Assembly (NCBI GenBank): GCA_025357635.1
Contig: JANXOV010000099.1
Location: forward strand, 21,987 to 85,986
Length of the DNA stretch: 64,000 nt
Source: Pseudomonadota bacterium
GTDB taxonomy: Bacteria > Pseudomonadota > Gammaproteobacteria > Steroidobacterales > Steroidobacteraceae
Reading direction: 5' to 3'
This document shows, piece after piece, positions 1 to 64,000 of the stretch. The notes beneath the pieces were generated by a model. It made no database searches, was not told the DNA's origin, and saw only the letters and a program-made list of their open reading frames with translations. How positions within the stretch are numbered: position 1 is the first letter of the stretch; every line of letters begins with the position of its first letter. Both the position numbers and the translations under genes were made by a program.

Positions 1-611
1 CGCACGCCTGCGTCAGGCCAAGGCATCCGTTGAGCCTGAGTCGATTCCTCCGGCGCGAGTGCTGGCCTCTGTATGGCGCATTGCTGATCTACGGACTCGT
101 GTTCGGCATCTACATGACGTTTGCGGTGGACCTGATCCTGGGCAGCGGCGGACTTGCCTTCCCGGCGGATCGGCTGTTCTGGGCCCTGCTCGGCATGGCC
201 GGTTTGCCGACAATTTTTGCCGGCGTGTTCATCGCCCGATATGGCGTACGCCTGCTGCTGATGGTCAGCCTGCCGATGTGCGGTCTGTCCTACGTGTTGC
301 TGGCCCTGAGTTCCCATGGAAAGCCGCTGGTTATCGCATCCGCGATTTTGTTCGGCGTGTTTTCAATTGCGCCCGGCGGCGGCTTCTACCTCTGGGGAAT
401 CCGATTGTTTCCCGATCGTCCGTCAATCGGCACCGGATGCGTAACCCTCGGAACCGCGCTGGCCATGATGACCGGTCCAGCGTTGTATGGCTTGATTTCC
501 AGCTGGATGAGCCTGCCGGCGTTCTTTGCCGTCATCGCCGCCCTTGCCGTCCTGGTGATTCCGATCATTCCAGCGGATCTGGACCACTCGAGGTTGCAAG
601 GCAGGAACTAG
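1..611 (+). CDS. MFS transporter, C-terminal part (truncated by window edge)
   Basis: This is the C-terminal half of a major facilitator superfamily permease. The frame stays open to the left edge, so the gene starts outside the window; the listed TTG start at 30 is not a real start. About six hydrophobic segments follow the presumed central loop, with a typical MFS arginine-rich loop (ARYGVRLLL) between two of them. The general look resembles the YbfB/YjiJ-like MFS group, but the substrate cannot be told. Its stop overlaps the convergent acyl-CoA dehydrogenase stop by four bases. The neighbouring carnitine-type genes make an amine or organic-acid substrate possible, which is inference only. 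The first dozen residues in this frame look odd, so an upstream frameshift cannot be excluded. Confidence 0.7.
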   Translation, partial: HACVRPRHPLSLSRFLRRECWPLYGALLIYGLVFGIYMTFAVDLILGSGGLAFPADRLFWALLGMAGLPTIFAGVFIARYGVRLLLMVSLPMCGLSYVLLALSSHGKPLVIASAILFGVFSIAPGGGFYLWGIRLFPDRPSIGTGCVTLGTALAMMTGPALYGLISSWMSLPAFFAVIAALAVLVIPIIPADLDHSRLQGRN

Positions 612-1780
612 CCGCCCAACGGCCGCAGCAGCGCCCTGGAAATGATATGGCGCTGCACTTCGCTGGTGCCGTCCCAGATGCGCTCGATGCGCGCATCGCG
701 CCAGATTCTCTCCAGCGGCAGATCTTCCATCAGTCCCATGCCACCGTGAATCTGCAATGCCTCATCCGCCACCATGGCGAGCATTTCCGTCGCCTTGAGT
801 TTGGCGATCGCCATGTCCATGTCGGTGTCGATCTTGCGGTCTCGCTTCCAGGCCGCCTCCAGTACCAGCAGTTCCGCGGCGCGCAACTCCACCGCCATGT
901 CGGCCAGTTTGAAACTAACGCCTTGAAACTTGCCGATCGACTGGCCGAACTGCACACGGTCCACCGCCCATTGCTTGGCCAGGTCCAGCGCGCGTTCGGC
1001 GCGGCCCAGGCAGGTCGCGGCCACCTGCAATCGAGTTGCGCCGAGCCAGGTGTTGGCCACATCGAAGCCCTTGTGCACCTCACCCAGAACGGCGGAGCGC
1101 GGCACTCGGCAATCGTTGAATTCCAGAATACTGTTGGTGTAACCGCGATGCGAAACGTTTTTGTAGCCGGGGCGTATCAGCAGGCCCGGATGACCGCGGT
1201 CGATCAGGAAGGCCGTGATGCGTTTGCGCGCGCCGCGGCCGCCGGAATCCTCACCCGAGGCGGCGAACAAGATGACATAGTCGGCGTGATCGGCATGACT
1301 GATGAAGTGCTTGGTACCGTTGATCACGAAGTCCCCTCCCTGCTCCACCGCGCTGGTTTTCATGCCACGCAGGTCCGAGCCCGCGCCGGGTTCCGTCATC
1401 GCCAGACATTCGGTCAGTTCACCCCTGACCGTGGGCAGCAGATACCGCTCGCGCTGCTCGCCCTCGCAGGCAAGCAGGATGTTCGACGGACGCCCCACCG
1501 TCAGATAATGCAGCGCATAACTGGTGCGGCCGAGTTCCTTTTCGTAAAGCACCCAGGTGACGGTGTCGAGTCCGGCGCCGCCGACCTCGGCCGGCATATT
1601 GGCCGCGTACAGTCCGGCTTCGATGGCCTTGGCCTTCAATTCGGCCTGCAATTCGGGGCGAAGTGCGCCGCTCTGTTCCACCTCGCGCTCATGCGGCACC
1701 AGTTCGTTGGTGACGAATGCGCGGGTCGTGTCCAGAATGAGCTGTTGTTCATCGTTCAGAGAAAAATCCATGGCGGGCAT
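608..1780 (-). CDS. Acyl-CoA dehydrogenase (CaiA/short-chain-like)
   Basis: A 390-residue FAD-dependent acyl-CoA dehydrogenase of normal family length. It has the N-terminal helical domain, the middle beta domain with the FAD/substrate signature MTEPGAGSDLRGM, and the C-terminal helical domain with QIHGGMG and RIWDGTSEVQR. In medium- and short-chain enzymes the catalytic base is the Glu of a YEGT motif; here that position is Asp370. The start could be Met1 or Met4. It lies 15 bases after a BetI-like TetR gene and downstream of a carnitine dehydrogenase fusion, in one minus-strand unit. A trimethylammonio-acyl-CoA such as gamma-butyrobetainyl-CoA is a reasonable substrate guess, but ordinary fatty acyl-CoA cannot be ruled out. 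Confidence 0.85.
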   Translation of the reverse strand: MPAMDFSLNDEQQLILDTTRAFVTNELVPHEREVEQSGALRPELQAELKAKAIEAGLYAANMPAEVGGAGLDTVTWVLYEKELGRTSYALHYLTVGRPSNILLACEGEQRERYLLPTVRGELTECLAMTEPGAGSDLRGMKTSAVEQGGDFVINGTKHFISHADHADYVILFAASGEDSGGRGARKRITAFLIDRGHPGLLIRPGYKNVSHRGYTNSILEFNDCRVPRSAVLGEVHKGFDVANTWLGATRLQVAATCLGRAERALDLAKQWAVDRVQFGQSIGKFQGVSFKLADMAVELRAAELLVLEAAWKRDRKIDTDMDMAIAKLKATEMLAMVADEALQIHGGMGLMEDLPLERIWRDARIERIWDGTSEVQRHIISRALLRPLGG

Positions 1781-1795
1781 CCTGTGTGAATCAAA

Positions 1796-2395
1796 TCATT
1801 GTTCGCCGGCCCAGCGCCTGAGCAATTCCAACTGCAACCGCAGCTGTTCAACCTGCTTCTCAGCGGGCCAGTCGCCGCGGCTGGTCACGGCGCTGGCCGT
1901 AAGGCCATTGATGAAAGTGACGAGCGAGCTGAGCACCTGATCGCGCACTCGCTGCGTCCAACGCGACCACTCGGGCCAGTATTGCGCAAAACCGCGCTCA
2001 TACAGCCGCAGATACTCCTTGTGCACCGATGCGTTGATGCGCTTGAGCTTCCGATCCACCGGCACCTGCCCCCAAAACGACGTCCAGAATGCGCATTCGG
2101 CAAACCGCTGCGAATCGACGGCCAGCCCCTCGGACAGCACCGTGAGCAGGCTTGCATCACCGGCCCGAGACTGCCGCGTGAGCCGCTGGTCCATGCGCAG
2201 CAGGATCAGACGCAAGGACGCGATCACGATCTGCTGCTTGGACTCGAAATAGTGCGCCACCATGCCGGTGGTGAAGCCGGCCGCGCGCGCAATGCGCGCC
2301 ACGGTCGCCTGCTCGAAGCCGTGCCTGGCGATCACCTGACAGGCGACGTGAGCGATGTCCTCGCGCCGCTTGTCGTGGTCGACGATCTTGGGCAT
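1796..2395 (-). CDS. TetR/AcrR family regulator, BetI-like
   Basis: A 199-residue TetR-type repressor. The N-terminal helix-turn-helix (about residues 8-55) contains the FTTGMVAHYFESKQQ recognition-helix region typical of the family. The ligand domain carries FWTSFWGQV, which resembles the AFWASS region of BetI, the choline-responsive regulator. It lies between the carnitine dehydrogenase fusion (11 bases upstream) and the acyl-CoA dehydrogenase (15 bases downstream), so it probably controls this small operon in response to a quaternary amine or its CoA thioester. The ligand is inferred from context. Confidence 0.85.
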   Translation of the reverse strand: MPKIVDHDKRREDIAHVACQVIARHGFEQATVARIARAAGFTTGMVAHYFESKQQIVIASLRLILLRMDQRLTRQSRAGDASLLTVLSEGLAVDSQRFAECAFWTSFWGQVPVDRKLKRINASVHKEYLRLYERGFAQYWPEWSRWTQRVRDQVLSSLVTFINGLTASAVTSRGDWPAEKQVEQLRLQLELLRRWAGEQ

Positions 2396-2406
2396 GACGG
2401 CACGCT

Positions 2407-3897
2407 CTAGTGCGCGGGCATTCCGATATGGCGGCCGGCCTGGTTGGGAGCCGGTAGCGCGGCATGCGTTGCCCGCAGTGCTTCCAGCTTGGAAAATACT
2501 TCCGGCCGTATCAGCGCCGCCTTGTGCGCATGCGTATCGACGTGCAGATGCATTTGTTCACAGGCTGCCACCAGCTCATTGTCGCGCTCGCGCAGCAGCC
2601 GGTGGAAAACGTGCAACCGCTTCTGGTCCAAACCCAGCATCTGGGTGGTGACGTAGATCGGCTCGTTCACGCGTGCCTCGGTCAGGTAGGAAATGTGGCT
2701 CTCCACCGTATAGAACATGTGTCCCGAGGCGCGGTAGTCCTCATCGACGCCGATGCGCCGGTACATCGCGTCCATGGCATCGCCAAAGACTTGCATATAG
2801 CGCGAGTCGGTCATATGGCCGTTGTAGTCGATCCACTCCGGACGCACTTCCGTCGACACCAGCCGCAGCGGCCCATCGAGCTCCGGTTTCACCCCATCAT
2901 AGGTGTGTTCCAAGGAGGCATCGGTATACAGCCGCGTCTCCAGATTCTTCAAGGTCGCGCCTGCGCCGATATTGAAGTTGCGCAGCACCTGCTGGATGGC
3001 GACCAGGTAATCGTCGCGCAAACGTTCAATTTCACGGATGGAACGTCCCGCGGCTTGCGCCTGCGTGCCCTCGACCATGCGGTCGATGAGCTGCTCACTC
3101 AGTTCCGGCGCCTCGAGCTTGGTCCACGGCCACTTCAGGCAGGGACCGAACTGCGCCAACATGTGGCGCATGCCGGATTCACCGCCGGCCAGATGGTAGA
3201 TGAGGTTCGTGCCCATCGCGGCCCAGCGCAACCCGGGGCCGTAGATGATGGAGTCATCGAGTTCGCCGGTGGTGGCGACGCCGTCATTGACCATGTGCAG
3301 AATTTCGCGCCAAAGCGCTTCCTGCAACCGGTCAGTCAGGTGGCCGGGGACTTCGCGGCGCACGTGCAGCGCATGCATGCCAATGTAGGTGAAAAAGCGC
3401 TTGGACGCTTCGATGGTCGCGGCGCTGGTCTTTTCACCGCCTACGATTTCCACCAAGGGCAGCAGGTACACCGGGTTGAACGGATGCGCCACGCAAAAAC
3501 GCTCGGGTGCAACCATGTCGCGCTGCAGATCGGTGGGCATGAGTCCGGAGGTACTGGAGGCGATGATGACGTCGGCCGGCGCATGCCGGCTGACCTGGGC
3601 GAGAATCCGCTGTTTGAGAGGCAGCTGCTCGGGAATGTTTTCCTGAATGAAGTCAGCCTGCGCCGCCATGGCATCCAGGTCGGTGGTGAAGGTGAGCTTG
3701 CCCTTCGGCGGCAGCGGCGCGAACGTCAACCGCGCCAGTGCGGGCTCTGCGTTGGCCACTGCGCCGCGGATCCACTCCTGCATCTCGGGTTTCACGTCCG
3801 CCGCGATCACGTCGATGCCGAAGTGCAGCGCCCGGGCGGCCCAGCCGCCGCCGATGACACCGGTTCCCAACAGCCCAAGCGTCTTCACTTCTCGCAT
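2407..3897 (-). CDS. lcdH: L-carnitine dehydrogenase / betainyl-CoA thioesterase fusion
   Basis: A 496-residue two-domain protein. Residues 1 to about 325 form a 3-hydroxyacyl-CoA dehydrogenase-type NAD enzyme with the Rossmann motif LLGTGVIGGGWAA and the catalytic HPFNPVYLLPLVEIVGG region. Residues about 340 to 480 form a hot-dog thioesterase starting TEVRPEWIDYNGHM. This fusion matches the known bifunctional carnitine dehydrogenase/betainyl-CoA thioesterase architecture; some bacteria encode the two activities separately (cdhA, cdhB). The dehydrogenase would oxidise L-carnitine to 3-dehydrocarnitine, and the thioesterase would release glycine betaine from betainyl-CoA. The BKACE-type dehydrocarnitine-cleaving enzyme (CdhC) that normally links the two steps is not in the window. 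It heads an operon with a TetR and an acyl-CoA dehydrogenase. Confidence 0.88.
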   Translation of the reverse strand: MREVKTLGLLGTGVIGGGWAARALHFGIDVIAADVKPEMQEWIRGAVANAEPALARLTFAPLPPKGKLTFTTDLDAMAAQADFIQENIPEQLPLKQRILAQVSRHAPADVIIASSTSGLMPTDLQRDMVAPERFCVAHPFNPVYLLPLVEIVGGEKTSAATIEASKRFFTYIGMHALHVRREVPGHLTDRLQEALWREILHMVNDGVATTGELDDSIIYGPGLRWAAMGTNLIYHLAGGESGMRHMLAQFGPCLKWPWTKLEAPELSEQLIDRMVEGTQAQAAGRSIREIERLRDDYLVAIQQVLRNFNIGAGATLKNLETRLYTDASLEHTYDGVKPELDGPLRLVSTEVRPEWIDYNGHMTDSRYMQVFGDAMDAMYRRIGVDEDYRASGHMFYTVESHISYLTEARVNEPIYVTTQMLGLDQKRLHVFHRLLRERDNELVAACEQMHLHVDTHAHKAALIRPEVFSKLEALRATHAALPAPNQAGRHIGMPAH

Positions 3898-3987
3898 GTA
3901 TCTTAATCCCTGCCTGCCGAGGCCGCGCTTTTAATGTCACGATGATAATATAAAAACGCGGCAGCCGCACGCATGGCGGATCTGAAA

Positions 3988-5106
3988 CTAGGGGATTGGG
4001 GCGGGGAGCACCTCGGAAATGGGGGCCGCCGCCGCGGTAACGTCGCGCCGGTAATCGCGCCCCAGAAGCGCAGCGATGGTGGCGGCGATCTGCGCCTGCA
4101 CCACCCGCGGCGTGTCATGCCGCTCCCCCAGTGCCGGCGTGTCAGGTCCCATGACGGCGATCCAGATGTTCTCGGAGCCCTTCTCGTCCACGCCATGCTC
4201 CTTCCATTGCTGCGGACCGCTGCCGCGGCCGTGGTCCGCGGTGAAGATGAACGTGGTCTTGCCGCGGTACTGCGGCATCGCCTGCATCGTCTCCCACAAC
4301 TCCTGCACGAAATGATCGGTGCGGTGCGCACTGTCCAGCACCAGATCGTAGCGGCCCTGATGCGCCCAATTATCTGTCTCGCCGTATCCGACGAAGAGCA
4401 CACGCGGGTGCTTGCTCTTCACATAGTCGATCAGCGGAACCTGCAGGAGTGAATTGGGAATATCCCCTTCATCGAATCGGGTGGTCGTGCGGAACAACTG
4501 TTCAATCAGCGCATCGCGCGAGACATCGCCGCTCTTGCGCGGCACGCTCCAGCCGGTTTGAAACACGAGCTTGCTGCGCGCGGCATTGAATATGCGATCG
4601 TAGGCGTCCCAGGTTCCGAACACGGCCACCTGGTTGCGAAAATCCGGCGAACGATTCAGCCACTCGAACACATTGATGTTGGGGTTCGGTCCGAACGCGT
4701 TGCTGTCGATGTCCGGGTTGGGAAATCCGACGCTCATCTCACTGTAGCCGGGATAGGAAAACGCCTTGTCGTTGCTGACCTGTGCAACGCTGCCCTTGAG
4801 TTGATTGCCGAACACCTGACCTTGTCGGGCCATCGTGCCCCACAAAAAGGGGAACAGCAATTTACGCCGCTCCGCAGGATCCTCCCGCCAGTAGCGCGCT
4901 CGCAGCACATCTTGCGGCTCCCAGCCGCCACCGGTCTTCGGGTCGAGCAGCGCCGCCTCCGCGCCGGTGAACACTTCCTGCCAGCGCAGCCCGTCGCTGA
5001 CGATCAGCACCACATTCTCGGTCTTTTGAACATGCGCGGCGGCCTGCGCCCAGAGCGGGCATACGGACGCCAGCGCCGCGATAATGATAAGGGTCAGCCG
5101 GTTCAT
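3988..5106 (-). CDS. Secreted alkaline-phosphatase-superfamily hydrolase
   Basis: A 372-residue protein with an N-terminal signal peptide (MNRLTLIIIAALASVCPLWA, cleavage probably near AQAAA), so probably periplasmic. Superfamily metal-site motifs are visible: VSDGLR near the N-terminus, a likely Ser nucleophile in YPGYSEM, GETDNWAHQGRYD, and TADHGRGSG with a later His (ERHDTP). A good ribosome site (GGGAGAG) precedes the ATG, 15 bases after the PotA-like ATPase stop, so it may be the last gene of the amine operon. The substrate is unknown; phosphodiesters, phosphomonoesters or sulfate esters are all possible within this superfamily. Confidence 0.8.
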   Translation of the reverse strand: MNRLTLIIIAALASVCPLWAQAAAHVQKTENVVLIVSDGLRWQEVFTGAEAALLDPKTGGGWEPQDVLRARYWREDPAERRKLLFPFLWGTMARQGQVFGNQLKGSVAQVSNDKAFSYPGYSEMSVGFPNPDIDSNAFGPNPNINVFEWLNRSPDFRNQVAVFGTWDAYDRIFNAARSKLVFQTGWSVPRKSGDVSRDALIEQLFRTTTRFDEGDIPNSLLQVPLIDYVKSKHPRVLFVGYGETDNWAHQGRYDLVLDSAHRTDHFVQELWETMQAMPQYRGKTTFIFTADHGRGSGPQQWKEHGVDEKGSENIWIAVMGPDTPALGERHDTPRVVQAQIAATIAALLGRDYRRDVTAAAAPISEVLPAPIP

Positions 5107-5121
5107 GCTTTGTCTCTCCCG

Positions 5122-6267
5122 TCAGGATTGCAACAGCACGGCCCCGTTGGCGTGCCAGCTCAAATATACCTCATCGCTCCAATCGATCTGCAGTTCCGAT
5201 TCGCGGCGCTCATTCTGCGCGAAAACCGTCACCAGTTTGCCGCTTTCCGTCTTGATCCGGTACGTGGAACGATTGCCCAGATAGCCCAACTCCCATACCA
5301 CCCCTTTCAGGCGATTGATGCGCGGATCTTCCGGCGGCAGCTTGCTCAGCCGGATTTTTTCCGGCCGCAGGGCCACCCATACGCGCTGCGCCACCGAAAA
5401 ACGGCCCTGATCATCGACGAAGAGATCGCCGCCGGTTTCTGCGCAGCGAACCGTTATGAGACCTGGCTCGCAGGCGCTGATCTGACCTTCGAAAAGATTG
5501 GCCGTGCCGATGAAATCGGCGACGAAGCGGCTTTGCGGAAACTCGTAGATGCGCGCCGGCGTGTCCACCTGCACGGTCTGTCCGCGGTCCATCACCGCGA
5601 TGCGCGTGGACAAGGCCATCGCCTCGTCCTGATCGTGAGTCACGAACACGAAGGTGATGCCGACCTTGTACTGAATGTTCATCAGCTCGAACTGCGTCTG
5701 TTCGCGCAGCTTCTTGTCCAGCGCGCTCAACGGCTCATCCAGCAGCAGAACTTTCGGACGGCGGATCAAGGCGCGCGCCAGCGCCACGCGCTGCCGCTGC
5801 CCGCCCGAGAGCTGATGCGGCTTGCGGGCGCCCAGGGCGCTCAATTGCACCATGTCCAGGGCCTCCCGGATCTGCGCAAGCTTGGTCTGCTTCGGCAGCG
5901 GCAGCCGGCGCAGCCCGTAGCCGACGTTTTGCTCCACGCTCATATGCGGGAACAAGGCGTATGACTGGAACATCATGTTCACCGGGCGTTCATGCGGAGG
6001 CACATCGGTCATATCGACGCCGTCGATGAAAATGCGGCCCGCACTGGGGCGGGTGAACCCCGCCAGCATGCGCAACAGCGTGGTTTTGCCGCAGCCTGAG
6101 GCACCCACCAGCGCGAACATCTCGCCCTTGTAGATCTTCAGATTGACATTGTCGACGGCGGCAAATCCGCCGAAGCTCTTGCTCACGCCCTCGATCACGA
6201 TCTGGGGCGAGCTTTGCGGGTCCAGCCAGGGACGATCCGTCACCGATTTGAGCTGGGAGGCGATCAC
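5122..6267 (-). CDS. potA: ABC transporter ATPase, spermidine/putrescine type (PotA-like)
   Basis: ATP-binding subunit of a polyamine-type importer. It has Walker A GASGCGKT, signature LSGGQRQRVALARAL and Walker B VLLLDEPLSALD, followed by a C-terminal TOBE-like regulatory region. The longest ORF starts at 6321 but would overlap the upstream gcvT-like gene by 44 bases with an arginine-rich non-family N-terminus. The GTG at 6267, 10 bases past that gene's stop, gives a typical PotA N-terminus (…DRPWLDPQ…) and is preferred, although the ribosome site is weak. The matching PotB, PotC and PotD genes lie 10-13 kb away at 15.9-19.5 kb, flanking the same gene set. They probably form one transporter for the amine degraded by this cluster. 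Confidence 0.88.
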   Translation of the reverse strand: MIASQLKSVTDRPWLDPQSSPQIVIEGVSKSFGGFAAVDNVNLKIYKGEMFALVGASGCGKTTLLRMLAGFTRPSAGRIFIDGVDMTDVPPHERPVNMMFQSYALFPHMSVEQNVGYGLRRLPLPKQTKLAQIREALDMVQLSALGARKPHQLSGGQRQRVALARALIRRPKVLLLDEPLSALDKKLREQTQFELMNIQYKVGITFVFVTHDQDEAMALSTRIAVMDRGQTVQVDTPARIYEFPQSRFVADFIGTANLFEGQISACEPGLITVRCAETGGDLFVDDQGRFSVAQRVWVALRPEKIRLSKLPPEDPRINRLKGVVWELGYLGNRSTYRIKTESGKLVTVFAQNERRESELQIDWSDEVYLSWHANGAVLLQS

Positions 6268-6277
6268 CTGTGAAGGT

Positions 6278-7486
6278 TCAGCAATCGGCCGGCGGCGTCG
6301 CGCGCCGGCGCGCCGGCGCAAAGAAGGGCTTTTCGACCACCCGGGCCTGCACCATTCTTCGTTCCCAAACCAGTTCGCGATTCAAGTAGATCTCCGTCCA
6401 CAGAGAGGTGCCAAGCCGGAAGTACGGCGCCTCGACCATAGCAAGCGCGATGTTGCGCTTGCAAGTAGGCGACCAGATGGCCGAGGTTACGCTGCCGATT
6501 TCCCGGTTGCCCGCCTTGTCCAGGTACAACAGCGAGTTAACCGCCGGCTTGTTGCCGTCGATGTCCAAACCCACCAGCTGCCGGGCGAGACCGCGCCGCT
6601 GTTCCTGCAGCAATGCACGACGTCCATTGAAGTGCCCCTTATTGAAATCCACCAGCCAGCTTAAGCCCAGCTCCAGCGGCGAACGGTCCCTGCCCAGGCG
6701 AATGGTGTGTTCGCTGGAGACGAAGTCGACATTCGGACTTAAGAAGCCCGCTTCGATGCGCGCGATGTTCAGCGCCTGCGACCCGATGGCCCGGATGCCG
6801 CGGCTATTGCCGGCCTGCATCAACCGGTCCCAGATCTGCTCCGCATGCTGCGGGTCCATCCACAATTCATAGCCCAGATCGCCGGTAAAGCCGGTTCGCG
6901 AGGCCATGATGTTCATGCCCTCGACGGTGAAATGGCGCGTTTCGAAAGGCTTGATCAGCTCGATACCCTGAAGCCCGAACGCTTTGAGTGTGGCGCAGGA
7001 TGTCGGTCCCTGAACCGCGAGCGCGGCAATCTGCTCGGTGACCTCGGACAGCTCAACGTCAAAACCGACCGCCGACTCGAGCAGCCAGTCGATCTGCCGC
7101 TGCGCCGTGCACAGACGAAACTCCTGCCGGCCGAGACGAAAAACGGTGCCGTCGTCGATGATGTGGCCCGCATCGTTGCACCAGACGCAATACATGACCC
7201 GGTCCTGCTTGAGCTTGCCGATGTCGCGCGTCACCAGACGGTTCAAGTAACTTTCCGCGTCCACCCCGGTGATGCGGTATTTGACCATGGGCGTCAGGTC
7301 GAACAGCGTCGTGGCATTGCGTATCGCAAAGTATTCCTGGTCCGCGGTCGTGAACACATCGACCGTGGTGTAACCGGCCCAGGGAATGAAGGAGTCAACC
7401 TGTGACAGCTCACGCGCGCGCTCGTGAAACGGCGTCTTGAGCAGCGGCTGTTTGAAATGCGTCAGGCTCGATACGGCGTCGACCAT
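6278..7486 (-). CDS. GcvT-like aminomethyltransferase family protein (folate-linked demethylase candidate)
   Basis: A 402-residue member of the GcvT/YgfZ/dimethylglycine-oxidase tetrahydrofolate-binding family, with family blocks such as NRLVTRDIGKLK, GFTGDLGYELWMD and a C-terminal beta domain. True GcvT is normally encoded with gcvH and gcvP, which are absent. Here it stands one base downstream of a FAD oxidoreductase gene, in an operon with a second one. In dimethylglycine and sarcosine dehydrogenases a FAD domain is fused to such a domain and hands the N-methyl carbon to folate. An N-demethylation role in two-piece form is a plausible inference. DmdA-type demethylase or a true glycine-cleavage role are alternatives. 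Confidence 0.78.
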   Translation of the reverse strand: MVDAVSSLTHFKQPLLKTPFHERARELSQVDSFIPWAGYTTVDVFTTADQEYFAIRNATTLFDLTPMVKYRITGVDAESYLNRLVTRDIGKLKQDRVMYCVWCNDAGHIIDDGTVFRLGRQEFRLCTAQRQIDWLLESAVGFDVELSEVTEQIAALAVQGPTSCATLKAFGLQGIELIKPFETRHFTVEGMNIMASRTGFTGDLGYELWMDPQHAEQIWDRLMQAGNSRGIRAIGSQALNIARIEAGFLSPNVDFVSSEHTIRLGRDRSPLELGLSWLVDFNKGHFNGRRALLQEQRRGLARQLVGLDIDGNKPAVNSLLYLDKAGNREIGSVTSAIWSPTCKRNIALAMVEAPYFRLGTSLWTEIYLNRELVWERRMVQARVVEKPFFAPARRRATPPADC

Positions 7487-7487
7487 G

Positions 7488-9041
7488 TCAGTTCATCCCG
7501 ATGATTCGCCGTGCGGCATTGCGGCCCGGCAGGCCTGTGACGCCGCCGCCCGGATGTGAACCCGCTCCGCAAAGGAACAAGCCAGGCAAGGGTGTGGCGT
7601 ACTGAGCCGCACCGGGAACCGGGCGTACCATGAAGAATTGATCGAAGGCAAACTCGGCATGATGCCAATGCCCGCCGCTGATCTTGAAATCCCGCTCGAT
7701 GTCGACCGGCGTCACCAGTTCGCTGGCAAGGACGCTTGTGCTCAGACCCGGTGCGAACGTCTCGATGCGCCGCACGGCAATGTCGAGAAATTTCTGCCGT
7801 GCCGCATCCCAGCCGCCTTTAAGGTCGTACGGCGCGTACTGCACGATCGCCGACAATACATGGCTGCCCGTCGGCGCCAGCGTCGCATCATCGATGCTGG
7901 GCACGCTGATCTCCAGCACCGGCTCTGAGGAATACTCGCCGTACTTGGAGTGGTTGTAGGCGCGCTCGATGTGATCCAGCGACGGCGCGATCAGCAAGCG
8001 GCCACGCAACTGCTGCGTCGAAACCCCGCGAAATGCGGGCAGCTCCTTCAAGGCAAGATGCAACTTGGCTGTCAGTCCTTTGCCGCGCAAATGCCTGACG
8101 CTGCGCACGAAGCCGGTGTCCAGATGGCGCGTTCCCAGCAGACCCAGCAGGGTGGATTTTGGATCCGCGCTGGAAATGATTGTGCGAGCGCGAATATGCT
8201 CGTCGCCAGCCAGCACCACGCCTGTCGCGCGATCGGACTCCACGACGATGCGGCTGACCGTGGCGTTCACGCGTATGTGCGCACCGGCCGCGCGCGCGCT
8301 GGCGGCCAGCGCTTCGCACACCGCGCCCATGCCCCCCTGTGCCGCGGTGATTTCATTGTGAGCCGCGCCTTCGCAGGCCATGCGATACAGGAGTGAGAGC
8401 ACGGTGCCCGGCGTGCGCGGACCGTAGTTGGTGCCCAGCGTGGCATCCAGGCCCAGCGCGCCCTTCAGCTCGGCGGTTTCGAAATGCTCTTCGAGCAGGT
8501 CGTAGACGTTCATGCCGCCGATACGCAGCAGTTCGCGCATATCGCGCCGCCCCAGCTTGCGCAGCTTCCAACCCAGCCGCAGCAGCGACAGCTTGTCCTT
8601 CAGTTCATTCGTGCCCAGGCGCGGCGGCGGTGCATCCAGCGCGGACATGAGAACGGCGGCGAACTTGCGCATTTGTGCGGTGTAGGCTTGAAAACCCGCC
8701 GCATCACGAATCGACACAGCCGACAGGCCCGCGGCATCCAGCGTAAACGGCGACTGACTCTCGCGAAGCGCGGTGGTGGACAATCCCCGAGACGCCAGTT
8801 TCAGTCCATGCCCGGCCAGATTCAGCTCACTCACGATGTCCGCCGGCATCAGATGCAGCAGATGCGCGCACGCGGACACCTTGAAACCCGGCGTGAATTC
8901 GCGCGTGACCGCGGCGCCGCCCACCTGTCCGGCCGCCTCCAGCACGAGCACGGATTTTCCAGCGCGCGCCAGATAGGCGGCGCACACCAGGCCATTGTGG
9001 CCCGCACCGATGACGATGCAGTCGTAGGTACCGCCGTTCAA
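7488..9041 (-). CDS. NAD(P)/FAD-dependent oxidoreductase, phytoene-desaturase-like (2)
   Basis: About 517 residues. The N-terminal dinucleotide fold reads IVIGAGHNGLVCAAYLARAG and is followed by VGGAAVTREF. The C-terminal FAD motif is PGLFLCGAGSHPGGGVTG. This is the amine-oxidase/phytoene-dehydrogenase superfamily; similar sequences are annotated only as FAD oxidoreductases. The ORF track begins at 9146, but that part overlaps the upstream gene. The TTG at 9041 sits in a TTGA start/stop overlap with the preceding oxidoreductase and gives a clean family N-terminus. Being paired with a homologue suggests a heteromeric enzyme or two consecutive oxidations. Carotenoid function is unlikely because no other crt gene is nearby. 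Confidence 0.83.
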   Translation of the reverse strand: MNGGTYDCIVIGAGHNGLVCAAYLARAGKSVLVLEAAGQVGGAAVTREFTPGFKVSACAHLLHLMPADIVSELNLAGHGLKLASRGLSTTALRESQSPFTLDAAGLSAVSIRDAAGFQAYTAQMRKFAAVLMSALDAPPPRLGTNELKDKLSLLRLGWKLRKLGRRDMRELLRIGGMNVYDLLEEHFETAELKGALGLDATLGTNYGPRTPGTVLSLLYRMACEGAAHNEITAAQGGMGAVCEALAASARAAGAHIRVNATVSRIVVESDRATGVVLAGDEHIRARTIISSADPKSTLLGLLGTRHLDTGFVRSVRHLRGKGLTAKLHLALKELPAFRGVSTQQLRGRLLIAPSLDHIERAYNHSKYGEYSSEPVLEISVPSIDDATLAPTGSHVLSAIVQYAPYDLKGGWDAARQKFLDIAVRRIETFAPGLSTSVLASELVTPVDIERDFKISGGHWHHAEFAFDQFFMVRPVPGAAQYATPLPGLFLCGAGSHPGGGVTGLPGRNAARRIIGMN

Positions 9042-10639
9042 TGCGCCGCCCGGGAACCGCGCGAAGCGTCGCGCAGAATGGCTCGTGCCGCATTGGCGCC
9101 CGGCGCTCCCATGACGCCGCCGCCCGGATGGGTGCTCGACCCGCACATATACAGCCCGCGCACCGGGCCACGGTATTGCGCGTAGCCGGGTATCGGCCGG
9201 TTGAACAGCAATTGATCCAGCGTCAGCTCGCCCTGGAAGATATTGCCCTCGGTCAGCCCGACCTCGTTCTCGATATCCCAGGGCGTGCGGATTTCCGCAT
9301 GCAGGATCAGCTTTTTGAAGTCAGGGCTGTGCTGCGCGATGGTGTCGATGACCGTGTCGCCGAACGCCTGGCGCTTGGCCGGCGTCCAATCGCCGTCGGC
9401 CAGGCGGTACGGGCAATACTGAACGAACACCGACATGTAGTGCTTGCCATTGGGCGTCATGGTCGGATCAATCTGGGTCGGAATGAGCATGTCGATGTAG
9501 GGCGCCTGCGACCAGCGTCCCGCCTTCCAATCATCGTAGGCACGCTCGACCATCTCGATGGTGTCGGTGACGTGAAGATCGCCGCGGATGCAGGGCGAAC
9601 CCGGCGGAATGGCCGGAAAACTCGGCAGGCCGTCCAGTGCGATGTTCAACTTGCCCGACGAGCCGCGGATCTTGAAGTTCTTCACCTGCCGCACGAACTC
9701 CGGCGGCAGGTCGGATTCATCCATGGTGTTGAGGAAGGTGCGGCGTACGTCCATGTTCGACACCACCATCGGCGCGAACAGTTCTTCCCCGCCCGCCAGC
9801 CGCACACCGACCGCGCGCTCGTTGCGCACCAGGATTTTCTCCACCGGCGCCGAAGCGCGGATGCTGCCACCGCTGGCTTTCAAAGACTCACCCAGCGCCT
9901 GAGTGATCGCGCCCATGCCGCCGCGCGCAAATCCCCATGCGCCCACCGTGTCATCGATGTCGCCCATGTAGTGATGCAGCAGCACGTAAGCGGACCCCGG
10001 CGAGCGCGGGCCCAGCGCCGTGCCGATGATCGAGCTGCCGGAAAAGTGCGCCTTGACGATTTCGCTCTCGAAATACTCATCCAGAAAATCCGCGGCGCTC
10101 ATGGTCCAGAAGCGCAGTGTTTCGTACATGCGCTGTTCGCCCATGTTGTGAAATCGCTTGCCCAGGTATAGCAGCTCCTGGATGTCGCGCGGCCTGAAGG
10201 AGGTCGGATCCGGCGGTTCGCGCATCAACAAGGGCTTGATGAACTTGCATTGCCGCATGACGTCGCGCGCATAGCGCTCGTAACTTTCCGCATCGCGTTT
10301 GGAATGGCGCGCGATCTCGCGGCGGAACGCATCGTGGTTGTCATACACGGCAAGGTGGCCGCCGTCGCGCATCATGGTGCAGCCGCCCTCGTAGGGTATG
10401 ATCTGCAAACCATATTTTGGCAGCTCAAGCGTCCGGATGATCTCCGGGCGCAACAGACTGCAAACGTAGGAGCAGTTCGAATAGGTGAAGTCCTTGTACA
10501 GCTGGCGGCTGACGGCCGCGCCGCCGATGTATTCGTTGCGCTCCAGCACCAGCACGTTGAGACCCGCGCGTGCAAGATAGCAGGCGGCCACAAGGCCGTT
10601 GTGCCCCGCCCCGACGATGATGGCGTCGTGCTCCTTCAA
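9038..10639 (-). CDS. NAD(P)/FAD-dependent oxidoreductase, phytoene-desaturase-like (1)
   Basis: About 533 residues with the FAD/NAD fold IIVGAGHNGLVAACYLARAG near the N-terminus and GLYMCGSSTHPGGGVMG near the C-terminus. It is a clear paralogue of the next gene. The ORF track start (10756) lies inside the upstream aminotransferase gene. The TTG at 10639 shares a TTGA overlap with that gene's stop and is the likely start. The order aminotransferase, oxidoreductase 1, oxidoreductase 2, GcvT-like protein with overlaps of four bases or gaps of one base indicates one translationally coupled operon. Amine or amino-acid oxidation is inferred; the substrate is unknown. Confidence 0.84.
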   Translation of the reverse strand: MKEHDAIIVGAGHNGLVAACYLARAGLNVLVLERNEYIGGAAVSRQLYKDFTYSNCSYVCSLLRPEIIRTLELPKYGLQIIPYEGGCTMMRDGGHLAVYDNHDAFRREIARHSKRDAESYERYARDVMRQCKFIKPLLMREPPDPTSFRPRDIQELLYLGKRFHNMGEQRMYETLRFWTMSAADFLDEYFESEIVKAHFSGSSIIGTALGPRSPGSAYVLLHHYMGDIDDTVGAWGFARGGMGAITQALGESLKASGGSIRASAPVEKILVRNERAVGVRLAGGEELFAPMVVSNMDVRRTFLNTMDESDLPPEFVRQVKNFKIRGSSGKLNIALDGLPSFPAIPPGSPCIRGDLHVTDTIEMVERAYDDWKAGRWSQAPYIDMLIPTQIDPTMTPNGKHYMSVFVQYCPYRLADGDWTPAKRQAFGDTVIDTIAQHSPDFKKLILHAEIRTPWDIENEVGLTEGNIFQGELTLDQLLFNRPIPGYAQYRGPVRGLYMCGSSTHPGGGVMGAPGANAARAILRDASRGSRAAH

Positions 10640-11967
10640 GCGGAAACTTTGTCGACTGACACGCTGCCGGACTGCAGCGTCGTGTCCACTGCGATTTCGA
10701 ATGCAGCAAGAGTGTCCTTCAGGCAGGATTCGTCGTGCGCCTCGCAGATGAACCAAGGTTCGCGTGAATCCGGTTCACACAGGATTTTTTCATCGTGCAG
10801 CACGCGCGCCATCGCGTCGTAGAACGAATAGTCGCTGCTCTTCCAGTCACGGTAATTGCGCGGCGGCTCGGCCGCGAAGTACAAGCCGCTCATGGAAGGA
10901 TGACCGACGAAACTGTGGGCGATGCCGCGCGCATTCAGCACGGCGCGCATGCCGGCGCGCAGCCGCGTGCCGTACTCTGCGATGGTCTTGAGCGCATCGG
11001 TCTCATCGAGAATTTCCAGGGTCTTTTCCGCGGCGGCCATCGACACCGCATGCGCGGTGTAGGTGCCGCCGTGCGCCACGCCGCGGCCGAGCTTGCGCAT
11101 GATGCGTTCGCGTCCCGCCAGCACCGAAATCGGATAGCCATTGCCGACCGCCTTTGCAAAGGTGCACAGGTCGGCATGGACGCCGTACAGCTCCTGCACG
11201 CCGCCGCGCGCCACGCGGAAACCCGTCTTCACCTCGTCGATCAGCAGCACCACACCATATTTGTCGCACAACTCGCGCGCCACCTTGAGGTACTCGGGTT
11301 CGGCCGCAATCCCCAGGCAATTGCCCATGATGGGCTCGATCAGCATGCACGCGAGCCGGTTCGCGTTGCGCTTGAACACCTCTTCCAACTGATTGGCGTC
11401 GTTGGCCTGCACGAAATGCGCAAAACTGCGCGTACTCACCGGCACGCCTTCACTGTAGGGCTTGATCTCCGGATCACCCACTTGCGACCACTGATCCATG
11501 GGGGTGAACCACATGGCGGCATCGAACAGACCGTGATAGCTGCCTTCGAGAATGACGTAGTCATCCTTGCCGGTGTAGGCGCGCGCCAGGCGCAGCCCCG
11601 CCATCACGGCCTCAGTGCCGGAATTGGAAAAGCGCACGAGTTCCGCCGCCGGCACCATCTTGGAAATGCGCTCGGCCACGGTCAGTTCACGCTCGGTGGA
11701 CAAGGCAAACACACCGCCCACCTTCATGCCCTCGATGGCGGCCGCGTCCACGCGTGGATCCGCGTAGCCCAGAATCGCCGGTCCGTAGCCCAGGCGGTAG
11801 TCAACGTACACGTTGTCGTCGAGATCGGTGACGCGCGCGCCGCGTCCGTGCTTCACGTAGATCGTGCGGTCTTCGCCCCAATAACGAAAATTCGATGCAA
11901 CTCCCAAGGGCAGCTTTTTGACTGCGCGCTGGAAGTGGGCATTGCTCTTGCTGAGGTCTCTGGGCAT
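10636..11967 (-). CDS. Class III PLP aminotransferase, glutamate-1-semialdehyde-aminomutase-like
   Basis: About 443 residues with class III aminotransferase features: GTEAVMAGLRLARAYTG (phosphate-binding region), LLIDEVKTGFR (the Asp contacting the PLP pyridine nitrogen) and TFAKAVGNGYPISVLAG (Schiff-base Lys). The subfamily resembles HemL but with catabolic company. The ORF track uses TTG at 11979, but ATG at 11967 is preceded by a good ribosome site (TTGGAGTGCC) and is preferred. It is the first gene of the minus-strand operon leading to the two oxidoreductases, the GcvT-like protein and PotA. It probably transaminates an omega-amine or amino acid after demethylation; this is inference. The true hemL is expected elsewhere in the genome. 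Confidence 0.84.
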   Translation of the reverse strand: MPRDLSKSNAHFQRAVKKLPLGVASNFRYWGEDRTIYVKHGRGARVTDLDDNVYVDYRLGYGPAILGYADPRVDAAAIEGMKVGGVFALSTERELTVAERISKMVPAAELVRFSNSGTEAVMAGLRLARAYTGKDDYVILEGSYHGLFDAAMWFTPMDQWSQVGDPEIKPYSEGVPVSTRSFAHFVQANDANQLEEVFKRNANRLACMLIEPIMGNCLGIAAEPEYLKVARELCDKYGVVLLIDEVKTGFRVARGGVQELYGVHADLCTFAKAVGNGYPISVLAGRERIMRKLGRGVAHGGTYTAHAVSMAAAEKTLEILDETDALKTIAEYGTRLRAGMRAVLNARGIAHSFVGHPSMSGLYFAAEPPRNYRDWKSSDYSFYDAMARVLHDEKILCEPDSREPWFICEAHDESCLKDTLAAFEIAVDTTLQSGSVSVDKVSA

Positions 11968-12185
11968 GTGGCACTCCAATCTTTATTCTAAGGGTTTGCG
12001 CCCCGGTCGCGAGAACCTACCATTGCGGCGCCCCGGCGTCCACAGTTTTATATAACCATATAATGTCAATGAATTCAGCAGGAAACCTAATAAAATAGGC
12101 AAATACGACGTATTTTGACGCTTGCCAAAGTCTTCGTTTCCAGGTTAAATTAAACACTCATATAAATCCCACCAGGGGGCCATCA
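11968..12185. promoter_or_regulatory. Divergent promoter region with two inverted repeats
   Basis: A 218-base gap between the aminotransferase operon (minus) and the Rieske oxygenase (plus), clearly AT-rich against GC-rich surroundings. Two palindromes are visible: TTATAT-AACC-ATATAA (12048-12063) and AAATAC-GAC-GTATTT (12101-12115). Both are suitable operators for a dimeric repressor. Two BetI-like TetR regulators are encoded in this region, so TetR control of both divergent units is plausible but inferred. No convincing -35/-10 pair stands out. Confidence 0.55.
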
Positions 12186-13349
12186 GTGACCAGCCTAGCC
12201 GCCGCGAAAGAAACCGCCTCCCCCATCCAAGTCCCGCATGCGCTGCCGGCGTGGGTTTACAACAATGCGGACATGACGCGACTGGAATTGCAGCGCATCC
12301 TCATGCCCACCTGGCAGATCGTGTGCCACGTGAATTCCATTCCCAAGGCCGGCGACTACGTGACGCTGGATATCGGGCCCGAAAGCGTCTTCGCCGTGCG
12401 CGATCGGGACGGCGGGATCCGCGCTTTTCACAATGTGTGCCGCCATCGCGGCGCCCGGATTCTCGATGACCAGGGAAATTGTCCCGGCGCCATCACCTGT
12501 CCGTATCACGGCTGGTCGTACAAGCATGACGGCTCGCTCATCGGCATGCCGCTGAAGGAGACATTTCCGAATCTGGACCGCTCCACCCACGGACTGCGCC
12601 CCGTGCGCGTCGAGATCGCGCTGGGGTTCGTGTTCGTCTGCCTGTCCGGCAACCCGCCCTCCGTCACCGCGATGTGGGGCGACCTGGCCAAGGAATTCGA
12701 GCCCTACCACTTCGACAAAATGGTGCCGATTGCGCCGTTTTACTTCGAGATGTGGGAGGCGGACTGGAAAGTGGCCATGGACAATTACCTGGAGTCCTAT
12801 CACGTGCCGCTGGGGCATCCGGGACTGAACCGCATGTTCACCCCGGATTTCGAGGACCAGGCATCACGGCCGGGCATCGCACGCGGCGCCAGTTGGATGC
12901 GCGACACGCCCTCCACGCGCTGGTCCGAGCGCATGTATCAGCACCTGGCGCCGCGCACGGCGACGCACCTGCCGGAGAAGCTGCGCGGCTGTTGGCGCTT
13001 CTACAGCGTCCTGCCCAACCTGGGTATCGACGTGTTTCCGGATCAGATGTCGTTCTTCCAGGTGCTGCCGCGCGGCCCGGGCAAATGCGTCATCCGCGGC
13101 GGCATTTACGGCCTGCCCGACTCCCGCCGCGAAATGAAACTGCTGCGCTTTCTGGGCAACCGCATCAACATGCAGGTGAACAGCGAAGACCGCGGTTTGT
13201 GCGCCCGCGTGCAGCGCGGACTTGCCTCCAGCAGCTATCAGCCCGGACCATTGTCCGAACTGGAAGGCTGGATGCTGGAGTTCCACAACCTGCTGCGTGA
13301 GCGGATTCCGGAAGTTCGCCTGCCAAGCGCTCCCGCGCGATTCGCCTGA
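12186..13349 (+). CDS. Rieske non-haem iron oxygenase, alpha subunit
   Basis: A 387-residue Rieske oxygenase. The [2Fe-2S] ligands lie in CRHRGAR and CPYHGWSY, about 17 residues apart. The catalytic iron site reads DNYLESYHVPLGHPGL, giving the two His ligands; the position that is usually a bridging Asp holds Glu. A bridging Glu is known in quaternary-amine Rieske enzymes such as carnitine oxygenase CntA and relatives, so N-demethylation or C-N cleavage of a methylated amine is a reasonable inference. The GTG start at 12186 follows a strong AGGGGG site. It is transcribed away from the aminotransferase operon. No dedicated ferredoxin reductase lies nearby; the only reductase gene in the window is paaE. 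Confidence 0.85.
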   Translation: MTSLAAAKETASPIQVPHALPAWVYNNADMTRLELQRILMPTWQIVCHVNSIPKAGDYVTLDIGPESVFAVRDRDGGIRAFHNVCRHRGARILDDQGNCPGAITCPYHGWSYKHDGSLIGMPLKETFPNLDRSTHGLRPVRVEIALGFVFVCLSGNPPSVTAMWGDLAKEFEPYHFDKMVPIAPFYFEMWEADWKVAMDNYLESYHVPLGHPGLNRMFTPDFEDQASRPGIARGASWMRDTPSTRWSERMYQHLAPRTATHLPEKLRGCWRFYSVLPNLGIDVFPDQMSFFQVLPRGPGKCVIRGGIYGLPDSRREMKLLRFLGNRINMQVNSEDRGLCARVQRGLASSSYQPGPLSELEGWMLEFHNLLRERIPEVRLPSAPARFA

Positions 13350-13356
13350 AAGACAA

Positions 13357-13386
13357 CCCTGCTGCGCCAGTTCCGGCGCGGCAGGG
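13357..13386. terminator. Bidirectional hairpin terminator
   Basis: The 45-base convergent gap between the Rieske gene and the aldehyde dehydrogenase holds a GC-rich hairpin: CCCTGCTGCGCC, a six-base loop, then GGCGCGGCAGGG. Eleven of twelve stem positions pair. There is no T run, so it is a weak intrinsic or Rho-assisted terminator for either strand. Confidence 0.6.
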
Positions 13387-13394
13387 CTTGCGCA

Positions 13395-14894
13395 TCAGAC
13401 CAGATTGATCCAAGCAGACTTGGTCTGCGTATAGGAAATCAAGCTCTCCAGGCATTTGTCGCGACCCTGACCGGATTGTTTGTAACCGCCGAAGGGCTGA
13501 GTCATGTCACCGTGATCGAAGCAGTTCACCCAGATCACACCGGCCTCCAGGTCGCGCACGGCCTTGTGTGCCGTGCTCAGATTCTTGGTCCATACTGCCG
13601 CCGCCAATCCGTAGATGGAATCATTCGCCACGGCGATGGCCTCCTCGATGCCGTCGACTTCGATGGCCGCCGCCACAGGCCCGAAGATCTCTTCGCGTGC
13701 AATGGTCATTTGATTGGTGACCTTGGAGAAGAACGTGGGCTGGATGAATGCTCCCGGGTTGTCCGGCGTGGCGCCGCCGAATTCGAGTCTTGCGCCCTCT
13801 GATTTGCCGCGCGCCACGTAGCTCATGACGCGCGCGCGATGGCCCGCCGTGACCAGCGGCCCCAGATTGGTGGCCGGATCCAGCGGATCACCCGGTTGAT
13901 AGGCGGTGCGGCCGCGCTCGATGAATCGCGCAATGAATTCCTTGGCGATGGGCTTGTCGATAAGCAGGCGCGAGCCGGCGTTGCAGACTTCACCCATGTT
14001 GCCGTAGATGCCGTTGATGGCATAGGTCACGGCCACGTCCAGGTCAGGCAGATCGCCCAGGAAAATCTGCGGCGACTTCCCGCCGCACTCCAGGGCAACC
14101 CGCTTCATGTTGGATTGACCTGCATAAATCAGCATCTGTTTGCCGATCTCGGTGGAACCGGTAAAGGCGATTTTCATCACATCGTTGTGCAAAGCCAGCG
14201 CAGCGCCGGCCTGCTCGCCCAGCCCGTTGACCACGTTCAAGGCGCCCGGCGGGCCGCCGGCCTCGATGAACAATTGCGCCAGAACCAGCGCCGACAAGGG
14301 AGATTGTTCGGCGGGCTTCAACACCACCGTGTTGCCGGCCGCCAGCGCCGGCGCGATCTTCCACGCCGCCATCAGCAAGGGATAGTTCCACGGCACAATG
14401 CAGCCGACCACGCCCAGCGGTTCGCGCAGGATGTAGTGGAACGCATCCGAGGCCGTGGCCGTGACCGCGCCGTCGATCTTGTCGATGAGCTCGCCAAAAT
14501 AGGCGAAGTTCTGCGCCGCGGACGGGATGTCGATGGTGAGCATGTCGCGGATCGGCTTGCCCATGCAGAGCGTGTCGAGCAGCGCGAGTCTTTCCGCGTT
14601 CTTTTCCAAAAGACAGGACAAGCGGGCGAGTACCGCCATGCGCTCGCGTGGCGCCATGCGGCTCCAAGTCCGCCCGGCGAAGCAACGCTTGGCGGCGGCA
14701 ACTGCGTGATCGATGTCCGCCGCCTCGCCGGCGCTGACCTCGCACAACACAGTGGCCGTGGCCGGATTGATCACGGCGAATCGCCCGCCCTTGACCGAAT
14801 CCACGAACTCCCCGTCGATGAAATGACGCGTTTCGTACTTGAGCGTTGATGCGCGGGCGTGCCAGTCGGCGGTTTTCAGTTCCATAAGACTCAT
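13395..14894 (-). CDS. Aldehyde dehydrogenase (betaine/gamma-glutamyl-aminobutyraldehyde type)
   Basis: A 499-residue NAD(P)-dependent aldehyde dehydrogenase. It shows the cofactor region VPWNYPLLMAAWK, FTGSTEIGK, the general-base Glu in VALECGGKSPQ, the catalytic Cys in NMGEVCNAGSR, and EEIFGPV. The ORF track start (15152) adds 86 spurious residues. The ATG at 14894 has a GGAG site six bases upstream and gives the family N-terminus. It sits next to a BetI-like TetR and among amine-catabolic genes, so it likely oxidises an amino- or trimethylammonio-aldehyde. It might also oxidise phenylacetaldehyde from the aromatic amine dehydrogenase, since no dedicated phenylacetaldehyde dehydrogenase is present. 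Confidence 0.88.
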   Translation of the reverse strand: MSLMELKTADWHARASTLKYETRHFIDGEFVDSVKGGRFAVINPATATVLCEVSAGEAADIDHAVAAAKRCFAGRTWSRMAPRERMAVLARLSCLLEKNAERLALLDTLCMGKPIRDMLTIDIPSAAQNFAYFGELIDKIDGAVTATASDAFHYILREPLGVVGCIVPWNYPLLMAAWKIAPALAAGNTVVLKPAEQSPLSALVLAQLFIEAGGPPGALNVVNGLGEQAGAALALHNDVMKIAFTGSTEIGKQMLIYAGQSNMKRVALECGGKSPQIFLGDLPDLDVAVTYAINGIYGNMGEVCNAGSRLLIDKPIAKEFIARFIERGRTAYQPGDPLDPATNLGPLVTAGHRARVMSYVARGKSEGARLEFGGATPDNPGAFIQPTFFSKVTNQMTIAREEIFGPVAAAIEVDGIEEAIAVANDSIYGLAAAVWTKNLSTAHKAVRDLEAGVIWVNCFDHGDMTQPFGGYKQSGQGRDKCLESLISYTQTKSAWINLV

Positions 14895-14929
14895 GGGGCT
14901 CTCCGATGCGTGGAAATTACAGTTGTCGG

Positions 14930-15880
14930 CTAGTCTAGCGCAGCCGCCGGCGCGAGCAGAAAAATGAAGCCGTCGCGTTCGCACACCTCGACCGGCGCGC
15001 CGTCCGCGGCGGCGCCCGTCTCGCTGTCCGGCAGCCGCCGCGCGATGAGGCCCGCCGCGCCCCGCCGGATGACGGCGCGGCCGCCGCCGGCGCCGACCAA
15101 CAGCTCGCTGTCGGGCGCCGGCAATTGAGCCACGTGCCCGGCGAGCTGCCAAGTGCCCATCGAGGCCGCTGCCGAGGGCAGCGGCAGCTCACGCGACGCA
15201 GCACTTGTGCGCGCCCCATCGAAGCGCCCGGGAAACAGCGAACGCAGATAGCTCATGGCCCGGCGTTTGACCATATTGCGGTCGATCCGGGATTCGTCTT
15301 GAAAGGCAATATCCTGCCACAGCACCTCCAGTACGCCGATCAGCCCCAATGACACCGCATCCGGATCCAGCTGCGACTGGCCCGTGAGCGTGATCATGCG
15401 TCCGATGAGATCGCGCGTGAGCGCGGTAAAATTCGCATCCTTCTGGCCGCACAGGTCGAAGTATTCGGCGCGCGAACTGGCCTCGCCCCAGAATGAGTAC
15501 CAAACCGACACCTTGCGCGGACTGGCGATTTGCGGATCCAGGTACAGCTCCACCAGCGCTTTGAGCGCGGCCACCGGATCGCTGCGCAGCCGGGACACCG
15601 GAATCAGCAGCTGCTGCTCAAATTCGTCGGCGAGGAACTGCAGCGAGGCCACCAGCATGGCGGCCTTGGAATCAAAGTAAAACCGCACGATGCCGGGCGA
15701 CATCCTGGCGATGGCGGTGACCCGCTCCACGGTGGTGTTCGAGGGCCCGTGCACGTACAGGGCGGAAATACAGGCCTCGATCAGCCGCTGCCGCTGCATA
15801 TCCCGGGAAGTGCGCGGCGGCACGGCGCGCGGGGCGCGTCTTGGCGTGCTCTCGCGGGCGGTCTTCTTGCGGGCGGCCAC
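14930..15880 (-). CDS. TetR/AcrR family regulator with C-terminal extension
   Basis: A 316-residue TetR-type regulator. Residues about 25-75 form the helix-turn-helix (ARMSPGIVRFYFDSKAA). The ligand domain contains VWYSFWGEASSR, like BetI. Family members end near residue 215; here about 95 further residues (from about 222, rich in Ala, Gly and Arg) follow and match nothing I recognise. The extension could be a real extra domain or a fortuitously open GC-rich frame. The gene lies 35 bases upstream of the aldehyde dehydrogenase and diverges from potB, so it probably represses both in the absence of an amine ligand. Confidence 0.8.
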   Translation of the reverse strand: MAARKKTARESTPRRAPRAVPPRTSRDMQRQRLIEACISALYVHGPSNTTVERVTAIARMSPGIVRFYFDSKAAMLVASLQFLADEFEQQLLIPVSRLRSDPVAALKALVELYLDPQIASPRKVSVWYSFWGEASSRAEYFDLCGQKDANFTALTRDLIGRMITLTGQSQLDPDAVSLGLIGVLEVLWQDIAFQDESRIDRNMVKRRAMSYLRSLFPGRFDGARTSAASRELPLPSAAASMGTWQLAGHVAQLPAPDSELLVGAGGGRAVIRRGAAGLIARRLPDSETGAAADGAPVEVCERDGFIFLLAPAAALD

Positions 15881-15939
15881 TTTAGCGTCCCGGCATCCGG
15901 GATTGCCAAAGGCACCGGCCTCTGGTCAGATTGGCAGCA

Positions 15940-16863
15940 GTGAATCCCGCAATTCTCACCTCATCGAACGCACACCCGGGCTGGCTGCAAAGGCACAACC
16001 GCTGGCTGATCATCTTCCCACCGTTCATGTTTCTGCTCGTCTTCTTTCTGATCCCGTTCGGATTTGCGTTGATGATCAGTTTCGCGCAGACGGCAATTCA
16101 CGTGCCGCCGTACACCAGCATCGTATCCATATCGCCGGATTCGCGCATCGATTTATCACTGCACCTGGGCAACTATAAATATCTCTTCACCGACGAAGTG
16201 TATGCGATCGCCTATCTGTACTCGCTGAAGACCGCGTTCTTTTCCACGCTGATCTGCCTGGTGCTTGGATTCCCCATGGCCTATGCCATATCCCGCACCT
16301 CCAAGAGCACGCAGAACGTCCTGTTGCTGCTCATCATTCTGCCCTTTTGGACCTCCTTTCTGCTGCGTGTCTACGCGCTGGAGGGAATCATCCGCGAAAA
16401 CGGCCTCATCAATTCGGCGCTGCTATGGCTGGGGCTGATCGACCAACCGCTGAAGATCATGCGCACGAGCCTCGCGGTGTATCTGGGCATCATCTACTCC
16501 TACCTGCCCTTCATGGTGCTGCCTCTTTTCGCCACCCTGGAGAAGCTCGACCACTCGCTGCTGGAGGCGGCCGCGGACCTGGGCAGCCGCCCTTGGCGGG
16601 CGTTCGTGGATGTCACGCTGCCACTGGCCATGCCGGGCATCATCGCCGGATCCATGCTCGTCTTCATACCGGCCGTTGGCGAGTTCGTGATTCCCACACT
16701 GCTTGGCGGGCCCGACAATCTCATGATCGGGCGCGTGCTATGGGACGAGTTCTTCGGCAATCGCGACTGGCCGGTTGCCTCCGCGGTGGCCATCGTATTT
16801 CTGGTGCTGCTCGTGGGGCCGATCGCCCTGTATCAGCACTACCAGGCAAAAGAATTGGAGTGA
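15940..16863 (+). CDS. potB: ABC transporter permease, PotB-like
   Basis: Inner-membrane permease of the polyamine-type importer, about 307 residues with six predicted membrane segments. The ATPase-docking EAA loop is visible as LLEAAADLGSRPWRAFVDVTLPLAMPG. The ORF track uses TTG at 15931; the GTG at 15940 is equally possible and neither has a clear ribosome site. potC follows four bases after the stop. The partner ATPase (5.1-6.3 kb) and binding protein (18.4-19.5 kb) are encoded in the same amine-catabolic region. Confidence 0.87.
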   Translation: MNPAILTSSNAHPGWLQRHNRWLIIFPPFMFLLVFFLIPFGFALMISFAQTAIHVPPYTSIVSISPDSRIDLSLHLGNYKYLFTDEVYAIAYLYSLKTAFFSTLICLVLGFPMAYAISRTSKSTQNVLLLLIILPFWTSFLLRVYALEGIIRENGLINSALLWLGLIDQPLKIMRTSLAVYLGIIYSYLPFMVLPLFATLEKLDHSLLEAAADLGSRPWRAFVDVTLPLAMPGIIAGSMLVFIPAVGEFVIPTLLGGPDNLMIGRVLWDEFFGNRDWPVASAVAIVFLVLLVGPIALYQHYQAKELE

Positions 16864-16867
16864 GCGC

Positions 16868-17698
16868 TTGAAAGAGGGCCCGTCCGCATTTCTGATCACC
16901 GTCCTGTGCGCAGGGATCGCGATCCTGTACATCCCGATGATCGTGCTGATCGCCTACTCGTTCAATGCATCGGCGCTGGTCAGCGTCTGGGGCGGGTTCA
17001 CCACGGCCTGGTACGCAACGCTGCTGCACAATGATCAGATGCTCGATGCAGCGTGGCTGTCGCTCAAGATCGGGATCGTGGCATCGACCTGCGCCGTCGT
17101 GCTGGGCACGCTGGCTGCCATCGCGTTGGTGCGCTTCAGGACCTTCCATGGGCGGTTTCTTCTGACCAGCATGGTCAATGCGCCGCTGGTCATGCCGGAG
17201 ATCATCACCGGCATCACACAGCTCCTGCTGTTCGTGGCCATGTTCAACCTGCTCGGCTGGCCGCACCGGGGATTCACGACCATCGTGTTGTCCCACGTCG
17301 CCTTCTGCACCGCGTACGTGACCATCACCGTGCAATCGCGCCTCGCCAGCGCGGACCGCTCCTACGAAGAGGCAGCGATGGATCTGGGCGCAAGTCCGGT
17401 GCGCGCCTTCATGGACACTACACTGCCGCTCATTTCGCCGGCACTCGCATCGAGCTGGCTGCTGAGCTTCACGCTGTCGCTGGATGACCTGGTGATTTCG
17501 AGCTTCGTGTCGGGGCCCGGCGCCAGCACGCTGCCGATGGTGATATTTTCAAAGGCGAAACTGGGCATCAGTCCGGATGTGAACGCGCTTGCCAGTCTCA
17601 TCATCGGCATTGTCGGCATCTGCGTGATCGCCGCGGGCGTGCTGATGCGCCGCACCGAGCGGCAGAGACTGGCGGACGCTCAATTGGCTTCAGACTGA
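16868..17698 (+). CDS. potC: ABC transporter permease, PotC-like
   Basis: Second permease of the importer, about 276 residues with six membrane segments. Its EAA motif reads YEEAAMDLGASPVRAFMDTTLPLISP. The ORF track entry begins at 16775, inside potB. The in-frame TTG at 16868 immediately follows the potB stop and is the likely start. Its last nine bases overlap the end of the convergent HD-domain gene. It would pair with PotB to import a polyamine-like or betaine-like cation. Confidence 0.86.
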   Translation: MKEGPSAFLITVLCAGIAILYIPMIVLIAYSFNASALVSVWGGFTTAWYATLLHNDQMLDAAWLSLKIGIVASTCAVVLGTLAAIALVRFRTFHGRFLLTSMVNAPLVMPEIITGITQLLLFVAMFNLLGWPHRGFTTIVLSHVAFCTAYVTITVQSRLASADRSYEEAAMDLGASPVRAFMDTTLPLISPALASSWLLSFTLSLDDLVISSFVSGPGASTLPMVIFSKAKLGISPDVNALASLIIGIVGICVIAAGVLMRRTERQRLADAQLASD

Positions 17699-18277
17699 GA
17701 CCAGCCCGTCTTTGACATGGCGCGGATCGTATGCGGTGCGCGAAAACACGCGATGCACGGCCGGTTCGAAGGCGCTAAGCGGCAGTGTCGGGTACTTCGG
17801 ATCGAAAGACGCCTGATCCCAGTTCGCGCAAAAGCTTTCGCAGGACCGGTACCAGGGATGATCCTTGAACCGCTCGCGCGCATTGCGATCGCCACCCACG
17901 AAATGGGCGTAATAATAGGATTGGAACAGGCCGTGCTGCTCCACGATCCAGGTGACCTCGGGGCGCACGTAGGGCTTGAGGATGGCCGCCGCGATCGCAG
18001 CGTGATTGTACGTGGCGAGCAGGTCACCCACATCGTGAATCAGCGCGGCAACCACCATGTCGTCATCGGCGCCGTCATTGAGCGCGCGCGTCGCGGTCTG
18101 CAAGGAATGGGTGAGCCGGCTCACCGGATAGCCTTCCAGCGAATGATCCAGTTCGAGCATGGTGCCCAAGATTTTTTCCGGCAGATGCTGCGCGTAATCG
18201 CGCTCGGACTGATCCAGCAGCAGATAGTCCTCTTTTGTGCCGTCCTTCATTTGTAAGAAGCTTACCAACCGCTGCAT
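17690..18277 (-). CDS. HD-domain protein with PhnZ/TmpB-type diiron oxygenase ligands
   Basis: A 195-residue HD-domain protein, the same length class as PhnZ. All six metal ligands expected of HD-domain mixed-valent diiron oxygenases can be placed: His57 (HSLQ), His81-Asp82 (LIHDVGD), His92 (YNHAA), His115 (EQHG) and Asp154 (NWDQ). PhnZ and TmpB use this fold to oxidatively cleave C-P bonds of hydroxylated amino- or trimethylammonio-phosphonates; MIOX cleaves a C-C bond. Here it sits between polyamine-type permease and binding-protein genes, with a good ribosome site (GGGGAGAG). Oxidative cleavage of a hydroxylated amine substrate is inferred. An ordinary phosphohydrolase remains possible. 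Confidence 0.8.
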   Translation of the reverse strand: MQRLVSFLQMKDGTKEDYLLLDQSERDYAQHLPEKILGTMLELDHSLEGYPVSRLTHSLQTATRALNDGADDDMVVAALIHDVGDLLATYNHAAIAAAILKPYVRPEVTWIVEQHGLFQSYYYAHFVGGDRNARERFKDHPWYRSCESFCANWDQASFDPKYPTLPLSAFEPAVHRVFSRTAYDPRHVKDGLVSV

Positions 18278-18375
18278 GTCGCTCTCCCCAATGAATTGAT
18301 CAGGCGTTGTGCGGCATCGAGCGGCGGCGAGGTGATCGCCAGTTGGCTACGCTGCTTGGGCGCCGGCACCGCCCA

Positions 18376-19488
18376 TTATCGCGCAGTTTTAATCCGCGTC
18401 CAAATGCGCGTTCGGATGCGCTCGGTGGCGGAACTGACTTCACGCGTGCGATACAGCCGCGCTTCCATCTCAGGGGTTGGATACAGGCTTGGATCGTTGA
18501 GAATTTTCGGGTGAATCAGGCGATTGGCGGCAAGATTGTCGTTGCCGTATTTGATCTCATTGGTGATGTCGGCAATCACTTCGGGACGCAAGATGAAGTT
18601 CAAGAACAGGTAGGCGGCCTGCGGATGCGGCGCACCCGCTGGAATAAGCAATCCTGAAAATGTCTGATTGGCGCCCTCCTTCGGTACGGTGAACGCGATA
18701 TTCAGCGCAATGCCTGCAGCCTTGGCCCGCGACAGCGACACCGCGAAATCGCTCGACCAGGACATGGCGATGCACAACTCCTTGTTGGCCAGCCCGTTCA
18801 TGAACTCGACCGAATCGAAGGAGCGGATGTACGGCCGAACCGACAACAGCAGCTTCTGGGCCGCCAGGTAGTCCTCGCGCCGTGTGGTATTGGGATCCAG
18901 GTGAAGATAGTTGAGCGCCAGTTGCAGATTGTCTTCGGCCGAATCCAGAAAACTCACGCCGCAATCGGCGAACTTCGCGAGGATCGCCGGGTTGAAGATC
19001 ATGTCGAGGCTGTCGACCGGCGCATCGGGCATTCGCGCCTTGATCATGTCGACGTTGTACGCAAAACCGTTGATGGAATGCAGGTACGGGATGGCGTAGC
19101 GGTTGCCCGGATCGTATTCCTGCAACACCGTCAGCACCCGCGGATTGAGGTTATTCCAGCCGATGAGTTTCTTTTTGTCCAAGGGCGCGTAGACGCCGGC
19201 CTTGATTTCGCGGCTGAAATAGTTCGATGAAGCAGCGACGATGTCATAGCCGGAACCACCGGCCAGGAGCCGCGCCTCCATCGTGTCTTCGGAGTCGTAG
19301 ATGTCATAGACGACCTTGATGCCGGTCTCTTTCTCGAAGCGCGCAATCGTGCCGGTGCCGATGAAATCCGCCCAGTTGTAGATGAAGAGTTTCTTTTCCT
19401 CGCAGTGCGCACCGCCGGCTGCGAGCAGCAGGCCGATACCCAACAGCAGTCCGAGGCGCCGCGGCACGCGCGGCTTTCGTGCCTTCAA
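18376..19488 (-). CDS. potD: ABC transporter substrate-binding protein, PotD/PotF-like
   Basis: A 370-residue periplasmic binding protein with a signal peptide (MKARKPRVPRRLGLLLGIGL…, cleavage near GGAHC/E). It opens with the family sequence KKLFIYNWADFIGTGTIARFEKETGIKV and continues with MEARLLAGGSGYDIV. The start is TTG at 19488, in a TTGA overlap with the stop of the upstream M16 peptidase gene; no other start would keep the signal peptide. Cys is present near the cleavage site, so lipidation is possible but the lipobox is poor. It would deliver a cationic amine to PotABC. Confidence 0.88.
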   Translation of the reverse strand: MKARKPRVPRRLGLLLGIGLLLAAGGAHCEEKKLFIYNWADFIGTGTIARFEKETGIKVVYDIYDSEDTMEARLLAGGSGYDIVAASSNYFSREIKAGVYAPLDKKKLIGWNNLNPRVLTVLQEYDPGNRYAIPYLHSINGFAYNVDMIKARMPDAPVDSLDMIFNPAILAKFADCGVSFLDSAEDNLQLALNYLHLDPNTTRREDYLAAQKLLLSVRPYIRSFDSVEFMNGLANKELCIAMSWSSDFAVSLSRAKAAGIALNIAFTVPKEGANQTFSGLLIPAGAPHPQAAYLFLNFILRPEVIADITNEIKYGNDNLAANRLIHPKILNDPSLYPTPEMEARLYRTREVSSATERIRTRIWTRIKTAR

Positions 19489-20813
19489 GGCTTGGCGGCT
19501 GCCGGCAGTGTGCCCACTTCCACGAGGGTCATCCTGTCCGGATCCAGATACTTGCGGATGGCGGCATTCACCTGCTCGAGCGTCAGCGCACGAGCGGCAT
19601 CGGGATATCGATCCAGCCAGGCAAGATCCAATCCACGCTGCGCCGTGGACAGCATCGCCGACGCCAGACCATTGCTGGTCGACAACCCCACCTGATAGCG
19701 GCCGATCAGGTTTTGTTTGCGAGCGGCGAGTTCATCGGCCTTGATGCCATCGGCCCACCAAGCGCGCAACTCGCGGCGCGCCGAGTTCAGGCCCTTTTCC
19801 AGCAGCTGCGGGGCAAACGAGGCGCGTATGGCGAACGCGCCGTCGTTGAACGTGTCGTCGCTGACGCTCGCGCCGATGTCGTAGGTCAGTCCCTCGCGTT
19901 CGCGCACGCTGGACATCAAGCGTCCGGTGAAACCGGAACCAAGCACGGCCGTGCCCAGCCGCAAGGCCAGACTGTCCGGGTCCCGATAGCGCAGACCGGT
20001 CCTTTGTCCCAGAAGAACCGAAACGCTGGGCTTTGCGTCCAGTACGACGGTCTCGGTCCGCGCCGGCGGCAACGGCGGTGCGAGACCGGGGCCACCGAGC
20101 GGCGCGACACCGCCGGCCCAGCCGCCGAACCCCGCTGTCATGGCTTTTCGCACCGTGGCATCGCTGATATCGCCGACGAACACCAGGACCAGGTTCGCCG
20201 GCCCGTAATGCGTCTCGTGAAACGCCTTGGCCTGCGCCAGCGTCGCCACGCCCGCCGATTGCAGCATTTGTTCGATGGACTGCGGATGATTGGGATGTTC
20301 GGCAGGGAACAGCGCGCGGTTGAACGCATCGCGCACCCGGAAGCTGCTGTCCTCGATCGAGCTGCGCACCGCGCCGATGAACTGCTGACGGACCCGTTCG
20401 AACTCCTCGGGCGGGAAGGCGGGCTGGCGAAGCTGCTCGGCGATCAATGCGATCACCATCGGCAGATCTTTGGACAGACAACGCGCGCGGATATCCACGG
20501 TCTGGCTATCGACGCTGAAGTCGACCGAGGCGCCGACGTCCTCAAGCCGCCGCGCGATGCTGAATTTGTCCTGCTTGAGCGTGCCGCGATCCAGCATCAT
20601 CCCGGTCAGGGTCGCGAGGGCCGCTTGATTGGAGGGCGCAAACGCATCCCCGGCGGGAAGTGAACCGGTGATGGTCACCACGTCCTTGATCGAGGTTCGG
20701 TAGGTGATCACATCGACGCCGCCGGCGCGCGAGCGCACCACCTTGTCGGCGATGCCGGCCTGCGCCTGCACGCCTCCCACCAGAAGAACGACCGCAATTA
20801 GGATTTTTTTCAT
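19485..20813 (-). CDS. M16 family peptidase, non-catalytic partner
   Basis: About 442 residues with a signal peptide (MKKILIAVVLLVGGVQAQA) and the M16 fold, but without the HxxEH zinc motif at the expected N-terminal place (ALATLTGMMLDRGT instead). It carries the R/Y-type C-terminal block typical of the inactive partner of heterodimeric bacterial M16B peptidases. The ORF track adds 46 spurious residues. The true ATG at 20813 forms an ATGA overlap with the stop of the catalytic subunit gene, and its own stop is joined to potD by TTGA. Periplasmic peptide processing is likely; the substrate is unknown. Confidence 0.85.
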   Translation of the reverse strand: MKKILIAVVLLVGGVQAQAGIADKVVRSRAGGVDVITYRTSIKDVVTITGSLPAGDAFAPSNQAALATLTGMMLDRGTLKQDKFSIARRLEDVGASVDFSVDSQTVDIRARCLSKDLPMVIALIAEQLRQPAFPPEEFERVRQQFIGAVRSSIEDSSFRVRDAFNRALFPAEHPNHPQSIEQMLQSAGVATLAQAKAFHETHYGPANLVLVFVGDISDATVRKAMTAGFGGWAGGVAPLGGPGLAPPLPPARTETVVLDAKPSVSVLLGQRTGLRYRDPDSLALRLGTAVLGSGFTGRLMSSVREREGLTYDIGASVSDDTFNDGAFAIRASFAPQLLEKGLNSARRELRAWWADGIKADELAARKQNLIGRYQVGLSTSNGLASAMLSTAQRGLDLAWLDRYPDAARALTLEQVNAAIRKYLDPDRMTLVEVGTLPAAAKP

Positions 20814-22186
20814 GGCTGTTGACCGGCGCTCGTGGGCACGAACCAGCCGGTGGTGCTCTGGTCTTCGGTGAAGTATTTTTTCGCGACGCGCTGCACATCC
20901 GACACCGTCACCTGCGCGATCAATTGCGGGAACCGGGCATACAGCGTCCAATCGCCCACGGCTACGAATTCGTTGAGTTCACTGACGACCCCCGCCGTGC
21001 CGTCGCGCCTGAAGGCCTGCTGCGCAAGCGTCTGATTCTTCACCCGCTCGATCTCCGCTGCCGTCACGCCCTTGGACTTGATGGTTTCGAGCGCCGCCCA
21101 CAGCGCCTTCTCCACATCCTCGTGCTTCGCCTGCGGCGCAAGGCTCGCATACAGCAGATGCAGCGACACATCGTGGGACACATTGACGCCCGCGCCCGCG
21201 TTGAGCGCCAGGCCCTTGTCCACCAGCTCGCGGTACAAACGCGCGTTCTTGCCCTCGCTGAGGATGGCATCCAGCACCGCCAACGGCGCCTGATCGGCAT
21301 CGCGACCGATGGGCACCTTGTGTGCGATCACCACCGTTCCGAGCTGCCCGGGGCGTTTTACGATCACGCGTCGGGCGCCGCTTTGTTCAGGCTCTTCGGT
21401 GTACATGGCCGGAATGGGCCGCGTCGAGGCGGGATAGACGCCGTAATATTTCTTCACCATCTGCAGCAGATTCACCGGGTCGAAATCCCCGGCGGCGATC
21501 ACCGTGGCGTTGTTCGGCCAGTAAAATGCATCATAAAACTCGCGCAGCTTCTCGATGGGCACGTGCTCGATGTCGCTGCGCCAGCCGATGGTGGGGTGGT
21601 GATAGGGCAACGCCTGATACGCCGCTGCGATGACTTCTTCCACCAGCACACTGTCGGGATCGTTCTTGCGGCGTTCGAACTCGTTGCGAACCACGGTCAT
21701 CTCAGACTGGCGGTCGGATTCATGCAGCCACAGATTGCGCATGCGATCCGCCTCAACGGATATGTAGCCTTCGAGCGAGTCGCGTCCCACGGTCGCGTAG
21801 TAATTGGTGCGGTCCAGCGACGTGGTCGCGTTGTAGACGCCGCCGGCCCGCTCCAGATACTGCTTCAAGCTGTTGCCCGCGGGATCGTTGTACCGATCGC
21901 TGCCTTTGAACATCAAATGCTCGAGCAGATGAGTCGATCCGGTGGTGCCGGTGACTTCATTGCGCGAGCCCACGCGATAGGTGACATTGAAGGTGACCAC
22001 GGGCGCTGAGGCGTCTTTGGCCAGCAGCACGGTCAGTGAGTTGCTGTCGAGCCGGTACTCGTCAATGCCGCCGACGGATTGAACGAAGGTAAACCCCTCA
22101 ACCACAGGCCGTGCCGGCGCAGAAGCCCTGGCCGGGCCTGACAACAAAGCGGCGAGCAAGCCCGCCGCAAGTAAAAGTGATTTCAT
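20810..22186 (-). CDS. M16 family zinc metallopeptidase, catalytic subunit
   Basis: A 458-residue insulinase-family peptidase with a signal peptide ending near ARASA. The inverted zinc motif HLLEH (in GSTHLLEHLMFKGS) and the downstream Glu in the EADRMRN region are present. It is paired by an ATGA overlap with the motif-less partner, the usual arrangement of bacterial heterodimeric M16B enzymes. It starts three bases after the paaZ stop, so it could be read through from the paa operon even though no functional link to phenylacetate is known. Confidence 0.88.
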   Translation of the reverse strand: MKSLLLAAGLLAALLSGPARASAPARPVVEGFTFVQSVGGIDEYRLDSNSLTVLLAKDASAPVVTFNVTYRVGSRNEVTGTTGSTHLLEHLMFKGSDRYNDPAGNSLKQYLERAGGVYNATTSLDRTNYYATVGRDSLEGYISVEADRMRNLWLHESDRQSEMTVVRNEFERRKNDPDSVLVEEVIAAAYQALPYHHPTIGWRSDIEHVPIEKLREFYDAFYWPNNATVIAAGDFDPVNLLQMVKKYYGVYPASTRPIPAMYTEEPEQSGARRVIVKRPGQLGTVVIAHKVPIGRDADQAPLAVLDAILSEGKNARLYRELVDKGLALNAGAGVNVSHDVSLHLLYASLAPQAKHEDVEKALWAALETIKSKGVTAAEIERVKNQTLAQQAFRRDGTAGVVSELNEFVAVGDWTLYARFPQLIAQVTVSDVQRVAKKYFTEDQSTTGWFVPTSAGQQP

Positions 22187-22189
22187 GCC

Positions 22190-24235
22190 CTAGATGTTAC
22201 CTGGATTGGCGTCCTCGCTCACCATGGTTAGGACATCGTAGGTTGCCACCGGTTCACCCATTTGGTTGGTGATTTCGGTATCCCAGGCCACTTCGCCATA
22301 GCCCTTGTCGGCGCGCAGCGTCTTTTGCTTGCAAGTCAGGCGCACCTGGATGCGGTCCCGGGCCTTGACGGGCTTGATGAATCGCAGCGCATCGATGCCG
22401 TAGTTCGCCAGCACCGGCCCGTAATCCGGGTCGACAAACAGACCGGCGGCGGCGGAAATCAGGAAATAACCGTGCGCAACGCGACCGCCGAAGAATGGAT
22501 TGCGCGCCGCCAGCTCTTCGTCCATGTGCGCGTAGAAGGTATCGCCGGTCAGGGCCGCGAAGCGCTCGATATCCTCGAGGGTCACTTCGCGCGAGCCGGA
22601 AAGGAAGGTATCGCCGAGGTTGAGTTCGTGAAACGGCTTTCGGAACGGATGCACACCGGGATTCACCTGCGCCGCACCCTTGATCCAGCGGCCCGTGATT
22701 CTGGACAGCGTCTGCGGCGACCCCTGCAGCGCCGTTCGCTGCATGTAATGCATGACGCCACGGATGCCGCCCATTTCTTCTCCGCCGCCCGCCCGCCCCG
22801 GCCCGCCATGGACCAGATGCGGCAAGGGTGATCCATGGCCGGTGGATTCCTTGGCGCAATCGCGATTGATGAGCACCAGGCGGCCGTGCATCGGCGCCAG
22901 ACCGAGCGCCAGCCGGCAGGCGATATCGTCATCGGCGGTAAAAATGGACCCCGCGAGGCTGCCCTCGCCGCGCCGTGCAAAGGCGATCGCGTCCTCCAGC
23001 GATTCATACGGCATCACGGTGCACACCGGACCGAATGCCTCGGTCGTGTGCACGGCACGGGCCGACCCGGGCCGCTTGCACAGCAGCAGCATCGGCGGCA
23101 CGAAGGCGCCCAGATCGCGGCTGGCGCCTTCGATAGTGAACTGGTCCGGATCGCCCGCCACCAACTCGGCCTCATTGCGCAGCAACCTCACCCGCTCCAG
23201 GATTTCGGTTCGCTGGCCCAACGAGGCCAGCGGCCCCATGCCCACGTGCTCCAGCGCCGGATTACCGACCACGATCCGCTGCAACCGCTCTTTCATGGCG
23301 GCGATGAAATCAGCCGAGATTCCGGCCGGCACGATGGCCTTGCGAATGGCTGTGCACTTCTGACCGGTTTTGGTGGTCATTTCGCGCACGACCTCGCGCA
23401 CGAACAAGTCGAACTCCGGCGTGCCGGGCCCGGCATCGCTGCCCAGGAGAGAGGAGTTGATCGAATCGGTTTCCGCCACGAACCGCACCGAGTTGGAGAT
23501 GACCACCGGGTGCCGGCGCAGGGCTTGCGCCGTTCCCGCCGATCCGGTGAAAGACACGACATCCTGGCAGGTCAGATGCTCGAACAGATCGCCCAGGCTG
23601 CCGCACACCAATTGCAGCGAGCCTTCCGGCAAGATCTTCGATTCGATCATGCGTCGGAACACGAGCTGCGTCAGATAGGAGGTCGAGGTGGCCGGCTTTA
23701 CCACCACCGGCATGCCGGCAAGCAGAGCTGGCGCGAGCTTCTCAAGCATGCCCCAGACCGGAAAATTGAACGCGTTGATATGCACGGCCGCCCCTTCGAG
23801 CGGCACACAGATGTGCTGGGCGGTAAACGTGCCGGTCTTGGAAATGACTTCCGTGCCGCCGTCGACGAACACGCGCTGATTGGGCAGTTCGCGCGTGCCC
23901 TTGCTGGCGTAGACGAACAGCGTGCCAAACCCCCCGTCGATATCCACCCAGGAATCGGCTTTGGTCGCGCCCGTGGCCGTCGACAAGGCGTAGAACTCCG
24001 GCTTGTGCTCGCCCAACATTTTGCCCAACGCCTTGAGCAAACCGGCGCGCTGATGAAACGTCATGTCGCGCAAGGCCGGGCCACCGCGTTCGCGCGCGAA
24101 CGAAAGTACGCTTGCAAAATCGATCCCCGCGGAAGAACTGTCGGCGATCAGCGCACCGCTGGTCGCATCGCGCAGCCCCACGCCCGCGCCCGCCCCCGCC
24201 ACCCACTTGCCGTAGACATAGCTTTCGAGTTTCAT
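22190..24235 (-). CDS. paaZ: PaaZ: oxepin-CoA hydrolase / 3-oxo-5,6-dehydrosuberyl-CoA semialdehyde dehydrogenase
   Basis: 681 residues, the same length as E. coli PaaZ. The N-terminal aldehyde dehydrogenase domain has the catalytic Cys in KTGQKCTAIRKA and VAETDSINSS. The C-terminal MaoC-type hydratase domain (from about residue 535) has the Asp/His pair in TGDTFYAHMDE. It opens the oxepin ring of the phenylacetate pathway and oxidises the resulting semialdehyde. The ORF track adds 19 residues; ATG at 24235 overlaps the paaJ stop by one base (TGATG). It is the last clear paa gene of the operon. Confidence 0.95.
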   Translation of the reverse strand: MKLESYVYGKWVAGAGAGVGLRDATSGALIADSSSAGIDFASVLSFARERGGPALRDMTFHQRAGLLKALGKMLGEHKPEFYALSTATGATKADSWVDIDGGFGTLFVYASKGTRELPNQRVFVDGGTEVISKTGTFTAQHICVPLEGAAVHINAFNFPVWGMLEKLAPALLAGMPVVVKPATSTSYLTQLVFRRMIESKILPEGSLQLVCGSLGDLFEHLTCQDVVSFTGSAGTAQALRRHPVVISNSVRFVAETDSINSSLLGSDAGPGTPEFDLFVREVVREMTTKTGQKCTAIRKAIVPAGISADFIAAMKERLQRIVVGNPALEHVGMGPLASLGQRTEILERVRLLRNEAELVAGDPDQFTIEGASRDLGAFVPPMLLLCKRPGSARAVHTTEAFGPVCTVMPYESLEDAIAFARRGEGSLAGSIFTADDDIACRLALGLAPMHGRLVLINRDCAKESTGHGSPLPHLVHGGPGRAGGGEEMGGIRGVMHYMQRTALQGSPQTLSRITGRWIKGAAQVNPGVHPFRKPFHELNLGDTFLSGSREVTLEDIERFAALTGDTFYAHMDEELAARNPFFGGRVAHGYFLISAAAGLFVDPDYGPVLANYGIDALRFIKPVKARDRIQVRLTCKQKTLRADKGYGEVAWDTEITNQMGEPVATYDVLTMVSEDANPGNI

Positions 24236-25440
24236 CACGCACGCTCGATGATCATGGCGATGCCCTGGCCCACGCCAATGCACATGGTGCACAACGCATA
24301 GCGCCCGCCGGTCCGGTGCAGCTGATACATGGCCGTGGCGACCAGGCGCGCGCCGCTGGCGCCCAATGGATGCCCCAGAGCGATCGCACCGCCGTTCGGA
24401 TTCACGTGCTCCGCATCATCGCTCAAACCCAGCTCGCGCAGCACGGCCAGCGCCTGGCCTGCGAATGCTTCGTTGAGTTCGATGACATCCATCTGCGCCA
24501 GACTCAATCCGGCGAGTTGCAGCACCTTGCGGGTGGCCGGGACCGGTCCCATGCCCATGATGCGCGGCGCAACGCCTGCCGTGGCCGCGGCGACAATGCG
24601 GGCCTTGGGCGTGAGCGAGAACTTCTGCGCTGACTCGCCGGTGGCCAGCAGCACCGCGCAGCTGCCATCGTTGATGCCCGATGCATTGCCTGCGGTCACG
24701 GAGCCTTCGGGCCGCACCACACCCTTGAGCCTGGCCAGCGCCGCAAGACTGGCATCCGCGCGCGGGTGCTCATCGACCGCAAAACAGCGCGTCTCTCCTT
24801 TGCCCTGCGGCACCTGCACCGCGACGATTTCCTGCGCGAACACGCCGGCCGCCTGTGCTTTGGCGCAGCGCTGCTGGCTGCGCAGCGCGAATGCGTCCTG
24901 ATCGGCACGGGAAATGTTGAACTGCGCGACTACGTTTTCCGCGGTCTCGGCCATGGCATCCACGCCAAAGCGCTGTTTGAACGCCGGATTCACGAATCGC
25001 CACCCGAGCGTCGTATCCTGGAGCTTCGCGTCCCGCGCGAACGCCGCGTCCGCCTTGCCCATCACGTAGGGGGCGCGGGTCATATGCTCGGCGCCGCCGG
25101 CCAGCCCCAGCGAACCTTCGCCGCTTTTCAGCGTGCGCGCGATGAGCGCAATGGCATCCATCCCCGAGCCGCACAGTCGGTTTACCGTGGCCGCCGGCAC
25201 CGACTCGGGCAATCCAGCCAGCAGCACCGCCATGCGCGCCAGATTGCGATTGTCTTCACCGGCCTGATTCGCGCAACCGTAATACACCTCATCCAGCGCC
25301 GCCCAGTCCACCGCAGCGTTTCGTTGCATGAGCGCGCGAATCGGAATGGCCGCCAGATCGTCGGCTCGAACCCCCGCCAGCGATCCTGCGTAGCGTCCGA
25401 TCGGCGTTCTCACCGCATCGCAGATGTAAACCGTGTTCAT
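24235..25440 (-). CDS. paaJ: PaaJ: 3-oxoadipyl-CoA / 3-oxo-5,6-dehydrosuberyl-CoA thiolase
   Basis: A 401-residue thiolase with the acyl-accepting Cys in NRLCGSGMDA, the C-terminal GGAIALGHPLGASGAR block and the second catalytic Cys in LCTMCIGVGQG. It performs both beta-ketothiolase cleavages of the phenylacetate pathway. The ORF track begins 68 codons too early; ATG at 25440 is eight bases after the paaK stop. Its length and its position between paaK and paaZ favour PaaJ over a general acetyl-CoA acetyltransferase. Confidence 0.93.
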   Translation of the reverse strand: MNTVYICDAVRTPIGRYAGSLAGVRADDLAAIPIRALMQRNAAVDWAALDEVYYGCANQAGEDNRNLARMAVLLAGLPESVPAATVNRLCGSGMDAIALIARTLKSGEGSLGLAGGAEHMTRAPYVMGKADAAFARDAKLQDTTLGWRFVNPAFKQRFGVDAMAETAENVVAQFNISRADQDAFALRSQQRCAKAQAAGVFAQEIVAVQVPQGKGETRCFAVDEHPRADASLAALARLKGVVRPEGSVTAGNASGINDGSCAVLLATGESAQKFSLTPKARIVAAATAGVAPRIMGMGPVPATRKVLQLAGLSLAQMDVIELNEAFAGQALAVLRELGLSDDAEHVNPNGGAIALGHPLGASGARLVATAMYQLHRTGGRYALCTMCIGVGQGIAMIIERA

Positions 25441-25448
25441 CAGTGGCG

Positions 25449-26759
25449 TCACTCTCGTTGGTTGCGTTTGTCGATCACGCGCCTGGCCTTGCCGACCGAA
25501 CGCTCCAGTTCGTTGGGATTCAGCACCACAACCTCGATGCTGATGCCGACATAAGACTTGACGTGGTGAACCAGCATGCGGGCCACGGCATCGCGCTGCC
25601 CGGAGTTCAAGTCTGTACCGGATTTGACCTCGACCTTGACGCACACGGCGTCAAGATGGCCGCTGCGCGTCACCTCCAGCAAGTAGTGCGGCGCCAGCTC
25701 ACTCTGCCGCAGAATCAGCTCCTCGATCTGCGAGGGAAACACATTCACGCCGCGGATGATGAGCATGTCATCGCTGCGGCCAGTGATCTTGGCCATGCGC
25801 CGCATGCTGCGGGCGGTCGGCGGCAGCAGGCAGGTCAGATCACGCGTGCGGTAGCGGATGACGGGCAACGCCTCTTTGGTCAGCGAGGTGAACACCAGTT
25901 CGCCGGGCTGGCCGTCGGGACGCGGCTCGCCGGTATTCGGATCGACGATTTCCGGGTAAAAATGGTCCTCCCAGATCACCGGACCGTCTTTGGTTTCGAT
26001 GCACTCCTGCGCCACGCCCGGGCCCATCACCTCGGACAGACCGTAGATATCCAGCGCATCCAGGCCCATGCGCGTCTGGATTTCCGAACGCATTCCCTCG
26101 GTCCATGGCTCTGCGCCAAAGATGCCGATGCGCAGTGAACACGCGGCCGCGTCCAATCCCTGACGCGCAAACTCCTCGGCGATGTTCAGCATGTACGACG
26201 GCGTGACCATGATGATGGCGGGCTTGAAATCGTTGATCAGCGCGACCTGCTTTTCGGTCTGACCGCCGGACATCGGAATCACCGTGCAGCCGAGCCGTTC
26301 GGCGCCGTAGTGTGCTCCCAACCCACCGGTGAAAAGTCCGTAACCGTAGGCTACGTGCACCAGATCGCCCGAGCGTCCGCCGGCGGCGCGGATCGAGCGC
26401 GCCACCAGATTGGCCCAGGTGTCTATGTCCCGCGCGCTGTATCCCACCACCGTGGGTTTGCCGGTCGTGCCGCTGGAGGCGTGGATGCGCACGACCTGCT
26501 CGCGCGGTACGGCAAAGGCGCCGAAGGGATACGCATCGCGCAGGTCCTGCTTGGTCGTGAAAGGGAAGCGCGCCAGATCTTCCAGGCAGCGCAAATCCTG
26601 CGGATGCACGCCTTTGCGCACGCACTTTTCACGATAACCCGACACATTCTGGTAGCTGTGTTGAAGCGACCATTTCAACCGAGACAATTGCAGTGCGCGA
26701 AGCTCATCCTCGCTGGCGTGTTCGATCGGTTCGTGCGCATTCATATCCGGTTGACTCAT
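25449..26759 (-). CDS. paaK: PaaK: phenylacetate-CoA ligase
   Basis: A 436-residue AMP-forming ligase. The ATP/AMP loop reads RIHASSGTTGKPTVVGYS, with the later GRSDDMLIIRGVNVFPSQIE block and the C-terminal Lys region KARRVIDKRN. It activates phenylacetate to phenylacetyl-CoA, the first step of the pathway. Its ATG shares an ATGA overlap with the paaI stop. Phenylacetate could come from aromatic amines oxidised by the amine dehydrogenase encoded at 38-41 kb. Confidence 0.95.
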   Translation of the reverse strand: MSQPDMNAHEPIEHASEDELRALQLSRLKWSLQHSYQNVSGYREKCVRKGVHPQDLRCLEDLARFPFTTKQDLRDAYPFGAFAVPREQVVRIHASSGTTGKPTVVGYSARDIDTWANLVARSIRAAGGRSGDLVHVAYGYGLFTGGLGAHYGAERLGCTVIPMSGGQTEKQVALINDFKPAIIMVTPSYMLNIAEEFARQGLDAAACSLRIGIFGAEPWTEGMRSEIQTRMGLDALDIYGLSEVMGPGVAQECIETKDGPVIWEDHFYPEIVDPNTGEPRPDGQPGELVFTSLTKEALPVIRYRTRDLTCLLPPTARSMRRMAKITGRSDDMLIIRGVNVFPSQIEELILRQSELAPHYLLEVTRSGHLDAVCVKVEVKSGTDLNSGQRDAVARMLVHHVKSYVGISIEVVVLNPNELERSVGKARRVIDKRNQRE

Positions 26760-27196
26760 GGCGTGACGGTCTCCAGAACTGCGGAAGCCAGCTCGTGTGA
26801 GCGGCCGCGAAACAGGGCCACCGCTTCGCCATGCTGGTTGTGAACGGCGACATCGTAGATGCCGCTGCGCTTGGAGCGGACGCGCTCCGTCGCCACCGCC
26901 GTGAGCGCATCGCCCAGGCGCGCGGGGCGCAGAAAGTCAATGCTGGCGGCGGCGGCCACGGTGGACTTGTTATAGCTGTTGCAGGCGTAGGCAAAGGCCG
27001 TGTCCGCCAGCGTGAAAATCAGGCCGCCATGGCAGATCGCGTGGCCGTTGAGCATGTCGGCGCGCACCCGCATCGATGCGCTGGCACGGCCAGGACGGGC
27101 CTCCACGACGCTGATCCCAAGCGCCCGCACCGCGACATCGCGCTCGTACATGGCCTGGGACACCGCCTCGGCGAGTGCTTGTGCTTGCGCCTCCAT
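26756..27196 (-). CDS. paaI: PaaI: hydroxyphenylacetyl-CoA thioesterase
   Basis: A 146-residue hot-dog thioesterase with the family core LNGHAICHGGLIFTLADTAFAYACN, including the Asn/Asp active-site region. PaaI-type enzymes release CoA from stalled ring-hydroxylated intermediates. The start overlaps the paaG stop and the stop overlaps the paaK start, so it is translated within the operon. Confidence 0.93.
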   Translation of the reverse strand: MEAQAQALAEAVSQAMYERDVAVRALGISVVEARPGRASASMRVRADMLNGHAICHGGLIFTLADTAFAYACNSYNKSTVAAAASIDFLRPARLGDALTAVATERVRSKRSGIYDVAVHNQHGEAVALFRGRSHELASAVLETVTP

Positions 27197-27987
27197 CAGC
27201 GTCCCGTGAAATTCGGCGTGCGCTTTTCAAGGAAAGCGGCCACGCCTTCGCGGTAATCCGCGCTGCCGCCCAGTTCGCGCTGAAAATCCCGCTCCAGGTT
27301 CAGCTGCTCGGAAAGACTCTGACCCCACGATGCGTAAATGGCCTGCTTGGTGCGCGCGTAACCGCGCGTCGGACCGGCGGCGAACTGCCGCGCAAGCCCT
27401 GACGCGATCGGCATCAGCTGCTCGTCATCCACGCAGCGCCAGATCAATCCCCAGTCCTGCGCCTGTGCGGCGGAGAGCTTCTCGCCCAGCAAAGTCAGCC
27501 CCAGTGCGCGCGCATTGCCGATCAGCCTGGGCAGCATCCAGGTGCCGCCGCAATCCGGAACCAGCCCGAGCTTGCTGAAGGCCTGCACGAAACCAGCCGA
27601 TCTTGCGGCGATGACCATGTCACAGGCGAGCGCAATGTTGGCGCCGGCGCCGGCTGCGACGCCGTTCACCGCCGCGATCACCGGCATCGGCAGCTTGCGC
27701 AGTGCAAGGATCAGCGGACGGTAGTTTTTCTCAATGGACTTGCCCAGGTCCACAGCCCTGGCGCCCGGCGCGACCGCCCGATCACTGAGGTCCTGGCCTG
27801 CGCAGAAGGCCCGGCCCGCGCCGGTCAACAACAGCACGCGTGCGCTGCCGGGCCGTGCGAGTGTCTTGAGCGCCGTGCGGACTTCCGCGTGCATCTGCGT
27901 GTTGAAGCTGTTGAGTTTGTCAGGCCGGTTCAACGTCAGCGTCGCAACCCCCGCCTGAATCTCGAAATTGATCGTGCTCAACGCCAT
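27196..27987 (-). CDS. paaG: PaaG: ring-1,2-epoxyphenylacetyl-CoA isomerase
   Basis: A 263-residue crotonase-family protein. The oxyanion-hole regions are FCAGQDLSDR and VNGVAAGAGANIALACD, and the PaaG-type Asp is in GLVPDCGGTWMLPRL. It isomerises the ring epoxide to oxepin-CoA. The gene lies 43 bases downstream of paaE. The companion hydratase PaaF and dehydrogenase PaaH usually present in paa clusters are missing from this window and must be elsewhere or replaced by general beta-oxidation enzymes. Confidence 0.92.
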   Translation of the reverse strand: MALSTINFEIQAGVATLTLNRPDKLNSFNTQMHAEVRTALKTLARPGSARVLLLTGAGRAFCAGQDLSDRAVAPGARAVDLGKSIEKNYRPLILALRKLPMPVIAAVNGVAAGAGANIALACDMVIAARSAGFVQAFSKLGLVPDCGGTWMLPRLIGNARALGLTLLGEKLSAAQAQDWGLIWRCVDDEQLMPIASGLARQFAAGPTRGYARTKQAIYASWGQSLSEQLNLERDFQRELGGSADYREGVAAFLEKRTPNFTGR

Positions 27988-28030
27988 GTGCCTGCCATCC
28001 CCCCCCTCGATTCGGCCGTCAATCGAACAA

Positions 28031-29110
28031 TCAACGCGTATCGTAGTCCAGTTCCAGTTCCGCGCTGGTGGGAACCGATTGACAGGTCAGCACGAAGCCC
28101 GCCTCAACCTCCGAATCCTCCAGGGCATAGTTCTGTGCCATGCGCACCGTTCCTTTGGACAGATGGGTACGACAGGTCGAACACACGCCGCCTTTGCAGG
28201 AATATGGCAGTTCCAATCCGGCCGCTTCGGCGGCGTCCAGCACAGACACCGATCCGTCGCGCGGCATGTCGAAACTCTTCACCCGCCCGTCCATGCGCAC
28301 GGTGACGTGCGCACTCGTTGCCGCGGTGGGAGCCGCGGTTGCCGCGACAGCGCGCACCTCGGCGGCGGCGCCTGCACCCACGAAGCGCTCGATGTGAATG
28401 CGCCCGGCCGGCACGCCCAGCTCCTGCAGGGTCCGGCTCACCAGCGTCATCAAGCCCTCCGGCGCACACAGAAATGCCGCATCCAATGTACCGGCATCGA
28501 ACCCGGCAGCCGCCAGATCGCGCACTTTCTGCGCATCGAGGCGGCCGTTGTAAATTGCCAGATCCTGTTCTTCGCGGCTCATGAAAAAATGCAGCGAAAA
28601 ACGTGCCGGGTGCCGGTCCTTGAGTGCCAGCAAGTCGTCCGCGAACAGCACCGTGTCGGTATCGCGATTGCAATACAAAAGCGTGACCCGCGCGGCGGGC
28701 TGTGCGTCCAGAATGGCTCTTACGATGGCCAGCAGCGGCGTGATGCCGATACCTGCCGCCACTGCCAGATAGTTTGCACCGGAGGCCGACGCCGGCAGCA
28801 AGAAGCGCCCCGTCGGCGGCAACACATCGATCATCGAACCCACCTGCAACCGCTGCACAAGATGCTGCGTCATGCGCCCGCCGCCATCGCTGCGTACGCA
28901 GATGCTCAATTCCTGCGCTCCAGGATTGGAACACAGCGAATAGGTACGCCGTTGCTCCTGCCCGTCGATGATGGCGCGTACCACCACATGCTGGCCGGGC
29001 GCAGACTTGAATGCGCCGGCGAGTTCCGGCGGCACGGCAAAACTCAGCGCGACAGCTCGCGCGGCTTCCGCACGTTTGGAACTGACCCGCAAACTGTGGA
29101 ATTGACTCAT
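28031..29110 (-). CDS. paaE: PaaE: phenylacetyl-CoA epoxidase reductase
   Basis: A 359-residue electron-transfer protein. The N-terminal ferredoxin-reductase part has RTYSLCSNP (FAD) and AAGIGITPLLAI (NAD(P)H). The C-terminal plant-type [2Fe-2S] ferredoxin has the ligands of SCKGGVCSTCRTHL plus VLTCQS. An Ala/Thr-rich linker joins the parts. It passes electrons from NADPH to the PaaABCE diiron epoxidase. The ORF track adds 82 residues; ATG at 29110 is one base after the paaD stop. Confidence 0.94.
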   Translation of the reverse strand: MSQFHSLRVSSKRAEAARAVALSFAVPPELAGAFKSAPGQHVVVRAIIDGQEQRRTYSLCSNPGAQELSICVRSDGGGRMTQHLVQRLQVGSMIDVLPPTGRFLLPASASGANYLAVAAGIGITPLLAIVRAILDAQPAARVTLLYCNRDTDTVLFADDLLALKDRHPARFSLHFFMSREEQDLAIYNGRLDAQKVRDLAAAGFDAGTLDAAFLCAPEGLMTLVSRTLQELGVPAGRIHIERFVGAGAAAEVRAVAATAAPTAATSAHVTVRMDGRVKSFDMPRDGSVSVLDAAEAAGLELPYSCKGGVCSTCRTHLSKGTVRMAQNYALEDSEVEAGFVLTCQSVPTSAELELDYDTR

Positions 29111-29111
29111 C

Positions 29112-29594
29112 TCAGATGCACTTGAACTGCTCAAAAGGCTCCAGACACGCGGTGCAGCGCAACAGCGCTTTGCAGGGCGTGGAGCCGAATTCACTGATGC
29201 GCTCGGTGAGTGTGGACCCACAGCGCGGGCAGGCAACGGGATGCGCGGCGTTCTTCGCAGCCTGCAGTGACATCGGTGGCGCAATGCCATAGCGCCGCAG
29301 CGCCTGCGCGCCGCGCTCGGAAATCCAATCGCTGCTCCAGGGCGGCGACAGCACATCGACGATCTTCAGGCCATCGATGCCTGCACCGGTGACCGCCGCC
29401 TGAATGTCCTTGCGGATCACCTCGGTCGCCGGGCAGCCCGAATAAGTCGGCGACACGCCGATTTCCACCGTCCCTGCGGTGGCACGCACGTGGCGGATGA
29501 TGCCCAGATCCACCAGTGAAATGACCGGAATTTCCGGATCGGGAATCTTGTTCAGAATCTCCCAGGTTCTGGCCTCAAGCGCATTGTTCACCAC
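29112..29594 (-). CDS. paaD: PaaD: phenylacetyl-CoA epoxidase iron-sulfur maturation factor
   Basis: A 160-residue protein with an N-terminal MIP18/DUF59 domain (KIPDPEIPVISLVDLGIIR, then SPTYSGCPATEVI) and a C-terminal zinc-ribbon-like region with two Cys pairs (CPRCGS and LLRCTACLEPF). It is thought to assist metal-cluster assembly of the epoxidase. Its start overlaps the paaC stop by seven bases, in the conserved paaABCDE order. Confidence 0.94.
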   Translation of the reverse strand: MVNNALEARTWEILNKIPDPEIPVISLVDLGIIRHVRATAGTVEIGVSPTYSGCPATEVIRKDIQAAVTGAGIDGLKIVDVLSPPWSSDWISERGAQALRRYGIAPPMSLQAAKNAAHPVACPRCGSTLTERISEFGSTPCKALLRCTACLEPFEQFKCI

Positions 29595-30373
29595 GAGGCC
29601 CCCGGGTAGGCACGCTGCATGAACTGCATTTCAGCAAGCACATATCCCAGATATTCACTGTGATCGCCACGCTTGCCCACCGGCGCACCACGTTCCGCCT
29701 TGGGCATGGACAGCGTCGCTTCTTTGAGAATGCGCGCGACATCCTGATGCCAGGCGGCGCTCAGCGCGGCAAGATCGGGAGAAATGCCGGCAGCACAGGT
29801 CTGCCGGTCGATGTCGTCGGCCTCGAACAGTTCCGGCGTGAACCGCATCAGCCAATCCACGGCCGCCTGCGTGCGCCGATGACTTTCCTCGGTGCCGTCG
29901 CCCAGTCGCAGCAACCAATGTGAACTGAAGCGATGATGATACTGCGCTTCTTTGAGCGCCTTCGCCGCAATGGCCGCCAGATCGGCATCCCTGGATGCGG
30001 ACAGCGCGCCGAACAACGCGACCTGATAGGCATCGATGAAAAACTGCCTGACGATGGTCTGGCCGAAGTCGCCGTTGGGCTGCTCGACGAGCGTGAAATT
30101 GCGAAACTCCCCGCCATCGCGCAGAAAGGCCAGGTCGTCCTCGGACCGGTCGCGGCCCTCGATGCGCCCGGCGAGACTCAACAACAGCCGCGCCTGGCCG
30201 AGAAAATCCAGCGCCAGATTGCCAAGACCCAGATCCTCCTCCAATGCCGGCGCGTGTCCCACCCACTCGCCCAAGCGCTGTGCCAGGATCAGACTCGTGT
30301 CTCCCAGTCGCAGGACATAGTCGAGCCGCACGGCATCAGATACCGACGCGCTCACGGGCGGCGCGCCGGTCAC
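29588..30373 (-). CDS. paaC: PaaC: phenylacetyl-CoA epoxidase structural subunit
   Basis: A 261-residue ferritin-like helical protein with family blocks YVLRLGDTSLILAQRLGEW, LALDFLGQARLLL and KEAQYHHRFSSHWLLRLGDG. It is the structural partner of PaaA in the epoxidase and lacks a full diiron site. It overlaps paaB by four bases. Confidence 0.95.
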   Translation of the reverse strand: MTGAPPVSASVSDAVRLDYVLRLGDTSLILAQRLGEWVGHAPALEEDLGLGNLALDFLGQARLLLSLAGRIEGRDRSEDDLAFLRDGGEFRNFTLVEQPNGDFGQTIVRQFFIDAYQVALFGALSASRDADLAAIAAKALKEAQYHHRFSSHWLLRLGDGTEESHRRTQAAVDWLMRFTPELFEADDIDRQTCAAGISPDLAALSAAWHQDVARILKEATLSMPKAERGAPVGKRGDHSEYLGYVLAEMQFMQRAYPGASW

Positions 30374-30657
30374 AAATTCTTGACCTCTTCGGGAATTTCA
30401 TAAAACGTCGGATGCCGGTACACCTTGTCGCGCGCAGGCTCAAACAGTGAGCCCGCTTCCTGCGGATCGGAGGCGACAATGGAGGCTGAGGGCACCACCC
30501 AGATGCTCACGCCTTCCATGCGCCGCGTATAGACGTCGCGCGCGTGTTCGATGGCCATGTTGGCATCGGTTGCGTGTACGCTGCCGACGTGTTTGTGGTC
30601 CAGGCCGCCCTTGGAACGGATGAATACTTCATAGAGCGGCCATTGCGTTGCGCTCAT
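30370..30657 (-). CDS. paaB: PaaB: phenylacetyl-CoA epoxidase small subunit
   Basis: A 95-residue protein with the PaaB signature WPLYEVFIRSKGGLDHKHVG and YRHPTFYEIPEEVKNL. It bridges PaaAC units in the epoxidase. The start is one base after the paaA stop and the stop overlaps the paaC start. Confidence 0.95.
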   Translation of the reverse strand: MSATQWPLYEVFIRSKGGLDHKHVGSVHATDANMAIEHARDVYTRRMEGVSIWVVPSASIVASDPQEAGSLFEPARDKVYRHPTFYEIPEEVKNL

Positions 30658-30658
30658 G

Positions 30659-31657
30659 TCAGGCTGCCCGCGTCAAGCCGTCAGCCCGATGTTTGAGTGC
30701 GTACGCCGTCGCCGCCTCCCGCACCCACGCACCCTTTGCATGAGCGTCGCGGCGCGCTTCCAGACGCTCGCGATTGCACGGGCCATTGCCTTTGATCACG
30801 TCGAAAAACTCGTTCCAATCGATGGGTCCGGCTTCAAAGTGTCCGGTCTGCTCATCCCACCGCAGCTTGGGGTCGGGCACGCTCAAGCCTAGAAACTGCG
30901 CCTGCGGAACCGTGGCGTCGATGAAGCGCTGACGCAGTTCGTCGTTGCTGAAACGCTTGATCTTCCAGCGCATGGACTGCGCCGAGTGCTTGGAATCCGC
31001 ATCGTTGGGCCCGAACATCATCAGCGAGGGCCACCACCAGCGATTCAAGGAGTCCTGCGCCATCTGCTTCTGTGCCGCAGTGCCGCGGGCCAGCGCGAGC
31101 ATGATTTCAAATCCCTGCCGCTGATGAAAACTTTCTTCCTTGCATACGCGCACCATCGCGCGCGCATAGGGGCCGTAAGAACAACGGCACAGCGGTATCT
31201 GATTGACAATGGCGGCGCCGTCCACCAGCCAGCCGATCGCCCCCACATCCGCCCAAGTCGGCGTCGGGTAGTTGAAAATGGACGAATACTTTGCGGCACC
31301 GCTGAGCAACTGCTCCAGCAATTCATCGCGCGATACGCCGAGCGTTTCGGCGGCGCTGTACAGATAGGCGCCGTGTCCGCCCTCATCCTGCACTTTGGCG
31401 ATGAGCACCGCCTTGCGTCGCAGCGATGGCGCTCGCGTGATCCAATTACCCTCCGGCAGCATGCCGACGATTTCTGAATGAGCATGCTGCGAAATCTGGC
31501 GTATCAGGGTTTGCCGATACGCATCGGGCATCCAGTCCTTGGGTTCTATACGTTCATCCAGGTCGACGCGACCCTGAAACTGCGCGCAGCGCTGCGCGTC
31601 CTCCGCCGCCGTGTCGACGGGTGCTTGACCGTGATTATCGAGACTTTGGGTATACAT
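30659..31657 (-). CDS. paaA: PaaA: phenylacetyl-CoA epoxidase catalytic subunit
   Basis: A 332-residue diiron oxygenase subunit. The ligand regions [19 protein letters not shown] and [16 protein letters not shown] carry the Glu/His iron ligands, and [15 protein letters not shown] is typical of PaaA. It epoxidises phenylacetyl-CoA. It is the first gene of the long minus-strand paa unit, divergent from paaX across a short AT-rich promoter gap. Confidence 0.96.
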
Positions 31658-31726
31658 ACAAACAACTGTGACACAAAAATGTTATCGTGACAATAATTCG
31701 TGTGTCATATGTTCGAAAGCACTTCA
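31658..31726. promoter_or_regulatory. paaA-paaX divergent promoter/operator
   Basis: A short AT-rich gap between the catabolic operon and its regulator. It contains an inverted pair TGACACA (31669-31675) and TGTGTCA (31701-31707) and two CGTGACA/TGTGACA direct copies. These are plausible PaaX operator elements, since PaaX normally represses its divergent catabolic operon until phenylacetyl-CoA is present. The exact consensus match was not testable here. Confidence 0.55.
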
Positions 31727-32716
31727 ATGACTGAAAACCGCACCCGCCGATTCGCTGATGCCACTCGCCCGCTGATGAAAGCCTTCATGCAGCGGCGGCC
31801 CTTGAGAGGCGGCTCACTGATCACGACCGTCTTCGGCGACTCGATCGCCGCACGCCGCTGTGAGGTGTCCCTGTCGAGCCTCATCAAACTGCTGCAGCCC
31901 TTCGGTTTGACCGAACGGCTGGTGCGCACGTCCATCGGCCGGCTGGCGCAGGACAACTGGGTCACGGCCCGGCGCGTGGGGCGGTTGAGCTACTATCGTC
32001 TGAGTTCCGCCGGGGAAATTAGCTTTTCGCAAGCAACGCAGAGAATCTACGCGGCGCCCGCGCAAGACTGGCGCGGCAGCTGGACCCTGCTCATCGTCCC
32101 GGGCGAGGCGGATCGGGAATCGCGTGAACGCATCAAGGACGCCCTGCAATGGTCCGGTTTCGGCCAGCTTGCATCCGGCGTTCATATTCACCCGGAAATC
32201 GATCCGGCCGCCGCACAGGAACTGATCGCACGCTGCGATGCCAACATGCGCCCGGTGATTCTGCAGTCGCGCAGCGAGACCGTGCAGGGCGATCGAAGAA
32301 TGGTCGAACTGGGCTGGGATCTGGATGAATTGGAGCGGCGCTACACCCGGTTCGTCTCCTCCTTTGTACCTGCGCTTGCAGCGCTGGCGCAGGACCGCCA
32401 GCCGGAACCCATGCACTGTTTTCACATCCGAACGCTGCTGATCCACGAGTATCGAAAAGTGCATCTGATCGACCCGCAGCTGCCGCCGAATCTGCTGCCG
32501 CAGGATTGGGCGGGCACGGCCGCGTATGAATTGTGCCGGCAGCTGTATTTGAAAATCGCAGATGCCTCGGATCGGTACGTACAAGGCGTATTGAGCACGA
32601 GCGCCGGCGCAGTGCCGGCGCCGACTGCCGAGACGCGACTGCGTTTCGCGCCGGCGGCGGATCCGCCTGCGGACCTGAGTCTTAAGGGTCAAGCGGCCAG
32701 GACTCCAGGCACCTGA
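31727..32716 (+). CDS. paaX: PaaX-family transcriptional regulator
   Basis: About 329 residues of the PaaX family. The N-terminal winged helix reads GGSLITTVFGDSIAARR and FGLTERLVRTSIGRLAQDNWV. The central domain holds the DWRGSWTLLIVP block and the C-terminal domain the F.IRTLLIHEYRK block. It is divergent from paaA and should be the phenylacetyl-CoA-responsive repressor. Starts at 31709 (MFES…) and 31727 (MTEN…) are both possible, and neither has a clear ribosome site. Its end overlaps the convergent E2 gene by 35 bases. Confidence 0.92.
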   Translation: MTENRTRRFADATRPLMKAFMQRRPLRGGSLITTVFGDSIAARRCEVSLSSLIKLLQPFGLTERLVRTSIGRLAQDNWVTARRVGRLSYYRLSSAGEISFSQATQRIYAAPAQDWRGSWTLLIVPGEADRESRERIKDALQWSGFGQLASGVHIHPEIDPAAAQELIARCDANMRPVILQSRSETVQGDRRMVELGWDLDELERRYTRFVSSFVPALAALAQDRQPEPMHCFHIRTLLIHEYRKVHLIDPQLPPNLLPQDWAGTAAYELCRQLYLKIADASDRYVQGVLSTSAGAVPAPTAETRLRFAPAADPPADLSLKGQAARTPGT

Positions 32717-33881
32717 CCCAGGCACTGAGAAATCCGTTGGCTTGAAATCCGTCGATGGCGCGGTGATCGATGGTCAAACTCACGAAGCACTTGCTCCTGA
32801 TGCGCATCTGCTCCACCCCCTCGACGCTCACCACCGCAGGCCGCCGCTCAAGCTTACCCACGCCCAGAATCGCCGATTGCGGCTGATGGATGATCGGAGT
32901 GGCGAACAAGCTGCCGCTGACACCGTGATTGGAGATCGTGAATGTTCCGCCCCGCATGTCGTCGACCGTCAGTTTTCCCGAACGCGCTTTGTCAAGCAAT
33001 CCGCCCAGGGTGTGTGCGATCGAAAATAAATCCAGCGTCTGCACCCGATGCATGACGGGGACCACCAGCCCCTGCGTGCCGAGGGCAGTGCCGATGCCGA
33101 TGTTCAGGTCGTCGAAGACTTCCAGTTCAGTCGCGTGGAAGCGGCTGTTGATCTCCGGCATGGCGGCGAACGCCGGCACGCACGCGGCTAGAAAGTAGGC
33201 CGTGTAGCTCAGATGCGCACCGCGTGTCGCAAATTCACTCAGATGCCGCTCGCGATGCGCCACGATCGCACTTAAATCCGCTTCAAACACGGCGGTCACA
33301 TGCGGTGCAGTACTGACGCTGCGGGACATGTTCTCAGCAATGCGACGGCGCATCGCAGTATGGGGAACGCGCCGGCCGCGGATACCGCCGCCCGTAAACT
33401 CCTCCACATCGCGCGCCGTGATGCGGCCCTGCTTGCCGGTTCCGGAGATCGACGCCGAATCCAGACCCCGCTCCTGCAGCAATGAGCGCACTGCCGGACT
33501 CAAAAGATTGCGCGCATCGCCGGCAAAACCGGCGGCACGCACATCTGCCGTCGCCCGCTGTTCGGTGGCGTACGCAGTGGCGCGCGCAGCGGTGTACGCA
33601 GTGGCGGCCGGCGAGCGCTCTTGGGCGGCCTCTGAGGTCAACTCGATCCGCCCCAGGACTTCCCCCGTCGCCACACTGTCCTGATCGTGTTTCAGGATCT
33701 GCGACAACCGCCCGCTGGCAGGCGCTGCGATTTCCACCGTCACTTTGTCTGTTTCCACTTCCACCAGAGGATCGTTCAGCGCAACGGAATCGCCGGCGGC
33801 GCGCAGCCAGCGCATGACCCGCGCGTCCGAACCGTCATACACTTCGGCCAGGAGCGCCACATCGACGAAGTTTTCAGACAC
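32682..33881 (-). CDS. bkdB: Dihydrolipoamide acyltransferase (E2) of a branched-chain-type 2-oxoacid dehydrogenase
   Basis: A 399-residue E2. It has one N-terminal lipoyl domain with the lipoyl-Lys in VEVETDKVTVEI, an Ala/Thr-rich linker, a peripheral-subunit-binding domain (about 125-160: SPAVRSLLQERG…GRITARDVEEF), and a catalytic acyltransferase domain ending with TIDHRAIDGFQ, which contains the HxxxD active site. It directly follows the fused E1 gene on the same strand. The E3 component is not in the window, so a shared lipoamide dehydrogenase is likely. The gene symbol is by analogy. Confidence 0.88.
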   Translation of the reverse strand: MSENFVDVALLAEVYDGSDARVMRWLRAAGDSVALNDPLVEVETDKVTVEIAAPASGRLSQILKHDQDSVATGEVLGRIELTSEAAQERSPAATAYTAARATAYATEQRATADVRAAGFAGDARNLLSPAVRSLLQERGLDSASISGTGKQGRITARDVEEFTGGGIRGRRVPHTAMRRRIAENMSRSVSTAPHVTAVFEADLSAIVAHRERHLSEFATRGAHLSYTAYFLAACVPAFAAMPEINSRFHATELEVFDDLNIGIGTALGTQGLVVPVMHRVQTLDLFSIAHTLGGLLDKARSGKLTVDDMRGGTFTISNHGVSGSLFATPIIHQPQSAILGVGKLERRPAVVSVEGVEQMRIRSKCFVSLTIDHRAIDGFQANGFLSAWVRCLESWPLDP

Positions 33882-35990
33882 TTAGAACTCCACCAGTTCG
33901 CAAATCCGCTCCGCGATCATATCCGACGAGGGCAGCACTGCATCCAGAAGGATGGGGCTGTGCGGGCTGGGAATGTCCGGCATTGCCAGTCTTTCGATGG
34001 GCGCATCCAGATCGAAAAATGCATCGCGCGCCAGGCGCGCGGCAATTTCAGCGCCAAAACCGGCCGTGATCGTATCCTCGTGCACGATCAGGCAGCGTCG
34101 CGTCTTTTTCACCGAACCGAGCACGGCAGCCGCATCCCAGGGAACCAGCGTGCGCAGATCGATGACCTCCACGCTCTTTCCCGAGGCCGCGGCGGCGGCC
34201 TCGCAGCGCTCTACCATCGCGCCCCAGGTGACGATGGTCAGCGCCTCGCCGGATCGAACGACGTGCGCGCGGCCAAAGGGAACGACGAACTCATCGCCGG
34301 GATAGGCGCGCCGCGCCCAGGCGCCATCGAGCATGGCCCGGTGTTCGAAAAAAATCACCGGCTCGTTGCCGCGCAGCGCCGAACGCAACAAACCGACCGC
34401 ATCCTGGGCGTTGCTGGGCATTGCAACACGCCAGCCGATGGCATGCACCCACTGCACCTCGTTGCTTTGACTGTGCCAAGGGTCGCCGCACTTGAAGTAG
34501 CCTCCCGGCATCCGCACCACCATCGGCGCGGCGAATCGATTCATCGTACGCCAGCGCATGGTGCCGCAATCGTTCAACTGTTCCACGGCCGGATCGGCGT
34601 ATTTTCGGAATTGGATTTCCGGCACCGGCAGCAGACCCGCCAATGCCAGACCCACGGCCCGGCCGATGATGCCCTCCTCCGACAGACTGGTGTCGAACAC
34701 GCGCTCGCGGCCAAACTTTTTCTGCAGACCCAGAGTCGCCGCATGCACGCCGCCTTTGGGTCCGACGTCCTCACCGAAAACCAGCATCTTCGGGTTGGTC
34801 GCCAGTTCGTGCTCAAGCGTGCGGCGGATCGCGGTGATCATGTTGACGCGCGCAGCCTCCGGCTGCGGCTCATCGCTCGACGCAGCGAACACATGTGCCG
34901 CCGGCCAAAGCCCGCCCTGCGTCTGCAGCTCAGCAACGCCGTCGGCGTTCATCTCGGTGAATACGTGGCGCGACACCGAGAGCGGGTCCGGCAGCGCCGA
35001 TTCGATGGCGCGGGCGACCGCCGTCTCCACGTCTGCCTGCGCGCGTTGCTCCAGATCGCGCCACGCCGGCTCGCCCAACGTGGCCGGCACCAGCTGGCTG
35101 CGCAGCGCGCGCAATGGATCGCGCCCGAGGTCCGCACTCAACTGTTCCGCTGACTTATAGGACTGATTGTCCTGGCCGGAATGCCCGCTCAACCGCGGCA
35201 CGGTCAGACGCAGCAGCACCGGACCGCTCCAGTCGCGCGCCGCGGTTACCGCGCCGCTGATCAGTCGCTGTACCTGCAGCGGATCTGAACCACTGCCGCT
35301 GAAAATGCGCAGATTCTTGAACGATTTGAGGTTCTCCGCAATATTCCCACCCGGCGTCTGCAGGCCTGAGCCGACCGAAATTCCCAAGCCATTGTCCTCG
35401 ATGTAAAACAGCAACGGCAATTGCAGCGTCGTGGCCATGTTCAATGCCGACCAGAATCCATTGGTCGCGGTCGAGGCATCCCCGCCATGCACGATGGAGA
35501 TGGCGTGCGCATAGTCGCTCTCGCCAAGCACGTCATGCCGATAACGGATGGCCTGCGCCCATCCGGCCGCGGGCGTGTACTGCGCGCCCACGCCGCCGCA
35601 AGCGGGAAGAACGCTGGGACGTCCCTGACCCGGCCGGTTGAACACCACGCCGATGTCCCGACCGCCGCTGAAACTGGCGGCGCGCGCCAGCGGCCCGGCC
35701 GCCGCTTCTTCAAGGGAAACACCCAGCGCCAGCATCAGCGGTCGCGAGCGATAGTAGACCCCCACCGCATCGTGCGGGTGGTCGATTTGCAGACCCAACA
35801 GCGTCTGCCCGAGTTCATGGCCGCGAGCGGAAAACTGGTACAGCACCTTCTTCTCCGGAACGAGGCGGGTCTCTTCGACCCCATCCAGGGCGCGCGACTG
35901 CAATATGCGGTAGGCCACATCGATCCAATCCGGATCCCCACGCCGATGAGCCTCAAGAACCACCTCGGGAATCACTGCCGATCGATTCAT
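33882..35990 (-). CDS. 2-oxoacid dehydrogenase E1, alpha and beta subunits fused (branched-chain type)
   Basis: A 702-residue thiamine-diphosphate enzyme. The N-terminal half is E1-alpha-like, with the ThDP-binding region HGGDASTATNGFWSALNMA and IEDNGLGISVGSG. The C-terminal half is E1-beta-like, with LVFGEDVGPKGGVHAATLGL and FDTSLSEEGIIGRAVGLAL. In many bacteria these are two genes; here they are one chain. ATG at 35990 has a GAGGAG site and replaces the ORF track start at 36035. Together with E2 and a divergent Lrp-type regulator it probably oxidises branched-chain 2-oxoacids. Confidence 0.88.
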   Translation of the reverse strand: MNRSAVIPEVVLEAHRRGDPDWIDVAYRILQSRALDGVEETRLVPEKKVLYQFSARGHELGQTLLGLQIDHPHDAVGVYYRSRPLMLALGVSLEEAAAGPLARAASFSGGRDIGVVFNRPGQGRPSVLPACGGVGAQYTPAAGWAQAIRYRHDVLGESDYAHAISIVHGGDASTATNGFWSALNMATTLQLPLLFYIEDNGLGISVGSGLQTPGGNIAENLKSFKNLRIFSGSGSDPLQVQRLISGAVTAARDWSGPVLLRLTVPRLSGHSGQDNQSYKSAEQLSADLGRDPLRALRSQLVPATLGEPAWRDLEQRAQADVETAVARAIESALPDPLSVSRHVFTEMNADGVAELQTQGGLWPAAHVFAASSDEPQPEAARVNMITAIRRTLEHELATNPKMLVFGEDVGPKGGVHAATLGLQKKFGRERVFDTSLSEEGIIGRAVGLALAGLLPVPEIQFRKYADPAVEQLNDCGTMRWRTMNRFAAPMVVRMPGGYFKCGDPWHSQSNEVQWVHAIGWRVAMPSNAQDAVGLLRSALRGNEPVIFFEHRAMLDGAWARRAYPGDEFVVPFGRAHVVRSGEALTIVTWGAMVERCEAAAAASGKSVEVIDLRTLVPWDAAAVLGSVKKTRRCLIVHEDTITAGFGAEIAARLARDAFFDLDAPIERLAMPDIPSPHSPILLDAVLPSSDMIAERICELVEF

Positions 35991-36057
35991 GCGCCACTCC
36001 TCATCCAAAACATGCGGCCATGATATGGCCGCCACAGGTCAGCATAAATTGCTAAAT

Positions 36058-36084
36058 TTGCTCTAAATTCATTTTTAAGAGCAA
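36058..36084. promoter_or_regulatory. Lrp-type operator candidate between E1 and Lrp genes
   Basis: Inverted repeat TTGCTCT-N13-AGAGCAA in the AT-rich 117-base divergent gap between the E1 gene and the Lrp/AsnC regulator. Its position 24 bases before the regulator ATG and its A/T-rich centre suit an Lrp/BkdR-type site controlling both directions. Binding is inferred. Confidence 0.5.
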
Positions 36085-36107
36085 TATTATTGCGATACCA
36101 TAAGAAA

Positions 36108-36596
36108 ATGAGCATTAACTATGCCAGCCCTGGTCTGGACAAATTCGACCGGAAAATACTCAACCTGCTGCAATCAGACGGCCGGCTTTCCAATCAGGAA
36201 TTGGCGGAAAAAATCGGTCTGTCGGCAGCGCCCTGCTGGCGGCGGGTGAAACGGCTGGAAAGCGAGGGGCTGATCGATGGATACGTGGCCATGCTCAGCG
36301 GCGCGCATCTGGGTTTGAGCGTCACCGCCTTCACGTTCGTATCGTTGGAAAACCACCACCCCGACAGCGTCGAGGCGTTTGATCGCGTGATCCGGGAATG
36401 TCCGCAGGTGCTGGAGTGCTACTCGCTGAGCGGGCAGCATGATTTTTTGCTGCGCATCGTCGCCAGCGACCTTGCATCCTACGAGGAGTTCCTGAGCAAG
36501 AACCTGCTCGCCATCTCCTCGGTGCGCTCCGCGAGCACGAGTTTCGTGCTGAAAAGAAAAAAGTTCACGACCCGGATCCCGCTGCCGGAGTCGTAG
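36108..36596 (+). CDS. Lrp/AsnC family regulator, BkdR-like
   Basis: A 162-residue Lrp-type regulator. The N-terminal helix-turn-helix reads LDKFDRKILNLLQSDGRLSNQELAEKIGLS and APCWRRVKRLE. The C-terminal RAM ligand domain contains ECYSLSGQHDFLLRIVASD. ATG at 36108 is preferred to TTG at 36090. It is divergent from the 2-oxoacid dehydrogenase genes, the arrangement of bkdR with bkd operons, so it probably senses branched-chain amino acids and activates that operon. Confidence 0.9.
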   Translation: MSINYASPGLDKFDRKILNLLQSDGRLSNQELAEKIGLSAAPCWRRVKRLESEGLIDGYVAMLSGAHLGLSVTAFTFVSLENHHPDSVEAFDRVIRECPQVLECYSLSGQHDFLLRIVASDLASYEEFLSKNLLAISSVRSASTSFVLKRKKFTTRIPLPES

Positions 36597-36613
36597 ACTC
36601 TCGCCTCGTAAAC

Positions 36614-36640
36614 CAGGCCGGCCGCGGATGGGCCGGCCTG
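36614..36640. terminator. Bidirectional hairpin terminator
   Basis: Perfect ten-base stem CAGGCCGGCC / GGCCGGCCTG around a seven-base loop, in the 51-base convergent gap between the Lrp-type regulator and the HiPIP gene. There is no long T tract. Confidence 0.65.
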
Positions 36641-36647
36641 CGTAAGA

Positions 36648-36986
36648 TCAGGCGCCGGGCTTCTTCGCCCAGACCTTGCACCATCCGGCACCGGCAACGC
36701 TCTTGCCCGCAAAAATGTTACAGCCGGCATTCGCATCGCCCGCCTTGCCCTGATACTGCGCGCAGTTCGAGCATTTTTGTTCAGGCTTGTGCGTCGGGTT
36801 GGCCTTGGCATCGACCGTGGCCGTATCCTTGACGTAGCCGAGCGCCTTGGCGGTTGGTTCGCTGGGGTCCAGCGCAGGCATCGCAGCCGCAGCCATCGCG
36901 GTGTCGATAAAGCCCAGAGCAGGAATGAACGCACCGGCCGCGATGGCGCTCTTGACGACCGTACGGCGTGAAATCTTCGTTTGCAT
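36648..36986 (-). CDS. High-potential iron-sulfur protein (HiPIP)
   Basis: A 112-residue protein with a Tat signal (SRRTVVKSAIAAGAFIPALG, cleaved near AMA). The mature part has the four HiPIP cluster cysteines in the expected spacing: CSNCAQY, GCNIF and GWCKVW. It is exported folded with a [4Fe-4S] cluster and carries one electron in the periplasm. In several purple bacteria HiPIP donates electrons to the photosynthetic reaction centre, which fits the bch genes in this window. A role with the aromatic amine dehydrogenase nearby is another possibility. Confidence 0.93.
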   Translation of the reverse strand: MQTKISRRTVVKSAIAAGAFIPALGFIDTAMAAAAMPALDPSEPTAKALGYVKDTATVDAKANPTHKPEQKCSNCAQYQGKAGDANAGCNIFAGKSVAGAGWCKVWAKKPGA

Positions 36987-37145
36987 CGTGATGACCCTAT
37001 GAATGAAAACCCGCGCGTATTTTCACGTGTTTGCGCAGACAATTGGTATAAATAATTATTAATTTTCAACTGCGGCGAGAATTCAGGTGTGGTTCATGTT
37101 GATTGCCGATGCGCTCATCCTCGGTGCTACCGCATGCATTTGCGA

Positions 37146-37165
37146 ACGATTCTCAATAGAATCGT
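37146..37165. promoter_or_regulatory. Inverted repeat, Fur-box-like
   Basis: ACGATTCT-CAAT-AGAATCGT, a perfect eight-base inverted repeat in the 218-base gap between the HiPIP gene (minus) and the DegQ-like gene (plus). The stretch around it (GCGAACGATTCTCAATAGA) matches 11 of 19 positions of the classical Fur box by eye. An AT-rich block at about 37041-37070 next to the HiPIP gene is the likely promoter core. Iron control is inference. Confidence 0.45.
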
Positions 37166-37204
37166 GCCAAGCAGCAGGGTTGCGCGCATCGATTTTCCGG
37201 GCGG

Positions 37205-38200
37205 TTGACGCTAGGACCCACAGCGGAGCATGCTCTTGCGGGTATCCGCAGACAGCCCTTGTCTGATTCGGCTTCAGAACTGGATATTGTGGATCTGCAA
37301 ACACTGACTCAATCCATCGTCAAGATTCGCGCGATCGTACCGGACGATGCATTCACGGCCTCGATACTGGGCACCCAACGCAGCGGCAGCGGCGTCGTGA
37401 TTGATTCCGATGGCCTCATTCTCACCATCGGCTATCTGATCACCGAAGCCTGCGATGTGTGGCTGACGACCCATGGCGGGCGCGAACTCGCCGGGCACGG
37501 CCTCGCCTACGATCAGGTCACCGGATTCGGATTGGTGTTGCCGCTGGGCCCGCTGGACGTGGCGCCTCTTGCACTGGGTGATTCTTCCGCGCTTTGCGCC
37601 GACAGTGCCGCTGCCGTGTTGTGCCACCCGCAACTGGCGCAACCGCTTTCGGTCAAGGTGCTCGCACGTCGCGAATTTACCGGCGCCTGGGAGTATCTGC
37701 TGGACGAAGCGATATTCACCGCACCCGCGCACTCGCATTGGTCCGGCGCGGCACTGGTCGATGGCGGCGGCCAGCTGGTTGGAATGGGTTCACTGCTGGT
37801 CAGGGAAATCGTCGGCGCCGATGAGACAGACGCCAACCTGTTCGTGCCCACGGATCTGCTCAAGCCGATACTCGGGGATCTGCGCGCGCAAGGCAAGGCG
37901 GCGCGCCAGACTCGACCGTGGCTTGGAATCTACGCGACGCAGGTCAAGGGTGCCGTCGTGGTTGCCGGCGTGGTCGAGGGCGGCCCGGCGCAAAAGGCCG
38001 GCATGCGCGACGGCGACCTGATCCGCGAGGTCGGCGACCGCGAAGTCTTTTCCATGGCCGAATTTTACCGCGCCGTATGGTCGATGGGGCCGGCGCGCAC
38101 CGTGATCACGCTCACCACTACGCGCTCGGGGAAGCCCGCCCGGGTCAGAGTTCAATCCGTGGATCGGACCGACTTGCTGCGACGGCCGGTTTCTCACTGA
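37205..38200 (+). CDS. DegQ/HtrA-like protein with degenerate protease domain and PDZ domain
   Basis: About 331 residues (TTG at 37205 or a later start; no good ribosome site). The trypsin-like domain is recognisable (RSGSGVVIDSDGLILTIGYLI, and the C-terminal PDZ KAGMRDGDLIREVGDREV). However, the catalytic positions are altered. The NNHV region is IGYLI, so His is lost. The Asp of the DLAVL-type block is absent (TGFGLVL). The GNSGGPL block is SHWSGAALV. A non-proteolytic chaperone or sensor role is likely. No signal peptide is evident with these starts. Confidence 0.75.
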   Translation: MTLGPTAEHALAGIRRQPLSDSASELDIVDLQTLTQSIVKIRAIVPDDAFTASILGTQRSGSGVVIDSDGLILTIGYLITEACDVWLTTHGGRELAGHGLAYDQVTGFGLVLPLGPLDVAPLALGDSSALCADSAAAVLCHPQLAQPLSVKVLARREFTGAWEYLLDEAIFTAPAHSHWSGAALVDGGGQLVGMGSLLVREIVGADETDANLFVPTDLLKPILGDLRAQGKAARQTRPWLGIYATQVKGAVVVAGVVEGGPAQKAGMRDGDLIREVGDREVFSMAEFYRAVWSMGPARTVITLTTTRSGKPARVRVQSVDRTDLLRRPVSH

Positions 38201-38221
38201 AGTTCAGAGCCTGGGTTTTGC

Positions 38222-38716
38222 TCAAGGCTGCGCACGTGGATAGAGTCCCACGTCATACATCCGCAAACCCGCCGACGCGTGATATTGATTGATCAAAGTC
38301 TCCACCATTTGCCCGCGATATCGATGCAACGAAATCTCAGTAAGGGGCTGCTTGCGCAACCTGCCCACCTCCGCCGCTTCATAGGGCTTCGCGCCGGTCG
38401 GAGCGCTGCCCTCGCCCATGTCGAACACCAGATAATTCAGCACCGCCGCCAACTCCTGATCGCTCAGGGTGCTGAAAGCGACGTTGGGCAAACGCGGCAG
38501 ATAATCGCGGCCAGCTCGGGTGTTGAGGTAAAAGCCGATCAGACCCTTCAAAGTCGGAACCAGCTTCGAATTGGAAACGCCCTCGTCGCCATGACAGCCG
38601 CCACAGGCCAGCAGGTAGTTGCCGCGAGTCGCACCGGGCAGCGACGGCGGTACGGCGCCGGTCAGACCCGCTGCGAACAAAGCGCAGGCTGCGGCGACCA
38701 GCGCGCCCCGGCGCAT
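38222..38716 (-). CDS. Periplasmic c-type cytochrome, single haem
   Basis: A 164-residue protein with a signal peptide (MRRGALVAAACALFAAGLTG) and one haem site CGGCH. The ORF track adds 64 N-terminal residues that overlap the light-chain gene. ATG at 38716 is four bases after that gene's stop, so it is the last gene of the aromatic amine dehydrogenase operon and a likely electron acceptor or relay for it. The sequence resembles small class I cytochromes of c4/c5 type; the axial Met is not certain. Confidence 0.82.
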   Translation of the reverse strand: MRRGALVAAACALFAAGLTGAVPPSLPGATRGNYLLACGGCHGDEGVSNSKLVPTLKGLIGFYLNTRAGRDYLPRLPNVAFSTLSDQELAAVLNYLVFDMGEGSAPTGAKPYEAAEVGRLRKQPLTEISLHRYRGQMVETLINQYHASAGLRMYDVGLYPRAQP

Positions 38717-38720
38717 GGGC

Positions 38721-39263
38721 CTACGTGCCCGACAACCCAACCAGTGCCGCCGTCGAACAATGATAAGTGGCCGACGCATTGCCGAAGCACCAGATGATGT
38801 CGTTGTTGAGGGGAGCCCGATAGGTGGGTAGTTCTCGATCGGCGCCGTCGCACTGACAGGACTTGCCGGCCTTGCACACCGGCGTGCCGCAGCAGTCGCG
38901 ATAGGCAATGATGTAAGAGCGGTTGTCGTCCGGATTCAGGCAGGTGCCGATCCAGGACACCGGCGATGGCTCCGCACCGGGAGGACAGGTGTGCGATCCG
39001 CCGCCGCAGCAACTGCACATCACGCCATCCGCGGCACAATACTTCCAGTACGTGCATTTCGTATCGTCCTTCGTCTGCGCGTTGCGCTCGAAGTCCGTCT
39101 TCGGCGCGGTGGCAGTCGCGGCCCGCGCCACCGGCAACAGCGGCAGCAGGGGCGCTGCGGCCAACACTGCGCCCAGCTTCGCGATGAAGCCTCGACGCGA
39201 GGAGTACCCGGCGAGCGTGCGCGTGAGCTGCTCGCCAATCTTGTCAATCGGAGATTTCGACAC
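38721..39263 (-). CDS. aauA: Aromatic amine dehydrogenase light chain (TTQ subunit)
   Basis: A 180-residue catalytic subunit. The N-terminus has a Tat-like signal (SSRRGFIAKLG). The mature region has fourteen Cys and both Trp residues that form the tryptophan tryptophylquinone cofactor, Trp104 (PVSWIGTC) and Trp158 (NDIIWCFG). The RDCCG and YHC blocks match methylamine and aromatic amine dehydrogenases. The nearby phenylacetate cluster favours aromatic amines as substrate. The enzyme deaminates primary amines to aldehydes in the periplasm. It lies in the order heavy chain, MauE, MauD, light chain. No mauG-type diheme maturation gene is visible. Confidence 0.92.
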   Translation of the reverse strand: MSKSPIDKIGEQLTRTLAGYSSRRGFIAKLGAVLAAAPLLPLLPVARAATATAPKTDFERNAQTKDDTKCTYWKYCAADGVMCSCCGGGSHTCPPGAEPSPVSWIGTCLNPDDNRSYIIAYRDCCGTPVCKAGKSCQCDGADRELPTYRAPLNNDIIWCFGNASATYHCSTAALVGLSGT

Positions 39264-39275
39264 GGTGGTGTTCCT

Positions 39276-39875
39276 TTATTCGACGGGTTCCGCCTGCGCT
39301 TTCAAATACGCTTGAAGCGTGGCAAAGCCGGTTTCCTTGGCGATGATCAGACTTTCGAAGTGTTCGCGGCTGTTGACCAGTCCCTTGGCGGCGATGACGC
39401 CCTGGTCATCCAACAACACGGCGAACGGGAGTTTGTCGACGCGGTAAGCCATGCCTATCGCGGCTCCATTGACGAAATGACGCTCGTCGATGCCAAATCG
39501 TTCGATCAGCTTTTTCTGTTCGCTCAGGTCCGCGTCGCCGACGAACAAGACCTCCAGCCGCTCGCTCCTGGCAAAATCCAACGCAATCGGGATCAGCTTC
39601 TTGCAGATCGGGCAGGTTTGAGAAACGAAAAGCATCAACAGCGCCTTGCCGGCGGCCAGCTTGCCGCCAACCGTGATGGCATTGCCGGCCAATGCGATCG
39701 CTTCGAGGCGCGGGGATTGTTCCCCGACCCCGGGCCCCGCGCTATTGATCAACGCGCCGGCCGGAGCGACCCGTTCATGCAGCACGCCGACCTGTCGCGC
39801 CAGCGCCAACACCGTCAGGCTCAGCACAATCACCGCGACCCAGAGCAGGACATTGGAAATCATTGCAATTGTCAT
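39276..39875 (-). CDS. aauD: MauD/AauD-like thiol-disulfide protein
   Basis: A 199-residue thioredoxin-fold protein with an N-terminal membrane anchor (VLLWVAVIVLSLTVLALA) and the redox motif CPIC in FVSQTCPICKKLIP. MauD-type proteins are needed to form the many disulfides of the TTQ light chain. It lies 12 bases upstream of that gene. Confidence 0.92.
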   Translation of the reverse strand: MTIAMISNVLLWVAVIVLSLTVLALARQVGVLHERVAPAGALINSAGPGVGEQSPRLEAIALAGNAITVGGKLAAGKALLMLFVSQTCPICKKLIPIALDFARSERLEVLFVGDADLSEQKKLIERFGIDERHFVNGAAIGMAYRVDKLPFAVLLDDQGVIAAKGLVNSREHFESLIIAKETGFATLQAYLKAQAEPVE

Positions 39876-39884
39876 CGGCTCTCC

Positions 39885-40433
39885 TTAAGAACCTGCCGCC
39901 AACGGGCGACGCCAGGACGGAACAAGGCTCCAAAGGATATTGAGTGTCTGCAAAAGAACGAACAGCACGCCGCCCAACAGGAGCGCATCGATCCTCATCC
40001 AGGAATCCGGCAACGGCCCGGCGGAAAACAGCGTCAAACCCGTCAGCAGCGCCAGCACGGCATTGCGCAGGACGAAGATCCAGCTTAGCCGCTGCTTCAG
40101 GGCGCTCTGGAAACACCCGCAATCGATATCCCGCCTGCCCCTCAGCACATTGATGCCCATGGCGGTGGCGAACAGAACAAGCAGACCCATCGCGGCCACG
40201 TCCGGCCATGGGTACGCAAGGTTCAGCAGGAGCGCCGACCCGAGCACGGCCTCGACGGGCGGCAGGATGTAGGTGACGGGGGCGATGAGAACATCCGGCA
40301 GCAGCCGATAGTTGGCGATGACGCCTTGGAACTGCGCCCAGTGACGCATCTTGCCGATCGCGGCCGTCAAAAATACCAGGGCGACCAGTGTCCTGATGCC
40401 CATGGCCAGGGCTTCAATTGCGACAGCGTTCAT
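39885..40433 (-). CDS. aauE: MauE/AauE-like membrane protein
   Basis: A 182-residue DoxX/MauE-type membrane protein with about four helices. It has a Cys pair in DCGCFQ, as in MauE and VKOR-like partner proteins, consistent with passing oxidising equivalents to MauD. The ORF track adds 22 residues; ATG at 40433 is used. It is positioned between the heavy chain and MauD. Confidence 0.9.
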   Translation of the reverse strand: MNAVAIEALAMGIRTLVALVFLTAAIGKMRHWAQFQGVIANYRLLPDVLIAPVTYILPPVEAVLGSALLLNLAYPWPDVAAMGLLVLFATAMGINVLRGRRDIDCGCFQSALKQRLSWIFVLRNAVLALLTGLTLFSAGPLPDSWMRIDALLLGGVLFVLLQTLNILWSLVPSWRRPLAAGS

Positions 40434-40467
40434 GGTCGGTTGTTTGCAGTGGAGTTGAAATTTCGCA

Positions 40468-41670
40468 TCAGTATCCGGGCACCCAGACCATGTGACCACC
40501 GGCAGACTCGATCTTGAGCTTCAGTTCACCCGTGGCCGCATCCATCACAAGATCGTTCCCCTCCGGATTCAGAAGATACAGAAGCGGATTCTCATCTTGC
40601 GACACACCCATGCTTTGGTAATAGGGCGCCTTGTCATCACCCAGGCCGCTGGTGGGCGCCGGCCGCAACGGGAACCGCGACAACAACGCATGAGTTTTGG
40701 TATCGAGCACCCACACTTCAGTGCCACCTTGCTTGTGCGTCCAATAATTCCCCGTGTGCATCAGAACGAACAACCTGCCGCTTGCCTTGTGGTACGCCGC
40801 CAGCTGCGACCCGCCCGGCCGCCAAGCCAATTCCTGCACACCGGTTCCCGCCGCTGCGTATCCGGCGGCCTGCTGAATCGACCAGGGCTTGTCGACGACG
40901 GTGTCGAATCCCAGCTTTGCCGGGTAGACCAGGCCCGAGTAGGAAAGGAATATTGCATTGCCGGTGACACGATCGACAAAGCTGTCGTCGAATATCGGAT
41001 CCTTGTTGGCGTCGAAAAATGGCCTGGTATGCGTGACTTTGGCCGGTCCGGATTCCGGGATGCTCACGCTCGCCAGAGAGCCGTCGCCGCACAGGGAGGA
41101 AAACCCCTGCTCACCCCAGGGGAACACCAGCGCGCAACCGGGAATTTCCACCGTGCCCGCGACCACCTGCTGCTTGAGATCGACCCAGACGACCGACGAG
41201 GCGGGCTGCAGAAGGTATACGTAGGCGCGTGAGCCGGATGCGTTGATGTCGAAGTTCTGCACCTTGCTCACCAAGGCGCGGCCGGGCAATCTGATTTCTT
41301 TCATCAGGTGCAGGCTCTTCGCATCGTAGATAGACACCAGATCATGGCGGTCACCGCGAGCGCCGTGGGTCCAGTAAGTCTCGGAGACATAGAAGCGGCT
41401 GTTGTCGGGCGCGATCGCAAGATTCGAAATGTAGCCCGCCGGAATCGACCCTTCCATCTTGCCGCTGTCGCCATCGAATATCATGAAACTGTCGCCATCC
41501 CAGCCGCTCGTGAAAAAGCGATGCGGCACATCGAGCCTCAACGTGGCGACATCACTCACTTCGGGCTCCAACACCGGCAATGCCGGGGACGCCTGGGAAG
41601 CGGTGGCGGCCCAGGCGGACAGTCCCATCGAAGCCGCCAACAGCCACTTGTTGATCGCCGCATTGATCAT
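40468..41670 (-). CDS. aauB: Aromatic amine dehydrogenase heavy chain
   Basis: A 400-residue periplasmic beta-propeller subunit with a signal peptide ending near TASQAS. Repeating propeller strands and the C-terminal region (EVWVLDTKTHALLSRFPL and GGHMVWVPGY) match TTQ amine dehydrogenase large subunits. A ribosome site ACGGAG precedes the ATG. It forms an alpha2beta2 enzyme with the TTQ light chain. It is the first gene of the operon, which diverges from an MFS transporter gene across a 133-base gap with no clear motif. Confidence 0.92.
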   Translation of the reverse strand: MINAAINKWLLAASMGLSAWAATASQASPALPVLEPEVSDVATLRLDVPHRFFTSGWDGDSFMIFDGDSGKMEGSIPAGYISNLAIAPDNSRFYVSETYWTHGARGDRHDLVSIYDAKSLHLMKEIRLPGRALVSKVQNFDINASGSRAYVYLLQPASSVVWVDLKQQVVAGTVEIPGCALVFPWGEQGFSSLCGDGSLASVSIPESGPAKVTHTRPFFDANKDPIFDDSFVDRVTGNAIFLSYSGLVYPAKLGFDTVVDKPWSIQQAAGYAAAGTGVQELAWRPGGSQLAAYHKASGRLFVLMHTGNYWTHKQGGTEVWVLDTKTHALLSRFPLRPAPTSGLGDDKAPYYQSMGVSQDENPLLYLLNPEGNDLVMDAATGELKLKIESAGGHMVWVPGY

Positions 41671-41803
41671 TTGAATTCTCCGTGTCCCTTGCGCATCAGG
41701 CGCAACGGATCAAAGCATGGCCTCGTCTGCCGGTCAAATCCCCAAGAGGCTGACGCTTGTGCCATAACGCCACCGATGCGCGGTAGTTTGCTAGGCTGTG
41801 CCG

Positions 41804-43069
41804 ATGAGCAATGGTGCTGCGTTTGAGCTGCCCATGATGAGTGAGGTCCGGCGCAACGCCGTGTTGATCCTGGCATCCTGCGTCGGCGTCATCTGCAGCT
41901 CGATCGTCCTGCCGTTCTATACCATTGGTGCACTCCTGAAGCCGCTGAGCGCCGAATTCGGCTGGGCCCGTGCGGACGTCCAACTCGCCATCCTGTTCAG
42001 CTCCGGCCTGGGAGCGGCAACCGCGGTGATTGTCGGCTGGCTCAGCGATCGCTTCGGTCCCCGGCCGGTCGCATTGCCCGGCCTCGTCGGCCTGGCGTTG
42101 GGGTTTTTCCTGGCCGCAGGCATGAACGGCCAGCTGTGGATGCTCTATCTTGCGTACGGCTGCATGGCGGTGCTCGGCGCCGGCACGACGCCGGTGACCT
42201 GGACGCGCGCGATCACCAGCCAGTTTCAGAATCAGCGTGGCCTGGCTTTGGGATTGACGCTCAGCGGCACCGGCATCTGCGCCACGCTTGCGCCGGCGCT
42301 GACGGTGTGGATGGTGGAGCACTATGGCTGGCGAAGCGCCTATGTGGGACTGGGTCTGCTGCCGCTGCTGCTGGCAGGCCCCATCGTCTGGTACGGATTT
42401 CGTCCTGGCGTCAATCGCAGCGCGGGGCCGGCGGCGATCCCACCGATCGACACGGTCACGCCCCCGTGGGGCCTTACACTGACCCAGGCAACGCAAAGCT
42501 ATCGCTTCTGGATACTGTGCAGTTCGATCTTCATGATCTACCTCGCAGTCTCCGGCATCAGTCCCAATCTGATCGCCGCGCTCACCGACAAAGGCTTCAG
42601 CCCAACGGACGCCGCAACCGCGCAAGGGGCGTATGGTCTTGCCATCATTGCGGCGCGTCTGCTGGTGGGGTATCTGATCGATCGATTCTGGGCACCCGGC
42701 GTGGCCCTGATCGCGCTGTCCCTGCCAGCCATCGGCTGTCTGGTGCTGACAGGCGCTCCGCACTTCGCGACGGTCATTGCAGCGGCATCGCTGATCGGTT
42801 TTGCCGCCGGGGCGGAACTGGATCTGATGTCGTTTCTGGCCGCCCGCTATTTTGGATTGCGCCACTACGCGAAGATCTATGCGGTTCTTTACGCCACCCT
42901 GGCGCTTGCCGGGGGCATTGCGCCGATGCTGTTCGCGCGCGTATTCGACCGCACTGCGAGCTACGACATCAGCTTCCTGAGTGCCGCCGGCTTGTTCGTC
43001 ACCGGCGCCGTGCTGCTGCTGGCGCTGGGTCGGTATCCACCGCTGCCACCCACAAAGGTCCTCCTATGA
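41804..43069 (+). CDS. MFS transporter (OxlT/monocarboxylate-like)
   Basis: A 421-residue permease with about twelve membrane segments and the MFS motif A region GWLSDRFGPRPVAL after the second helix. It looks like the oxalate/formate antiporter-like MFS group that moves organic acids. It is coupled by an ATGA overlap to a VOC-family gene and diverges from the amine dehydrogenase operon. Uptake of an aromatic or carboxylic acid is possible; the substrate is unknown. Confidence 0.83.
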   Translation: MSNGAAFELPMMSEVRRNAVLILASCVGVICSSIVLPFYTIGALLKPLSAEFGWARADVQLAILFSSGLGAATAVIVGWLSDRFGPRPVALPGLVGLALGFFLAAGMNGQLWMLYLAYGCMAVLGAGTTPVTWTRAITSQFQNQRGLALGLTLSGTGICATLAPALTVWMVEHYGWRSAYVGLGLLPLLLAGPIVWYGFRPGVNRSAGPAAIPPIDTVTPPWGLTLTQATQSYRFWILCSSIFMIYLAVSGISPNLIAALTDKGFSPTDAATAQGAYGLAIIAARLLVGYLIDRFWAPGVALIALSLPAIGCLVLTGAPHFATVIAAASLIGFAAGAELDLMSFLAARYFGLRHYAKIYAVLYATLALAGGIAPMLFARVFDRTASYDISFLSAAGLFVTGAVLLLALGRYPPLPPTKVLL

Positions 43070-43614
43070 AAGAACGCGCAGCCCGGCCATTTGCTCAGGC
43101 CATCGTGCAGAACGCCTACTACGTCAACGATCTGGACGCGGCGATTGCGCGCTGGCATGCCCTGTGGGGTCTGGGTCCCTTCCTCGTCAGACGCCACATC
43201 GTTTTGTCCCATGTGAGCTATCGCGGCCGGCCGGCCGCTCTCGACATCTCCGCGGCATACGTGCAGGCGGGCGCGATCCAGGTTGAACTGGTCACGCAGC
43301 ATGACGACCAGCCTTCGGCGTTCCGCGACGTCTTCACCGCAGCGCAGGAAGGCCTGCATCATGTCGCCGTGGTGCCTGAGGACTACGACGCGCTGATCGC
43401 GGCCTATGCCGCGCAGGGCTTTCGTATCGCATCCGAACTGCGCACCGCCTCCGGTCGCGGCGCAGCCTTCGTGGATACGCGAGCCCTGCTGGGTCACATG
43501 GTTGAGATCTATTGGCCCAGTCCCGGATTGACCGCGTTGTATCGCGAGGTCGCGGCAGCGGCGGAAAACTGGGATGGGCGCGCATTGATGATCGAAGTCG
43601 ATCCGGCGCAGTAG
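43066..43614 (+). CDS. VOC (glyoxalase/dioxygenase) superfamily protein
   Basis: A 182-residue protein with paired beta-alpha-beta-beta-beta modules (VQNAYYVNDLDAAIARWHALWGLGP and LHHVAVVPEDYDALIAAY). Metal-ligand candidates are a His in the second module and Glu in GHMVEIYW. This family includes glyoxalase I, methylmalonyl-CoA epimerase and ring-cleavage dioxygenases. The ORF track merges it with a spurious frame from 42136; the real ATG at 43066 overlaps the MFS stop. The exact reaction is unknown. Confidence 0.8.
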   Translation: MKERAARPFAQAIVQNAYYVNDLDAAIARWHALWGLGPFLVRRHIVLSHVSYRGRPAALDISAAYVQAGAIQVELVTQHDDQPSAFRDVFTAAQEGLHHVAVVPEDYDALIAAYAAQGFRIASELRTASGRGAAFVDTRALLGHMVEIYWPSPGLTALYREVAAAAENWDGRALMIEVDPAQ

Positions 43615-43633
43615 CGCGGATGCAATCGTGCAA

Positions 43634-44521
43634 TCACGGGGCGGACGGTGCGGCCACTTGAACCTGCGGCGGTTTGGAACCACCTCGCAGCAACGTCAAG
43701 GCGAGAAGACCCGATGCGATCATCAGAAACAAACTGACCGCGTTCAGCACCGGACTTGCGCCCTCGCGCATGCGCCCGTACATCATGACGGTCAGCGGAG
43801 AGTCCGCGCCCACCAGCATCAATGTCGTGTTGAAATCCGCAAACGACATCACGAACGAAATCGCCGCGGAACCGGTCAGCGCCGGCGCAAGGTACGGCAT
43901 CACAATGGTGCGGAAAACCGCGGGACGTGAGGCGCCCAGATTCAAGGCCGCCTCCTCCAGTGTGCGATCGAAGCGGCGCAGGCGCGCGCTGATGGTCAGC
44001 GTGGCGATGGTCGCCATGTAGGAAAACTGCCCGAGCACCACCAGTGGCAGGCCGGGCCGCAGAAAATCCAGCTCCCAACCAAACAGATCCTCGCCCAGTT
44101 CCGCCAACCGACTGGCGAAGGCGAGAATGGATATGCCGAGAATGACGCCGGGAATCACCAGCGGCGCCATAATCAGCACCGACAGAACCTGCTGACCGGG
44201 AAAACGAGCGCGCTCCATCAGAAATGCATTCGCCGTGCCGACCAACACCGACAGCAGCGTTACCCAGGAAGCGACCACGAAACTGGTCCAGATGCTGCCC
44301 AGCAGATCCGCATCCTGAAACAACCCGGTGCGCGCCTTCGCCGCATTGCCCAGAAACCAATCCATCGTGAAGCCGCGCCACGGTGGCGCCGGGTATGACG
44401 CATCGTTGAAAGCGAATACCGCAACCACGATGAGCGGCAGAAACAAAAATACCAGAAACGCGATCAGATACGCGGCAGTCGCCGTTCGCAGCCAGGCGGG
44501 ACGCGGCAGCGAGGGAATCAT
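43634..44521 (-). CDS. ABC transporter permease, PotC/PotI-like
   Basis: A 295-residue permease with six membrane segments and the EAA loop LEEAALNLGASRPAVFRTIVMPYLAP. ATG at 44521 is in an ATGA overlap with the preceding permease gene; the ORF track start is too early. It is the last gene of a compact four-gene importer (binding protein, ATPase, PotB, PotC), unlike the scattered first importer in this window. Confidence 0.88.
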   Translation of the reverse strand: MIPSLPRPAWLRTATAAYLIAFLVFLFLPLIVVAVFAFNDASYPAPPWRGFTMDWFLGNAAKARTGLFQDADLLGSIWTSFVVASWVTLLSVLVGTANAFLMERARFPGQQVLSVLIMAPLVIPGVILGISILAFASRLAELGEDLFGWELDFLRPGLPLVVLGQFSYMATIATLTISARLRRFDRTLEEAALNLGASRPAVFRTIVMPYLAPALTGSAAISFVMSFADFNTTLMLVGADSPLTVMMYGRMREGASPVLNAVSLFLMIASGLLALTLLRGGSKPPQVQVAAPSAP

Positions 44522-45411
44522 GTGCGCCTCATGACATCGCCGAATCGCTGACCGGCAAGACGCAGGCCGATCATCACCATGGCGGTGGACAGGCCCAGCA
44601 GCAGAAAGCCGAAGGCGGCGCCCTGCTCCCAATTGAATCGGGTGATGAACTGAGTGTAGATCTGCTCGGTGAACCACTCGGAGTTCTTGCCGCCCAGCAG
44701 CGTGGGCGTGAGGTAATTGCCCAACGTCAGCATGAACACGATGATGCAGCCGGCGGTGATGCCGGGCGCGGCGTGCGGAATCACGATGGTGCGCAGGATC
44801 GAGGCGCCGCTCGCGCCCAGATCATACGCGGCTTCGATCAGCGAATTATCGAGGCTTTCCAGGCTGGACACCAGCGGCACCAGCATGAACAGCATGGAGG
44901 TGTACACCAGGCCCAGCATGATGGTCGCGTCCCGGTACAAGAACTCCACCGGCACCGCGGTCAGCCCCAGTTTCACAAGCAGCGCCGGCAGCACGCCGGA
45001 TTCGCGCAGCAGGATCATCCACCCGAGCGTACGCACGGTTTCACTCACCCAGAACGGAACCAGGCACACGATGAACAGCAGCGAACTGGCGCGCCCCTGC
45101 AAAATCTTGGCGATTATCCAGGCGATGGGAAACGCCACCAGCAGCGTGAACAGCGTCGACACCACCGACATCACCGCCGTGCGCACAAACACATGCCAGT
45201 ACAGCGGCTCATGGAAGAACGTGCGGTATTGCGCCAGGCTCGACACGTACTGCTGCGGTCCGGTGCGCTGGCGCAACGACAGCAGCGCCAGATCCAGGTG
45301 CGGCAGAATGATGAGCGCGCCCAGCCACAGCAGCGCCGGCGCGAGCAACAACGCCAGCATCAACCGGGCATGCCAACGCGTTTGCATCGCCACTCTACGC
45401 GCTGCGCCCAT
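44518..45411 (-). CDS. ABC transporter permease, PotB/PotH-like
   Basis: A permease of up to 297 residues with six membrane segments and the EAA loop LIEAAYDLGASGASILRTIVIPHAAPG. ATG at 45411 would overlap the ATPase gene by 17 bases. ATG at 45387 (MQTRWHARL) lies seven bases after that stop and is an equally good start. Confidence 0.87.
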   Translation of the reverse strand: MGAARRVAMQTRWHARLMLALLLAPALLWLGALIILPHLDLALLSLRQRTGPQQYVSSLAQYRTFFHEPLYWHVFVRTAVMSVVSTLFTLLVAFPIAWIIAKILQGRASSLLFIVCLVPFWVSETVRTLGWMILLRESGVLPALLVKLGLTAVPVEFLYRDATIMLGLVYTSMLFMLVPLVSSLESLDNSLIEAAYDLGASGASILRTIVIPHAAPGITAGCIIVFMLTLGNYLTPTLLGGKNSEWFTEQIYTQFITRFNWEQGAAFGFLLLGLSTAMVMIGLRLAGQRFGDVMRRT

Positions 45412-46513
45412 CGGCGCCAGCGCGTGCCGGGAAACAGGCTGCGCGCTCGGGATCGAAGCTGAACACGATTTTCTCGCCCGGCTTCAAATCCGAAAACTGG
45501 CCGGTCTGTGGCAATGCAATTCTGAACTCGTGCCGGGTCCGCTCTTCCAGCAGCAGCACGGAGGAGTTGGCCCCGTCAAACAACAGACTTTGAACCGCGC
45601 CGGCCTGAACCGGGAACTCCTGCGGCAACTCCGCAACGCTGCGCCCAAGAATGCAGGCCTCGGGACGCACGAAGGCTTCCACCGCGGCGCCCGCTGCGGG
45701 CGATCCGTGGCGGCGCGCGCGAATGCTCCACCCGGATGCCGTGCTGAGCGCCACGATTTCCCCATTGATGGAGTCCACTTTACCGACGATGCGGTTGTTG
45801 GCGCCGACGAATCCGGCAACGAACGGCGTCTGCGGCCGGTAATACAATTCCTGCGGCGTGCCCAGCTGCTCGAAACGGCCGTGATTCATCACACCCACGT
45901 GATCCGACAGCACCAGGGCTTCGGACTGATCGTGCGTGATGTAAACGAACGTCGTGCCGAACGCGGCCTGCAATTGTTTGAGTTCGATCTTCATGTGCTC
46001 GCGCAGCTTCAGATCCAGCGCGCCCAAGGGCTCATCGAGCAGCAGCAGTGTGGGTTCGAGAACCAGACTGCGGGCGATCGCCACGCGCTGCCGCTGACCG
46101 CCCGACAGCTCATCCACGCGCTTGTGTGCGGCACCCGAAAGACCCACGCGCTCCAGCATCTCCTGCGACTTGCGCTTGCGATCGGCGCGGCCGACCCCGC
46201 GGCGCGCCAGCCCGAACTCCACGTTCTCGCCCACCGACATCATCGGAAACAACGCCAGCTGCTGAAACACCATGTTCACGGGGCGTCGGTTCGGCGCCAC
46301 GTTGCGCATGCTCTGCCCACCGATGGCGATATCGCCGCCGTCCGGCGCGATGAAACCGGCGATCATACGCAACAACGTCGTTTTACCGCAGCCCGAAGGC
46401 CCGAGAATGGAGAAGAAACTGCCGCGCTCCACGGAAAAGGACAGCGCGTCCACCGCCACATGATCGGCAAACCGCTTGACGACGGCGTCGGCAACCAGAT
46501 CGGGCGTGCTCAA
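45395..46513 (-). CDS. ABC transporter ATPase, PotA/PotG-like
   Basis: A 372-residue ATPase with Walker A GPSGCGKT, signature LSGGQRQRVAIARSL, Walker B LLLLDEPLGALD and a C-terminal TOBE region. The ORF track begins 121 codons early, inside the binding-protein gene. The TTG at 46513 is in a TTGA overlap with that gene's stop and gives the family N-terminus. It energises the second polyamine-type importer. Confidence 0.88.
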   Translation of the reverse strand: MSTPDLVADAVVKRFADHVAVDALSFSVERGSFFSILGPSGCGKTTLLRMIAGFIAPDGGDIAIGGQSMRNVAPNRRPVNMVFQQLALFPMMSVGENVEFGLARRGVGRADRKRKSQEMLERVGLSGAAHKRVDELSGGQRQRVAIARSLVLEPTLLLLDEPLGALDLKLREHMKIELKQLQAAFGTTFVYITHDQSEALVLSDHVGVMNHGRFEQLGTPQELYYRPQTPFVAGFVGANNRIVGKVDSINGEIVALSTASGWSIRARRHGSPAAGAAVEAFVRPEACILGRSVAELPQEFPVQAGAVQSLLFDGANSSVLLLEERTRHEFRIALPQTGQFSDLKPGEKIVFSFDPERAACFPARAGADGRSA

Positions 46514-47589
46514 TTGGCGGCCTTCACTCGATCCAGCACCTTGCCTTCGATTTCCTCCAGGCCCGGTGGTATCGACGGATACCAATGAATGGCCTTGACC
46601 ACGCTGTCGGGAAACGCGGCGGCGAATTGGGCTTTGAGCTTCGGATCGAGCAGCGGTCCCGTGTTTTGCGCTGCGGAAAAGCTGCCCACGGACTTGGTGA
46701 TCTTCGCGGCGATCTCCGGGCGCATGGTGTAATTGATCCAGGCATAGGCGCCCGCATCGTTGCGGCCGCGCGCGGGCAGCGCATAGGTGTCGAGCCAGCC
46801 CAGGGCGCCGGATTTTGGAACGATGAACTGAATGTCGGGATTTTCCCGGTTCAATGTCCAGCCGCCGGTGTCCCACATCATCGCGGCGAGCACTTCACCG
46901 GAACGGATGCCGTTGAGCAATTGATCCTTGTTGTCGTAGAAAAACTTGAAGTTCGGTTTGCAGGCGATCAGCTTGGCGCCGACCTGGTCCATCAAGGCAG
47001 AATAGGCCTTCGTATCCGAGTACAACGCGAACGGATCCTTGCCCATTGCAAAGGCGAAAGCCATCAACGTAGGACGGCGCAGCCGGATGGAGGTCTTGCC
47101 CGCAAGGTCGGGCTTGCACAGGTCCAGATAATCGGCGGCCTTCGCGCGCTTGGTGTTCACCACCAGCCCGTCGGTGCCCCACAGATACGGCAAGGCGTAT
47201 TGCTGACCGTTGAGCGTGGTGTTCCTGCGCACGATGTCCAGCAGGCCCAGCTGAAACTGCCCGAGCTTGACCTTGGACAGGTCGATGGGTTTGTAGATGC
47301 CGAAATCGCGCTGCGGACCGGTGATGCGATCCTGCGACGGCTGCGCCAGATCGTAGCCGGCGCCATGCGTGGCGCGCAGCTTGGAAATCATTTCTTCGTT
47401 GTTCGACAGCGTCAGTTCGACCGTAATGCCGGTTTCCTTCTTGAAGGCGGCGACCACTTCGGCGGGCACGTAATCCGCCCAGCTGATGATGCGCAATTTC
47501 TGGCTGTCGGCCGCATGCGCGCTGACCGCACACACACTTCCGAGCCAGATCCAGATCGCAATGCGCTTGAGCGTGCGCCCTTTCGTCAT
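46510..47589 (-). CDS. ABC transporter substrate-binding protein, PotD/PotF-like
   Basis: A 359-residue periplasmic binding protein with a signal peptide cleaved near SAHAA. Family features are KLRIISWADYVPAEVVAAFKKETGI and QYALPYLWGTDGLVVNT. ATG at 47589 has a strong GGGGG site. It is the first gene of the second importer and lies 87 bases downstream of bchO. Putrescine- or spermidine-like cations are the usual ligands of the family; the actual ligand is unknown. Confidence 0.88.
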   Translation of the reverse strand: MTKGRTLKRIAIWIWLGSVCAVSAHAADSQKLRIISWADYVPAEVVAAFKKETGITVELTLSNNEEMISKLRATHGAGYDLAQPSQDRITGPQRDFGIYKPIDLSKVKLGQFQLGLLDIVRRNTTLNGQQYALPYLWGTDGLVVNTKRAKAADYLDLCKPDLAGKTSIRLRRPTLMAFAFAMGKDPFALYSDTKAYSALMDQVGAKLIACKPNFKFFYDNKDQLLNGIRSGEVLAAMMWDTGGWTLNRENPDIQFIVPKSGALGWLDTYALPARGRNDAGAYAWINYTMRPEIAAKITKSVGSFSAAQNTGPLLDPKLKAQFAAAFPDSVVKAIHWYPSIPPGLEEIEGKVLDRVKAAN

Positions 47590-47627
47590 GATTCCCCCTT
47601 CAAGTGCGTCCAGTGCGTCGATCCTTG

Positions 47628-47657
47628 AGTATAAACCGCCCATTCGGCTGCATCGAA
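47628..47657 (-). promoter_or_regulatory. Possible promoter of the second ABC importer
   Basis: On the minus strand TTCGAT, 18 bases, then TATACT lies about 40 bases before the binding-protein ATG, in the gap after bchO. It suggests the importer has its own promoter rather than relying on the cbbR-bchO transcript. The match is modest. Confidence 0.3.
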
Positions 47658-47676
47658 CATTCCGACCCCGCGTGCC

Positions 47677-48549
47677 TCAAACGGCGTCAAACAGGTCGCA
47701 CAGCAATTGCGCCACGCGCGCCGGCTGCTCTTCATGCGCCAAATGCCCCAGTCCCGGCAGTTCGGTGATCTGCACCGCAGGCATCCTCGCGTGGATGCGC
47801 AGCGCCTGCGCCGGCGGGACCGTACGGTCGTTCTGTGCCGTCACCAGACGCAACGGCGCTTTGAGCGCCGGCAGTTGCCGCTCAAAGGCACGCAAGTCCC
47901 AATTCGCCATCATGCCCAGCGCGCCGGCGATGTGTTTGGGGTCGCGGACCAGGCGTGCGTATAGATCCAGCCCGCGATCATCCAGGTGCGAACCGGTGCC
48001 GGCAATTACCCGCGCCACCGCCGCCCGTTCGCGCGCCCGCCAGGCGATCAGACGCGGCATGAACGAGCTGACCGCCATCAGCTTCGCGATTGGCGAGAAC
48101 AGCACGCCGGCCGCGCCGGCAAAGGGCAGCAGCGCGCCATTGAGGCTGACGATGAGCCGCGGCGCGATGCGGCCCGACAAGGCCATGCGGCACAGGATCG
48201 CTGCGCCGGCAGAATGCCCGGCGCAGAACTCGGGGGAGATGTTCATGGCCTGCAGGAGCGTGGCCACCGAGTCGCTCATGCCATTCAGGGAACAGCGCGC
48301 GGAGGGCACGCTGTCGGTGAACCCATGTCCGGGCAGATCCATCGCGAGCACCTGATAGCGGCGGCTCATGGCAGGCATCAAGTCGCGCCAGGAGTGGGTG
48401 GATGCGCCGGTTCCATGCAGCAGCAGCAGCACCGGGCCCTCGCCCATCTGCTGCACGTGCCAGCGAATACCGGCTGCGGCGACGAAGCGGCTGGCGTGGC
48501 TGTTGGGCCACTGCGCGGCATCGCGCTCCCACAGCAGCGGCGCGCTCAC
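47677..48549 (-). CDS. bchO: BchO: alpha/beta hydrolase linked to magnesium chelatase
   Basis: A 290-residue alpha/beta hydrolase with the BchO-specific start (WPNSHASRFVAAAGIRWHVQ) and the LLHGTGASTHSWR region. The triad candidates are Ser in GHSAGAA, Asp in TAQNDRTVPP and His in LGHLAHEE. BchO is found in photosynthesis gene clusters, usually as bchI-bchD-bchO. Here the GTG start at 48549 overlaps the cbbR stop (GTGA), and bchI/bchD lie 7 kb away beyond the cbb operon. The ORF track adds 38 residues. It is evidence for bacteriochlorophyll synthesis in this organism. Confidence 0.9.
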   Translation of the reverse strand: MSAPLLWERDAAQWPNSHASRFVAAAGIRWHVQQMGEGPVLLLLHGTGASTHSWRDLMPAMSRRYQVLAMDLPGHGFTDSVPSARCSLNGMSDSVATLLQAMNISPEFCAGHSAGAAILCRMALSGRIAPRLIVSLNGALLPFAGAAGVLFSPIAKLMAVSSFMPRLIAWRARERAAVARVIAGTGSHLDDRGLDLYARLVRDPKHIAGALGMMANWDLRAFERQLPALKAPLRLVTAQNDRTVPPAQALRIHARMPAVQITELPGLGHLAHEEQPARVAQLLCDLFDAV

Positions 48550-49475
48550 TTCGAGGACGCCCCTGTCATGCTCAGCAATTCCGAGCCATGCTCGAGCACG
48601 AACGCCTTGAACGCCTGCGCCATGGGTGACAGGCGCTTGTTGGCCAGATGCGCGACATTCCACTGGCGGATCATCGGCAGCCCGCGCACGTCCAGAATGG
48701 CCAGTTTGTGAGTCTGCAATTCCAAGCCGATCGTGTGCTGGGAAATGAAGCTCACGCCCATGCCAGCCATGACCGCCTGCTTGATGGTTTCGTTACTGGC
48801 CATTTCCATGCCCACTTTGAACGTGACGTTGGCCTGCGTAAAGAACTGCTGCATGGCCAGACGCGTGCCGGACCCGGGCTCGCGAACAATGAAGGTTTCC
48901 GCGGCCAGCGTGCTGACCGGGACTTTGCGGCGCGCGGCCAGCGGATGATCGGGCGCGGCAATCACGACGTGCGGATTTTGCGCGAAAGCCGCGGCGACCA
49001 TGTCCACTGATTGTGGGGAACGGCCCATGATGGCCAGATCCACCTCGTTGCCGACCAGTTGTTCGATGACCGAGATCCTATTGTTGACGGCCAGCCGGAT
49101 CTCGAGTTCGGGATACTCCTGCCGGAATCGCGCCAGCAATTGCGGGACGAAATATTTCGCAGTGCTCACCACCGCCAGATTGATGCGGCCGCGGCGCAAG
49201 CCCTTGAGCCCGTCCAAGGCCTCGTCCGCATCTTTGATCGAGCGCAGGATTTCGCGTGCACGAGTCAGCAATTCCTGTCCCGCTTCGGTGACGAACAGCT
49301 TCTTCCCGATGCGCTCGAACAGCGGCAGCCCCGCATTTTTTTCCAATTCCTTGATGTGCATGGAAACGCCGGGCTGAGTGAGGTGCAACAACTCGGCCGC
49401 CTTGGAAAAGGAACGATGGCTGGCTGCGGACTCAAACACCCGCAGTTGGCGCAAGGATACATATTGCATCGACAT
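48546..49475 (-). CDS. cbbR: CbbR: LysR-type regulator of the cbb operon
   Basis: A 309-residue LysR-type regulator. The N-terminal winged helix (LRQLRVFESAASHRSFSKAAELLHLTQPGVS) is followed by a periplasmic-binding-like effector domain. It is divergent from cbbL with a 138-base gap, the standard cbbR arrangement, and should activate the operon in response to Calvin-cycle metabolites. The GTGA overlap with bchO ties that gene's translation to cbbR. Confidence 0.93.
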   Translation of the reverse strand: MSMQYVSLRQLRVFESAASHRSFSKAAELLHLTQPGVSMHIKELEKNAGLPLFERIGKKLFVTEAGQELLTRAREILRSIKDADEALDGLKGLRRGRINLAVVSTAKYFVPQLLARFRQEYPELEIRLAVNNRISVIEQLVGNEVDLAIMGRSPQSVDMVAAAFAQNPHVVIAAPDHPLAARRKVPVSTLAAETFIVREPGSGTRLAMQQFFTQANVTFKVGMEMASNETIKQAVMAGMGVSFISQHTIGLELQTHKLAILDVRGLPMIRQWNVAHLANKRLSPMAQAFKAFVLEHGSELLSMTGASSK

Positions 49476-49498
49476 GCTCTACCCCCCTAGGCTGATAC

Positions 49499-49514
49499 AT
49501 AAGGTTTTTCTTAT
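49499..49514. promoter_or_regulatory. Candidate CbbR operator in cbbR-cbbL gap
   Basis: Inverted repeat ATAAG-GTTTTT-CTTAT in the 138-base AT-rich divergent gap, close to the cbbR start. It also fits the LysR-type TNA-N8-TNA pattern used by CbbR proteins (TAA-N8-TTA). Placement upstream of cbbL and next to cbbR suits activation plus autoregulation. No strong sigma-70 promoter pair is evident; a TTGACT hexamer lies at 49532. Confidence 0.55.
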
Positions 49515-49535
49515 TCTACTTGGAAGAAATATTGA

Positions 49536-51054
<1,519 letters not shown>

Positions 51055-51075
51055 AAGAATCCATAAGGAAACATC

Positions 51076-51495
51076 ATGAAAGTCACTCAAGGCACCTTTT
51101 CGTTCCTGCCGGATCTGACAGACAAAGAGATTCGTGCACAGGTCGAGTACGCACTGGCACAGGGCTGGGCCATCAGCGTCGAGTACACGGACGACCCGCA
51201 CCCGCGCAATTACTACTGGGAGATGTGGGGCAACCCCATGTTCGACCTGCGCGATGCGGCCGGCGCCATGACGGAGGTCGCCGACTGCCGCAAGGCGCAT
51301 CCGCAGACCTACATCCGGGTCAACGCCTTCGACTCGAGCCGCGGCTTTGAAACCACGCGGCTGTCCTTCATCGTCAATCGCCCGGCAAATGAACCTGGGT
51401 TTGCGCTCAAGCGGCAGGAAGTGGGCGGACGGCAGATTCAATACACCATTGAAAGCTATGCTGCGCAGAAGCCCGAAGGACAGCGCTACGAATAG
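51076..51495 (+). CDS. cbbS: CbbS: Rubisco small subunit, red type
   Basis: A 139-residue small subunit starting [16 protein letters not shown], with [11 protein letters not shown] and the C-terminal extension typical of red-type small subunits ([12 protein letters not shown] onward). Red-type small subunits use this extension to assemble the octamer core. A ribosome site AAGGAAA precedes it, 21 bases after cbbL. Confidence 0.95.
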
Positions 51496-51503
51496 GCGGC
51501 ACC

Positions 51504-52409
51504 TTGAACACCCAGACCACACCGTCTACCGCGAACGGCCAGAGCGTCGACTTGTCGGCGCTGCTGGCCGACTCACGCGTCAATGAGGTACTCGAGGAAC
51601 TGGATGCCGAGCTGATCGGCTTGAAGCCGGTCAAGGCGCGCATCCGCGACATCGCCGCGCTGCTGCTCGTCGAGCGCGCGCGCAAGCAATTGGGACTCAT
51701 CGCCGGCTCACCCTCGCTGCACATGTCATTCACCGGCAATCCGGGGACGGGCAAGACCACGGTCGCGTTGCGCATGGCGCAGATTCTTCATCGGCTCGGC
51801 TACGTGAGAAAAGGCCATCTGGTGGCGGTCACGCGCGATGACCTGGTCGGGCAATACATCGGACACACCGCTCCCAAGACCAAGGAAATTCTCAAGAAAG
51901 CCATGGGCGGCGTGCTGTTCATCGATGAAGCCTATTACTTGTATCGCCCGGAAAACGAGCGCGATTATGGTCAAGAAGCCATCGAAATATTGCTGCAGGT
52001 CATGGAGAATCAGCGCGACGATCTGGTTGTCATCGTCGCCGGATACAAAGACCGGATGGATACATTTTTCCGCTCCAATCCCGGCCTTTCTTCCCGCATT
52101 GCCCATCATCTGGATTTTCCGGACTATGCGCGCGACGAACTGGAACAAATTGCCGCGAAGATGCTCGAACAGATGCAATATCGCCTCAGTGACTCCGGCC
52201 GCGACGCCCTGCAGGAATACATACCGCTGCGAATGGCGCAGCCGCATTTCGCCAACGCGCGCTCCATCCGCAACGCGCTGGACCGGGCCCGCCTGCGCCA
52301 GGCCAGCCGCCTGTTCGTGCACCGCGGCGAGCCCTTGAGCCGCGACCAACTGATGACCATCGAGGGTGAGGACCTGCGCGCCAGCCGCATCTTCGCGGAC
52401 GGCAAATGA
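51504..52409 (+). CDS. cbbX: CbbX: red-type Rubisco activase
   Basis: A 301-residue AAA+ ATPase with Walker [10 protein letters not shown], Walker [13 protein letters not shown] and the pore-loop region [13 protein letters not shown]. CbbX pulls on the C-terminus of red-type CbbL to release inhibitory sugar phosphates. The start is TTG at 51504, eight bases after cbbS; no better start exists upstream. Its presence confirms a red-type system. Confidence 0.95.
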
Positions 52410-52422
52410 CGGCGCCGAGCTC

Positions 52423-53202
52423 ATGAAGCTGAAGGCATTGATTTTCGACGTCGACGGCACGCTGGCAGACACGGAGGAGGCGCATCGGCGTGCCTTCAAC
52501 GAAGCCTTCACCGCGCACGGCCTGGACTGGAACTGGAGCAAGCCGGCTTACGCGCAATTGCTGCTGACCACCGGCGGCAAGGAACGCATCGCGGTGTTCC
52601 TGCTTTCATTGGCATTGCCTGAGGCGCAGCAGGCGGTGCTGCGTTCGCGCATACCCGACATTCACGCCACCAAGACCCGCATCTACACGCAACTCGTCAA
52701 CGACGGCGAAGTCGTCTTGCGCGAGGGCGTGGAGCGGCTGCTCGAGGAGGCGCAACGCGCCGGCGTCGCCTTGAGTATTGCCTCGACCACGACCTTTGCC
52801 AACATCGAGGCGCTGCTGACGACGACGCTGGGCGCCGGCGCGCTGAACCGCTTCGCCGCCATCGGCGCCGGCGATCAGGTGCAGCGCAAGAAGCCGGCGC
52901 CGGATGTGTACGAATACGTGCTCAAAAAGCTGGCGCTGCCGACCGCCGCGTGCGCCGCCCTCGAAGACTCCGCCAACGGACTGCGCGCAGCGAAGGCTGC
53001 GGGACTGTTCACCATCGTGACGCCGAGCTACTGGACGCGCGCGGAAGGATTCGACGCGGCCGACCTGCTGCTGCCCTCCTTGGGCTCGCCGGAAAGGCCC
53101 TTGTCGCACCCTGCCGCGCAACTGATCCGCAGCACCCATCTGGGCGTGCGCGAAATCAACGAACAACTGGAACAGCGCGAGGACGCGTTCCGCCCGGCCT
53201 GA
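52423..53202 (+). CDS. cbbY: CbbY: HAD-family xylulose-1,5-bisphosphate phosphatase
   Basis: A 259-residue HAD phosphatase with the nucleophile motif [15 protein letters not shown], the Thr/Ser motif ASTTT, Lys in [11 protein letters not shown] and the acidic motif [16 protein letters not shown]. CbbY removes a Rubisco inhibitor formed by misfire. ATG at 52423 replaces the ORF track start at 52366, which overlaps cbbX. Confidence 0.92.
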
Positions 53203-53224
53203 ACCTTTCGCAACGGGGAGACGT

Positions 53225-54301
53225 ATGAGCACTCGAGAAAAAACGATCACCGAATTCATGATCGAGGAGCAGCGCCGCTATCCCGATGCGACCGGCGACT
53301 TTACCGCGTTGCTCAACTACGTACGCCTCGCCTGCAAGCGGATCAGCTTCATCGTCGGCCGCGGCGCGCTGGCCGGCGCTCACGGCTCGGCGCAGGCCAC
53401 CAATGTGCAGGGCGAAACCCAGATGAAACTCGACGTCATGTCGAACGACATCTTCCTCAGCACCAGCGAATACGGCGGCCATCTGGCCGGCATGGTGTCC
53501 GAAGAGCTCGAGGGGGTCTATCAGATTCCGGAGGAGTATCCGCGGGGAAAATATCTGCTCTCATTCGACCCGCTGGATGGGTCCAGCAACATCGATATCA
53601 ATGCGCCGGTGGGGAGCATTTTTTCGGTGCTGCGGGCCCCCAATGACACCGAGCGGCCCACCGCGCAGGATTTCCTGCAGCCCGGGCGCAAGCAGCTGTG
53701 CGCTGGCTACGCCATTTACGGCGCCACCACCATGCTGGTGCTGACCATCGGACGCGGCGTGCACGGGTTCACGCTGGACCGCGGTTTCGGCGAGTTCATT
53801 CTGACGCATCCGAACCTGCGCATTCCAGAGGAAACCAGCGAATTCGCCATCAATGCCTCCAATGAGCGGTTCTGGGAGCCGCCGGTGAAGCGCTATGTGG
53901 TCGAGTGTCTGGCCGGGCACGGTGGCGTGCGCGGCAAGGACTTCAACATGCGCTGGATCGCCTCACTGGTGGCCGAGGTGCACCGCATTCTGATTCGCGG
54001 CGGATTGTTCATGTATCCGAAGGACACCAAGGATCCGAGCAAGCCGGGACGGTTGCGCCTGCTGTACGAGGCGAACCCAATGGCCATGCTCGTCGAGCAG
54101 GCCGGCGGCGCGGTATCGACGGGTCGCGCGCGCATGCTGGATGTCGTGCCTGGCGAACTGCATCAGCGCGTGCCGGTGATCCTGGGCTGCAAGACCGAGG
54201 TTGAGCGCATCGAGCGCTATCACCTGGAGCACGATCAGGGCCTGGACAAGTCCTACAGCTCGCCCCTGTTCAAAGAACGCTCGTTGTTCCTGCAAAACTA
54301 G
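53225..54301 (+). CDS. cbbF: CbbF: class I fructose-1,6-bisphosphatase
   Basis: A 358-residue fructose-1,6-bisphosphatase with the metal/substrate motif [19 protein letters not shown] and the C-terminal [14 protein letters not shown]. It regenerates fructose-6-phosphate and perhaps sedoheptulose-7-phosphate for the cycle. A GGGGAG site precedes the ATG, 22 bases after cbbY. Confidence 0.95.
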
Positions 54302-54323
54302 AATCGAGGATCGGGGGGAAATC

Positions 54324-55208
54324 ATGTCAGCGAAGCATCCAATCATCGCCGTGACCGGTTCATCCGGCGCCGGCACCACGTCGGTCACGCGCACCTTCAA
54401 CTGGATTTTCAATCGCGAAAAAATCAACGCGGTGCTGGTTGAGGGCGACTCTTTTCATCGCTACAACCGCTTGCAGATGAAGGCCAAGTTGGCCGAGGCC
54501 TCCGCGCAGGGAGACCAGCATTTCAGCCACTTCGGACCACAGAACAATCTGTTCGCCGAACTTGAGGCGCTGTTCAAGGGGTACGGGCAAAACGGCCGCG
54601 GCAAAATCCGCCGCTACCTGCACAACGAGAAGGAAGCGGCGCCCTACAAGCAGGATCCGGGAACCTTCACCGACTGGGAGGACATCAAGGAAAACACCGA
54701 CCTGATGTTCTACGAAGGACTGCATGGCGCAGTGGTGACGCCGGAAGTGAACGTGGCCCAGCATGCGGACCTCACCATCGGCGTGGTGCCCATCATCAAT
54801 CTGGAATGGATACAGAAGCTGCATCGCGACAAGGATACGCGCGGCTACTCCACCGAGGCGGTGGTCGACACCATCCTGCGGCGCATGCCGGACTACGTGA
54901 ATTACATCTGCCCGCAATTCTCGCAGACGCACATCAATTTTCAGCGCGTGCCCACCGTCGACACGTCCAATCCATTCACCGCCCGCTACATCCCGGCCGC
55001 GGACGAAAGCTTCGTCGTGATCCGCTTCGCCAACCCGAAGGGCATCGACTTTCCGTATCTGCTGTCCATGATCCACGACTCCTTCATGTCGCGGCCCAAC
55101 ATCATCGTTGCGCCGGGCGGCAAGATGGAACTGGCCATGCAGTTGATTCTGACGCCCTTGATCTTGAAAATGATGGACGGTCGCCGGCGTACGCTCGGCG
55201 TGCGCTGA
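54324..55208 (+). CDS. cbbP: CbbP: phosphoribulokinase
   Basis: A 294-residue proteobacterial phosphoribulokinase with the P-loop VTGSSGAGTTSVT and family blocks VEGDSFHRYNR and FYEGLHGAVVTPEVNVAQHADL. It makes ribulose-1,5-bisphosphate. ATG at 54324 has a strong GGGGGGAA site. It is the last cbb gene; its stop is four bases from the stop of the convergent bchD. No cbbT, cbbA or cbbG follows. Confidence 0.95.
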   Translation: MSAKHPIIAVTGSSGAGTTSVTRTFNWIFNREKINAVLVEGDSFHRYNRLQMKAKLAEASAQGDQHFSHFGPQNNLFAELEALFKGYGQNGRGKIRRYLHNEKEAAPYKQDPGTFTDWEDIKENTDLMFYEGLHGAVVTPEVNVAQHADLTIGVVPIINLEWIQKLHRDKDTRGYSTEAVVDTILRRMPDYVNYICPQFSQTHINFQRVPTVDTSNPFTARYIPAADESFVVIRFANPKGIDFPYLLSMIHDSFMSRPNIIVAPGGKMELAMQLILTPLILKMMDGRRRTLGVR

Positions 55209-55212
55209 TCGA

Positions 55213-56979
55213 TCAAACCGCGCGCGCTGTTTCGCGCGCGGTTGCAGCCTGCACCGACTGGGTCAACGTGCGTGCATTGGCAAACGGCAACGGCAGGTAT
55301 TGAGCATTCATCTTGCGCGCCAACTCCTGCGCCAGGGGTTGCGGCCGCGGCGAGGTGTCCACGAACAAGGTGGTGATGCGGCCTGCACTGATGAGGCCCG
55401 CAGCTTTCATGGCTTGCGCGTGCGCAGCCTCGCGCCCCGGCGAACCGTCGCGCGAAACATTGGCCCGCCCGTCCGTCAGCATCACCAGCGTCGGTGTTTC
55501 ACCACGGCGTTGAGCCGCAATGGCCAGCGCAGCCGCCGCTTCGATGGCGGCCGTCAACGGCGTTGCGCCGCCGCCCGGCAATCCGGCCAGACTGCGCTTG
55601 GCGCGAACCAGGGAGCGCGTGGGCGGCAGCAGCAGTTGCGCCTCCCGGCCGCGAAAGGTGATCACGGCGACTTGATCGCGGCGTATGTAGCAATCGGCCA
55701 GCAGCAGTTCGACGGCGCCTTTGGCTTCAGCCAACCGATTCAAGGCGGAAGAACCGGAGGCATCGACCACGAAGATCGTCAGCGTCTGCGCGCGTTGTTT
55801 GTAGCGCGTGACGCGAAAATCCTCGGCGCTGATGCGAATGCGCGTCCCACCCGCAGCGGTGCGCCCGCGCAGGCGCTGCCAGGGCGCTGCCGCACGCAAG
55901 GTCTCGATGACATTCAAGCGCGCATCGCCGCGCGGCGCACCGGTGCGAATGCCCGCAGGCCGGCCGCGCCCACCTGCGTTTCGCAGCGCTCCCGCACGAC
56001 CACCGCCGCTGCGCGACTGACGCGCCCGTTCGGTTGCGGAACTTCGCAAGCGCGCCAGCAGTCCAGGCGGGATGGCCGACTGCGTCGCCTCCAACAACAG
56101 TTCCTGCAATTGCTGCGGATCGATTTCCGCGGGCGCATCGGTATCGTTCGAATCCTGCGGTGAATCATTTTCCACGGGCGGTGGCGCGGTTTCCGGCTCG
56201 GCCGGCGCCTGTGGCGGCGCAATCGTGGCGCGCGGCGCGATGACGAGGCGGCCCGCCAACACGGCGTCTTCCCGGGACACTTCGCGGCGTTCATCCAGCG
56301 CCGCCGCAGCGCGCGCGGCGCGCAACGCAAGCACCGACACCCGCGGCGAATACACGCCCAACGCCAGCGCGGTGGCGCACAGCGCTTGCATGATTTCCGC
56401 GCTCGCAGCCACCGCCGGCAGCAACCGGCGCGCAGCGAGGATCTCTTCGCCCAGATGCGCCGCGATCAACGGCGCTTTGACACTCAGGCCGTTCAGATCC
56501 AACAAAAACCCGAACCGGTCGAGCAAGGCGGACGGCGCATATTCCTCCTCCGACATGCCCTCATCCAGCGCCACGATGCCCACCTCGGCGGGATTGCGAA
56601 TCTCCACTCCTTCGCGCGGCATCACGATCTCGCCGGCATCGAGCACGGCGTTGAGCCGCGCCGCCGTATTCGCCGAGAGCCGCTCAGCCATGGCGAGCAC
56701 CACGACACCGCCATGGCTTTCCGCCAGAACGCCGCGCTGCGCGACGGGGCGGTTTGCCTTCAACGTGGCCGTCAGATCCAGCCCGCCCAACAATCGCCCA
56801 TCCGGAATGTTGAACGGCACGCGGCGCATAGGCGCGTGCACGGGCAGCAGCTCGCGCAGAATCAGCAGCCATTGATCGCGCGCCGGATGCACCGGCGAGC
56901 GCAGACAAACCCCGCCCAATCCGCTGGGATCCACCGCAAACAGCGAGGCGGTCAACGCCGCATCGTCGATGAGGCTCAC
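55213..56979 (-). CDS. bchD: BchD: magnesium chelatase subunit D
   Basis: A 588-residue subunit. The N-terminal AAA-like part resembles BchI but lacks a proper P-loop. A Pro/acidic linker (about 255-300) leads to the C-terminal von Willebrand A domain, with the MIDAS motif FVVDASGSSAL and later LPGGGATPLTAAI. With BchI and BchH it inserts Mg into protoporphyrin IX. GTG at 56979 overlaps the bchI stop (GTGA). The 3' end converges on cbbP, exactly where bchO would be expected. Confidence 0.92.
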   Translation of the reverse strand: MSLIDDAALTASLFAVDPSGLGGVCLRSPVHPARDQWLLILRELLPVHAPMRRVPFNIPDGRLLGGLDLTATLKANRPVAQRGVLAESHGGVVVLAMAERLSANTAARLNAVLDAGEIVMPREGVEIRNPAEVGIVALDEGMSEEEYAPSALLDRFGFLLDLNGLSVKAPLIAAHLGEEILAARRLLPAVAASAEIMQALCATALALGVYSPRVSVLALRAARAAAALDERREVSREDAVLAGRLVIAPRATIAPPQAPAEPETAPPPVENDSPQDSNDTDAPAEIDPQQLQELLLEATQSAIPPGLLARLRSSATERARQSRSGGGRAGALRNAGGRGRPAGIRTGAPRGDARLNVIETLRAAAPWQRLRGRTAAGGTRIRISAEDFRVTRYKQRAQTLTIFVVDASGSSALNRLAEAKGAVELLLADCYIRRDQVAVITFRGREAQLLLPPTRSLVRAKRSLAGLPGGGATPLTAAIEAAAALAIAAQRRGETPTLVMLTDGRANVSRDGSPGREAAHAQAMKAAGLISAGRITTLFVDTSPRPQPLAQELARKMNAQYLPLPFANARTLTQSVQAATARETARAV

Positions 56980-58013
56980 GCGCCAAAAACCTCTTGCAGT
57001 GCGCGTTCAACGCGCATCGAGGAGCCCGATTCGTCGAGGGGATCGCGGCGCAGCCGGTGGCGCAATGCAGACGGCGCGACACGCCGCACGTGAGCGATCT
57101 CGACCTCGCGCGCCTGCTCATAGCTCGCCAGCGCCCGCGCCGCGCGCAGCAGCGTCAACTCGGCGCGCAATCCGTCGGTGCCCAGATTCATGCAAAGCTT
57201 GGCCGCGCTTTCCAACACCGCATCGGGCACCTGAATGTCAGCCAGGCGCTTGCGTCCGGCGACGACGCGCCGGCGCAGCGCGTCCTCGTGCTTTTTCCAT
57301 CTGGCGATGAAGCCCTGCTTGTCGCGGTCAAACTCATCGCGCCGCCTCACCACGTCGACGCGCTCGCTCAAGTTGTCCGGCGTCTTGACCTCCACCGACA
57401 AACCGAACCGGTCGAGCAGTTGCGGCCGCAACTCGCCCTCTTCCGGGTTGCCGCTGCCGATCAGAACGAAGCGCGCCGGATGCCGCACGCTCAGCCCCTC
57501 GCGCTCCACCACGTTCTCGCCCGAAGCAGCCACGTCGATCAAAAGATCCACCAGATGATCCTCGAGCAGATTCACCTCGTCGATGTACAGAAACCCGCGA
57601 TTGGCGCGGGCCAGCAGTCCCGGCTCAAAGGCCTTCACGCCCTGCGACAATGCGCGTTCCAGGTCCAGCGCACCGACCACGCGGTCCTCGGTCACGCCCA
57701 AGGGCATGTCCACGACGGGCACGGGCAGCAGTTTGGATTTGAGCGCCGCGTGCGCGGCCTTTTCCCGGCATTCCTCGCACAAGGCATCCCCCGCGCCGGG
57801 ATCGCAGCCGTAGCGGCAGCCGACCACTGCGCGCATGGGCGGCAGCAGCGCGGCGAGCGCACGCACGGCGGTGGACTTGCCCGTGCCGCGATCGCCGAAG
57901 ACGAGCACACCACCAATGCCAGGATCAACCGCCGAACTGAGCAACGCCTGCTTCATTTCCTCTTGCGCGACAATGGCCGAAAAAGGAAACACGGGTCGAA
58001 CGGGTGAACTCAT
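56976..58013 (-). CDS. bchI: BchI: magnesium chelatase ATPase subunit I
   Basis: A 345-residue AAA+ ATPase of the phototroph type. It starts VFPFSAIVAQEEMKQAL, has Walker A FGDRGTGKSTAVRAL, the Cys-rich insert (CRYGCDPGAGDALCEEC), Walker B FLYIDEVNLLEDHLVDLLID, and SGNPEEGELRPQLLDRFGL. The ORF track adds 59 residues; ATG at 58013 has an AAAGG site. It forms the BchID ring and supports bacteriochlorophyll synthesis. The large BchH subunit is not in the window. Confidence 0.94.
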   Translation of the reverse strand: MSSPVRPVFPFSAIVAQEEMKQALLSSAVDPGIGGVLVFGDRGTGKSTAVRALAALLPPMRAVVGCRYGCDPGAGDALCEECREKAAHAALKSKLLPVPVVDMPLGVTEDRVVGALDLERALSQGVKAFEPGLLARANRGFLYIDEVNLLEDHLVDLLIDVAASGENVVEREGLSVRHPARFVLIGSGNPEEGELRPQLLDRFGLSVEVKTPDNLSERVDVVRRRDEFDRDKQGFIARWKKHEDALRRRVVAGRKRLADIQVPDAVLESAAKLCMNLGTDGLRAELTLLRAARALASYEQAREVEIAHVRRVAPSALRHRLRRDPLDESGSSMRVERALQEVFGA

Positions 58014-58101
58014 GACGCTACCTTTGCGCGCCGTTGCGGCGCCGAAGGCTAACCTTGGCACAATCGGACCCGGGAGGCCAAGCTCGACGCGGCGTGAGCT
58101 T

Positions 58102-58124
58102 GACAGTTCTTGACGAGAATTGTC
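58102..58124. promoter_or_regulatory. Inverted repeat between bchI and the RND operon
   Basis: GACAGTTCT-N5-AGAATTGTC (eight of nine arm positions pair) in the 155-base divergent gap between bchI and the efflux adaptor gene. A TTGACA hexamer (58100-58105) overlaps the left arm but no good -10 follows. It may be an operator for either direction; the regulator is unknown. Confidence 0.45.
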
Positions 58125-58168
58125 TTTTTCCATCGGCAGGGGGTGCCCACCTACGGTATCTTGAGCGC

Positions 58169-59344
58169 ATGCAGAGCCTCGATAATTCACCTGTTTACAA
58201 GCGTCCGTGGGCCATCGCCGGGGCGCTTGCGCTGCTGCTCGCCGTCCTCTGGTATTTGAGTCATCCTGCGCAATCGGATGCGGACCCGCAGGGCCCCAGT
58301 GTGCGCCGCGGCGCCGGCATGGACCCCTCCAAGCGGCCCACCGCGGTGGGCACGGCGACCGTGCACCTGGGCGATATCAACGTCTATCAATCCGGCCTCG
58401 GCACTGCGGTGCCACGCAATGTGGTCACGGTGCGGACGCGCGTCGACGGCGAGCTGACGCAGGTGCTGTTCAAGGAAGGGCAGATGATCAAGCAAGGCGA
58501 TCTGCTGGCGCAGATCGATCAGCGCCCGTATCAGGTGGTGCTGACGCAGGCGCGCGGCCAGCTGGCCCGCGACCAGGCACTGCTGAAGAACGCACAGCTG
58601 GACTATGAGCGCTACAAATCCCTGCTTGCACAGGACTCCGCTTCGCAGCAGCAATTGGATACTCAGACAGCCTTGGTGCATCAGTACCAAGGCAGCGTCG
58701 AAGCGGATCAAGGACAGGTGGACAGCGCCACGCTGTCGCTAACCTACACACGCATCACCGCGCCATTGAGCGGGCGAGTGGGCCTGCGGCAGGTTGACCC
58801 GGGCAACATCGTGCATGCCACCGACGCCAACGGCATCGTGGTGATCACGCAGACGCAGCCCATGACCGTGGTGTTCGCCGTACCCGAGACGCGCATCGCG
58901 CAAATCGTACGGCGGCTGCATGCTTCCCAACCCGTCGTGGTCGAAGCCTGGGACCGCGACAACAAAAACAAACTGGCCACCGGCGTGCTGCTCGCCGCCG
59001 ACAATCAGGTCGACACCACCACCGGCACGGTGAAGCTGCGGGCCGAATTTCCCAATCAGGATGACGCCTTGTTCGCCAATCAATTCGTCAATGCGCGGGC
59101 GCTGGTGGATACCAGGCGGCAGGTGCCTGTCATCCCCGCCGCAGCGGTGCAGATCGGCAACGATGGTTCGTTCGTGTATGTCGTGCAGGCGGATAACACG
59201 GTCAAAACGCAGCCCATCACCACGGGCATCGCCGAAGGCAATCAATTGGCCGTCGAGGCAGGGCTCGTGCCCGGACAGATCATCGTGACCGATGGTCTGG
59301 ACCGGCTGCGCGACGGCAGCAAGGTGCAGACCGGCGCTCGCTGA
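58169..59344 (+). CDS. mdtA: RND efflux periplasmic adaptor (MdtA-like)
   Basis: A 391-residue membrane-fusion protein with an N-terminal membrane anchor (AIAGALALLLAVLWYLS). It has the lipoyl-like halves (VRTRVDGELTQVLFKEGQMIKQGDLLAQID and LSLTYTRITAPLSGRVGLRQVDPG), a helical hairpin and a beta-barrel domain. It links the two inner-membrane pumps encoded next to an outer-membrane channel, whose gene is not in the window. ATG at 58169 is preferred to the ORF track start at 58034. The symbol is by analogy with MdtABC. Confidence 0.9.
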   Translation: MQSLDNSPVYKRPWAIAGALALLLAVLWYLSHPAQSDADPQGPSVRRGAGMDPSKRPTAVGTATVHLGDINVYQSGLGTAVPRNVVTVRTRVDGELTQVLFKEGQMIKQGDLLAQIDQRPYQVVLTQARGQLARDQALLKNAQLDYERYKSLLAQDSASQQQLDTQTALVHQYQGSVEADQGQVDSATLSLTYTRITAPLSGRVGLRQVDPGNIVHATDANGIVVITQTQPMTVVFAVPETRIAQIVRRLHASQPVVVEAWDRDNKNKLATGVLLAADNQVDTTTGTVKLRAEFPNQDDALFANQFVNARALVDTRRQVPVIPAAAVQIGNDGSFVYVVQADNTVKTQPITTGIAEGNQLAVEAGLVPGQIIVTDGLDRLRDGSKVQTGAR

Positions 59345-62300
59345 ATGAATCCGTCGCGCCCGTTCATCCTTCGGCCGGTCGCAACGTCGCTGTTGATGGT
59401 GGCGTTGTTTCTGACCGGCACCATCGCCTATCGCCTGCTGCCCTGGTCGGCGCTGCCGGAGGTGGCGTATCCGACCATCCAGATCGTCACGCTGTACCCG
59501 GGCGCCAGTCCCGAGGTGATGGCTTCCTCAGTTACCGCGCCGCTGGAGCGGCAGCTGGGCCAGATTCCCGGACTGAATCAGATGTCCTCTGCCAGTTCAG
59601 GCGGCGCATCGGTCCTGACCCTGCAATTCAACCTCGATCTGAACCTGGACATCGCCGAACAGGAAGTGCAGGCGGCGTTGAATGCGGCGGGCAATCTGCT
59701 GCCCACCGATCTGCCGCAACCGCCGATCTACAGCAAGGTCAACCCAGCCGACACGCCGGTGCTGACGCTGGCGGTCACCTCCCCGACGATGCCGCTGCCC
59801 AAGGTGCAGGAGTTCATCGACACACGGCTGGCACAGAAGATCTCGCAGCTGCCCGGCGTCGGCCTGGTATCCATCACCGGTGGGCAGCGCCCCGCTGTGC
59901 GCATTCAGGCCAATCTGCCCGCGCTCACTGCGATGGGCCTGAGCCTGGACGATCTTCGCATCGCCGTGGGCAACGCCAACGTCAACGCGCCGAAGGGCAG
60001 TTTCAACGGCGCCACGCGCGCCTCCACCATCGATGCCAACGATCAGCTGACATCCGCGGCCGAATACGCGCAGATGGTCATTGCCTACAAGGACGGCGCG
60101 CCCATACGGCTGGCAGACGTCGCCAACATCATCGATGGCGCGGAAAATTCCCATCTTGCAGCCTGGGCGAACGACAAGTCGGCGCTGGTGATCAACATCC
60201 AGCGCCAGCCCGGCGCCAACGTCATCGCCGTCGTCGACAGCATCAAGACACTTTTGCCGCGGCTTGGGGCCAGCCTGCCGCGCGCGATCGACGTGGCCGT
60301 GCTCACTGACCGCACGGTCACAATCCGTGCATCCGTGGCGGACGTTCAATTCGAGCTGATGCTCGCCGTGGTGCTCGTCGTGCTGGTGATTTTCCTCTTC
60401 CTGCAAAGCGCGCGCGCCACCATCATTCCTGCCGTCGTCGTGCCGCTGTCGCTGGTCGGCACCTTTGGCGTCATGTATCTGGCCGGCTTTTCCATCAACA
60501 ACTTGTCGCTGATGGCGCTCACCATCGCCACCGGCTTCGTCGTCGACGATGCGATCGTGATGATCGAGAACATCTCGCGCCACATCGAGGAAGGCATGCA
60601 GCCGCTGCAGGCCGCGCTCAAGGGCGCGCAGCAGATCGGCTTCACCATCATCTCGCTCACCGTGTCGCTGATCGCCGTGCTCATTCCCTTGCTGTTCATG
60701 GGGGATGTGGTCGGGCGGTTGTTCTGGCAATTCGCCATCACCTTGACCGTCGCCATCCTGCTGTCGGCGGTGATTTCCCTGACACTGACGCCGATGATGT
60801 GCGGGCGGCTGTTGAAGCCCAAGGCTGAGCAACGCCCTTCGCGCTTCGCTATCGCCGCCACCCGCATCATCGACGCAACGATTGCCCGCTATGCCACGAT
60901 GCTTCGCTGGGTTCTGGCGCGGGAGCCTGCGGTGCTGGCAATCGCCACCGGCACCGTCGTCTTGACGGTGCTGCTGTACTTTTTGATTCCCAAGGGATTC
61001 TTTCCCATCCAGGATACGGGCCTGATCCAGGCAGTGTCCGAAGCGCCGCAATCCATCTCCTTTTCCGCCATGGCGCAGCGCCAGCAGGCGTTGGCCAAGG
61101 TCATTCTGCGCGACCCTGCCGTCGAGAGCCTGTCCTCGTTCATCGGCGTGGACGGCACCAACGCCACCTTGAACAATGGCCGCTTTCTCATCAATCTGAA
61201 ACCGCTGGCGCAGCGCGCCGATGCGTCGGCCGTGATCCGGCGGCTGCGCCGGTCATCGCAAGAGATCACCGGCATCGCGCTGTACATGCAGCCGGTGCAG
61301 GACCTGAGCGTCGAGGATCGCATCAGCCGCACGCAGTTTCAGTTCACGCTGGAATCCGCCGACTCGAACGAATTGTCTGTCTGGACCGGCAAGCTGGTGC
61401 AGCGGCTCAAGAGCGCCGCACCGCTGGCGGACGTGGCGAGCGATCTGCAGGAACAAGGCCTGCAGGCCTACATCGATATCGACCGCGACGCGGCAGGCAG
61501 GCTGGGCGTCACGCCGGCCGCCATCGACAACGCGCTTTACAACGCCTTCGGTCAGCGGCTGATCTCGACCATCTTCACCCAGGCCACACAGTATCGCGTC
61601 GTGCTCGAAGCGGACCCGGCGCTGCAGACCGGGCCGGCGCTGCTCGGGGATCTGCGCGTGGCGTCGGTCAGCGGCCAGAAAGTCCCCCTCGCATCGATCG
61701 CTCGCGTGGTTGAACGGCCGGCATCGCTGCTGATCAGCCATATCGGACAGTTTCCCGCCGCGACGGTTTCGTTCAATCTGTCCAAGGGGTATTCGCTGGG
61801 CGATGCGGTGAAAGCGATCAAGGCCGTGCAAAGCGACCTGCATATCCCGTTGAGCGTGCAAACCAATTTCCAGGGGGCAGCCTCAGCCTTCCAGTCATCG
61901 CTGGGCACGACGCTGCTGCTGATCCTGGCGGCCATCGTGATGGTCTACATCGTTCTGGGCGTGCTGTATGAGAGCTACATCCACCCGCTGACCATCCTGT
62001 CGACGCTGCCCTCCGCGGGTGTGGGTGCACTGCTGGCGCTCATGCTGTCCGGGCATGACCTGGACATCATCGCCATCATCGGCATCATCCTGCTCATCGG
62101 CATCGTGAAAAAGAATGCCATCATGATCATCGACTTCGCGCTGCAGGCTCAGCGCAGTGAAGGCAAGCCGCCTCACGAAGCCATCTACGAGGCCTGTCTG
62201 CTGCGCTTCCGCCCCATCATCATGACCACGCTGGCGGCCATCCTGGGCGCGCTGCCCCTGATGCTCAGCCACGGCGTGGGCGGCGAGTTGCGGCGGCCAT

Positions 62301-62431
62301 TGGGCATCACGCTGGTGGGCGGCCTGATCGTGAGCCAGCTGCTGACCTTGTTCACGACGCCCGTCATCTATCTGATGTTCGACCGGGTCTCGCGGCGTTT
62401 TCAGACGGCGCCGGCGGCGGCAAGCGCATGA
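59345..62431 (+). CDS. mdtB: RND efflux pump subunit (MdtB-like)
   Basis: A 1028-residue HAE1-type RND transporter with twelve membrane segments. The proton-relay Asp pair is in [13 protein letters not shown] and the relay Lys in [12 protein letters not shown]. It starts [20 protein letters not shown] directly after the adaptor stop. With the next gene it makes a two-pump heterotrimer like MdtBC, which exports bile salts or novobiocin-type drugs in enterobacteria; the substrates here are unknown. Confidence 0.93.
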
Positions 62432-64000
62432 ACCCGTCCGCGATTTGCATCGCCCGCCCCGTCGCAACCACGCTGCTCACCATCGGCCTCGTATTGGCAG
62501 GCGCGATCGCATTTCGGCTGCTGCCCGTGTCGCCGCTGCCGGCGGTGGACTTTCCCACCATCGCGGTGAGTGCATCGCTGCCCGGCGCAAGTCCCGAGAC
62601 CATGGCGGCGACCGTGGCAACGCCCCTGGAGCGGGCGCTCGGACAGATCGCGGGCATCACCGAGATGACCTCGAACAGCACACTCGGACAAACGCGCGTC
62701 ACGCTGCAATTTGACCTGAGCCGCGACATCGACGGCGCGGCGCGCGACGTGCAGGCCGCCATCAACAACGCGCGCAGCCTGCTGCCGAGCGGGCTGCCGA
62801 GCAATCCGAAGTATCGCAAGGTCAACCCGGCCGATGCGCCCATTTTGATTCTGGCACTGACCTCCGACACGATGACTCGCGGTCAGATGTATGACGCAGC
62901 CGACACCCTCCTGTCGCAGAAGCTCGCCCAGGTCAGAGGCGTGGGCGAAGTCGACATCGGCGGCAGCTCGCAGCCCGCCGTGCGCGTGGAACTCAATCCG
63001 GCGGTTCTCAATCAGCGTGGCTTGAGCACCGAGCAGGTGCGCGCGGCCATCACCGCAACGAATGCGAACCGATCGAAAGGCGCCATCGAGTCCGGCGAGC
63101 GGCGCTGGCAGATCGGCGCCAATGACCAGGCAAGACAAGCGCGCGACTATGTGCCCATCATCATCTCCTACAGGAACGGCGCCGCCGTTCGGCTCGGGGA
63201 TGTGTCCACGGTGGTCGATTCGGTTCAGGATCTGCGCAATGCCGGGCTCGCCGACGGCAAACCGGCGGTGCTGATCATTCTGACCCGCCAGCCCAACGCC
63301 AACATCATCGACACCGTCGAGCGCATCAAAGCGCAATTGCCGCAGCTGCGCGCCTCGATTCCCCACGCCCTCGACATGCGCATCATCCTCGACCGGACGC
63401 TCACCATCCGCAGCAGTCTGCGCGAGGTCGAACGAACTCTGGTCACCTCCGTGTTCCTGGTGGTGCTCGTGGTCTTCGTCTTCCTGCGCCGCGTGTCGGC
63501 CGCGCTGATTCCCGCTGTTGCGGTGCCGGTTTCACTCATCGGCACGTTCGGCGTGATGTATCTGGCCGGGTTCACGCTCGACAACCTGTCGCTGATGGCG
63601 CTCACCATCGCCACCGGTTTCGTCGTCGACGATGCCGTCGTGGTTCTCGAAAACGTGACGCGCCACCTGGAGGCCGGCATGAAGCCGATGGCAGCGGCGC
63701 TGCGCGGTGCGCGCGAAGTCGGATTCACCGTGCTGGCAATGAGCGTTTCACTCGTGGCGGTGTTTATTCCGATTCTGCTGATGGGCGGCATCGTGGGACG
63801 CCTGTTCCGCGAGTTCGCCATTGTCTTGTCGGCGGCCATCCTGGTGTCGCTGCTGGTGTCGCTCACGACCACCGCCATGATGTGCGCCCATCTGATCAAG
63901 ACGCCCGCGCCGGCCGCTGCGCCGCGCTCATCGTGGCAAACTCTGGGCGACCGTGCCGGGCGCGCATTCAACGCGGCGCTGCATTTCTACGAACACAGCC
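62428..64000 (+). CDS. mdtC: RND efflux pump subunit (MdtC-like), truncated by window edge
   Basis: The N-terminal half (about 524 residues) of a second RND pump, absent from the ORF track because it runs off the window. ATG at 62428 is in an ATGA overlap with the mdtB-like stop. It begins [20 protein letters not shown] and includes [13 protein letters not shown], with the Asp pair of membrane segment 4. It is clearly paralogous to the previous gene, as MdtC is to MdtB. Confidence 0.92.

Follow-up and report, generated by a model that had tools for sequence, protein, structure and literature searches.

PhnZ, the (R)-2-amino-1-hydroxyethylphosphonate oxygenase (PDB 4N6W, 4MLM, 4N71), releases phosphate, and PhnY is a PhyH-type 2OG oxygenase. 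In myo-inositol oxygenase (MIOX, PDB 2HUO), a C-C-cleaving HD oxygenase that needs no hydroxylase partner, the HD motif is followed by a lysine (HDLGK). TmpB (PDB 6NPA) is the (R)-1-hydroxy-2-trimethylaminoethylphosphonate oxygenase, and the pairing of a hydroxylase with an HD oxygenase is known for TmpA/TmpB and for PhnY/PhnZ; the YxxE loop, the gate of PhnZ and TmpB, is absent in MIOX (PMC8177086). Four versions of the hydroxylase plus HD-oxygenase pathway, all acting on phosphonates, were counted in a 2023 review (PMC10574752), and MIOX was the only C-C-cleaving HD oxygenase named in a review of 2020 (PMC8177086).

The window, that is, the whole 64,000-nucleotide stretch of DNA analysed here, encodes an HD-domain protein that shares its six metal ligands with PhnZ, TmpB, and MIOX. 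The gene and its neighbours are as follows:

2407..3897, minus strand: carnitine 3-dehydrogenase with a thioesterase domain (602 bits, cut-off 592)
5122..6321, minus strand: ABC transporter ATPase, which could serve the PotHI-type permeases
6278..7486, minus strand: GcvT-like protein (THF-dependent aminomethyltransferase/demethylase family)
7488..9146, minus strand: CrtO-like FAD oxidoreductase 1
9038..10687, minus strand: CrtO-like FAD oxidoreductase 2
10636..11967, minus strand: class III aminotransferase, GSA/GntE type
12186..13349, plus strand: Rieske oxygenase alpha subunit, nearest to GbcA (glycine betaine monooxygenase) and under its cut-off
13395..14900, minus strand: aldehyde dehydrogenase, PuuC / betaine-aldehyde dehydrogenase type
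14930..15880, minus strand: BetI-like TetR regulator whose C-terminal part is Rieske-like and truncated
15931..16863, plus strand: PotH-like ABC permease
16850..17698, plus strand: PotI-like ABC permease, convergent (tail-to-tail) with the HD gene and overlapping it by 9 bp
17690..18277, minus strand: HD-domain protein (P0001, 195 aa), predicted diiron oxygenase from its ligands, fold, and alignment (His57, His81, Asp82, His92, His115, Asp154)
18376..19488, minus strand: PotF-like periplasmic binding protein, separated by 102 bp from the HD gene downstream of it and likely on the same transcript (PotF model, 366 bits)

The open reading frame originally predicted as an HD-domain protein is genuine and lies on the minus strand. 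The best reading of its product is a carboxylate counterpart of TmpA/TmpB: with a probability of about 0.5, it would be a diiron oxygenase of the HD-domain type whose substrate is a quaternary-ammonium compound with a hydroxyl group, and oxidative cleavage of a C-C bond in this substrate would leave a shorter betaine.

All six ligands lie where they had been placed by the original prediction, and they are invariant in the 81 relatives first gathered, in 165 of 165 distinct clade sequences aligned subsequently, and in the 30 PhnZ/TmpB-family sequences of the same alignment. The likeness to PhnZ over HSLQ and the stretch GAD..MV.AAL.HD.G was reproduced as well (phmmer against 4n6w, E=1.6e-5; family profile, 1.8e-9), as a local match of about residues 36-94, which include the first histidine and the HD pair; TmpB matches in the same local region (phmmer, 1.5e-3; family profile, 2.5e-7). 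The genome collection, when scanned, yielded 80 close relatives, with 53-73% identity to the protein. The H..HD..H..H..D set is a necessary, not a sufficient, sign of oxygenase chemistry, and it is no proof by itself because dinuclear HD hydrolases use the identical six-ligand pattern. The protein might accordingly be an HD-domain phosphohydrolase or phosphodiesterase of the dinuclear type (e.g., YqeK-like), and the database names of its relatives read "HD domain-containing protein" or "phosphohydrolase".

Fold and gene pairing, taken together, tell the protein apart from such hydrolases. The AlphaFold2 model, built from 58 family sequences, has a mean pLDDT of 95.2, and its Foldseek matches in the PDB at E<0.001 are ten chains, all of PhnZ or TmpB (TM 0.61-0.66), with PhnZ as the best match (E 4e-7) and TmpB alike in fold (TM about 0.65) at a structural identity of about 22%. 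MIOX is weaker, with a probability of 0.99 but an E of 0.08, a TM of 0.4-0.5, and 11% identity. The small HD hydrolases RelH, YqeK, and YfbR reach no better than E 0.16, at low TM, and together with GppA they rank far under PhnZ, TmpB, and MIOX; a few chains of Cas/tRNA-processing complexes at E 0.03-0.1 superpose very poorly (rmsd >10). By fold, the protein groups with the HD oxygenases and not among the HD phosphohydrolases, the placement that had been named as counting against the original prediction. The phosphohydrolase identity is thus disfavoured, and the two families of 2OG hydroxylases recurrently adjacent to the gene (described below) speak against it too, which leaves it improbable; oxygenase chemistry, at a predicted and presumably mixed-valent diiron site, is rated as quite probable.

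The protein is also set apart from the characterised HD oxygenases themselves. Against the models of the PhnZ/TmpB family, it scores 40.8 bits with TIGR03276 (cut-off 214.6), 30.2 with NF049941 (300), and 25.1 with NF052439 (300), and the MIOX model of Pfam (PF05153) matches only residues 44-92 at 23.1 bits, just under its gathering score of 25. In a phylogenetic tree, the protein falls outside PhnZ/TmpB, in a separate clade with 100% support and a long branch. Aligned with 30 PhnZ/TmpB-family proteins, the 165 clade members differ in most of the PhnZ-family invariants other than the ligands. For instance, the YxxE loop is present in 30 of 30 PhnZ-family sequences and absent in the protein, as it is in MIOX; Tyr24 of PhnZ is replaced by Leu47 (Leu, Phe, and others in the clade) and Glu27 by Tyr50 (Tyr or Phe). 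Similarly, His62 is replaced by Asp85 (96% of the clade), Lys108 by Gln119 (100%), and the PhnZ-family lysine near the C-terminus by Phe158, while the SxxS...QGG segment on the phosphonate side is deleted; the places of Asp85, Gln119, and Tyr50 relative to the metals are read from this alignment alone. Asp85 also stands where MIOX has the lysine after its HD motif. An extra N-terminal motif, M.DGT..DY, is a further difference from TmpB, and the same differences hold for PhnZ. Membership in PhnZ/TmpB or in MIOX was rejected on scores, residues, and tree, and the protein is placed in a sister family to PhnZ and TmpB with a predicted iron site.

His62, Lys108, and the QGG segment of PhnZ/TmpB are taken here to be phosphonate contacts, and the clade, as judged from aligned residues, has lost the phosphonate-recognition positions of that family. 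A divergent phosphonate oxygenase with PhnZ/TmpB function, as might be supposed from PhnZ and TmpB being the closest characterised relatives and from the TmpA-like partner in relatives, is very improbable in view of these losses and of the low model scores. The original statement that no phosphonate genes are nearby holds for the scanned proteins of the window cluster, and PhnJ was not found in the window genome. In addition, a canonical pair exists separately in the window genome: on contig C67 (L002, L221:7124-10121), an MFS transporter, a TmpA-like gene, and a PhnZ/TmpB-type HD gene lie in a row, and several to many genomes hold both HD families. It is therefore very probable that the substrate of the window protein is not a phosphonate. 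Orthologous triads of MFS, TmpA-like, and PhnZ/TmpB-type genes recur in related genomes.

The absence of a TmpA-like hydroxylase from the neighbourhood, as originally noted, is true of the window and fails as a family trait. In 36 of the 80 close relatives, the gene immediately upstream of HD, on the same strand and often overlapping with it, encodes a TmpA-like Fe/2OG oxygenase, much as in the TmpA/TmpB system. These partners score 313-366 bits against the TmpA model (cut-off 400), above their BBOX or TMLD scores; their nearest solved structure is TmpA (216 bits), followed by BBOX (gamma-butyrobetaine dioxygenase). They share the HTDNPYR motif with TmpA and retain the aromatic positions TNF/Y..F..LAY, which, by inference from BBOX, are presumed to form a trimethylammonium cage. 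In the tree, they differ from TmpA in forming their own clade (99%), which is distinct from the BBOX-like genes, and most of the TmpA genes that accompany PhnZ/TmpB-family genes group separately from them (100%). A second type of partner, a PhyH-type 2OG oxygenase like that of PhnZ, lies 3-44 bp upstream of the HD gene in about a dozen clade loci:

L070, L081, L093, L094, L147-L151, L155, L176, L177, L180: PhyH-type partner loci

Of the arguments from gene context for a hydroxylation step and a subsequent oxidative cleavage, this recurrent pairing with hydroxylases of two unrelated families is the strongest. Since relatives carry a TmpA-like or PhyH-type neighbour, the lack of a hydroxylase in the window is a local feature. 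A third recurrent partner, likewise immediately upstream of HD, belongs to the class II aldolase/adducin family (L196, L200, L215, L219). Apparent TmpA-HD fusions in L004, L007, and L033 were rejected, their long N-termini being out-of-frame readings of a separate TmpA-like gene.

The gene block around the HD gene of the window recurs in related genomes; in three loci of the same block (L020, L024, L027), a TmpA-like gene lies between PotF and HD, and in six other related loci, a choline-dehydrogenase-like gene precedes HD. No dedicated TmpA-like partner for the HD protein was found in the window genome, whose two members of that oxygenase family belong to the PhnZ-type pair and to a pair on contig C136 (L084, L222:7691-18255), where a TMLH-like 2OG oxygenase adjoins a threonine-aldolase-like gene. 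Nor was an unlinked partner hydroxylase found in relatives of the same locus type, where the ten TmpA-like genes opened were all in TmpA-PhnZ-type pairs. The substrate of the window protein is therefore probably either hydroxylated before its import, through the PotF-type binding protein encoded in the HD gene's apparent operon, or a product of the neighbouring Rieske oxygenase (12186..13349), a candidate source of the hydroxylated compound. Past the TMLH-like pair on contig C136, an apparent MttB-type methyltransferase and corrinoid-pathway genes were seen by eye. Within the window, the order of the block at 6278-11967 (GcvT-like, two CrtO-like FAD, and GntE-like aminotransferase genes) is kept in related loci. 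The relatives of the BetI-like TetR regulator (14930-15880) are about 550 amino acids long, with TetR fused to a degenerate Rieske/ring-hydroxylating oxygenase, and the window copy of 316 amino acids is truncated. The first CxH motif of the fusions reads CRQ or CSE, and the fusion looks like an enzyme turned sensor; it is found at the following places:

L009:8062-9714, L031:12399-14042, L047:12363-14147: TetR-Rieske fusion relatives

The amine context attributed to the locus is borne out by the closer relatives of the protein, which lie among genes for carnitine, choline, and betaine breakdown. Carnitine, choline, betaine, or GbcA-like genes were found in the flanks of 23 of 58 close-clade loci, 4 of 40 phylum-sampled loci, none of 20 PhnZ-family loci, and none of 20 random windows; these counts give a direction, not an exact enrichment, because query proteins were taken from the close clade and the loci include near-copies. 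For instance, plasmid pF045_1 of Pseudomonas aeruginosa has a row of LysR, TmpA-like, HD, choline-binding protein, choline dehydrogenase, and aldehyde dehydrogenase genes, with the choline-type binding protein over its cut-off at 458 bits. In Marinomonas and SAR11, the TmpA-like/HD pair adjoins either BBOX, carnitine dehydrogenase, and BKACE together or a homocysteine-methyltransferase-family gene, and in rhizobia-like genomes, the HD gene is flanked by BKACE on one side and carnitine dehydrogenase on the other, after which come acyl-CoA dehydrogenase, ligase, and hydratase genes.

The rhizobia-like arrangement, together with the carnitine dehydrogenase in the window cluster, speaks for another possible reaction, in which the HD oxygenase would cut a 3-hydroxy acid between C2 and C3, and not a 2-hydroxy acid between C1 and C2; the 3-hydroxy acid might be hydroxytrimethyllysine or carnitine, the latter giving glycine betaine and glycolate. 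No hydroxylase would be needed in the BKACE-HD-carnitine dehydrogenase loci, because carnitine already bears the hydroxyl group; however, the rhizobia-like operons already hold a complete dehydrogenase/BKACE route for carnitine, and hydroxytrimethyllysine as the substrate in the window genome is weakened by the TMLH-like/threonine-aldolase-like pair, which would handle it. A C2-C3 cut, the chief variant of the preferred reading, is on balance unlikely.

The window gene itself adjoins a PotF-like binding protein, which suggests a polyamine-like cation, not clearly a betaine, and this goes against a quaternary amine. The HD oxygenase could thus have a substrate outside the quaternary ammonium compounds (a hydroxylated amine, polyol, or acid), with the betaine genes adjacent for other reasons; some relatives have GMC dehydrogenase, galactonate-dehydratase-like, and HIBADH-like genes and others the class II aldolase partner, which would fit such a substrate. 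On the other hand, the choline, carnitine, and betaine genes recur in distinct lineages and in none of the controls, and the partner hydroxylases are closest to TmpA and BBOX, both with trimethylammonium substrates, so a non-quaternary substrate is considered rather unlikely. The chance that the substrate is a quaternary-ammonium compound and is cleaved at a C-C bond is put at about even. The distant clade members have unrelated neighbours, e.g., acyl-CoA genes and a cyclase, and one substrate therefore cannot cover the whole clade.

In the preferred reading of a betaine-forming oxygenase, and by analogy with PhnZ, TmpB, and MIOX, Fe1 would hold the substrate hydroxyl and Fe2 the O2 (PMC8177086). 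Hydrogen would be abstracted from the C-OH carbon and the adjacent bond cleaved, in a four-electron oxidation whose leaving group would be a carbon group (carboxylate or CH2-carboxylate) in place of phosphonate. The favoured example would be R-CH(OH)-COO- + O2 -> R-COO- + CO2/HCO3-, where R is (CH3)3N+-CH2 and the product is glycine betaine. Hydroxylated trimethylammonium compounds would be the likeliest substrates and a shortened betaine the likeliest product, the alcohol being made in many close relatives by the dedicated TmpA-like Fe/2OG enzyme. TMAEP and beta-alanine betaine are alike except that one bears a phosphonate and the other a carboxylate, and glycine betaine would result from either, a product that would fit the pF045_1 operon if its alcohol is a choline homologue. 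The original suggestion of a C-C or C-N cleavage of an amine is upheld for the C-C bond, through MIOX-type chemistry next to the C-OH carbon; C-N cleavage is less likely because a carbinolamine breaks down unaided, without an HD enzyme.

The clade occurs in SAR11, Alteromonas, Marinomonas, and rhizobia-like and soil proteobacteria. No papers on it, or on HD oxygenases with homocholine or beta-alanine betaine, were found in the open-access papers searched; the enzyme class is known, and the clade, its residue set, and its pairings appear undescribed in the open-access literature searched. It is tentatively proposed, at somewhat less than even odds, that the clade is a widespread undescribed family of HD diiron oxygenases with its own TmpA-like partner, shortening longer betaines to glycine betaine by an O2-dependent route. 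If so, it would be the first hydroxylase-oxygenase pair of this kind to act on non-phosphonates. A clade that has the same ligands but lacks the phosphonate side of the active site would bring carbon leaving groups into the range of this chemistry, and it could supply a missing aerobic step of betaine breakdown in marine and soil bacteria. Counts of phnZ from loose searches could, moreover, include non-phosphonate genes.

In two loci, distant members of the HD clade adjoin a MASE2-domain adenylate/guanylate cyclase (L191:3100-5204, L194:9752-11866). The MAG contigs of L043, L049, and L050, labelled Planktophila, Janthinobacterium, and "proteobacterium", have the same gene order around the HD gene, and at least the Planktophila label is probably a binning error.
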